From contig JAMCVT010000057.1 of NCBI GenBank assembly GCA_023475565.1, forward strand, positions 1 to 39,559: DNA of 39,559 nucleotides, read 5' to 3'. This DNA is from Actinomycetota bacterium (GTDB taxonomy: Bacteria; Bacillota; Desulfotomaculia; Desulfotomaculales; Desulfocucumaceae). A model generated the notes under the pieces. That model saw nothing but the letters and a program-made list of their open reading frames with translations, did not search any database and was not told where the DNA came from. Of this stretch, positions 1 to 39,559 are shown piece after piece. The position numbers and the translations under genes are program-made. Position 1 is the stretch's first letter. Each line of letters starts with the position of its first letter.

Positions 1-127
1 TGTGTAATTCCGGGTATTCTGCCCCGCTTGGCAATGGGCCTCAGTCCTTTCCCCAGACAATGGGATATCCACCCCATAATAAACAGACCGTACTAAGGTT
101 CAAAATACGTGAAAGGAATGCCTATCC

Positions 128-165
128 ATTCTGGCTTCTGAATTCTGTATTCTGTATTCCGACCC
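128..165. repeat. Heptanucleotide-periodic repeat (ATTCTGG CTTCTGA ATTCTGT ATTCTGT ATTCCGA), right end of a dispersed intergenic element
   Basis: Five consecutive 7-mers read directly at 128-162, followed by CCG; related arrays at ~24603, ~24851, ~27780 and ~27920. Confidence 0.7.
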
Positions 166-182
166 GCAGTAATACCCTTTAG

Positions 183-650
183 CTAAACAATCCCCTTCAC
201 CAGGTTGGCCATCTCTATGGCGGTGACGGCCGAGTCCCAGCCCTTGTTGCCGGCCTTGGTCCCGGCCCTCTCAATAGCCTGCTCGATGGTGTCAGCCGTA
301 ATAACCCCGAATATGGTGGGAACACCGGAATCAAGACCCACCTTGGCCACCCCCTTGGACACCTCGGCCGCCACGTAGTCAAAGTGCGGTGTAGCCCCTC
401 TTATGACTGCCCCCAGGCAGATGATCGCGTCAAAGCGCTGGAGGGAAACCATGCGGGCGGCTACCATGGGCAGCTCAAAAGCCCCGGGCACCCAGGCCAC
501 CTCCACGTCCTGATCCTCCACCCCGTGACGTTTAAGCGCGTCCAGCGCCCCGGAAAGAAGCTTGTTAGTAATAAACTCATTGAAACGGCCTACCGCCAGG
601 CCGAAACGAAGCCCCCCGCCAAGAAGATTTCCCTCAAATACCTTTGCCAT
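183..650 (-). CDS. ribH: 6,7-dimethyl-8-ribityllumazine synthase
   Basis: 155 aa; [54 protein letters not shown] motifs; in rib operon. Confidence 0.97.
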
Positions 651-677
651 TATGTTTTCCTCCTTCTCTCCCGGGTT

Positions 678-1889
678 TTATCTTTCCCCCATGCTCAGCA
701 TGTGGCCCAGCTTTTTTTTCTTGGTGGAAAGGTAGAAGCGGTTGTCATTGCCGGGGTTTATCTCTATGGGAACCCTGCCCGCCACTACCAGCCCATGACC
801 CTCCAGGCCGGCGATCTTCCTCGGGTTATTGGTGATCAGCCTTATTCTGGTAAGGCCCAGGTCGGCCAGTATCTGCGCCCCCAGCCCGTAGTCCCTCAGA
901 TCGGCCGGAAATCCCAGCTCCTCGTTGGCCTCCACAGTGTCCTTACCCATATCCTGCAGCTTATAGGCCCTTATCTTATTGAGCAGCCCTATGCCCCTTC
1001 CTTCCTGGCGCATGTATAGGAGCACGCCCACTCCTTCCCTGTCTATAATTTTCATTGCCGCCGCCAGCTGGTCCCCGCAGTCGCACCGCAGGGAGCCGAA
1101 AACATCACCGGTCAGGCACTCCGAGTGAACCCTCACCAGGGGGGCATCCACGCTCTGCAGGTCTCCCCTCACCAGGGCTATGTGCCCCTTGTTGTCCAGC
1201 AGGCTCTCATAGGCCACTGCCGTAAAATCGCCGTACTTGGTAGGAAGCTTGGCGGAATCAACTCTCCTGATGAGCTTTTCAGTTTTCCTGCGGTACTGTA
1301 TCAGGCTGGCAATGGTGGCCATTTTAAGACTGTGCTTTTTACAGAACTCCACCAGCTCGGGAACCCTGGCCATGGTCCCGTCTTCCTTCATAATCTCGCA
1401 GATTACCCCGGCCGGATACATCCCGGCCAGCCGGGCCAGATCCACCGAGGCCTCGGTATGGCCCGCCCGGCGCAGCACCCCGCCGTCCTTGGCCCGCAGC
1501 GGGAATATGTGCCCCGGCCTTCTCATATCATCGGGCCTGGTGTTCGGGTCCAGTACAGCCTTTACGGTGGCCGCCCTTTCATGGGCTGATATGCCGGTGG
1601 TGGTGTCCTTGTGGTCCACCGAAACGGTAAAGGCAGTGCCGTGGGGGTCGGTGTTGTTGTTCACCATGGCCGGCAGATCCAGCTGGTCCAGCCTCTCCCC
1701 TACAATAGGAAGGCATATTAGCCCCTTGCCGTGGGTGGCCATAAAGTTTATAGCCTCGGGAGTGGCGGCCTCGGCCGCCATGATCAGGTCGCCCTCGTTC
1801 TCCCGGTCCTCGTCGTCCACCATTACAACCATTCTGCCCCGGCCTATATCCTCCAGTATTTCTTCAATAATATTAAACTTAAAACCCAT
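678..1889 (-). CDS. ribBA: Bifunctional 3,4-dihydroxy-2-butanone-4-phosphate synthase / GTP cyclohydrolase II
   Basis: 403 aa; [12 protein letters not shown] and [13 protein letters not shown] (RibB), [21 protein letters not shown] and [13 protein letters not shown] (RibA). Confidence 0.97.
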
Positions 1890-1920
1890 TATCCTTAGCC
1901 CTCCCTATACTGTTTCCAAG

Positions 1921-2215
1921 TCACCGATCAACAACTTTGCTCCTTCCCCCAGCCATCCCGATCGGGGACATTCCTGTCTCCAAAGGACTACCCAGACTCC
2001 AGCAGGTGTGTCCCCTTTCCTTATTCCCAACCAAGTCACCCATCAGAAACATTGCTCCTTCACCCAGCCGTACCGATCGGGGACATCCCTCCGACCCCCA
2101 GAGCCGATACCTATCGTTACCGATCGAGAAAATGCCTCCTTCTCCCAGCCATACCGATCGGGGACATTCCTCCGACCCCAAAGCCACTCCCAAAAGAGAG
2201 GTGTGTCCCCATTCC
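1921..2215. repeat. Three degenerate tandem units with core CCCAGCCrTaCCGATCGGGGACATtCCT
   Basis: Cores aligned at 1951, 2066 and 2148 (spacing 115 and 82 bp); preceded by tGCtCCTTCnCCC; palindrome CCGATCGG in core. Confidence 0.75.
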
Positions 2216-2216
2216 T

Positions 2217-2876
2217 CTAAATGAAGCCCTTCTCCGTCAGAAAACCAAAGGTGATCCCCCGGCCGGCCCTTTCCTCTCCCGCATCCTGCCGGGCGGCCAG
2301 CAGCCTTTCAATATATTTTCCCACCAGGTCACCCTCCAGATTTACCGTGTCACCGGTTTTTTTTAAGCCCAGGGTGGTCATATGGGCGGTGTGCGGGATC
2401 AGTGAAACCTGGAAGGAGCCGGAGCCAAAGTCCACCACCGTGAGACTGGCGCCGTCAATGGCCACAGACCCCTTTTTTATGATATATTTCATAACCCCCG
2501 GCGGGGCGGTTATGGTGATCAGTGTGGCTATGTCATTTTTTTCCTGCCTGGTGATAGTCCCTACCCCGTCTATATGGCCGCTGACCAGGTGTCCCCCCAG
2601 GCGGTCACCCAGCCGCAGCGCCCTTTCCAGGTTCACCCTGTCCCCGGGCCTCAGGTTGGCCAGGTTGGTTCTGGCCAGGGTCTCGGCCATAACATCGGCC
2701 ACAAAGCGGCCCCTGTCAAATTCCACAGCTGTCAGGCAGACCCCGTTGACGGCTATGCTGTCTCCAATTTTTATATCCTCCAGCACCTTTTGGGCCTGCA
2801 GGTGTATTTTGGCCGAATCGGCCCCCCTGGCCACTCCCCTCACAGTACCCAGCTCTTCTACCAGTCCGGTAAACAT
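2217..2876 (-). CDS. ribE: Riboflavin synthase (alpha chain)
   Basis: 219 aa; MFTGLVEELGTV N-terminus, internal duplicated lumazine-binding domains, VNGVCLTAV and IDGASLTVV motifs. Confidence 0.96.
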   Translation of the reverse strand: MFTGLVEELGTVRGVARGADSAKIHLQAQKVLEDIKIGDSIAVNGVCLTAVEFDRGRFVADVMAETLARTNLANLRPGDRVNLERALRLGDRLGGHLVSGHIDGVGTITRQEKNDIATLITITAPPGVMKYIIKKGSVAIDGASLTVVDFGSGSFQVSLIPHTAHMTTLGLKKTGDTVNLEGDLVGKYIERLLAARQDAGEERAGRGITFGFLTEKGFI

Positions 2877-2879
2877 AGG

Positions 2880-3992
2880 CTACCCTCTCTGTCTTGAAAT
2901 ATATCCCTCAACAAGTATATCCCCACCTATCCTTGAAACACTGACCCTGTCCAGGGCCGTGGCCCCGGCCAGGCTTTCCGGCCCCTCCCCGCCCAGCGCC
3001 CCGGGGGCCTCCCGGCCTCCGATGAGCATGGGGGCGATAAACCACACCACCTTGTCCACCATTCCCGAGTCAAGGGCCGAGGCATGAACCTGTCCGCCTC
3101 CCTCTATCAGGACACTGGTTATTCCCCTGCGGGCCAGCGAGGCAAAGGCCTCCTTCATGTCCACCCGCCCGCTCACGGCGGGGACGATCTCCACCCTGGC
3201 CCCGTTTCCCTCAAGGGCTTTTACTTTCTCCGCCGGCGCCCCGGGTGTGGTTATTATTATTACCGGCGCCAGGGGTGAGCTCTTTATAATATTTGCCTCC
3301 GGGGGCGTCCTGGCCTGGCTGTCCAGCACAACCCTCACGGCATCCCTTCCACCGCCGGGAAGCCTGGTGTTGAGGGAGGGATTATCGGCCAGCACGGTGT
3401 TTATTCCCACCATAACCGCGTCATACCTGTCCCTCAGCCTGTGCCCGTATTCCCTGGCCCCGGGCCCGGTAATCCACTGGGACTCCCCGGTCCGGGTGGC
3501 AATTTTTCCGTCCAGACTTGCGGCGGACTTCATCACCACAAAGGGCAGCCCGGTGGTTATGTATTTTATAAATACCTCATTAAGATTCCGGGCATCCTCT
3601 TCCAGTATCCCGGCCTCAACCTCCAGCCCCGCTTCCCTTAGCCGGTCAAACCCCTTTCCGGCCACTACGGGGTTGGGGTCGGTCATGGCGGCAACCACCT
3701 TTTTTACCCCGGCCGCTATAACGGCCTCGGTGCAGGGCCCGGTCCTGCCGTGATGGCAGCAGGGCTCCAGGGTGACATAAAGCGTTGATCCCCGGGCCGC
3801 CTCCCCGGCGTCACTCAGCGCCACAATCTCGGCATGGGGGGTGCCCGCCCTGGCGTGATACCCTTTGCCCAAAACCTTCCCATCCTTAACCAGCACCGCC
3901 CCCACCATGGGGTTGGGACTGGTGCGGCCCATGGCGGAGGCCGCCAGGTCCAGGGCCATTCTCATGTAATAGCTGTTGTCCAATGGCACCAC
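2880..3992 (-). CDS. ribD: Bifunctional diaminohydroxyphosphoribosylaminopyrimidine deaminase / 5-amino-6-(5-phosphoribosylamino)uracil reductase
   Basis: 370 aa; HAEIVAL and TLEPCCHHGRTGPCT deaminase motifs; KSAASLDGKIAT and VLIEGGGQVHAS reductase motifs. Confidence 0.97.
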   Translation of the reverse strand: MVPLDNSYYMRMALDLAASAMGRTSPNPMVGAVLVKDGKVLGKGYHARAGTPHAEIVALSDAGEAARGSTLYVTLEPCCHHGRTGPCTEAVIAAGVKKVVAAMTDPNPVVAGKGFDRLREAGLEVEAGILEEDARNLNEVFIKYITTGLPFVVMKSAASLDGKIATRTGESQWITGPGAREYGHRLRDRYDAVMVGINTVLADNPSLNTRLPGGGRDAVRVVLDSQARTPPEANIIKSSPLAPVIIITTPGAPAEKVKALEGNGARVEIVPAVSGRVDMKEAFASLARRGITSVLIEGGGQVHASALDSGMVDKVVWFIAPMLIGGREAPGALGGEGPESLAGATALDRVSVSRIGGDILVEGYISRQRG

Positions 3993-4011
3993 CTGCTGAA
4001 AAAAATTTTCT

Positions 4012-4046
4012 AAAAAAATAATCCCCGAAGTTTATACCTTTCGGGG
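4012..4046 (-). terminator. Intrinsic terminator between FMN riboswitch and ribD
   Basis: Minus strand CCCCGAA-AGGTATAAAC-TTCGGGG followed by ATTATTTTTTT; lies between aptamer and ribD start. Confidence 0.85.
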
Positions 4047-4110
4047 AAAATATGCGCACAAAAAATAATCCGCACGTCTGCCTTTATAAACAAACGTGTT
4101 GCTAAATTAA

Positions 4111-4246
4111 CCTTCTCCCATCCAGACTGTACTGTCGGCCCCGGCTTCTCACCGGATCAGCCCCCCTGCGAGGGGCTCGCGGGCTCGGCCCCTTTGCCAG
4201 GGCCATACCGCCGGTAGGGAATTTCACCCATCCCCGAAGGCAGATA
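4111..4246 (-). promoter_or_regulatory. FMN riboswitch (RFN element)
   Basis: Minus strand TCGGGGATGGGTGAAATTCCCTACCGGCGGTATGGCC...AGCCCGCGAGCCCC...GATCCGGTGAGAAGCCGGGGCCGACAGTACAGTCTGGATGGGAGAAGG matches RFN consensus; upstream of ribD. Confidence 0.96.
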
Positions 4247-4324
4247 TTCAGTTATTTCAGGACTATTTAATATTATAGGGCTATTGCTCCAGGGTGTCAA
4301 ACACAACTTTCATTCTCCCGGCTT

Positions 4325-5059
4325 TCATCTAAAGTCAGGCTTATTCAGCCTGCGCCTGTATCTCTGCAGTTCGGTTATTATTTCCGGCAGCCTGTCAATG
4401 GTGGCCCTGCGCCTGTGATAGTCACCGGCGGCGCTGCACTCCACCAGGCAGCTGTACAGCACTGACAGCTTCAGGTGCAGTATCCGGGGCAGCATGGCCA
4501 CATCAGCCCCCAGTCTCTGCCAGGCTCTGGTGTGAAAAACTATCACTTTATCAGGACTTTCGGGAAACAGCTCCCCGGACGTCTCACAGAGAAAACGGCC
4601 CCGGTCTCCCCCCAGCAGATCAAGCATTTTTCTATTTTTCTTAAGCTCCTCCAGCAGTTCGTCGATGACAAAGAGTCTTTTCTCCACCACCTCCTGCTGC
4701 CTTACTGAGTGATAATACCATACTGTTACTATCACCCCGTATAGTGTAAGGAGTCCCCCCAGGGCAGCCTCGTTGAAGCCGGACACAAACCACCGGCTGT
4801 TCACGTCCTCCCTCATTGTTCTCAGCGCATCGGGAGCAATAAATCCAGCCCAGCGGGCATTGACAATATAGTGAATAAGCTCCCTGTTCACGGCCAGAAT
4901 GAGCCAGACGATAAGGGGGCTGAAAAAAACCACGAATCCCGTAATCAACAAACGCATAAGCTTTACAGCCTGTCTTGCCGGGCGGCCGGCCACCAGGCAG
5001 ATCCGGTTCCAGCCGTGCCTTAACCTGTGCCCTGCGCCGCCTGAGCCGGGACCTGTCAT
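4325..5059 (-). CDS. Uncharacterised membrane-associated protein (start uncertain)
   Basis: Hydrophobic N-terminal segments (LLITGFVVFFSPLIVWLILAV; AALGGLLTLYGVIVTVWYYHS) followed by soluble helical region; no family recognised. Confidence 0.6.
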   Translation of the reverse strand: MTGPGSGGAGHRLRHGWNRICLVAGRPARQAVKLMRLLITGFVVFFSPLIVWLILAVNRELIHYIVNARWAGFIAPDALRTMREDVNSRWFVSGFNEAALGGLLTLYGVIVTVWYYHSVRQQEVVEKRLFVIDELLEELKKNRKMLDLLGGDRGRFLCETSGELFPESPDKVIVFHTRAWQRLGADVAMLPRILHLKLSVLYSCLVECSAAGDYHRRRATIDRLPEIITELQRYRRRLNKPDFR

Positions 5060-5190
5060 CTATTCACCTCCACCCGGGCTGCCGCGAAAACTGCTGGCGC
5101 ACCGGCCAGCTAAGAATAGGATTCCCTTTTTTAATGGCCATAATTAAAAAATAAATACTATAATGTACGTCTACTGCATGGGCATGTGGT

Positions 5191-5229
5191 AAAAAGGAAG
5201 GCCCGCTTTGAGCGGGCCTTCCTGCTTTT
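5191..5229 (-). terminator. Strong inverted repeat, likely terminator (possibly bidirectional)
   Basis: GGAAGGCCCGCTTTGAGCGGGCCTTCC flanked by A/T tracts; immediately downstream of small ORF 5234-5365. Confidence 0.75.
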
Positions 5230-5233
5230 GCAG

Positions 5234-5365
5234 TTACCGGGAGTCAGGTACGGTGTCATTTTCTTCTGTCAGCGGAGTTATACTTTGTTCCACGGCCTCT
5301 CTGTGTTCTTCGGCCAGTTTTACCCGGACATCCTTGACTTTGCTCTCAAAGTCTTTGAATCCCAC
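5234..5365 (-). CDS. Candidate small ORF, 43 aa (VGFKDFESKVKDVRVKLAEEHREAVEQSITPLTEENDTVPDSR)
   Basis: GTG start preceded by AGGAGGGAGCCG; highly charged helical composition; followed by terminator at 5191-5229; not in supplied ORF track because of length. Confidence 0.5.
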   Translation of the reverse strand: MGFKDFESKVKDVRVKLAEEHREAVEQSITPLTEENDTVPDSR

Positions 5366-5433
5366 ACCGGCTCCCTCCTGATTATGGCGGATTTACCGGT
5401 TATTATGCCCTTTCGCCCATATTTTATACCCTT

Positions 5434-6060
5434 TTAATCGGGGTCCACCATACGGTGCAGCTCATCCTTCATCTCGGGCTGGCTTACCATAATAAGCACA
5501 TCGTCCACCTCTATTATGGTGTCTGCCCTGGGAGACACTATTTCCTCACCATTCCGGTAAATAGCCAGTACCGTGGCCCCGGTTTTGCCCCTGAATTCGG
5601 CCTCCATAAGGGATCTGCCCACCAGGGGAGAGCACCTGTTAACCTTTATTTCCTCTATCTTCTGGAATCTTCCGGCCATTTTGAAGGTGTAGTCCAATAG
5701 GTCGTTGGTCAGCTTTTCTATTTCCTGATTCAGATTATCTCTTTGCCTTAACAGTATGTGCAGCCTTTCCTGCAGATCCCGGAGAATCTGCCTCTGGCCG
5801 CTCTGGGCCATAAAAGTCTCGGCAGCCCTCTTTGATCTCACCACCACTCCCACTCCGGGGGAAACATTAACTATCCCTGTGTCCTGAAGCAGAATCAGAG
5901 CCCTGCGTATGGTTTCGGGGGAGACATTGTACTTGCCCGCCAGGGTGGAACGTCCAAAAACCTTTTGCCCCTCCCGGTACTCACCCCTTACTATCCTGGA
6001 GGCAATGTCTATGGCAATGGTGACATAGCGGGCCGTTAAACTGGATCCTTGACTGTCCAT
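5434..6060 (-). CDS. GntR-type winged-helix regulator with C-terminal RCK_C/TrkA_C domain (BusR-like)
   Basis: 208 aa; N-terminal GntR HTH (GEYREGQKVFGRSTLAGKYNVSPETIRRALILLQDTGIVNVSPGVGVVV); C-terminal RCK_C pattern (CSPLVGRSLMEAEFRGKTGATVLAIYRNGEEIVSPRADTIIEVDDVLIMVSQPE); RBS AAAGGAG. Confidence 0.85.
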   Translation of the reverse strand: MDSQGSSLTARYVTIAIDIASRIVRGEYREGQKVFGRSTLAGKYNVSPETIRRALILLQDTGIVNVSPGVGVVVRSKRAAETFMAQSGQRQILRDLQERLHILLRQRDNLNQEIEKLTNDLLDYTFKMAGRFQKIEEIKVNRCSPLVGRSLMEAEFRGKTGATVLAIYRNGEEIVSPRADTIIEVDDVLIMVSQPEMKDELHRMVDPD

Positions 6061-6126
6061 GCAAACCTGTGCTCCTTTACAGGACCCTGCAGTCCTTTTA
6101 CTATTTGGAAAAGCGGGCGGTCAGCA

Positions 6127-6750
6127 CTAGCTGACGCTGGTCACCATAAAACCCTTTTCCTTTATGCTTTTTACCAGCTGGTCCGGGTCAGCAGTGCTTA
6201 TTCTAAGCATTATCTGAATTTTCCGGTCTGACCTATCGCCTATGGCCACCCCTACAAGGTTGAGCCCTAAACTCCTCACCTCGTCAACTATATCAGCCAG
6301 TGCCCCTACCCTGTCATCAGCCTCAATGACAATGCGGGTTCCTGCCTTGCGAATACACTGATCAGCTTGTCAAAAACATCTGTCTGGGTTATTATACCCA
6401 CCAGACTACCGTTTTCTGTAACCAGAAGACTGCCAAGTTTTTTATCCCGCATAATCAGCGCGGCATCTTCAATGTTGGAGGAGGGGTCAACTGCAACAGG
6501 CTTTTTCACCATAACTTCTTTCACAACCATCTTGGACAGAAGGTAATTCAACTCGTATACTGAGCGTTGTTGCCGGAGAAGGTGTTACCGTAAGCAGTTC
6601 CCTCTCAGTAACCAGGCCGGCCAGTTTGTTGTTCTCCACCACCGGAAGCTGCCTTATTTTATTCTTTTTCATAATATTAAGAGCTTCCAGTATTGGTGTG
6701 GCAGGGCTGATAAAAATCGGGTTAGCCGACATGCAGTCCTTTACGAACAT
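6127..6750 (-). pseudogene. CBS-CBS-ACT (AcuB-like) gene interrupted by two frameshifts
   Basis: CBS1 in frame of ORF 6487-6822 (MFVKDCMSANPIFISP...), CBS2 in frame of ORF 6306-6551 (MVVKEVMVKKPVAV...ITQTDVF), ACT segment (RKAGTRIVIEADDRVGALADIVDEVRSLGLNLVGVAIG...MVTSVS*) back in the first frame, stop at 6127-6129; RBS GGAGG before ATG at 6750. Confidence 0.75.
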
Positions 6751-6864
6751 TATAACGCCTCCTCCTTTATACTTCATATATACTTCATAGTCAATTTTAA
6801 TGCATAAAACCGGGTCACGCAAGGCAGTGGGGAATATTATGCTACTAATATCACAAAGTAATTA

Positions 6865-7035
6865 TTTTGACGGTGCGGCCACCCTCAGGCTGTGCAGCCG
6901 GTTGAAGGCCGCAGCAATCTCGTGTCCCCTGGGCATGGCGTAATCGCCGGGATGCAGCCCCCGGGCAAAGGGGGAGATGACATCCAGTCCGTCTCCAGCA
7001 ATGTCCTGAAGAACCTTCCCGACTATCTCCGGCTA
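6865..7035 (-). pseudogene. Possible C-terminal gene remnant (EIVGKVLQDIAGDGLDVISPFARGLHPGDYAMPRGHEIAAAFNRLHSLRVAAPSK)
   Basis: Open reading stretch with protein-like composition, no convincing start, in-frame stop just upstream; family not identified. Confidence 0.3.
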
Positions 7036-7059
7036 AGTGTCCCCTGCATGCGGACAAAT

Positions 7060-7086
7060 AATTAAGGCCGGCGGGCCGGCCTTAAT
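7060..7086 (-). terminator. Strong inverted repeat downstream of cheW
   Basis: ATTAAGGCCGGCGGGCCGGCCTTAAT; located ~27 bp after cheW stop; weak T-tract. Confidence 0.6.
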
Positions 7087-7112
7087 GCTTTCCGATTTAC
7101 ACAGGGATGTAA

Positions 7113-7526
7113 TTATACTATTTCCCCAAGGTTTATCAGGAGCCAGAGGTTGTCTTCCTTCTTTACCACTCCTTTAAGGTAGTCAACATTGTCTCCGGCC
7201 ACCGAGGGGGGCTCTATCTCATTCTCACTGAAGCGGCCCACCTCAAGAACGATGTCCACTATCATGCCCACCTTCTGGCCTCCGTGCTCTACAACAATAA
7301 TCCTGGTGTCTTCTCCGTATTCGGTCACCGGCAGGTTAAGCCTCTTGTTCAGGTTGATTACCGGCACAATACTGCCCCTCAGGTTGATAATCCCCTCCAC
7401 GTAATGCTTGGTATTGGGCACTCTGGTAATGTTGCTCATTCGAATTATTTCCTGGGTTTCCTGGATCGGCAGGGCATATTTCTGGTCGTTAAGCTGAAAG
7501 ATTACCAGTTGCTCTTCTGAATCCAC
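7113..7526 (-). CDS. cheW: CheW-like chemotaxis coupling protein
   Basis: 137 aa; IFQLNDQKYALPIQETQEIIR, GIINLRGSIVPVINLNKRL, VGMIVDIVLEV motifs. Confidence 0.93.
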   Translation of the reverse strand: MDSEEQLVIFQLNDQKYALPIQETQEIIRMSNITRVPNTKHYVEGIINLRGSIVPVINLNKRLNLPVTEYGEDTRIIVVEHGGQKVGMIVDIVLEVGRFSENEIEPPSVAGDNVDYLKGVVKKEDNLWLLINLGEIV

Positions 7527-7980
7527 AGGGCCGCACCCCCTTCAAAATATATTAAAAATAAATAATTTATCTAATAAAATTTTACATAATTCTGCAGAAT
7601 CCTCCTGTATAACAATAAAATGCAAAAAAAAGTGTAAAGACCACATTAATTTTCAAATTTAAAGACCGGAAGAATCCTCCTGGCCCTCTTACCGAACGGC
7701 CGTACCAGGAATCCCCTGGCTTTAGCCACTTTAGCCATGGGGAGTTGTCAACAGTATAAGTTTTACGGAACTTTCAAGCCAGAGCGGCAGTCAATGTATT
7801 AGAACCCTACATTCTGATTATACAACGTTTCTTGAATATTTAAAGCAGTTGATTAACCAGGCACATATCCCGGATCAATATGCTTAATAGCGCCGGACCA
7901 CATGGAGGTAAAGTGTTTATTTATTTAGAAATTTACAGATAGACCGGCAGTTTACATCAACGGAAAGGGGCACAGCAGCT

Positions 7981-9549
7981 ATGAAAAAGATTATTGCAAT
8001 ACTGGCCATTCTCCTGGCTTCCGCCTCCCTGGGGGTAACCCTCACCCCCTCCACCTCTGCGGAGCCTGCCAGGGTCAGGCTTGGCAATGAAATGCTCATG
8101 GGCAGGTACCATTATCTTATAGAGGGAAAAAAGGTCGGCCTGGTAACCAACCAGAGCGGAGTGGACAGCCAGGGGAGAAGTGTGATCGATATACTTTCCA
8201 CTGATAAAACCATCACCCTGGCCGCCCTTTACGGGCCGGAGCACGGGATTGACGGAACCGCCGGGGCCGGGGACTACGTGGAGTCTTATGTTCATCCAAA
8301 GCTGGGCATCCCTGTATACAGCCTGTACGGCAAGACCAGGATGCCCGCCGCAGACATGCTGCAGGGAATAGATGCGCTGGTCTTCGACATACAGGATATT
8401 GGCGCCAGAACTTACACCTACATGTCCACCCTTAATTACTGCATGGTGGCGGCCCAAAAATACGGTAAGCCCATAATTGTCCTGGACCGGCCCAACCCCC
8501 TGGGAGGGGAAACTGTTGACGGCCCGGTGCTGGAGGACTCCTACGAGACCTTTGTGGGTGTGGATAACCTGCCCATGGCCCACGGAATGACTGCAGGAGA
8601 GCTGGCCCTATTTTTCAACCGCAATATAGGGGCGAGCCTTACTGTTGTCCCCATGGAGGGATACACCAGGAACATGACCTACCAGGACACCGGTCTGCAG
8701 TGGGTGCAGACATCCCCCAACATACCCGGCCTGGACTCTGTTTTCGGGTACATGGCCACAGGGCTGGGTGAGGGCACAGGTATTTTCCAGGCCGATAAGT
8801 TCAGGTGGATTGGGGGTAAGGGTATAGACGCCGGCAGCTTGGCCGCACTGCTTAACAGCGCAAAGCTCCCCGGGGTGAATTTCATCCCTGAATACAGGGG
8901 AGACGCCGGCGGTGTAAGGCTTAAAATAACCGACTACCATACCTTCAACCCTGCCCGGACGGGCATTTACGCCCTGGCCTACGCCCGGTCACTAAATAAC
9001 TTTACAGTACCCAAGAGCGGTGAGACCCTGGTGATGTTCGACAAGATAATGGGTACCGGCCAGATAGGCCGGTACCTGGAGGCCGGCCTGTCACCGCAGC
9101 AGATTGAGGCGGAATATGCCCCGGGACTTACCCGCTTCAGGGAGGAAAGGAAAAATTATCTTATTTACGGAAACAGCCCCCTCCAGGAGCCTGTGGCAAA
9201 CAGCCCGGTATCCGTCCTGGTGGACAGCATCCCGGTGAATTTTGACTCCGCCCCTTATATAGACTCAAACAGCAGGCTGATGGTCCCTTTGAGAGCCATT
9301 TCCGAGGCCCTTGGCGCGCAGGTCCGGTGGGATGAGAGAAGCCGCACGGTAACCATCTCAAGGCCGGGCAGTACGGCTGTATTCAGAATAGACAGCACCT
9401 CGGCCGCTCTCAACGGGCAGCCCCAAAAAATGGACACCTGCCCGGTGATAAGGAAGGACCGGACCATGGTGCCCGTCCGCTATGTTGGTGAATACCTGGG
9501 GGCCGAGGTGAACTGGGATCCGGTTACCCGTACAGTGAGCATATATTAA
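7981..9549 (+). CDS. NamZ/DUF1343 family exo-beta-N-acetylmuramidase with C-terminal copper-amine-oxidase N-terminal-like domain
   Basis: 522 aa; signal peptide; KKVGLVTNQSGVD, LYGPEHGIDG, VFDIQDIGARTYTYMSTL, VLDRPNPLGG motifs; C-terminal VPLRAISEALGAQVRWDERSRTVTI and VPVRYVGEYLGAEVNWDPVTRTVSI. Confidence 0.92.
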   Translation: MKKIIAILAILLASASLGVTLTPSTSAEPARVRLGNEMLMGRYHYLIEGKKVGLVTNQSGVDSQGRSVIDILSTDKTITLAALYGPEHGIDGTAGAGDYVESYVHPKLGIPVYSLYGKTRMPAADMLQGIDALVFDIQDIGARTYTYMSTLNYCMVAAQKYGKPIIVLDRPNPLGGETVDGPVLEDSYETFVGVDNLPMAHGMTAGELALFFNRNIGASLTVVPMEGYTRNMTYQDTGLQWVQTSPNIPGLDSVFGYMATGLGEGTGIFQADKFRWIGGKGIDAGSLAALLNSAKLPGVNFIPEYRGDAGGVRLKITDYHTFNPARTGIYALAYARSLNNFTVPKSGETLVMFDKIMGTGQIGRYLEAGLSPQQIEAEYAPGLTRFREERKNYLIYGNSPLQEPVANSPVSVLVDSIPVNFDSAPYIDSNSRLMVPLRAISEALGAQVRWDERSRTVTISRPGSTAVFRIDSTSAALNGQPQKMDTCPVIRKDRTMVPVRYVGEYLGAEVNWDPVTRTVSIY

Positions 9550-9669
9550 CTTTGCTTATGGGTAAAATATTACATTTTTTTATAAATTTCTCTGATTTTA
9601 TTCTACCTTGCATCCATGCACAGTTTGCCTTATAGGAAAATATACTGTTCAAAAAGGTGGTGGTTATTA

Positions 9670-10221
9670 ATGACATACACGGTAAAAAAAGGCGATACCA
9701 TGGATAAAATTGCCAAGTCGATGAATATGCCGCTGTCCGACCTGCTAGCGTCCAACCCCCAGATGGAGAATCCGGACATGATACAGGTGGGAGACACCGT
9801 ATACATGCCCGGCGAGCAGCAGACCGCCCCACCCGCCCTTTCCGGGTGGTGCTCCTTCGTCCTTGATATTGTCAACAACCGCGTTCCTGAGCCCGGGGTT
9901 TCCCTGGTCCAGTTCCCGGTGAGAAAACACGTTTTTGTGGCCACCATGGGCATGCCCCCGCCGTCCCAGTTCGGCAGCCAGTATGACATATACACGGCGT
10001 GGATAGCGTCCAGCGTTTCGCCGCCGGCTATAAAGGACTTTTTTGACCTCATCCCCACCGTGGAGGACGGCTTCTGGTCCAACCACAAGAATATACCCTC
10101 GCTGCAGACCACCGACTTTGTGCTGGTGACACCTGAGACCAGGGGACACGGGGCCGGGCCGGTCAACCCGGTAGTGGTGGTGCAGGGCAGCCTGGCGAAC
10201 TGCTGCCGGAAAGGAACGTAA
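9670..10221 (+). CDS. LysM domain protein with uncharacterised C-terminal domain
   Basis: ATG at 9670; MTYTVKKGDTMDKIAKSMNMPLSDLLASNPQMENPDMIQVGDTVYMP is a canonical LysM. Confidence 0.85.
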   Translation: MTYTVKKGDTMDKIAKSMNMPLSDLLASNPQMENPDMIQVGDTVYMPGEQQTAPPALSGWCSFVLDIVNNRVPEPGVSLVQFPVRKHVFVATMGMPPPSQFGSQYDIYTAWIASSVSPPAIKDFFDLIPTVEDGFWSNHKNIPSLQTTDFVLVTPETRGHGAGPVNPVVVVQGSLANCCRKGT

Positions 10222-10341
10222 AGGCCGGCTAAAGGTGGGAGACCACTCAATAGCATTACCCCGGGCCGTGAGACAGGAACCTGCTCCAATACTATTAATC
10301 CCGGGACAGGAGTTGGGTTTGCCGAAGGGTGGTAAATTTGA

Positions 10342-10380
10342 AGAGGCTGTTGGACCAAAACCCCAACAGCCTCTTTATTT
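10342..10380 (+). terminator. Intrinsic terminator downstream of LysM gene
   Basis: AGAGGCTGTTGG-ACCAAAACC-CCAACAGCCTCT followed by TTATTTTCT. Confidence 0.9.
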
Positions 10381-10423
10381 TCTAATCTTATGCTGTCTTT
10401 TACCCTGAAAGGCTTTTCTTCTA

Positions 10424-11644
10424 TCAGTTATTCTCACCCGCCAGAGCATATCTGTCGCCACCCGCCTCCTTGGCCTGATAAAGCGCACCATCAGCCGCCC
10501 CAATCAGGTCCTCAGGCGACTCATTGTCATCCGGTCTTACGCATGCCAATCCAAGACTGATAGTTAGCCTGCTATCTGAAGAGAAAGGATGATTTATGTT
10601 TAACCCTTCTACTGATTGAAGCATAAGGTCTGCTATCCTGCGTGCGCCGGTCAGGTCCGTATCTGGTAGAATAACTACGAATTCCTCTCCTCCATAACGG
10701 GCTACCAAGTCACCGGGACGCTTGACAACTTTGTATAAGGCAGTAGCCACCTAAGCAATGGCACTGTCCCCGGCCTGATGGCCAAAGGTGTCATTGAACA
10801 CTTTAAATTTATCAATATCTATCATTATTAAGGAAATCAACTTTTGATTACGTAAGGCCCTTTTCCACTCCCTTGGCAGATGTTCGTTAAAAAAGCGCCT
10901 GTTTGGGATACAAGTCTGAGCATCTATATAAGTCAGGTGTTTTAGCATGTCGTTAGACGCAGCCAATTCCTCTTTCTGTCGCTCGATAAGCTGCCTATTT
11001 AAAAATTCTTGAGTCCGATTGGCATATATAACCCTTGATATCACTAAAGCAAGAACGGTAGCAAAGCTCCCATTGAGAAATGCGGAAAAAGCCACAATCC
11101 AGTCTGGCTGGAAAAACCAGACGCTAATACTCATTACAGCCCAGGCCAGGCTGTAAATAATGATACTCTCCGGCCAATTCAAATGGAGTAAGGTGGCTGA
11201 AACCAATACTGCCGTTATGTATGATGATGCGATGCCGGGACCGGTGGAATTGATAATACCTGATAAAACTGCAAAGCCAATCAGGTTAAATAATATAAAC
11301 CCGGACCCCAATAGATGAATAAATCGTTTATTTGCACCTGGAAACACTGACAGGCCGGATATTATCAAAAACATTAAAGAGCTTCCAATAAAAATAAGCC
11401 TTAGTGCCATGATATACGGGGCTGCTATAATAATTTCCGGTCGTTGAATTTTCCCAATATACACCAGTTGGATGACTATCAGAATTAGCATAAAAATTAT
11501 TATCAGCCATGCTATTATTAGTAACCGGAGTATATTTGCATATTTTGAGTTCAGCTCAAGTATTGCCTTATCGTTCTCGGCCGTTGCAAGAGACCCATAA
11601 GCAAATTTATTTCCCGCTGCTTTCAATGCATGCGCCCCCCTCAA
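10424..11644 (-). pseudogene. Membrane GGDEF (diguanylate cyclase) gene interrupted by in-frame TAG at 10751-10753
   Basis: ORFs 10751-11644 (about six TM segments plus start of GGDEF: TYIDAQTCIPNRRFFNEHL...[22 protein letters not shown]) and 10424-10750 ([33 protein letters not shown]...) are contiguous in the same frame; GGEEF A-site and RxxD I-site (RPGD, 5 aa upstream) intact. Confidence 0.85.
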
Positions 11645-11705
11645 ATGTTTACTATTTCAAGAGCGCTTATCTGCTGAAGATTGAAGAGATCCCTGGACAT
11701 TCATA

Positions 11706-11730
11706 GAAAAGCCCGGGAAAACCCGGGCCT
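11706..11730 (-). terminator. Intrinsic terminator downstream of RCKP small protein gene
   Basis: Minus strand GCCCGGGTTTTCCCGGGCTTTTCT. Confidence 0.8.
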
Positions 11731-11756
11731 GCTACCGGCTAGTGCCTGTGGATGTT

Positions 11757-11879
11757 CTACTTTTTAGGCTGTTCCTGCTTTATAAGCTTGTCCTTCACCG
11801 CCCCGCAGGACTTGCACTTGCCGGGCTTGCACCTGCTTTCCACAGTGCTGCCGCACTGGGAGCAAATATATACTGCCAT
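11757..11879 (-). CDS. 40-aa rubredoxin-like zinc-ribbon protein (RCKP-type)
   Basis: MAVYICSQCGSTVESRCKPGKCKSCGAVKDKLIKQEQPKK; CxxC...RCKPGKCKSCG; RBS GGAGGTGATATAC; below ORF-track length cutoff. Confidence 0.85.
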   Translation of the reverse strand: MAVYICSQCGSTVESRCKPGKCKSCGAVKDKLIKQEQPKK

Positions 11880-11902
11880 GTATATCACCTCCATTTTAGT
11901 AC

Positions 11903-12583
11903 TTACGGCTGACCACCGGCGGCTAACGGCTGAATTGCCGCCTCTCTTATTTCTCTCACAGCCTCAGCCGGGTCTTTTGCCCCGAAAACCGCCGACCCGG
12001 CCACCAGCACCGTGGCCCCGGCCCCGGCCACCAGGGGGGCGGTCTTTACGGTGACTCCGCCGTCCACCTGTATCTCAGCCCCGGACCCCGCCCGGGCAAG
12101 CATTTCTCTGACGGCCTTTATCTTGGGTACCATTTCCGCTATGAATACCTGGCCCCCGAAGCCTGGGTTTACTGTCATCACCAGCACCAGGTCCACCATA
12201 TCCAGCACGTGCTCTATGGTTGAAGGGTGAGTGGAGGGGTTGAGCGCCACCCCGGCCCTTATCCCCCTCTGCCTGATCATCTGCAGGCTCCGGTGCAGGT
12301 GGGGGGCGGTCTCCACGTGAACAGTAACCAGGTCGGCGCCGGCATCAATAAAATTATCTATGTAGCTGTCGGGATTTTGGATCATCAGGTGCACATCGAA
12401 CACCATATGGGAATTCTTCCTCAGTGCCGCCACCACCGGCGGCCCTATGGTTATGTTGGGAACGAAATGCCCGTCCATTATATCAAGGTGCAGGTACTCG
12501 GCGCCGGCCTCCTCCACCCTGCGCACATCCTCTCCCAGTCCTGAAAAATCCGCTGCCAGTATAGACGGCGCAAGCTTGATCAT
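11903..12583 (-). CDS. rpe: Ribulose-phosphate 3-epimerase
   Basis: 226 aa; APSILAADF, HLDIMDGHFVPNITIGP, MTVNPGFGGQ, IQVDGGV motifs. Confidence 0.97.
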   Translation of the reverse strand: MIKLAPSILAADFSGLGEDVRRVEEAGAEYLHLDIMDGHFVPNITIGPPVVAALRKNSHMVFDVHLMIQNPDSYIDNFIDAGADLVTVHVETAPHLHRSLQMIRQRGIRAGVALNPSTHPSTIEHVLDMVDLVLVMTVNPGFGGQVFIAEMVPKIKAVREMLARAGSGAEIQVDGGVTVKTAPLVAGAGATVLVAGSAVFGAKDPAEAVREIREAAIQPLAAGGQP

Positions 12584-12586
12584 CGC

Positions 12587-13462
12587 CTAGCTCCTTTCCC
12601 GCTCTAAAAGCTCATTCAGTATCTCCAGGTACCGGCCGTACCGCCCGGGGTCTATTTTTCCCCCGCCCACGGCCTCTTTCACGGCACAGTCCGGCTCAAC
12701 CCTGTGCAGGCAGCCCGTAAACCTGCACCCGCTGATAAACCTTTCCATCTCCGGGTAGTGAAAGCACAGTTGGCCCTTTTCTATTTCCGGGAGGTGAAGA
12801 CTTGAAAAACCGGGGGTGTCGGCCACCAGCCCCCCGCTCTCCAGGGGGATGAGCTCCACGTGCCTGGTGGTGTGCTTACCCCTTTTTATTTTTTGCCCGA
12901 TTTCCCCTGTCTTAAGGGAAAGACCCGGCTGGACAGCATTTAAAAGACTGCTCTTGCCTACCCCCGAAGGGCCGGCAAATACCGTGACGCCCTCCAGCAG
13001 CAGTTCCCGCAGTTCCTCAATCCCCAGGCCGCTTCTGGTGCTGGTGCGCAGCACGGTATAACCGGCAAAAACATAGGCCTCAATAAAATCTGTTACTTTG
13101 TCCGGCAAAAGGTCTGTCTTATTAAAGCAGATTACGGGTTCGACTGCCTCGTAGCCGGACTGTATGAGAAACCTGTCCAGCAGCATGAGGGAGGGGTCCG
13201 GATCTTTCACGGCAAATACCATGACCACCCGGTCAACATTGGCCACAGGAGGCCTTACAAGGGCGTTTTTCCGTGGAAAAACCTCCTCTACCACAGACCC
13301 CCCGGAGCTCCTCATAACGGCCACACGGTCCCCCGCCCGCACGTCCACCTTCCTGTGCTTCAGTACCCCCCGCAGGGTGCACTGCAATGTTTCACCGCCG
13401 CCGCTTACATAATAGAAGCCGCCATATGCCTTTGTTACTATCCCTTTTACTCTGGATGCCAT
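12587..13462 (-). CDS. rsgA: Ribosome small-subunit-dependent GTPase A
   Basis: 291 aa; circularly permuted GTPase motifs (NKTDL, GPSGVGKSSLLNA, DTPGFS) and C-terminal CxxxxC...H...C zinc motif. Confidence 0.96.
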   Translation of the reverse strand: MASRVKGIVTKAYGGFYYVSGGGETLQCTLRGVLKHRKVDVRAGDRVAVMRSSGGSVVEEVFPRKNALVRPPVANVDRVVMVFAVKDPDPSLMLLDRFLIQSGYEAVEPVICFNKTDLLPDKVTDFIEAYVFAGYTVLRTSTRSGLGIEELRELLLEGVTVFAGPSGVGKSSLLNAVQPGLSLKTGEIGQKIKRGKHTTRHVELIPLESGGLVADTPGFSSLHLPEIEKGQLCFHYPEMERFISGCRFTGCLHRVEPDCAVKEAVGGGKIDPGRYGRYLEILNELLERERS

Positions 13463-15319
13463 TTAATCCACTACTTGCCCCTTCTCCAGTTTGTTGTCCA
13501 CATATACATTTATAGTGGCCCGGCCCCAGTACCTCACCGTCTCCACCACTCTCTCGCCGGGACTGTGCTCCTTGATGTATGCATCATTCGTTCCCCTGGC
13601 GTCCACCACAGTAATTTTGACCACATGGTTAACTCCGTCGTTGGGAACAGTCACCTTAATCTCCGCATCCCTGTATGATGGCCCCGGGCCGTTGCTGACA
13701 TACACCTTCACCGGAGTCCCGTCAACCGCCTGCTCACCGGCCCCGGGATACTGGGAAACTATCCGGCCGCTTAAGAACTGGGTGCTGGTCTGATATATTT
13801 TGTCCTCATCAAGCTGAAGACTTAACTCCGCCAGCTTGGCCCTGGCCTGGTCCAGCGTCATGCCCCTTAAGTCCGGAACATTCCTGGAGGCAGGCTCAGG
13901 CCCCTTGGAAACAACCACCTTTACCTTTGTGTCCCTGGGCGCCCTCTGGTAGGCGGCGGGCTGCTGGCTTATGATCAGGCCCTTGGCCACCTCGCTGCTG
14001 GACTCCTCGGCCGGCGGCTCCTCCATTTGGAGGCCGGCCTTGGTAAGCTCAATCCTGGCGTTTACAACGTCAAGAGTGACCAGGTTGGGAACATCCTGCA
14101 AATCAGAGCCCTTACTGACCACCAGTGTAATCTCCCGGTTTACCTTGACCTTGGGTCCATCCGGCCCGGGATCCTGCGAAATAACGTAGCCTGCCTGCAC
14201 ATTGCTGTTAAACTGCTCCTTTACAGTGCTTTTAAGCCTGTTTTCCTTTAAAATGGCCTCGGCCTGAGCAAGGGGCTTATTCACCACCGACGGCACCTCA
14301 ACCTCGGGAACATTGACAAACATGTAATAACCATAGGCCCCCACCGCTGCCACCAGCACAATAAGAGCTATTATGGCCGCCCAGCCCGCCGGCTTCAGCT
14401 TTCTTTGGTGGGACTCCCTCCCGGCGGCCGGGCCGACCGGTGATTTCAGGGCCTTCATGTCTTCCTTATCAACGGCAATCACCCGGGTTACGCCGGCATC
14501 TTCGCCCAGTAAGGATTCCTCCAGCCTGAAGGACATCTCCCGGGCGCTCTGGTATCTCTTTTCCGGCTCCTTATTCAGGGCCTTCATTACTGCCAACTCC
14601 AGGGACTCCGTGATAGCGGGGTTCCTCTTTGAAATAGGGTCGGGGCAGCTCTGCACATGTTTTAAGGCAATGGAAATGGGAGTGTCCCCGGTGAAAGGAA
14701 GACCACCGGCCAGCATCTCGTAAAGAACCACTCCCAGGGAATATATGTCCGACCTGAAGTCGGGCGCCTCTCCCCTGGCCTGCTCGGGAGACAGGTAGTG
14801 CACCGAGCCCACTATGGTGTCCGAAGTGGTCATGGTGGCGGCGCTGGCCTCCCTGGCTATGCCGAAGTCGGTCAGCTTGGCCCTCCCCGACTTGGTAATA
14901 AGGATGTTGTGGGGCTTTACATCCCTGTGTACTATGTTGTTTTCATGGGCATGGTCTAGGGCGTCGCAAATCTGCCTGGCAATCCTTACCGCCGTTGGCG
15001 GCTCCAGAGGCCCCTCTCTTTTTATAATGCTCCGCAGATCTTCTCCGTCAACATACTCCATCACCAGGTAGTCCATATCCTTTTCCCTGCCGACGTCATA
15101 TATGCTGACAATATTTGGGTGAGAAAGACTGGCCACCGACTGGGCCTCTCGCCTGAAGCGCCTTACAAAATCTTCATCCGAGGTATAATCGGGCCTTAGA
15201 AGCTTGATTGTCACCAGGCGGTTCAGTATGGTGTCGCGGCCTTTGTACACTATGGCCATGCCGCCGCCGCCCAGCTGCTCTATAATCTCATACCTGTTGC
15301 CAAGCATCCTGCCAATCAT
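13463..15319 (-). CDS. prkC: Stk1/PrkC-type Ser/Thr protein kinase with extracellular PASTA repeats
   Basis: 618 aa; GGGGMAIVYKGRD, HRDVKPHNILI, DFGIAR; TM segment at ~330; three PASTA repeats. Confidence 0.95.
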   Translation of the reverse strand: MIGRMLGNRYEIIEQLGGGGMAIVYKGRDTILNRLVTIKLLRPDYTSDEDFVRRFRREAQSVASLSHPNIVSIYDVGREKDMDYLVMEYVDGEDLRSIIKREGPLEPPTAVRIARQICDALDHAHENNIVHRDVKPHNILITKSGRAKLTDFGIAREASAATMTTSDTIVGSVHYLSPEQARGEAPDFRSDIYSLGVVLYEMLAGGLPFTGDTPISIALKHVQSCPDPISKRNPAITESLELAVMKALNKEPEKRYQSAREMSFRLEESLLGEDAGVTRVIAVDKEDMKALKSPVGPAAGRESHQRKLKPAGWAAIIALIVLVAAVGAYGYYMFVNVPEVEVPSVVNKPLAQAEAILKENRLKSTVKEQFNSNVQAGYVISQDPGPDGPKVKVNREITLVVSKGSDLQDVPNLVTLDVVNARIELTKAGLQMEEPPAEESSSEVAKGLIISQQPAAYQRAPRDTKVKVVVSKGPEPASRNVPDLRGMTLDQARAKLAELSLQLDEDKIYQTSTQFLSGRIVSQYPGAGEQAVDGTPVKVYVSNGPGPSYRDAEIKVTVPNDGVNHVVKITVVDARGTNDAYIKEHSPGERVVETVRYWGRATINVYVDNKLEKGQVVD

Positions 15320-15411
15320 CCTGGCCCTTCACCCCCTGCACACGTGTATTTAAAGAACCATATATATCGCCTAAACGGCTGCAGTACCCTGCAGACCTGT
15401 TATGCTCACAG

Positions 15412-16902
15412 TTATTTTTTCAAATAAAGCCTCATCAATTCCCTGGCCACCGGCGCGGCCACGTTACCCCCGCCGCCGGCATTTTCCACCACCACGGCCA
15501 CCGCTATGGCGGGGTTCTCCGCCGGGGCAAACCCTATAAACCAGGCGTGGGTCTGACCGTGCGGGTTCTGTGCCGACCCGGTCTTGCCGGCCACCCGCAC
15601 CCCCGGCACCGAGGCCTGGGCGCCGGTGCCCCTCTTTACACACTGCTCCATGGCATCGGCCAAAAGCCTGGCCGTTTGCGCCGAAACGGCGTTGGCATAA
15701 ACCTCCGGGCCGGGTTTTTTATATATGGCCCGGCCATTCCTGCCGGTTACCCTTTCCAGCGTGTAGGGCCTCATTATGGCCCCGCCGTTGGCCACTCCCG
15801 CCGCCACCAGCGCCATCTGGAAGGGGCTCACCAGTGTCCTTCCCTGCCCTATGGCGGTGGAGGCCAGCTCGGCGCCGCCTATTCCACCGGAAGGCATGGT
15901 TCCGGGATTGAAGGGTATCTCTCCCCCCTGCACCGGGTAATCCCCCCTGATGCGGCCGCCGGCGTCATAGCCTATAGGGCTGAAGCCAAAGGATCTGGCG
16001 GCCTTTTTAAGGTTTTCCTCCCCCAGGTCGAGGGCCTGCCCGGCAAAGTAGGTGTTGCACGATACCGCCATGGCGCTGTTGAAGTCGACATTTCCGTGCA
16101 CGCCGGTGTCCTTTAAAACAAACCCGTCCACCGTAATGCTGCCCTGGCATACCTTTTTACTGTTCAATAATTCCGGTTTTGATTCCAGTAATGCGGCCCC
16201 GGTAATAACCTTGAAGGTGGACCCCGGGGGGTAAATGCCACGGGACGCCCTGTTTAAAAGAGGGGCGGAATCGGTCTGTCCCTTCAGCACATCATAGCCG
16301 GTGATATTAACCTCTGCCAGCTTGCCATTTTTATTGACCTTTTCTGTTCTGACCACATCTTCAACTGTTTCCGGGTCAAAGGACGGCGCGCTGGACACGG
16401 CCAGCACCGCCCCGGTCCGGGGGTCAAGGGCCACCACCGCCCCGCTCCTTCCGGCCAGCAGGGAGGCTGCCTTTTTCTGCAGCCTGCTGTCCACGCTAAG
16501 GGTTATGTCATAGCCGTACCTCGGCCTGCCCAGCACCCTGTCCACCAGGGCCTGTATTTTTCCGGCATCATCCAGGGCCAGCAGGTAGCTGTCAAAGGTG
16601 GACTCCACCCCGGTCCTGCCGTAGCGCTGCGAAACGAAGCCAAGCAGGTGGGCGGTATCCGGGCCAAAGGGGTATACCCTTTTCTTTACTCCCTTGACCA
16701 CCCTGTCCTCGGCCAGCACAACATCCTGCCGATCGTAAATGGTTCCCCTGGTCATCCCCTTTTCGGCGGCGGCCAGCCGCCTGTTGTGCGGGTCGGTAGA
16801 AAGCTTTGGACCCACAACCACATTGAGGTAGCCCAGGTAAACCACCAGCACGGCGAATATGGCTATTAAAAAATAGGCCAGCTTTCTTATATTGTCATTC
16901 AT
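15412..16902 (-). CDS. Penicillin-binding protein (class B transpeptidase)
   Basis: 496 aa; N-terminal TM; STFK (PGSTFKVITG), SCN (AVSCNTYFAG), KTG (AGKTGSAQNP). Confidence 0.94.
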   Translation of the reverse strand: MNDNIRKLAYFLIAIFAVLVVYLGYLNVVVGPKLSTDPHNRRLAAAEKGMTRGTIYDRQDVVLAEDRVVKGVKKRVYPFGPDTAHLLGFVSQRYGRTGVESTFDSYLLALDDAGKIQALVDRVLGRPRYGYDITLSVDSRLQKKAASLLAGRSGAVVALDPRTGAVLAVSSAPSFDPETVEDVVRTEKVNKNGKLAEVNITGYDVLKGQTDSAPLLNRASRGIYPPGSTFKVITGAALLESKPELLNSKKVCQGSITVDGFVLKDTGVHGNVDFNSAMAVSCNTYFAGQALDLGEENLKKAARSFGFSPIGYDAGGRIRGDYPVQGGEIPFNPGTMPSGGIGGAELASTAIGQGRTLVSPFQMALVAAGVANGGAIMRPYTLERVTGRNGRAIYKKPGPEVYANAVSAQTARLLADAMEQCVKRGTGAQASVPGVRVAGKTGSAQNPHGQTHAWFIGFAPAENPAIAVAVVVENAGGGGNVAAPVARELMRLYLKK

Positions 16903-18205
16903 GGGTATTTGCCTCGTGGGATATGTTCATTAGCATCCCCAGTATGATAAAATTGGCCAGCAGAGAGCTTCCCCCGTAGCTTATAAAGGGCAGCGTCACC
17001 CCGGTAAGGGGGAGAAGCTTGGTCACCCCCGCTATTATGGTAAAGGACTGGAAGCCCATCAGGGCCGTAAGCCCGGCGGCCAAAAGCTTGGAAAAGTCAT
17101 CCCTGGACTCCAGGGCTATTTTAAAGCCCCTGAATATGAAGAACACATACAGAATAATTATCCCCACTCCCCCCAGAAGACCCATTTCTTCCGTTATGGC
17201 GGAGAATATAAAATCGGTGTGCACGGCGGGTATAAACAGTGGATAGCCCCCGCCCAGTCCGGTTCCGGTCAGACCCCCGGCGCCTATGGCGAAAAGGGAC
17301 TGCACTATCTGGTAGGCCTGGTTGTAGGCCCTGTCACCCAGATCTATAAAATTATACGGGTTTAAAAGCCATATATCCACCCTCTGCCTGACGTGGCCGA
17401 AAAGAAAGTAGCTGAAGGTGCCGCCCCCCATAAAAAGGACAAGTCCCACACCAATATACAGCATCCTGGCGGTGGCCACATAAACCATGGCCAGGAAGGT
17501 CCCAAAATATATAAGGGCGGTCCCCAGGTCCCTCTGGAAAACCAGAAGCAGCAGTGATATTCCCCACATGCCCAGCAGGGGCCCCCAGGACCTGGGCCCG
17601 GGAAGGGATATCCCCCGGACGGTCACAGTATCCCTGGCCAGCACCATCCTGTTTTCCGACATGAAGGAGGCCAGGAAGAGCACCACCAGTATTTTAACAA
17701 ACTCCGAGGGCTGAAGGTGGAAAGCTCCAAAATTCAGCCAGCTTTTGGCCCCGCCCTCCTCGGTTCCGAAAAAAATTGGTATTATAAGGGCCACTGCCCC
17801 CATAAGCCCGTATATATATTTGTAGTCTGACAGCCGGCGGTAATTTGTAAACAGCCTGGTGGTAAGAAACATCAGTGTAAGCCCGGCCAGCACCCAGATA
17901 AACTGCCTTACCGCATAAAACTGGTTGATCCGGTAGAGCATGATAAGGCTGGTATAGGAAAGCACCGCCACCACCGGCAGCAGAAAAGGGTCAGCCTTGA
18001 ACCTGAGGGCCTGAAAAAGAAAGGCCGCCAGTAAAAAGGCCAGTGCCGGGGCCGACGCACCTATTACATAGGGGCGTGGATCTCCTCCCGCCCAGAGATA
18101 GGCGGCAGCAGCCCCGGCGGCCAGGTACAGCCCGGCCAGGACCAGCAGCTTTATCTCATTTCCCCTGCCGCTTTCCCGGATTACCATACTATTCATCGAT
18201 TTCAA
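16895..18205 (-). CDS. FtsW/RodA/SpoVE family SEDS glycosyltransferase
   Basis: 436 aa polytopic; ...GGAKSWLNFGAFHLQPSEFVKI..., ...VHTDFIFSAITEEMGLLG..., LPFISYGGSSLLANF. Confidence 0.95.
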   Translation of the reverse strand: MKSMNSMVIRESGRGNEIKLLVLAGLYLAAGAAAAYLWAGGDPRPYVIGASAPALAFLLAAFLFQALRFKADPFLLPVVAVLSYTSLIMLYRINQFYAVRQFIWVLAGLTLMFLTTRLFTNYRRLSDYKYIYGLMGAVALIIPIFFGTEEGGAKSWLNFGAFHLQPSEFVKILVVLFLASFMSENRMVLARDTVTVRGISLPGPRSWGPLLGMWGISLLLLVFQRDLGTALIYFGTFLAMVYVATARMLYIGVGLVLFMGGGTFSYFLFGHVRQRVDIWLLNPYNFIDLGDRAYNQAYQIVQSLFAIGAGGLTGTGLGGGYPLFIPAVHTDFIFSAITEEMGLLGGVGIIILYVFFIFRGFKIALESRDDFSKLLAAGLTALMGFQSFTIIAGVTKLLPLTGVTLPFISYGGSSLLANFIILGMLMNISHEANTHE

Positions 18206-18902
18206 CCACTATTACAGAAATATTATCATTTCCTCCCCGGCCGAGAGCCTCCTGAATGAGGTCCCTCACCGCCTGTTCCGGGCCGGGGGCAGACTTAACC
18301 AGACCCTTTATTTGGTGGTCCTCCACCAGTCCGCTGAGCCCGTCGGAACAGAGCAGCACAAAATCACCCTCTTCAAGAGTTGTTTTTATTATATCCACTT
18401 CAACGGAGGGGTCTGTGCCCAGGGCCCGGGTCAGAACATTCCTGTGCGGGTGCTCACGGGCCTGCTCCCTGGTAATCCCCCCCTGCTTCAGCATTTCGTG
18501 GACCAGCGAGTGATCCTCGGTAAGTGAAAATATTTTATCTCCTCTTATTATATATGCCCTGCTGTCCCCCACATGGGCAAGGGTCATCTCCCTGTCCTTT
18601 ATTACGGCGGCAGTCAGGGTGGTTCCCATTCCCCGGCACGAGCTGTCTTTTTGAGAAGCTTCGTAAACATTGCTGTTGGCGGCCCGAACACCCTTTAACA
18701 GCTTCTTTTCCAGCCCGTTTTTCTTAACCGCCCGGAGCTCGCCGGCCACTGACTCTAGGGCCATGCGGCTGGCCACTTCACCGGCAAGGTGCCCCCCCAT
18801 GCCGTCGGCAACAGCAAAAAAGGCCAGATCCGGAATAACGCAGATGCTATCCTCGTTTCGCTTCCTTATGAGGCCCACTTCTGTTCCCTGACTCCACTTC
18901 AT
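18189..18902 (-). CDS. prpC: PP2C-family Stp1/PrpC-like Ser/Thr phosphatase
   Basis: 237 aa; GLIRKRNEDS, ADGMGGHLAGE, HVGDSRAYI, LLCSDGLSGLV, GGNDNISVIVV. Confidence 0.95.
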   Translation of the reverse strand: MKWSQGTEVGLIRKRNEDSICVIPDLAFFAVADGMGGHLAGEVASRMALESVAGELRAVKKNGLEKKLLKGVRAANSNVYEASQKDSSCRGMGTTLTAAVIKDREMTLAHVGDSRAYIIRGDKIFSLTEDHSLVHEMLKQGGITREQAREHPHRNVLTRALGTDPSVEVDIIKTTLEEGDFVLLCSDGLSGLVEDHQIKGLVKSAPGPEQAVRDLIQEALGRGGNDNISVIVVEIDE

Positions 18903-19401
18903 ATGACCACCTCACAAACTGCATGGTGACGCCGCCAATTCTTATCCTGTCGCCGTCCGCAAGAACAGTTGGTTTATCAATCCTGATGTCGTTTAGATAT
19001 GTCCCGTTTTTACTGCCGCGGTCCTCCAGCCAGTACTGGCCGTCTTTCCCGTAAAAAGCCGCGTGGTCCACCGAGGCGTAGGGGTCCCCCAGAAGAATGA
19101 TGTTTCGGCCCCCACGGCCAAGGGTCAGCTCATCCCCACCCTTTAAGGGGTACACATTTCCCGCCTGCAGACCGGGGTCCGAAGATCCCAGCACCGCCAG
19201 TCCGGCCGCCGCCCCGGGCAGGGGGGCAATGTCCCGGCCGGAGATTTCCGCAGCCCCCCCGGCCCTGTTCACCCGCGGGGGGGCTCCTCCCGGCTGCCCG
19301 TACTTTATATCCCGGAAAACCATCTTTATCAACTGAAATATAAATACAAACAGCATCAGCAGAAATATATAGCGGAAGACCGTCAGGAATATATCAATCA
19401 A
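18847..19401 (-). CDS. FHA-domain membrane protein
   Basis: 184 aa; N-terminal TM; FHA signature LGRGGRNIILLGDPYASVDHAAFYGKDGQYWLEDRGSKNGTYLN; C-terminus overlaps PP2C start by ~56 bp. Confidence 0.9.
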   Translation of the reverse strand: MIDIFLTVFRYIFLLMLFVFIFQLIKMVFRDIKYGQPGGAPPRVNRAGGAAEISGRDIAPLPGAAAGLAVLGSSDPGLQAGNVYPLKGGDELTLGRGGRNIILLGDPYASVDHAAFYGKDGQYWLEDRGSKNGTYLNDIRIDKPTVLADGDRIRIGGVTMQFVRWSYEVESGNRSGPHKEAKRG

Positions 19402-19403
19402 TT

Positions 19404-20177
19404 CTAATCCACCTTAAAGACGCACAGTGCGGCGCCAATTTTTACACTGTCACCGGGCTCCATGATCCTGTTCCTGATTCTTTCGCCGTTCACAAAGGTT
19501 CCGTTAGTGCTGTCCAGATCGGTTAGCAGCCATTTCCCCTGCCGGGGCTCAAGCATGGCGTGCCTCCGGGAAACACTCTCATCCTGGAAAACTATATCGC
19601 AGGACTCCCTCCTGCCCAGCACCAGCGGGTAGTCATACAGCCTGATGATCCTGCCGGCCAGTGGGCCTTCCACCACCTCAAGGCAGCAGCCGGACTTCTG
19701 TCCAACGGCCGGCAGCGGTGAGGTATCCCTGGTAATACGGTAATTCAGGGTGTTCTCAAAACCCCTGCCGCCGGCTTCACTGTCCCCCGGAACATCTACA
19801 CCGGCCCGGGATCCGCCGAATCCCCCGCTGACCCGTATACTCCCGGGCTTTAGTTCCTCATCTTCAAGAAATTTAACCCGGGGGTCGGCCACCAGGGTAA
19901 AGTCCTTTTCCTCGGCCTTTTGGCGCAGGTAATCCTGCAGCTCACCGGAAAGGGCCCCGGAGAGATAGGAAATGGACGCATAGTCTTCCGTGCTTAAGTA
20001 TACCTCATATTCATTGGGGGCATAGACAAGATTGACGCTTACCCTTTTGCGGTCGCGCATTTCACGGGCCAGCTTTTTGGCTATTTCCAGGGGCTGCACC
20101 CGGCCTTTAAACTTATCCCTGAAAAAACCTTCTATGTATTTTTCAAGGCTTCCCTCCAGTCCCGAAAAAAAACTCAT
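19404..20177 (-). CDS. DUF3662 + FHA protein (FhaA-like)
   Basis: 257 aa; N-terminal LEKYIEGFFRDKFKGRVQPLEIAKKLAREM (DUF3662); C-terminal FHA LGRRESCDIVFQDESVSRRHAMLE...DLDSTNGTFVNG. Confidence 0.93.
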   Translation of the reverse strand: MSFFSGLEGSLEKYIEGFFRDKFKGRVQPLEIAKKLAREMRDRKRVSVNLVYAPNEYEVYLSTEDYASISYLSGALSGELQDYLRQKAEEKDFTLVADPRVKFLEDEELKPGSIRVSGGFGGSRAGVDVPGDSEAGGRGFENTLNYRITRDTSPLPAVGQKSGCCLEVVEGPLAGRIIRLYDYPLVLGRRESCDIVFQDESVSRRHAMLEPRQGKWLLTDLDSTNGTFVNGERIRNRIMEPGDSVKIGAALCVFKVD

Positions 20178-20286
20178 GGCTCCACCCCCTTACCGCCAGA
20201 TCCCTTTCATTATCCGCCAGATATCAGTGCCCTTGCCATATCGTGCATATTGTCTGCAAGTACCATTATATCCATTTAATATCCTT

Positions 20287-21336
20287 CTATAACTCCTTTT
20301 CCAGGACGGCACGCCTTCTCAGCTGACCGCAGGCGGCATCTATGTCGGCCCCCAGCTCCCGCCTCACGGTAGCCTCTATCCCGTGCTGCTCCAGCACCGA
20401 CCGGAACCTTTTTACTTTTTCAGGAGAAGACCTTTTATACTGCCTCTCCCCAACGGGGTTAAAAGGTATAAGATTTATATGGCAGGGTATTTTTTGCACC
20501 AGTCCGGCCAGCCTCTCCGCCTGGTCCGGGCTGTCGTTAACCCCGGACAGGAGGGCATACTCAAAGGTTATCCTCCTGCCGGTCTTACCGGTATAATATA
20601 AGCAGGCCTGCATGAGAATGTCCAGCGGGTATTTCCTGTTTATGGGGACCAGTTTGTCCCTCAGCCTGTTTTCGGCGGCGTGCAGCGAAACCGCCAGGGT
20701 CAGTGGAAAGCACTCCCCGGCCAGCTGCTGCATGCGGGGAACTACCCCGCAGGTGGAAAGGGTTATGTGCCTGAAACCTATATTAAGCCCATAAGCGGCA
20801 TTCACATTGCGCAGAAATTTCACGGTGCTGTCGTAATTATCCAGAGGCTCCCCGGATCCCATCAGCACAATATGGCTGACCCTTATCCCCGAGTCCTTCT
20901 GCACCGCCAGCACCTGGTCGTACATCTCTCCCGGCGACAGGCTTCTCACCATACCGCCCAGGGTGGAGGCACATAGACGGCAGCCCATCCGGCAGCCCAC
21001 CTGGGTGGAAATGCAGACTGACCGGCCGTAGGAGTGGTGCATGAGCACGCTTTCCACAGCCTGCCCGTCGTGGAGGCCGAAAAGGTACTTCACAGTGTCG
21101 CCCCGGGAGGAAACCTGCCTTTTCAATATAGAAAGACTGCCCGGGGAGGCCAAATGTTCCAGCCGGCCCCTTAACCCTGAGGGCAGATTGGTCATGTCCG
21201 CAAAGGACCCGGCACCCTTATGGAAAATCCAGTCGGCCACCTGCCTGGCCCTGTACGGGGGCTCCCCCAGTGCGCTGAAATAGTTCTCCAGCTCTTCCAG
21301 GTTAAAATCTTTAAGATTGATAACCTGTTCTGTCAT
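20287..21336 (-). CDS. rlmN: Dual-specificity 23S rRNA/tRNA adenine C2 methyltransferase
   Basis: 349 aa; radical-SAM CRMGCRLCAS, STQVGC, HIVLMGSGEPLDNY, VSLHA. Confidence 0.96.
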   Translation of the reverse strand: MTEQVINLKDFNLEELENYFSALGEPPYRARQVADWIFHKGAGSFADMTNLPSGLRGRLEHLASPGSLSILKRQVSSRGDTVKYLFGLHDGQAVESVLMHHSYGRSVCISTQVGCRMGCRLCASTLGGMVRSLSPGEMYDQVLAVQKDSGIRVSHIVLMGSGEPLDNYDSTVKFLRNVNAAYGLNIGFRHITLSTCGVVPRMQQLAGECFPLTLAVSLHAAENRLRDKLVPINRKYPLDILMQACLYYTGKTGRRITFEYALLSGVNDSPDQAERLAGLVQKIPCHINLIPFNPVGERQYKRSSPEKVKRFRSVLEQHGIEATVRRELGADIDAACGQLRRRAVLEKEL

Positions 21337-21406
21337 ACCCTCATCCTTTAAAAAATATTTCTACAACTATACTATTAATCCCTTTTAAATGCTTATACTG
21401 AAATTC

Positions 21407-22726
21407 TTATTCTGTCCGCCTCATTCTGGCCATAAAAAACCCATCAGTTCCGTGCCGGTGGGGATAAAGCTGTATAAACCCTTTATCTAGAGACTCTTCT
21501 CCGGCAAGGCTTCCGGGCAAAAGTCCCGCCAGGCTTTCCAGTCCAAACTCACCTGAAATTTTAAGGAAATTTTCCACCTGCCCCCGGTTCTCCTCTTCCA
21601 GAACCGAGCAGGTGCTGTACACCAGAACTCCCCCGGGCTTTATGCAGCGGGCAATGCTTTCCAGCATTTCCCGCTGCAGGCCCAGTATCCCGGGGATCTG
21701 TCCAGGATTTTTTTTCCAGCGGGAGTCCGGCCTCCTCCGTATGACCCCGGTTCCGGTGCACGGCGCATCCAGCAGGGCAAAATCAGCCCGGCCGGCAAAG
21801 TCCTGCGGTAGTTTTCTGGCATCGGCCACCAGGGGACTGACGCAGGTTATGCCCAGTCTCCTGCAGTTATCCTCGATGAGCCTTATTTTGTGGGGGTGAA
21901 TGTCAAAGGCCGCCACCATTCCCCGGTCTCCCATCAGTTGGGCCAGATGGGTGGCCTTTCCCCCCGGCGCGCTGGCGGCGTCCAGCACCAGCGAACCCGG
22001 TGACGGTGAAAGGGCATGCCCCACCAGCATGGAACTCTCGTCCTGAACCTGGAAAAGTCCTTTTTCAAAGGGAGGAAAGCCCCTCAGTCCCCCTATGCCT
22101 ATAACCAGCCCTTCCGGGGCATAGGCCGTTTCCCTGACCTCCAGCCCCTCCCCGATAAGCAGTTCCGACAGCCGGCTCCTGGTGATCCTTAGGGTGTTGG
22201 TCCTGACGGTGACGGGGGCCGGCCTGTTATTGGCCTCGCACAGCTCAATGGTTTCCCCGGCGCCAAGGTCCCCCAGCCACCTTTTCACCAGCCAGGCGGG
22301 GTGTGAATATTTGAGAGATATATGAGCAGCGGGGTCTTCTTCCAGGGAGGGAAACTCTATTTTCTCCCGGTTTCTCAGCACACTGCGCAGAACCCCGTTT
22401 ACAAAACTGACCGACCCGGGATGGCCGAAGCGCCTGGCCTGGTTGGCGGCCTCGTTGACAGCCGCCGGTGCGGGAACCCTGTCCATATACATTATCTGAT
22501 AAACCCCCAGGCGCAGTATGTTCCTTATCCAGGAGGTCTGTTTTTCCAGGGGCTGCCTGATATGTTTTTCAAGTATCCAGTCCAGTGTGTTCATGGTCCG
22601 GAGTGTTCCATACACCGTCTCAGTGGCGAAAGCCCGGTCCAGGGCACCGGGCTTAAATTCTTCCAGGGCGCGGCTGAGGGCCAGATTGGCGTATGCGTCC
22701 CCGGCATCCACTTCTTTCAAAACCAT
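21407..22726 (-). CDS. rsmB: 16S rRNA (cytosine-967-C5)-methyltransferase
   Basis: 439 aa; NusB-like N-terminus; LDAASAPGGKATHLAQLM, LLDAPCTGTGVIRRRPD, GGVLVYSTCSVLEEEN. Confidence 0.95.
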   Translation of the reverse strand: MVLKEVDAGDAYANLALSRALEEFKPGALDRAFATETVYGTLRTMNTLDWILEKHIRQPLEKQTSWIRNILRLGVYQIMYMDRVPAPAAVNEAANQARRFGHPGSVSFVNGVLRSVLRNREKIEFPSLEEDPAAHISLKYSHPAWLVKRWLGDLGAGETIELCEANNRPAPVTVRTNTLRITRSRLSELLIGEGLEVRETAYAPEGLVIGIGGLRGFPPFEKGLFQVQDESSMLVGHALSPSPGSLVLDAASAPGGKATHLAQLMGDRGMVAAFDIHPHKIRLIEDNCRRLGITCVSPLVADARKLPQDFAGRADFALLDAPCTGTGVIRRRPDSRWKKNPGQIPGILGLQREMLESIARCIKPGGVLVYSTCSVLEEENRGQVENFLKISGEFGLESLAGLLPGSLAGEESLDKGFIQLYPHRHGTDGFFMARMRRTE

Positions 22727-22767
22727 TAGCGCTATATCCCTGGCACTGTTTTTTGGGGAACCTATGA

Positions 22768-23595
22768 CTATCTCCCGCCTTCCCTTGCCAAAAAGAATTT
22801 CAGGGCATCCTCAACCCTGCCGGTATCTATAAAGGTGTTCTGACACGGCCCGAAGGGCCTTTCATTGGTAACCCCCAGCACCGGCAGGGGATTTGAGTCC
22901 TGAATGCCGCTGGTGAGGTCCCTTTCGCAGGCCACTGCCACCACCGCCCTGGGGCGGTAGTCCTTGATAAGCTTCCTGGCCAGTGTCCCACCGGTGGCCA
23001 CACCCATCCTAACCCCGCAGCGATCCCTCAGGGCAAGCAGATTTCCTATGCAGCACTTGCCGCAGCGGCGGCAGTTGTCAATCTTCACCGTTATCTTGTG
23101 CGGGCACTCGGTATTCTGAAGGCAGTGGGGCACCAGCACCAGCAGCTGCTCAGGGGCCAGCCTGAACACCGACGCCCTCACCATCTGGTTGTTCACTTCT
23201 ATAAAAGACCTCTTTATACGGTCCACATCTATCTTAAAGAGCTTTCCCAGCCCTATAATGACCGGGAAAAAGATATTGACGCCCACCCTCATGGGCCCCT
23301 GTAGAAAGGACAGCCGCTTTGAGGCCAGAAGGGTCAGCAGAATGCCGGCCAGGCCCATGGCGGCCAGCACCACCGTTACGCTTAAAAGAAGCACCAGGGC
23401 CAGCACCAGGGACTGATTCATCAGTGACTGCCCCGGGTAAAAAATTATGTACCACAGGGCAAAGGCAAAAAGCCCCACCAGAAGGAGGCTGCCCCCTAAA
23501 AGGCCCAGAAAAAGCCTTTTGCGCACGTAATTTTGAATATAAGGTATACTGACCTTCATTACGGCATCCTCCCGCCGCCGGCGGCTGTCCACCAC
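22768..23595 (-). CDS. DUF116 membrane protein
   Basis: 275 aa; two TM segments; VPHCLQNTECPHKI...NCRRCGKCCIGNL...AVACERDL Cys pattern; located between rsmB and fmt. Confidence 0.85.
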   Translation of the reverse strand: MVDSRRRREDAVMKVSIPYIQNYVRKRLFLGLLGGSLLLVGLFAFALWYIIFYPGQSLMNQSLVLALVLLLSVTVVLAAMGLAGILLTLLASKRLSFLQGPMRVGVNIFFPVIIGLGKLFKIDVDRIKRSFIEVNNQMVRASVFRLAPEQLLVLVPHCLQNTECPHKITVKIDNCRRCGKCCIGNLLALRDRCGVRMGVATGGTLARKLIKDYRPRAVVAVACERDLTSGIQDSNPLPVLGVTNERPFGPCQNTFIDTGRVEDALKFFLAREGGR

Positions 23596-23607
23596 TGTAC
23601 CGGACTG

Positions 23608-24555
23608 CTACTCCCGGCCCAGCACTGTCCCGGGGTCTATCCGGCAGCCCCTTAAAAACTCCCCGGCCCCGAGCTTTCGGGAGCCCTGCAGCTGCAGCTC
23701 GGTGACCACCCCGGGCCCATCTCCGCACCGCACCACCAGCCCTTCCCCGGAACACCCCAGCACCTGCCCCGGAAGGGCTTCCCGGGGACCGGAGTACTCG
23801 CCCCCGGCCGGTTCCCTGACACTCCAAATCTTGAGAACCTTATCGCCCAGGCAGGTTCTGGCCCCGGGCCAAGGGTTCAAGGCCCTGACCCTGTTCTTAA
23901 TATCCTTTACACCCATTTGCCAGTCTATTATTTCATCCTCCCGGCTAAGCATGGGGGCGTAGGTGGCCCTGTCATGGTCCTGGGGAATTCCGGAAAGCTT
24001 TCCCTCACCCAGAAGCTCCAGCGCCTCCGCCAGCATTTTAGCCCCCAGGGCGGCCAGGCGGTCATGGACAGATCCAAAGCTGTCGTCACTGGATATTTTT
24101 ATGCCGGCCTGGAGGAGAATGTCCCCGCTGTCCAGGCCCCGGTCCATTTTCATTATGGTTATGCCGGTTTTTTCTTCCCCGTCCATAATGGCCCTCTGTA
24201 TGGGCGCGGCCCCCCTGTACCTGGGAAGCAGCGATGAGTGCACATTCACACAGCCCAGGGGGGGTATATTCAGAATAGCGGCAGGCAGCAGCTGGCCAAA
24301 GGCAGCCACGGCAATCACATCAGGACTGATGGACTCAAGGAGGCTGACAAACCCTTCCTCCCCGACCCGCCGGGGCTGGTGCACCGGCAGTCCCAGCGCC
24401 AGGGCCTCCTCCTTGACAGGGGAAGCCTTGAGCTTCTTTCCCCTTCCCCTGGGCCGGTCGGGCTGGGTAACCACATCGATATCAATACCGGCCTCAGCCA
24501 GAGATTTCAGAGAGGGCACCGCAAAATCAGGGGTGCCCATGAAAACCACTCTCAC
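23608..24555 (-). CDS. fmt: Methionyl-tRNA formyltransferase
   Basis: 315 aa; VFMGTPDFAVPSL, NVHSSLLPRYRGAAPIQ, MDRGLDSGDIL. Confidence 0.96.
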   Translation of the reverse strand: MRVVFMGTPDFAVPSLKSLAEAGIDIDVVTQPDRPRGRGKKLKASPVKEEALALGLPVHQPRRVGEEGFVSLLESISPDVIAVAAFGQLLPAAILNIPPLGCVNVHSSLLPRYRGAAPIQRAIMDGEEKTGITIMKMDRGLDSGDILLQAGIKISSDDSFGSVHDRLAALGAKMLAEALELLGEGKLSGIPQDHDRATYAPMLSREDEIIDWQMGVKDIKNRVRALNPWPGARTCLGDKVLKIWSVREPAGGEYSGPREALPGQVLGCSGEGLVVRCGDGPGVVTELQLQGSRKLGAGEFLRGCRIDPGTVLGRE

Positions 24556-24595
24556 GGTTCATCCTCCATAATATTACTTGAGGGTAATACTTCCC

Positions 24596-24888
24596 GGTCT
24601 GAATTCAGAATCCAGAAGTCAGAATCCAGAATCCCGTGCCGCATAAAACAACCGCCAAGAAGGATAAAACCCTGCTTGAATGCTTAAAAATATTTATTAA
24701 ATAAACTTGAAACGGCTGACAGAGGTTTCCTAATTATCGACCCAGAGCAGCACCCGTGAGTTAATTCTCTGTGATCTCTGTGTCTCTGTAAAAAGACCCG
24801 GGATGTTTTCAGTGTACAGAATTAATCGACCTATCAGGAATGTCTAAACCATTCTGGATTCTGGCTTCTGACTCCTGTATTCCGACCG
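24596..24888. repeat. ~290-bp MITE-like element with heptad-array terminal inverted repeats
   Basis: Left CGGTCTGAATTCAGAATCCAGAAGTCAGAATCCAGAAT; right end reverse complement CGGTCGGAATACAGGAGTCAGAAGCCAGAATCCAGAAT; occupies fmt-def intergenic region. Confidence 0.6.
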
Positions 24889-24919
24889 TATAGAATTTCA
24901 GTATAAGCGTATTTACGGA

Positions 24920-25384
24920 TCATTTTACCTTACGAATATTTTCGGCTTTATCAATGAATAAAATACCCTCCAGGTGGTCTATTTCATGCTGGAAGGCCCT
25001 GGCCGCATAGCCTACGGCCTTAATCTCGATCTCCGCGCCGCTCCGGTCAAGGCCCTTTACCCTGACCTCGGCGGCCCTGACAACATCCCCCACCACATCG
25101 GGCAGGCTTAAGCACCCTTCGGTATCCTTTATCTGGCCGGAGGCTTTTACTATGGAGGGGTTGATCAGCTCTGTCAGGCCCTCGCCCACATCCACCACTA
25201 TCACCCTCTTGGATATGCCTATCTGCGGGGCGGCAAGCCCCACTCCCTTATTGGCGTACATAGTGTCCCGCATATTGTTCAGAAGCTTAATTATATTGGG
25301 TGTAATCGATTTTACCTCTTTTGCCTTCTCCTGCAGTACCTCATCACCAATTTGAACTACTTTGTAAACCGCCAAAGTTCTCAC
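24920..25384 (-). CDS. def: Peptide deformylase
   Basis: 154 aa; [28 protein letters not shown]. Confidence 0.96.
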
Positions 25385-25501
25385 CCTTCCATTTTGGCTT
25401 TTGTAAGAATCTTACACTGCCGCGCGGGCTTAACGCTTGACTAATATTTTTATGCTTGGAAGCAGTATATGCTTGTTGCATTCCAGTGCCGGTTAACAAT
25501 A

Positions 25502-27742
25502 TCACATCAAATTCTGCGGGTCAATATCCACACTGATGTTAACCCCGCCTTTACCCTTTAATTCTACTCTATCCATCATATTTTTCAAAAGCCCGCGGAG
25601 CATTTTTCCGCTTTTTGACTTAACCACCAGGTGGTGGCGGTACCTGTCCTTTATCCTGGGCAGGGGGGCGGCGGCCGGCCCCAATAGCTCTATATCGCCG
25701 TACTCACCCTTCTCCGTCATCCGGGCCAGGATGGAGGCCAGCCTTTCCGCCGCCTTTCTGACTGCGTCCTCATCCCTTCCGGTAAAAAGAACCCTGGCCA
25801 GCCTTGTGTAGGGAGGGTATTGAAGGGCCTTGCGTATTCTCATTTCGTGCTTATAAAAGTTTATGTAATCATGCCTGGAAGCATATATGATAGAATAGTG
25901 GTCCGGAGAATAAGTCTGCACCAGCACCTCACCGCCCAGATCACTCCGGCCGGCCCGGCCGGCAACCTGGGCTACCAATTGAAAGGTCCTCTCGGCTGAG
26001 CGAAAGTCCGGCATGTGCAGGGTAAGATCGGCGCCCACCACACCCACCAGGGTAACCCCGGGCATATCCAGTCCCTTGGCCACCATCTGTGTGCCCACCA
26101 ATATATCGGCCCCACCCTCCCTGAACACTTTCAATATCTTACCGTGAGACCCCTTCCTGGAGGTGGTGTCACTGTCCATGCGCACCACCCTGGCCTCCGG
26201 GAAAACCCTGGCCACCTCTTCCTCAATCTTCTGGGTGCCGGTGCCGAAATAGCCCAGGTGTCCGCTGCCGCAGTCCGGGCAGCAGTCCGGGGCGGATGTT
26301 GCATGGTTGCAGTAGTGGCAGCGCAGTGACCCTCCTGTGTGGTAGGTCAGGGAAATATCGCAGTGGGGGCACTTCATCACCAGCCCGCAGTCCCTGCAGA
26401 CCACAAAGGTAGCGTAGCCCCTCCTGTTCAGAAACAGTATAACCTGCTCCCCCCGCTCCAGCTTCTCTCTCACCGCATCAACCAGGGCACGGCTGAAAAG
26501 ACCGGCATTCCCCTCTTTTATTTCCTCCCGCATGTCTATCACCCGCACACCGGGCAGGGGGCGCATCTCCACCCTGCCGGGAAGGGTGAGCAGCCTGTAT
26601 GGTCCGCCGGGCTGGGCCCTGTAATAAGACTCCAAAGCCGGGGTGGCGCTGCCTAAAACAGCCACCGCCCTGAACCTTCCAGCCAGCCAGAGGGCTACGT
26701 CCCGGGCATGGTAGCGGGGGTTATCCTCCTGCTTGTACGAGTTCTCATGCTCCTCATCCAGTATAATAAGGCCGGGATTGTCCAGGGGGGCAAAGGAGGC
26801 CGATCTGGCCCCCAATACCACCGGGGCCTCTCCTGAAGCTATGCGTCTCCATTCATCATATCTCTCCCCGTCGGAAAGCCTGCTGTGCAGCACGGCCACC
26901 CTGTCTCCGAATTGCCCTTTGAATACCGACACCATCTGGGGCGTAAGGGAAATTTCCGGGACCATCACCACCGACTGCCTGCCCCGGGCCAGGGTATGCT
27001 CAATGGACCTCAGGTAGACCTCGGTCTTACCGCTGCTGGTCACCCCGAACAGCAAAAAGACCTCCCTGGCGTACCTGTCAGTGGCGCTGTTAATTTCCCG
27101 CAGGGCCAGGGACTGATCCGCTGTAAGCAAAAAGCCCCCCCTGGCGGCAGGGCCTTCCTCCGGATACGGGTTCCGGCGCATCTCAATGCTGCCGTAATAA
27201 AGAAGCCCACCGGAAACCAGGCTGTCTATAACACTGACAGACACTCCGGCAGCCCCGGCCAAATCCTTCCTGGACATGCCCGGGTGCTCCCCCGCGGCCT
27301 TCCAGACCAGCCGTCTCTTTTTAGTCAGCTTATCCAAAAAGCCGGTGCCCCCGGTAAGTTCTGCCGGGTAAATGCCCCTTGCCATCTTTGCGTCCATCCC
27401 CTGTATCCTGGGCCATATGATTGAATTGAGGGCTGAAACCAGGGGACACAGGTAAAAGCCGGCCATCCAAGCGGCCAGGTCCATCTGGGCAGGGGTATAA
27501 ACAGGCCCCTCATCCAGTAATTCCAGTATTTCCTTTATTTCCGTCCTTCCCGCCAAACCCTCGGGCAGCCGGCTGAAACCGGTGACAAAGCCTCCGGTCC
27601 TCCTTCTGCCGAAGGATACCATAACCCTGCTGCCGGCCTGTATTCTTCCTTCCAGGCCGGGGGGAACGGAGTAGTGAAATACCCGGTTAATTTTGTGGGC
27701 GCCGACATCCACCAGCACCTCTGCAAAAACCTGGTTTTCCAT
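25502..27742 (-). CDS. priA: Primosomal protein N' (replication restart helicase)
   Basis: 746 aa; LFGVTSSGKTEVYLR, ILDEEHENSYKQ, zinc motifs CRDCGLVMKCPHC / CHYCNHATSAPDCCPDC. Confidence 0.97.
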   Translation of the reverse strand: MENQVFAEVLVDVGAHKINRVFHYSVPPGLEGRIQAGSRVMVSFGRRRTGGFVTGFSRLPEGLAGRTEIKEILELLDEGPVYTPAQMDLAAWMAGFYLCPLVSALNSIIWPRIQGMDAKMARGIYPAELTGGTGFLDKLTKKRRLVWKAAGEHPGMSRKDLAGAAGVSVSVIDSLVSGGLLYYGSIEMRRNPYPEEGPAARGGFLLTADQSLALREINSATDRYAREVFLLFGVTSSGKTEVYLRSIEHTLARGRQSVVMVPEISLTPQMVSVFKGQFGDRVAVLHSRLSDGERYDEWRRIASGEAPVVLGARSASFAPLDNPGLIILDEEHENSYKQEDNPRYHARDVALWLAGRFRAVAVLGSATPALESYYRAQPGGPYRLLTLPGRVEMRPLPGVRVIDMREEIKEGNAGLFSRALVDAVREKLERGEQVILFLNRRGYATFVVCRDCGLVMKCPHCDISLTYHTGGSLRCHYCNHATSAPDCCPDCGSGHLGYFGTGTQKIEEEVARVFPEARVVRMDSDTTSRKGSHGKILKVFREGGADILVGTQMVAKGLDMPGVTLVGVVGADLTLHMPDFRSAERTFQLVAQVAGRAGRSDLGGEVLVQTYSPDHYSIIYASRHDYINFYKHEMRIRKALQYPPYTRLARVLFTGRDEDAVRKAAERLASILARMTEKGEYGDIELLGPAAAPLPRIKDRYRHHLVVKSKSGKMLRGLLKNMMDRVELKGKGGVNISVDIDPQNLM

Positions 27743-27774
27743 AGCAACCTCTGCTCTCTCATACAGAAGACCTT

Positions 27775-27961
27775 ACCGGTCAGAATCCAGAAGTCAGGAG
27801 TCAGAATTCAGAATGAGTAAGCATTCCTTTTCGTCTTTAGAGTCCTTCGAACCGGATAGGCAGGAATGCTGTCAGCCGACCATTGTGGTTTTTTGAGACA
27901 ACAGAGCCAGGCTTACAAATCTCCTGTCTCCTGTATTCTGTCTCCTGGCTCCCGACCGGGA
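27775..27961. repeat. ~185-bp element with heptad-array terminal inverted repeats
   Basis: Left CCGGTCAGAATCCAGAAGTCAGGAGTCAGAATTCAGAATGAGTAAGCATTCC; right reverse complement CCGGTCGGGAGCCAGGAGACAGAATACAGGAGACAGGAG. Confidence 0.6.
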
Positions 27962-27980
27962 TGACTTACCTGCAAGAAAA

Positions 27981-28919
27981 TTAGTTGTATGTATATCGGG
28001 TTCCCGCGGAATAAAGCACAAATTTGCCCGCCATGCGCTCCGAGAACAGCTTTAGAGCCTCAAACCCGGTGCAGTGCATAGGAACGATCTGGTCCGGCCC
28101 TATCCCGGCCAGTTCATTAACTGTCTTCTCAATCTTCTCCGCCGGGGCGCCGGAGAGGTGAAACCCTCCCAGAATGGCGTGAATCTTATCTACCCCGGTC
28201 AGATCCGCCGCCCTGCGGACAGTGTTAACTATACCGGCGTGGGCGCAGGCGGTAAGAATGACCAGCCCCTTACCGGGCAGGTTGAAGGCCATGCTTATCT
28301 CTCCCGGGAAATCATCAAGGGCCAGGCCGCTATCCCTCTCCACCGCCAGAATGGGGGATCCCTGTTCATATTCGGTCACCCTGGGTATGGGACAGATGGC
28401 CAGCACCCCCGGCAGTATTTCCCGCGGCTGATTTATTTCCCTTATTTCACAGCCGGCCGCCTCAACTTTCTGAGGGTCCAGTCGGCCCAGGTCCACCCTC
28501 AGGCCGGGAAGATTTACGCACCTCCCTAAGAAGACTTCCCTGCCTACATAAAGGGGAAGTTTTTTCCCGGCCAGCTTCATCACCTTTTCCAAACCTCCAA
28601 AATGGTCAGAGTGGCCGTGACTGAGCACTGCCGCCCCGACCCCGGAAAGATCCAGGTCCAGGGCCTTTATGTTGTTGGCCGTACCGTTTTCAGAAATACC
28701 GAAGTCCATCAGAAGCAAATTTTTTTGGCCGCCGGCGGTAACCTCTATGTAACAGCCGAAGCCGTGCTCGGCGGAAATTTGTGGCAGCAGCCGGGCTGTT
28801 TCCCCCCCGGGGGGCTTGAGGAACCCGTGCCTGTCAAAATTTGCCCCGGGCACTAAAAGACCATCGTAATAATTGTCGATAATAACGGTGATTCTTACTT
28901 CTTCAGCTACTGTCAGCAC
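27981..28919 (-). CDS. MBL-fold metallo-hydrolase
   Basis: 312 aa; LSHGHSDHFGGLEK (HxHxDH), TACAHAGIVNTVR, ILGGFHLSGA, IVPMHCTGFEA. Confidence 0.9.
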   Translation of the reverse strand: MLTVAEEVRITVIIDNYYDGLLVPGANFDRHGFLKPPGGETARLLPQISAEHGFGCYIEVTAGGQKNLLLMDFGISENGTANNIKALDLDLSGVGAAVLSHGHSDHFGGLEKVMKLAGKKLPLYVGREVFLGRCVNLPGLRVDLGRLDPQKVEAAGCEIREINQPREILPGVLAICPIPRVTEYEQGSPILAVERDSGLALDDFPGEISMAFNLPGKGLVILTACAHAGIVNTVRRAADLTGVDKIHAILGGFHLSGAPAEKIEKTVNELAGIGPDQIVPMHCTGFEALKLFSERMAGKFVLYSAGTRYTYN

Positions 28920-29000
28920 TATTCAATAACCCCCTCGTATGGTATCAGATTAATTATATCACAGAATAAAACTGGTATTTTCTATATACGGCTATAAAAA

Positions 29001-29037
29001 AAGGGCGCCCGGGTATTTTGAATCCCGGTTGGCCCTT
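29001..29037 (-). terminator. Intrinsic terminator downstream of giant surface-protein gene
   Basis: Minus strand AAGGGCCAACCGGGATTCAAAATACCCGGGCGCCCTTTTTTTATAG. Confidence 0.85.
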
Positions 29038-29078
29038 GTTTAATCAGACACTGTTTTTTTCTTTACAGATGCGATTTA

Positions 29079-32000
29079 TCACGGAATGCGGACAAAAACG
29101 TCTTCATACACATTTGTATCCTCCGGCAAAAGGTTGGTTGAGCCGGAGTGGAAGGCCACGCTGCCGTCATCTGCCACGCAGGGCGAGTAGCCGGTGTAGG
29201 GGCTTGCCTTTCCGGTTGTGCCCAGCAGCATGTCCCTGACATATATCCTATAAGCGGAAGTGGTTACTCCGCCCACCAGGTTTGTAGCATACGACACGAA
29301 GGCCACGTAGCGGCCATTGGGGCTTATCGATGGCTTTTCGCAAGAGCTGTCGGCCTGGACCTCATCGCTGGAGACACTGGCCATCTCCGTAGCCACCGCC
29401 CCCGGCTCGTCGAATATCCCGTCTTCATCGGCATCCCGGTCATGTACAAATATATCGGTGGTGCCGTTGGTGTCTCCGGCCGCCAGGTTGCCGGCCAGAG
29501 AGTCAAAAACCACATAGCGCCCGCCGGCGCTGATAGAAACATTGCCCTCATGGGATCCCGGATAGAATATTGCGCCGCTGAAGTAATTGCCCTGGGCGCC
29601 GTCACCGGCCACGCTCACCCGGACGGTGATGCCCAAAAGCAGATCCCGCACGAATACGTCCGGGCAGCCGTTTGTATCTCCCCCCACCAGGTTGTCCGCA
29701 TTCGATATAAAGGCCACATAGCGCCCGTCGGAGCTTATGGAGGGCTTCATGCTCCAGTCATTGGCCCCGGTTCCGCTGCCGTAAACGCTGGCCCTCACCG
29801 TCTGGCCGTTTAGGCGGTTATGCACAAAGACATCGGTTGTGTTATTATTGTCCCCGGGGACAAGGTTGCCGGCCTGGGAGGCAAAGGCAACGCAGCGCCC
29901 GTCGCTGCTCACCGACGGGCAAAACATAGTAAAATAGCTGGCATAGGAGTCATTGTCGGCCTCGTCACCCAGCGTTTCCTGATACACCAGGTCGGGAACG
30001 CTTACCCTGTCGGTGCTTCCCAGTTGCCTGTCGCGGACAAAAACATCCCATTTCCCGTTGGTGTCCCCGTCCACCAGATTGCTGGCGGCCGATATAAATG
30101 CCACGTAGCGCCCGTCTGCGCTGATAGCCGGCAGGTAACTGTTGCTGTTGGAGTCCGTGCCGACAGTGGAAACGCTTATCCTTTCCGTGGTTTCCTCCTG
30201 CAGGTCCCTTAAGAATATATCGTCGGTAGAGTTGCCGTCACCGGCAACCAGATCGGTTGCCCCGGAATAAAAGGCTACGTAGCGGCCGTCGGAGCTTATG
30301 GCCGGATTGCAGCTATAGCTGTCCGCCCCGCTGCCTGTGGCTGACACACTGGCCATGACTACTGTCAGCTGCTCCGTTACCGGCTGTGTGGCGGCGCTAC
30401 TGGCCGGAGTCCCCGGGGAGGTCCCGGAGACCGCCACCGGGGTGACCTCAAATTGAATAGTCTTTCCGGCGTCTTGCCCCGCCAGAAGATAGGTTGTGGA
30501 CGTGGCGCCCGGTATAGCCGCCCCGTCGGCGTACCAGCTAAATACCGACTCTCCCTCGGCATCCCCTTCAGCGTCACTGTAGGTATAAGCGCCCGTCAGG
30601 GTTTGCCCCGCCGCCGCCGTTCCCGTTATCTGAACGTTTGAGGCCACCGGGGCAAAGTTGGCAGCCCCCGTCAGGCTGTGCAGCTGCTCCGGAATGGTCT
30701 TTTCAGAGGGATTCTTTGTTCCGTCGCCCAGCTGGCCGCTGAAATTGGCCCCCCAGCCCCAGACAGCGCCGGCGCCGTCAACCGCAAAAGTATGCTCGTA
30801 CCCCGCATAAATGCCGGTTATACCTGAAAGCCCCGGCACCCGGATGGGGGTTTGGTGAACGTTATAGTCTTTTGTGCCGTTCCCCAGCTCGCCGTACATA
30901 TTTTCTCCCCAGACCCAGACCGTCCCGTCCGGCTTAAGGGCCACGGTGTGCTCAAATCCCGCGGCAATGGCTGAAACGCCGGCCAGGTAACCGCTTCCGT
31001 TCTCTCCCACCACCTGTACCGGCGAGGGCCTGTATGACGCTCCGGTTCCGTCGCCCAGCCCACCGTAGTAGTTGTCTCCCCAGGTCCATGCCGTGCCGTC
31101 GCTCCCGAGGGCCATGGAAAAGTGCTCATCTGCCGCGATAGCGGTTATACTGCCTAATCCCGTTACCTGTACCGGAAGAAGGTGGTCGTTCCAGTCGTAG
31201 GCACCTATACCCAGTTCACCCAGGCCATTCTTTCCCCAGGCCCAGACCGTCCCGTCCGACTTCAGGGCCAGGGTGTGCTCATTTCCGGCAGCTATAGCCA
31301 CTACATCGGTAAGGAATCCTATTCCGTCCGGACCCCGCACCGGAACGGGAGTACTCCTTGGATCACCGGTCCCGTCGCCCAGCTCGCCGTAGAAATTAAC
31401 TCCCCAGGTCCAGACAGTGCCGTCAGCCCGCAGGGCGGCAGCGTGCTGATAGCCGGCCGCGACAGCCTTTATCCGGGTCAGGAACCCTGTTCCCTCCGGG
31501 CCCCTCACCTGCGCCGGTGTAAAGCTGGAGGAGGTGGTCCCGCTGCCCAGCTGGCCATAATTGTTTCTTCCCCAGGCCCAGACGGTTCCGTCGTTTTTAA
31601 GGGCAGTTGAATACCATTCCCCTGCGTCAAGAGCGGCGACGTTGTCCAGGTTGCCCACCCCGCCTGCTCCCTTAACCTGAACAGGGCCAAGGCGCTCGCT
31701 GTCCGTACCGTCTCCCACCTCCCCGTAGCGGTTCTCGCCCCAGGCCCAGACCGTCCCGTCACCCTTGCGGATAAGGCTGTGGTAATACCCGCCGGACACC
31801 GGAACCACCGCCGGGGTGAGCCCGGCCAGCCCGATGGTGGCACAGGAGGCATTGCTGCTCTGGGGAGATACATTACCCTCCTCATCCAGGGCGACGGCGT
31901 AGTAATAATAGGCTGTATCGGTTGCCAGGGCTAAATCCCAGCAGCTTGTATCAGCTCCGTCCACAGTGGAAATTTTACTGAATGGCCCGTTAATGGAAGG

Positions 32001-34196
32001 CCCCCGGTATATTTCATAGCGGGTGACACGGATATTATCGGCAGACGGGGTCCATTTCAGCTTCGCCCAGTCCAGGCCGGTCATCTCCACCGTAAAGGTG
32101 GCCGGGGCGCTGGGAGGAGTGATATCCGGGGCCGGATCCACTTCCAGCTTTGTCATAAAGATGTCGGTTTCAAGATTGGTGTCGCCGGCTACGATGTTAT
32201 CGGCGTCGGAAGTGTATGCCACATACGCGTTATTCCCGTCCCGGATGACCGGAGAGAGATCGAAGCTGCCGGCGTTCCCCTGCCAGCCGGTTATGGTTGT
32301 ACTGACGCATTTTGTCATATTGCTTTCCCTGTCGTGTATAAAAACATCGTCAACACCGTTGGTGTCCCCCGGAACGAGATTGTCAGCCGAGGAATAAAAG
32401 GTTGCAAACCTGCCCTCCGGGCTAATGGCCGCGCCGAAGCAGTGGCTGTCGGGCTGCTCCCCGCCGCTGGAAATGCTCACCCTCTCAAAAGTTCCCGGGC
32501 CGAAGTTCCCGTCTTCGTCGGGATCACGGTCAAGCACGAAAATATCATACACAGAGTTGCTGTCCCCCGGTACCAGATTTGAAAGGTCAGCAGCCTCAAA
32601 GGCAATATACCGGCCGTCAGTGCTGATTGACGGGTCCATGGACTCCGGCGCCCCCGCCCACTCAGTGGTGCCGCTGGTAAGATCCCGGATATAAACACCA
32701 AAATCGGTTATACCACTGCCCAGAGTGGTGGAGCCTGAGGAATAGGCAACGTAGCGGCCGTTGCCGCTGATGCGGGGGAAGTAACAGTCCTGGTCAGCCT
32801 GGGCGCCCGAGCCGGATACGCTGGCCCTTACGGTCTGAATATCCCCCGGCTGGTCAAAAACCCCGTCATTATTCACATCCCGGTTGTGGACGAAAATATC
32901 CTGCTTTCCGTTGGTATCCCCTGCCACCAGGTTGCTTGCCCGGGAATAAAAAGAAACATAACGGCCGTCATCGCTTATCGAGGGATAGCAGCTGTAATTG
33001 TCGGCCTGAGTGCCTTGGCTGTCAACACTGACCCTGACAGTATTTACATCCTCCTGCTCATCAAATGTCCCGTCATTGCTTACATCACGGTCGTGCACAA
33101 ATATATCCCATTCATTGTTGGAGTCAGCGGATACCAGGTTGGTAGCCCCGGAACGGAAGGCGACAAATCTGCCGTCCGGGGTAATGCAGGGCTCATCACT
33201 GATTGCCGAACTTGACTGCTGGCCCTCTTTGGTGACATTTACCCGCACGGTTGTTCCCGCCTGTCTGTCGCGAACAAATATGTCGTCAGCCTCGTTTGTG
33301 TCTCCCTGAATCAGGTTGCTTGCTGATGAGACAAAGGCAACGTACCGGCCTCCCGCGCTTAGTGAGGGCTCCTTGCTGTGCCCATAAGACGTCTGGCCGC
33401 CGCTTCCGTTCAGGTTTACCCTTTCCACCGAATCTATGCGCAGCGATTGGGTAATGACAGCCTCTGCGTTTATTACATAGGTGAAAGGCACCACGTCACT
33501 GTCGGTCAGGCCCTCCTTAACCGCATAGGCGTTGATAGTTTTGCTTTCGTCAACAATAATGGCTGTGCTGTACTGCTGCCTGGTGCCGCTGGACCTGGGA
33601 TCACTCCCGTCAGTTGTATACCAAATGACTGATCCTTCAGTCGAAGCCGAAAGGGAAACTGACCGGGCGCTGTTATAAGTACCGGCCGCCGGGGATGCAA
33701 TTGGGTTTTCCACCTTGTCCCGGCTGCACACAGTCACTGTAAATATGACAGTTGCCCCGGCATACCCGGTTTTTGCCGCCGCAACCGTTATAATGGCAGT
33801 CCCGGGGGCAACTCCGTTAACGGTTATCTCACTGCCCGACACAGACACGCCGGCGATTCCTGTATCACTGGACAAAGCAGACAATACCGCATCGTCCGGG
33901 CTTACAGTGACTGATATAGTCTCCTGCTGGCTAACTGAAAGAGACAGGTTGTTGATTGACTGTAGGATTACCGCACTATCTTCTGTATTGGACGACCCAA
34001 TGTTTGATATGACTGGATTGCTGGGTGCCACCAATGTATGTTCATTTAAAGAATTCAATATTTCATTGACGTCAGGGAGGGGTGGAAGCCCATTCACCAG
34101 GGGAGCGGGAGGCAGGCCCGGGGCCGGGGGAACCTCCTGCAAAGGTTTCACTATAACAGGCGCCGCATTCAGTATCGCCTCCGCCCTTTGCTGCAT
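29079..34196 (-). CDS. Very large secreted/surface protein (1705 aa in this frame): chitobiase-C-like, 7 PD40-like, FN3, 7 RCC1, Ig-like, 7 PD40-like repeats
   Basis: Repeat signatures (S.DGRYVAF.S.A.NLV.GDTN...DIFVRDR; ..HT.ALK.DGTVW.WG.N.YGELGDGT) counted by eye; likely C-terminal part of a gene beginning at 35586. Confidence 0.9.
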   Translation of the reverse strand: MQQRAEAILNAAPVIVKPLQEVPPAPGLPPAPLVNGLPPLPDVNEILNSLNEHTLVAPSNPVISNIGSSNTEDSAVILQSINNLSLSVSQQETISVTVSPDDAVLSALSSDTGIAGVSVSGSEITVNGVAPGTAIITVAAAKTGYAGATVIFTVTVCSRDKVENPIASPAAGTYNSARSVSLSASTEGSVIWYTTDGSDPRSSGTRQQYSTAIIVDESKTINAYAVKEGLTDSDVVPFTYVINAEAVITQSLRIDSVERVNLNGSGGQTSYGHSKEPSLSAGGRYVAFVSSASNLIQGDTNEADDIFVRDRQAGTTVRVNVTKEGQQSSSAISDEPCITPDGRFVAFRSGATNLVSADSNNEWDIFVHDRDVSNDGTFDEQEDVNTVRVSVDSQGTQADNYSCYPSISDDGRYVSFYSRASNLVAGDTNGKQDIFVHNRDVNNDGVFDQPGDIQTVRASVSGSGAQADQDCYFPRISGNGRYVAYSSGSTTLGSGITDFGVYIRDLTSGTTEWAGAPESMDPSISTDGRYIAFEAADLSNLVPGDSNSVYDIFVLDRDPDEDGNFGPGTFERVSISSGGEQPDSHCFGAAISPEGRFATFYSSADNLVPGDTNGVDDVFIHDRESNMTKCVSTTITGWQGNAGSFDLSPVIRDGNNAYVAYTSDADNIVAGDTNLETDIFMTKLEVDPAPDITPPSAPATFTVEMTGLDWAKLKWTPSADNIRVTRYEIYRGPSINGPFSKISTVDGADTSCWDLALATDTAYYYYAVALDEEGNVSPQSSNASCATIGLAGLTPAVVPVSGGYYHSLIRKGDGTVWAWGENRYGEVGDGTDSERLGPVQVKGAGGVGNLDNVAALDAGEWYSTALKNDGTVWAWGRNNYGQLGSGTTSSSFTPAQVRGPEGTGFLTRIKAVAAGYQHAAALRADGTVWTWGVNFYGELGDGTGDPRSTPVPVRGPDGIGFLTDVVAIAAGNEHTLALKSDGTVWAWGKNGLGELGIGAYDWNDHLLPVQVTGLGSITAIAADEHFSMALGSDGTAWTWGDNYYGGLGDGTGASYRPSPVQVVGENGSGYLAGVSAIAAGFEHTVALKPDGTVWVWGENMYGELGNGTKDYNVHQTPIRVPGLSGITGIYAGYEHTFAVDGAGAVWGWGANFSGQLGDGTKNPSEKTIPEQLHSLTGAANFAPVASNVQITGTAAAGQTLTGAYTYSDAEGDAEGESVFSWYADGAAIPGATSTTYLLAGQDAGKTIQFEVTPVAVSGTSPGTPASSAATQPVTEQLTVVMASVSATGSGADSYSCNPAISSDGRYVAFYSGATDLVAGDGNSTDDIFLRDLQEETTERISVSTVGTDSNSNSYLPAISADGRYVAFISAASNLVDGDTNGKWDVFVRDRQLGSTDRVSVPDLVYQETLGDEADNDSYASYFTMFCPSVSSDGRCVAFASQAGNLVPGDNNNTTDVFVHNRLNGQTVRASVYGSGTGANDWSMKPSISSDGRYVAFISNADNLVGGDTNGCPDVFVRDLLLGITVRVSVAGDGAQGNYFSGAIFYPGSHEGNVSISAGGRYVVFDSLAGNLAAGDTNGTTDIFVHDRDADEDGIFDEPGAVATEMASVSSDEVQADSSCEKPSISPNGRYVAFVSYATNLVGGVTTSAYRIYVRDMLLGTTGKASPYTGYSPCVADDGSVAFHSGSTNLLPEDTNVYEDVFVRIP
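29082..30330 (-). other. Second PD40/TolB-like seven-repeat array
   Basis: Seven repeats from DSYSCNPAISSDGRYVAFYSGATDLVAGDGNSTDDIFLRDL to YSPCVADDGSVAFHSGSTNLLPEDTNVYEDVFVRIP. Confidence 0.75.
30700..31800 (-). other. RCC1-type seven-repeat array
   Basis: Seven repeats GGYYHSLIRKGDGTVWAWGENRYGEVGDGT ... AGYEHTFAVDGAGAVWGWGANFSGQLGDGT. Confidence 0.85.
32150..33400 (-). other. First PD40/TolB-like seven-repeat array
   Basis: Seven repeats from SYGHSKEPSLSAGGRYVAFVSSASNLIQGDTNEADDIFVRDR to NNAYVAYTSDADNIVAGDTNLETDIFM. Confidence 0.75.
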
Positions 34197-35586
34197 CCAT
34201 TCTTTTACCGCAGACCCAGGCCGCTTTCTCAGCAGCGGTCAGTTGGGCAGGCTGGGCGGGCGCGGCTCCCGGAGAGCTGATCCCGGTAGACATTCCAGCC
34301 TGCACTGATACTGAAACCCCGTTTGAGGTAACTTCTGCCGTCCCGTCAATGACACTGGTTGTCTGGTTCTCCGGGGTAACCTCATTCATCCAGAAGGTGC
34401 CCCTTATCCCGGCAACACCCCAGGGCATATCCATTTCCACACGGACATGTTGCTGGTAACCGGCTTCCCACCAGGGAATTTCCCCACTGTTTTCAGCGGC
34501 TAACAACTGCCCGGCCGGCAGCAGGGAGGATGAGGCCAGCAGCTTGTCCCTCGGCATTTCATCCCTAGCTGTCGCGGATGCTTTATTTTCCTGTCACGTC
34601 TCTTCACGGCCATATATGTACCCTGCGGCAAGACCCCCTATAATCCTGCCACGGGTAAGATCGATCTTTAGAAAGTCCACCACAACACCCGGAGACCCGT
34701 CCCTCAGTATTGTGGACTGCCCCTCGGACGATTTTATTTCCAGTAGTGTGTTCTGCTCCAACAAAAGGCCGGAACCGTCGGGAAACCTTATCTCCGCCCT
34801 TCCGCCGGTGTCGGTTTTTACAGCCATTCCCCCGGCGCAGGCCGTGCTGCCGGTTACCCTTGAAAAATTTCCCCCGCTGCCTTTTATATATACTTCCCCA
34901 TTCAGCGGCACCAGGGTGCCGACAAGTGGAACCTTCCGGTATTCAGGGGCTATGTTCAGCATAACAGCCAGCCCCCTGGCCATCTGGGCGCGGGTGGACG
35001 GGCTGTCCGGCAAAAAGCTGCGGCTGTCAGCCATAGTAAGCAGCCCGGCTCTTAAAGCGGCCGCAATTGTTTGGCCCGCCCAGTGGGCAGGTCCCACATC
35101 AGTGACATATCCGGGAAGCTTAACGGAAGGAAGGGGCTCCCTGGTCAGTTTCAGGAGAAGTACCGCTACCTCGGCCCGGCTGACAGGGTTCCCGGGCCTG
35201 AAGGTCCCGTCGGGATAGCCCATGATAATACCGGCAGCAGCGGCAGACTCGACAATTCCGAATGCCCAGTGGTCAGGCCCTACATCACTGTACGTTGGGC
35301 CGGCGGGCCTCCCGGCGGAAAGACCCATTGCCTTCACCAGAAGCGCAGTGGCCTCGGCCCTGGTGATCTGTCCCTCCGGCATGAAATTGCCGTCCGGGTA
35401 GCCCTTGACTAAATCTTTTTCTGCCAGGAATTTTATATGCGGATATACCGGGCTGGTCACCGGGAGGTCCTTGAAGTCCGGCTGGCCGGCCAATAAGCAG
35501 CGGGGAAACAATACCACAGACACAAAGAAAATGCACAGGTATGCAGTTAGGCCCATTTTAGCATTAAAAAGCTTTTTCAAAAACAA
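34072..35586 (-). pseudogene. SLH-domain + FecR-like N-terminal part of the surface protein, interrupted by in-frame TGA at 34594-34596 and frameshift at ~34215-34225
   Basis: ORF 34594-35586 (signal peptide, SLH repeats KGYPDGNFMPEGQITRAEATALL, MGYPDGTFRPGNPVSRAEVAVLL; FecR-like TGGRAEIRFPDGSGLLLEQNTLLEI) continues in the same frame after TGA as QENKASATARDEMPRDKLL...PWGVAGIRGTFWMNEVTPENQTTSVIDGTAEV. Confidence 0.75.
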
Positions 35587-35722
35587 AACAATCTCTCCCC
35601 CAACATGTTCAGGTATCTACAAAATGACCATATTTTCGACATATATACATTATTATACTCTAATACCAAAAGGGAGAGAATGTTTTTTTTAATTGCAGTA
35701 TTTCATCTAATACTTGCTGTAT

Positions 35723-36973
35723 TCACTGATGGAGCAGCTGCAAACTCCACGCCGCCACCGCACTGCTGCTGGCAAAGCCGAACAGTGTCACAGCCCCGGC
35801 CAGGACCAGCAGGCTGGGGGCTATAAGGGTTCTGTAAGACCTGAAAAAATCCGCCTTGAAATAATCGTTGGTCAGAATAAAGCACAGGTGCACCGGGGAA
35901 ATCATTACCCCCACCACTGCGGATACAGAAGCCAGCATCACGTAGGCCGCCGTTGGCTCTACAACTCCCATCACCAGTGGGAAGGACACACCGATGCCGG
36001 CCGGCACCACCCCGGTGAGAATACCCACCATAAGCGGCAGGACAATGGCCGCCGCAAAGGGGGGCACCCCCGAGGAGACAAAGATGCCGCTGACCTGGGT
36101 TACGGCACCGGACACCTGCAGCACATCCTTGAAGGTCATGGTCCCCCAGATGAGGAATACTATCCCGGCAGTCATCGGCTCTCTTAATGTCTCCCACACC
36201 TGTACAAGCGGGTATTTTTTCTGCACTAACAGCACCGCCAGCACCGCCAAAAGGGCCGGGACTATGGGGACATGGGCTATCACCAGTCCCACAGTGGCCA
36301 GTATGGGCCATGTGCTGGAGGCCAGGAGCACTATGGGCCTCTTTTCTCCACCCTCCTTTCCGGAGACAGATCTGCAGACTTCTATTTTTTTACTCCTGAA
36401 CACCAGCCAGTAGCCCAGCAGAGCCCATACCACGGTAAAGGGCCACTGCCAGAGTATTATTCTGCCCAGAGGAACTCCCGACAGCTGGGCCGCCAGAATA
36501 ATGCCCGGATAAAGAGGGAGGGAGTACTCCCATACATGCCTGAACCAGTAGTTTATAAAAACCTTTTCCTCGGCCCTGTAGGGCGCTCCCGTCATGGCCT
36601 GCTCCACCAGGGGGGCCGAAAACCTGGCCCCTCCGGCTGAAGGCAGGAAGCCGATGATGGCCGGTATGGCGGCGGTAAGCACCTTGGGGTTCCACCGGAG
36701 AAGAAATATGGAGTCGGTCATGGCCCCCAGCATGCCGGACCGCCGCATTATCGATTCCAGCACCATTATAAGCGCCAGGGCCAGGATAAGGGTTAAGGTG
36801 CCTCCATCAGCCAGTGTCAGCCCCGCCTGCTTTATTATGGAAACCGGGCTCATCCGGAACATAAGGCCTAAAGACACGGCGGCTGCCATCATGGTGACAC
36901 CGAGGTTTATTTTCCTGTGCAGCATTAATACAACCAGGGCAAATACGGCAATTATTTTTAATACCGGCAGCAT
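35723..36973 (-). CDS. DUF401-type integral membrane permease-like protein
   Basis: 416 aa, ~10 hydrophobic segments; LLRWNPKVLTAAIPAIIGFLPSAGGARFSAPLVEQA resembles DUF401/anion-permease-like proteins. Confidence 0.8.
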   Translation of the reverse strand: MLPVLKIIAVFALVVLMLHRKINLGVTMMAAAVSLGLMFRMSPVSIIKQAGLTLADGGTLTLILALALIMVLESIMRRSGMLGAMTDSIFLLRWNPKVLTAAIPAIIGFLPSAGGARFSAPLVEQAMTGAPYRAEEKVFINYWFRHVWEYSLPLYPGIILAAQLSGVPLGRIILWQWPFTVVWALLGYWLVFRSKKIEVCRSVSGKEGGEKRPIVLLASSTWPILATVGLVIAHVPIVPALLAVLAVLLVQKKYPLVQVWETLREPMTAGIVFLIWGTMTFKDVLQVSGAVTQVSGIFVSSGVPPFAAAIVLPLMVGILTGVVPAGIGVSFPLVMGVVEPTAAYVMLASVSAVVGVMISPVHLCFILTNDYFKADFFRSYRTLIAPSLLVLAGAVTLFGFASSSAVAAWSLQLLHQ

Positions 36974-36990
36974 TTAATCAGTACCTCACA

Positions 36991-37926
36991 CTAAATGTCT
37001 TTCTTTACGGCGGCGGGCCGGGCCTTCAGCCTGGCAACCCTCTCCCGGGCATACTCCCTGGCCTGGCGCGGGTCCCAGTAAGATGTGGTTTTCGAAGCTA
37101 TCAGCCAGACATCCCTGAAACTTATTGACTCCACATTACTCTTTATGGCGGGAATAAATTCAGGCGGCGCCACTAAATGGTTAAAGCCCAGCCCTATCAG
37201 GACAGGCACAGCCACCGGGTCCCTGACAGCCGGGGCGCTTATCCTGGCCCCGTCCTTCCGTCCCTTCAGGCTCTCCGCCATAGCCTGCGACTGCAGCAGA
37301 AAGGCCTGGCTGTAGTAGGCCTCCTGCTCTCTGCCGCCACTTATGTCCTGGTCCGCCATAAGATGTTTTAAATATTTTTCTCCTATTATAAAAAAGGTGG
37401 ACTCAAACATCAAAGCCTTTATGGCCGGAATAACAGAGGGCACCTCCACCACCACGCCGGTTGCGGGAAGTGAGCAGCCAACACCCTCATTTTCCAGCCC
37501 GGCCCTGGCCTCTCCCATGATTTCCTTAAAGGCTGATATCTCAGCCACATGGCTCACCATGGGCAGGGCCAGCTCATAGCAGCCATAGGCCCCGGCCCGT
37601 AAAGCAGCCCTCAAAAAAGGCCTGTACAAATCGGGGCGGGCCAGGAGAAGCCTTATCCCGCACCTCTCCGGGTCCGGCTTTCCCAATTCTCCGCACATAT
37701 CAGGCAGCAAAATGGTTACGGGCATTTGGCCCGGTATTTCTGCCGACTCCCGGAAGAGTGTGAAATACTTTTCCTCCGCTTCCCCCGGAGAAAGGTCAAC
37801 GGAATGCCCCGCCTCAAGCAGACCAATGCCGTCGGCCCCCCCGGCGGCGGCCCCCGGCAGTTCCCGGGGCGCCCTGATATGTGCGGTTATGCTGATTGTC
37901 CGGTTATCCAACGTGATAGTTGACAT
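36991..37926 (-). CDS. Stand-alone homologue of PTS Enzyme I / PEP-utilising-enzyme C-terminal TIM-barrel domain, apparently lacking catalytic residues
   Basis: 311 aa; ITAHIRAPRELPGAAAGGADGIGLLEAG, GIRLLLARPDLYRPFLRAALRAGAYGCYELALPMVSHVAEI, GVVVEVPSVIPAIKALMFESTFFIIG, VLIGLGFNHLVAPPEFIPAIKSNVESI align by eye to Enzyme I-C motifs. Confidence 0.75.
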   Translation of the reverse strand: MSTITLDNRTISITAHIRAPRELPGAAAGGADGIGLLEAGHSVDLSPGEAEEKYFTLFRESAEIPGQMPVTILLPDMCGELGKPDPERCGIRLLLARPDLYRPFLRAALRAGAYGCYELALPMVSHVAEISAFKEIMGEARAGLENEGVGCSLPATGVVVEVPSVIPAIKALMFESTFFIIGEKYLKHLMADQDISGGREQEAYYSQAFLLQSQAMAESLKGRKDGARISAPAVRDPVAVPVLIGLGFNHLVAPPEFIPAIKSNVESISFRDVWLIASKTTSYWDPRQAREYARERVARLKARPAAVKKDI

Positions 37927-38024
37927 TTTTACCTTCCCGTACTGCCAAGATTATTCTTTCCCTATAAAGGATACCCCCCGGGAATGCTCAAGTCAATTAA
38001 CGCCCGGAAGCAGCTATAAAAAAT

Positions 38025-38045
38025 TCAGAATGAGCAAGCCATCGG
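38025..38045. repeat. Truncated copy of heptad-repeat element edge (ATTCAGAATGAGCAAGCCAT)
   Basis: Near-identical to 27809-27830 ATTCAGAATGAGTAAGCATTCC. Confidence 0.5.
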
Positions 38046-38050
38046 CTAAA

Positions 38051-38131
38051 AAAGGGGCTGCCGCCCCTCGGGACTATGGCGTCCCTCACCCTGCAACAAA
38101 GGGGGAACTCCCCCTTCTTATCCCCCTGGGT
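38051..38131. repeat. Multi-hairpin intergenic element, copy 1
   Basis: GGGGC-TGCC-GCCCC, GGGAC-TATGGC-GTCCC, AGGGGGA-AC-TCCCCCT consecutive palindromes. Confidence 0.75.
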
Positions 38132-38259
38132 ATCCACATAACATAATTCCTTAGATAATAAAAAAGACACTTATGTGGGTGGATTCAACAAAATTATTAC
38201 AGCCGGAGTACTTTCACAGCGGCTCATTAATGGATATAATCTAATATGAGGTGTTTATA

Positions 38260-38424
38260 ATGACCGATATTGACAATACTCAGTATCTTCTGGCCGCACT
38301 GATAGAGATTTACCGGGGACAGGCGGTCCCCCTCTCGGGACTATGGCGTCCCTCACCCTGCAATAAAGGGGGAACTCCCCCTTCTTATCCCCCCGGAAAT
38401 TATCCACATGGCATAATTTCCTGA
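38260..38424 (+). pseudogene. Truncated 5' duplicate of the 38645 gene fused to a hairpin element
   Basis: Identical MTDIDNTQYLLAALIEIYRGQAVPL start, then reads into the repeat element; same RBS/promoter region. Confidence 0.85.
38331..38421. repeat. Multi-hairpin element, copy 2 (5' truncated, with GGAAATTAT/ATAATTTCC hairpin)
   Basis: Starts at CTCGGGACTATGGCG, lacks GGGGCTGCC; perfect 9-bp inverted repeat 38395-38403/38413-38421. Confidence 0.75.
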
Positions 38425-38428
38425 TCAT

Positions 38429-38512
38429 AAAAAAGGGGCTGCCGCCCCTCGGGACTATGGCGTCCCTCACCCTGCAATAAAGGGGGAACTCCCCCTTCTT
38501 ATCCCCCTGGGT
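38429..38512. repeat. Multi-hairpin element, copy 3
   Basis: Full element identical to copy 1 except CAATAAA vs CAACAAA. Confidence 0.75.
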
Positions 38513-38644
38513 AATTATCCACATGGCATAATTCCTTAGATAATAAAAAAGACACTTATGTGGGTGGATTCAACAAAATTATTACAGCCGGAGTACTTTC
38601 ACTGCGGCTCATTAATGGATATAATCTAATATGAGGTGTTTATA

Positions 38645-38971
38645 ATGACCGATATTGACAATACTCAGTATCTTCTGGCCGCACTGATAGAGATTTACCG
38701 GGGACAGGCGGTCCCCCTGCCGGAAAGCGATCCGGAACTGGAAAAAAATCTGCTCTGCGATGTTTATTCATCGGCCATCAGCTTTGCCCGGTTCGATGAG
38801 TCCCGTCAGGCGCTGAGTGAGGACATATTCAGGTGCAGCAGGGAAGGGTCCACCGTCAGGGAAGAGCTGGAGCGGGTGCAGGGGCAGACCCCCGACGTGC
38901 TTAACGCTAAAATGATTGCCGCCGCCCACATGATGAAGGTGTTCAATCCCGGCAGGTTCACTCTTTCCTGA
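38645..38971 (+). CDS. Small hypothetical protein (108 aa)
   Basis: ATG preceded by GAGGTG; intact relative to the truncated duplicate; no family recognised. Confidence 0.7.
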   Translation: MTDIDNTQYLLAALIEIYRGQAVPLPESDPELEKNLLCDVYSSAISFARFDESRQALSEDIFRCSREGSTVREELERVQGQTPDVLNAKMIAAAHMMKVFNPGRFTLS

Positions 38972-39049
38972 CCATACATATGACCATTTACGCTGTTGGC
39001 ACTGAATAATTTATGTCCTTTATTAACCACAGGCGGCAAAGATAACAGA

Positions 39050-39260
39050 TTTCTAACTTAATCTGCTTATAGATTACCTGCCTCCTGTACTTCGGTGTAA
39101 ATACGATGTGGTATTTGCACATCCATTTTGTGTGTGCTAAACTTTATCCATAGAAATTCCCCTTCCTTCTTTTTGATGGCTTGAACAATCATCATTATAG
39201 CGGAAGGAGAATTTCTTTTTATATAATTCTTTGTCTCCACCCGTGAAACGGGTGGTTTTA
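39050..39260 (-). mobile_element. IS200/IS605-family remnant: left-end hairpin plus frameshifted 5' part of tnpA
   Basis: Hairpin CCACCCGTGAAACGGGTGG (39237-39255); reading (ATGGATAAAGT)TTAGCACACACAAAATGGATGTGCAAATACCACATCGTATTTACACCGAAGTACAGGAGGCAGGTAATC = LAHTKWMCKYHIVFTPKYRRQVIY, the conserved Y1 transposase N-terminus; no full ORF. Confidence 0.8.
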
Positions 39261-39486
39261 TGTTCAAAACGTATCCGTTTCGAACATGCTAAAGCAGATA
39301 ATAAGAGGGGGTCTGTTTGTCAGATCTAAAATATATTTTTGCAATAGTTTAACAATGCAATTTAATGGTGGATTATACAGGGATATAGGGTGAATGCCAT
39401 CTTTTTAGTATTGAACCTTTATTAAATCTTTAATATATTATTTATATTGCAAATAGTTAGAGTGGTTAAGCATAGCAGGAGTTGCT

Positions 39487-39559
39487 ATGGCAATCAAAAA
39501 TTACCACAGAGAAAGGGAGATGTATGCAGAAATGAAAAAAGCAATAGTTATTGCCATGG
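39487..39559 (+). CDS. 5' end of a gene running off the window (MAIKNYHREREMYAEMKKAIVIAM...)
   Basis: ATG with AGGAG five nt upstream; open to window edge. Confidence 0.5.
   Translation, partial: MAIKNYHREREMYAEMKKAIVIAM

Follow-up and report, generated by a model that had tools for sequence, protein, structure and literature searches.

The 39,559-nt stretch of DNA analysed here (the window) carries on its minus strand what is probably a broken copy of the gene for a modular exported surface protein, which would combine an SLH anchor, a stalk and, as a binding head, a chain of propellers stabilised by Ca2+. At the same place in a genome of the same genus (G002, contig C24, L024:8656-13515), the orthologue is one uninterrupted gene of 1619 aa. 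The gene as sequenced in the window cannot yield a single exported protein. The preliminary description of this DNA had proposed a single exported protein with three propellers; the three propeller blocks do lie in one 1705-aa frame (34196-29079, minus strand; 29082 without the stop), but the 5' part of the gene is cut off from them by an in-frame TGA and a frameshift.

Translation of the 1705-aa frame, taken from the list of open reading frames, revealed 1705 open codons without internal stops, and searches of its genome identified it as the sole RCC1-bearing frame and the sole strong match to its PD40 type. Its first recognisable parts, all on the minus strand, are a bacterial Ig-like domain of the Big_2 type (residues 66-157, 33726..34001), which aligns with the orthologue's own Big_2 domain, and a CHB_HEX_C_1 domain (residues 169-243, or 169-236 by narrower limits; 33468..33692; Pfam PF13290, E 1.4e-16). 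These are followed by a PD40-type propeller (PD40-N; residues 251-683, 32148..33446) that is not in the orthologue, and by the FN3-like linker that accompanies it (residues 689-789, 31830..32132), the same order being found in another gene of the relative, G002:C2. The RCC1 propeller (residues 796-1178, 30663..31811) is recognised by Pfam and is 66% identical to that of the orthologue. An Ig-like linker (residues 1184-1262, 30411..30647), also not in the orthologue and poorly modelled, leads to the C-terminal PD40-type propeller (PD40-C; residues 1277-1705, 29082..30368), which is 79% identical to its counterpart. The Ig-like and CHB_HEX_C_1 domains ahead of the first propeller had been overlooked in the preliminary description, as had the 5' part of the gene, which lies upstream in another frame.

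Counting of anchor motifs gave seven units for each propeller. PD40-N has seven loops of the GD[TS]Nx3D[IV]F type, one of them degenerate, across residues 298-671; the RCC1 block has W-x-W-G-x-N at 817, 873, 929, 985, 1037, 1094 and 1146; and PD40-C has seven units with loops across residues 1319-1692, again one degenerate. Pfam matched RCC1 (PF00415) in seven stretches, every one above the cut-off (E 7.6e-76), together with WD40_RLD (2.2e-94) and PD40 (PF07676, 1e-24; 86.3 bits for the whole protein against a cut-off of 20.9). Regular expressions for the three motifs found 12, 7 and 9 matches in the protein, as against maxima of 1, 0 and 1 in 1000 shuffles. The series of seven PD40, seven RCC1 and seven PD40 units that had been counted by eye thus agrees with anchor motifs, Pfam and the shuffle control, and the positions first given for the three blocks are correct to about 100 bases. 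The Ig-like linker was likewise confirmed, as IG_AIR9 (PF23197, residues 1186-1260, E 1.8e-7). The linker called FN3-like has no Pfam match in the window protein; the stretch of G002:C2 that aligns with it is Pfam fn3 (PF00041, 7.6e-11).

In the analysis of the upstream DNA, a 330-aa frame (34594..35586, minus strand) was found to encode a signal-peptide-like N-terminus, three SLH repeats (Pfam, 4.3e-36) and the start of a FecR domain (0.0011), with 68-70% identity to the N-terminus of the intact orthologue. It is closed by an in-frame TGA (34596-34594, minus). Three-frame translation revealed that the continuation after the TGA (34216..34593, minus), comprising the FecR tail and a linker up to the frameshift, is 61% identical over 115 aa to residues 333-449 of the orthologue. 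In the frameshift zone itself (34200..34215, minus), read directly, 16 nt separate two conserved Trp codons, compared with 15 in the orthologue, a net change of +1. A signal peptide and SLH repeats are accordingly absent from the 1705-aa frame itself, both lying in the preceding frame, and a signal peptide and three SLH repeats within the same polypeptide were found in the orthologue and not in the window. Comparison of window and orthologue indicated purifying selection before as well as after the breaks (dN/dS 0.14-0.29), and the neighbouring priA, MBL, DUF401, fmt and PEP-utiliser genes are full length and in frame when compared with the orthologous region. Because the relative has one intact frame, the neighbours are full length and selection is purifying across the breaks, the break is either recent, making the gene a pseudogene, or an assembly or sequencing error.

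We give a little less than even chances to the second of these, in which both the TGA and the frameshift arose as errors and the organism itself would possess an unbroken SLH protein with three propellers, about 2160 aa long. The genome is a draft of 175 contigs, and the gene shows just two lesions and no further decay, with downstream dN/dS still at 0.14-0.29; however, both lesions fall inside about 400 bases of one gene, and the in-frame, full-length flanking genes argue that the contig is not error-rich overall. That the 1705-aa frame is instead a complete functional protein with its own start at 34196 is very improbable: despite its 1705 codons open without stops and the purifying selection, it has no signal peptide, its start sits midway in a region that is continuously coding in the orthologue, and the SLH-FecR frame upstream matches the orthologue's N-terminus in order and identity. 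Reading of the TGA as a selenocysteine codon was rejected, as an unremarkable linker of low conservation occupies that place in the orthologue.

The intact orthologue has the architecture signal peptide (a signal-peptide-like start), three SLH repeats, FecR, Ig, CHB_HEX, Ig, seven RCC1 units and seven PD40 units. It thus resembles the window gene in its place, its SLH-FecR-Ig-CHB_HEX start, its RCC1 propeller and its final PD40 propeller, and differs from it in being intact, in having two propellers, in the second Ig-like domain that occupies the position of the window's PD40-FN3, and in being without the AIR9-type Ig linker. Genes for a PEP-utiliser and DUF401 on one side, and for an MBL-fold protein and priA on the other, are common to both regions; in the window (27981-37926) the PEP-utiliser, DUF401 and propeller genes are grouped beside MBL-priA, likewise in G002. 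Neither another, third genome from the genus nor those of other family members had a propeller gene beside priA, within contig reach. On that side of priA, G001 and G007 have ABC transporter genes, and no propeller gene was seen there. The earlier proposal of an exported, SLH-anchored protein is right for the family, since the intact orthologue carries a signal-peptide-like start and three SLH repeats at the same place; it fails for the 1705-aa frame as sequenced, and the window copy was presumably surface anchored before the break.

Fold models were obtained in two AlphaFold runs (residues 250-1185 and 786-1705; alignments of four rows), with a mean pLDDT of 71-72 over both models and about 85 for the RCC1 part in each. 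The modelled RCC1 part matched UVR8 with a TM of 0.9 over about 390 aligned columns (rmsd 2.2-2.7 A for most top matches) and BLIP-II with a TM of 0.7-0.8; with this agreement and the pLDDT, a closed seven-bladed ring for the RCC1 block is well supported by the models. In the PD40 models, which are of moderate confidence (pLDDT roughly 55-90), seven times four strands (28, in the expected order) can be traced, each unit having three strands and a further outer one; an initial strand before unit 1 is positioned to close the ring, as would suit a velcro closure. Three seven-bladed propellers, as first described, are therefore upheld in the number of units by sequence and, for RCC1, in the closure seen in the model, whereas closure of the PD40 rings is inferred from strand order. 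A profile search on sequence found no solved structure in the PDB related to this PD40 type, and a structure of the type with the GD[TS]Nx3D loop would decide both blade number and metal binding. Among known systems, the RCC1 domain is like UVR8 of the RCC1/BLIP-II lineage (UVR8, RCC1 and BLIP-II) both in sequence (E 1.7e-63) and in the model (TM 0.9), but the window protein shows no sign of a GEF, photoreceptor or beta-lactamase inhibition role. With TolB/PD40 propellers it shares the Pfam PD40 repeat, and it differs from them in its seven units with the GD[TS]Nx3D loop and in having no solved relative by sequence.

The role of the protein is most likely that of a modular display or adhesion protein on the cell-wall polymer. 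In the proposed mechanism, the N-terminal signal peptide would export the intact protein, the three SLH repeats would hold it on a pyruvylated secondary cell-wall polymer, and the FecR/Ig/CHB_HEX stretch would act as a stalk. The chain of separately closed seven-bladed propellers would then form a rigid, outward-facing binding head, with an extracellular glycan, a protein or a partner cell as candidate targets. The window's genome contains one polysaccharide pyruvyl transferase gene (PF04230, the family of CsaB; E 2.1e-44), a CsaB candidate. Both PD40 propellers are acidic, with a net charge of -8 to -9 for every 100 residues, and Ca2+ at their conserved loops would probably stiffen them. Most PD40 blades have the conserved Asp/Asn loop GD[TS]Nx3D[IV]F, some with a DxDxDG insert, and these loops and inserts most likely bind Ca2+, to judge from their motifs. 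The inserts, which are EF-hand-like and lie at the ends of some blades (residues 557-566 and 1587-1596; RDPDEDGNF, RDADEDGIFDE), are possible extra metal sites. Bacterial integrin-type propellers have one Ca2+ site per repeat (PMC3192720), to which the putative Ca2+ loops of the PD40 units are comparable by motif resemblance only; no Pfam FG-GAP match was present in the window protein. It is improbable that the propellers are part of an enzyme or protease system acting outside the cell, of the TolB/DPP/tricorn kind, and not of an adhesin. Weak profile matches of the PD40 parts to TolB and Dpp5, and tricorn protease among structural matches across two domains, point that way, but the TolB and Dpp5 matches are far under curated cut-offs (31.1 versus 343 bits for TolB TIGR02800), and neither the window protein nor the orthologue nor the SLH-PD40 relative contains a catalytic domain.

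Surveys of related genomes revealed that, within the class, 8 of 113 genomes have this PD40 type and 27 have RCC1 propellers; the two share one frame in only two genes of that set, those of the window and the orthologue. The search for relatives in genome contigs returned only three distant RCC1 matches. Across the phylum the PD40 type was again found in 8 genomes, of 398 surveyed, with RCC1 sought in the newly found PD40-positive ones. One of these, from another family (G293, L044:3437-14944), has a 3836-aa frame with both, in the order PD40x7, NHL repeats, RCC1x7, RCC1x7, a stretch of TSPDGxTW repeats, and three C-terminal SLH repeats. It resembles the window gene in combining a PD40x7 propeller of the same type with RCC1 propellers and FN3 linkers in an SLH protein, and differs from it in its PD40-NHL-RCC1-RCC1 order, a possible fifth repeat domain, He_PIG domains and the C-terminal position of SLH. 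This protein, with possibly five propellers in one chain, is more extreme than that of the window. Elsewhere, G058 has PD40x7 with C-terminal SLH in one protein, and G042 has two PD40 propellers in one protein.

A search of the literature library consulted found no paper characterising such a protein and no combination of SLH with RCC1 or with PD40; for SLH with a beta-propeller the only return was ChiW, a chitinase. LPXTG surface proteins of bee-gut Bifidobacterium have 2-4 RCC1 domains of about seven repeats each, and they are like the window protein in joining several propellers in one wall-anchored protein, with fast domain turnover, but have RCC1 propellers only, sortase anchoring and Flg_new linkers (PMC3447821, PMC4449606). 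The architecture, initially described as unusual, is rare, and its exact order was met only in the window in the phylum survey; PD40, RCC1 and SLH are nevertheless also combined in the orthologue and, reordered and with more propellers, in G293. Given the chains in G293, G058 and G042 and the multi-RCC1 proteins of Bifidobacterium, the kind is already known, and the protein is an unusual mosaic of familiar parts rather than a novel class. The findings point to a group of SLH-anchored proteins, as yet undescribed, whose members carry between two and perhaps five propellers.

Amplification of propellers from single blades is known across lineages (PMC9218822). Here, a tree of eight PD40 propellers placed PD40-N with the propeller of G002:C2 (53% identity, support 100/99), which is followed by the same FN3 and shares the two irregular units, 4 and 5; it placed PD40-C with the propeller of the orthologue (79% identity, support 100/100). 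PD40-N and PD40-C are thus not copies of each other, as each groups with a different gene; intragenic duplication as the source of a second PD40 propeller was rejected, the pair being 45% identical and each having its closer match in the propeller of a different gene. Since the orthologue has two propellers and PD40-N belongs with the propeller of a different gene, the three-propeller form is, by these sequence comparisons, a domain-shuffling variant. Relative to the orthologue, the window copy has an additional PD40-FN3 unit and an additional Ig-like unit, and with two genomes compared, PD40-FN3 may have been either gained by the window copy or lost by the relative. The pair offers a clear natural case of a whole propeller gained or lost between two close relatives at one chromosomal place. 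Between window and orthologue, dS is 0.9-1.8 in the propeller gene versus 0.36-0.54 in its neighbours, which fits recombination or fast evolution; GC is 0.53-0.61 across the gene versus 0.49-0.61 around it, so that base composition is uninformative on foreign origin. Whole propellers with their linker are probably gained or exchanged between genes. A possible, if doubtful, extension is that these bacteria maintain SLH-anchored propeller chains as a set that diversifies: swapping of whole closed propellers plus linker between genes would change the specificity of the head by a single recombination and leave the anchor as it is, with the raised dS and the foreign PD40-FN3 as traces of the process. 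In G002, at L025:6297-12403, the gene most closely related to the window's first propeller, a PD40-FN3 gene of 1363 aa, lies 23 bases ahead of an SLH-FecR gene of the same orientation; the two perhaps form an operon.
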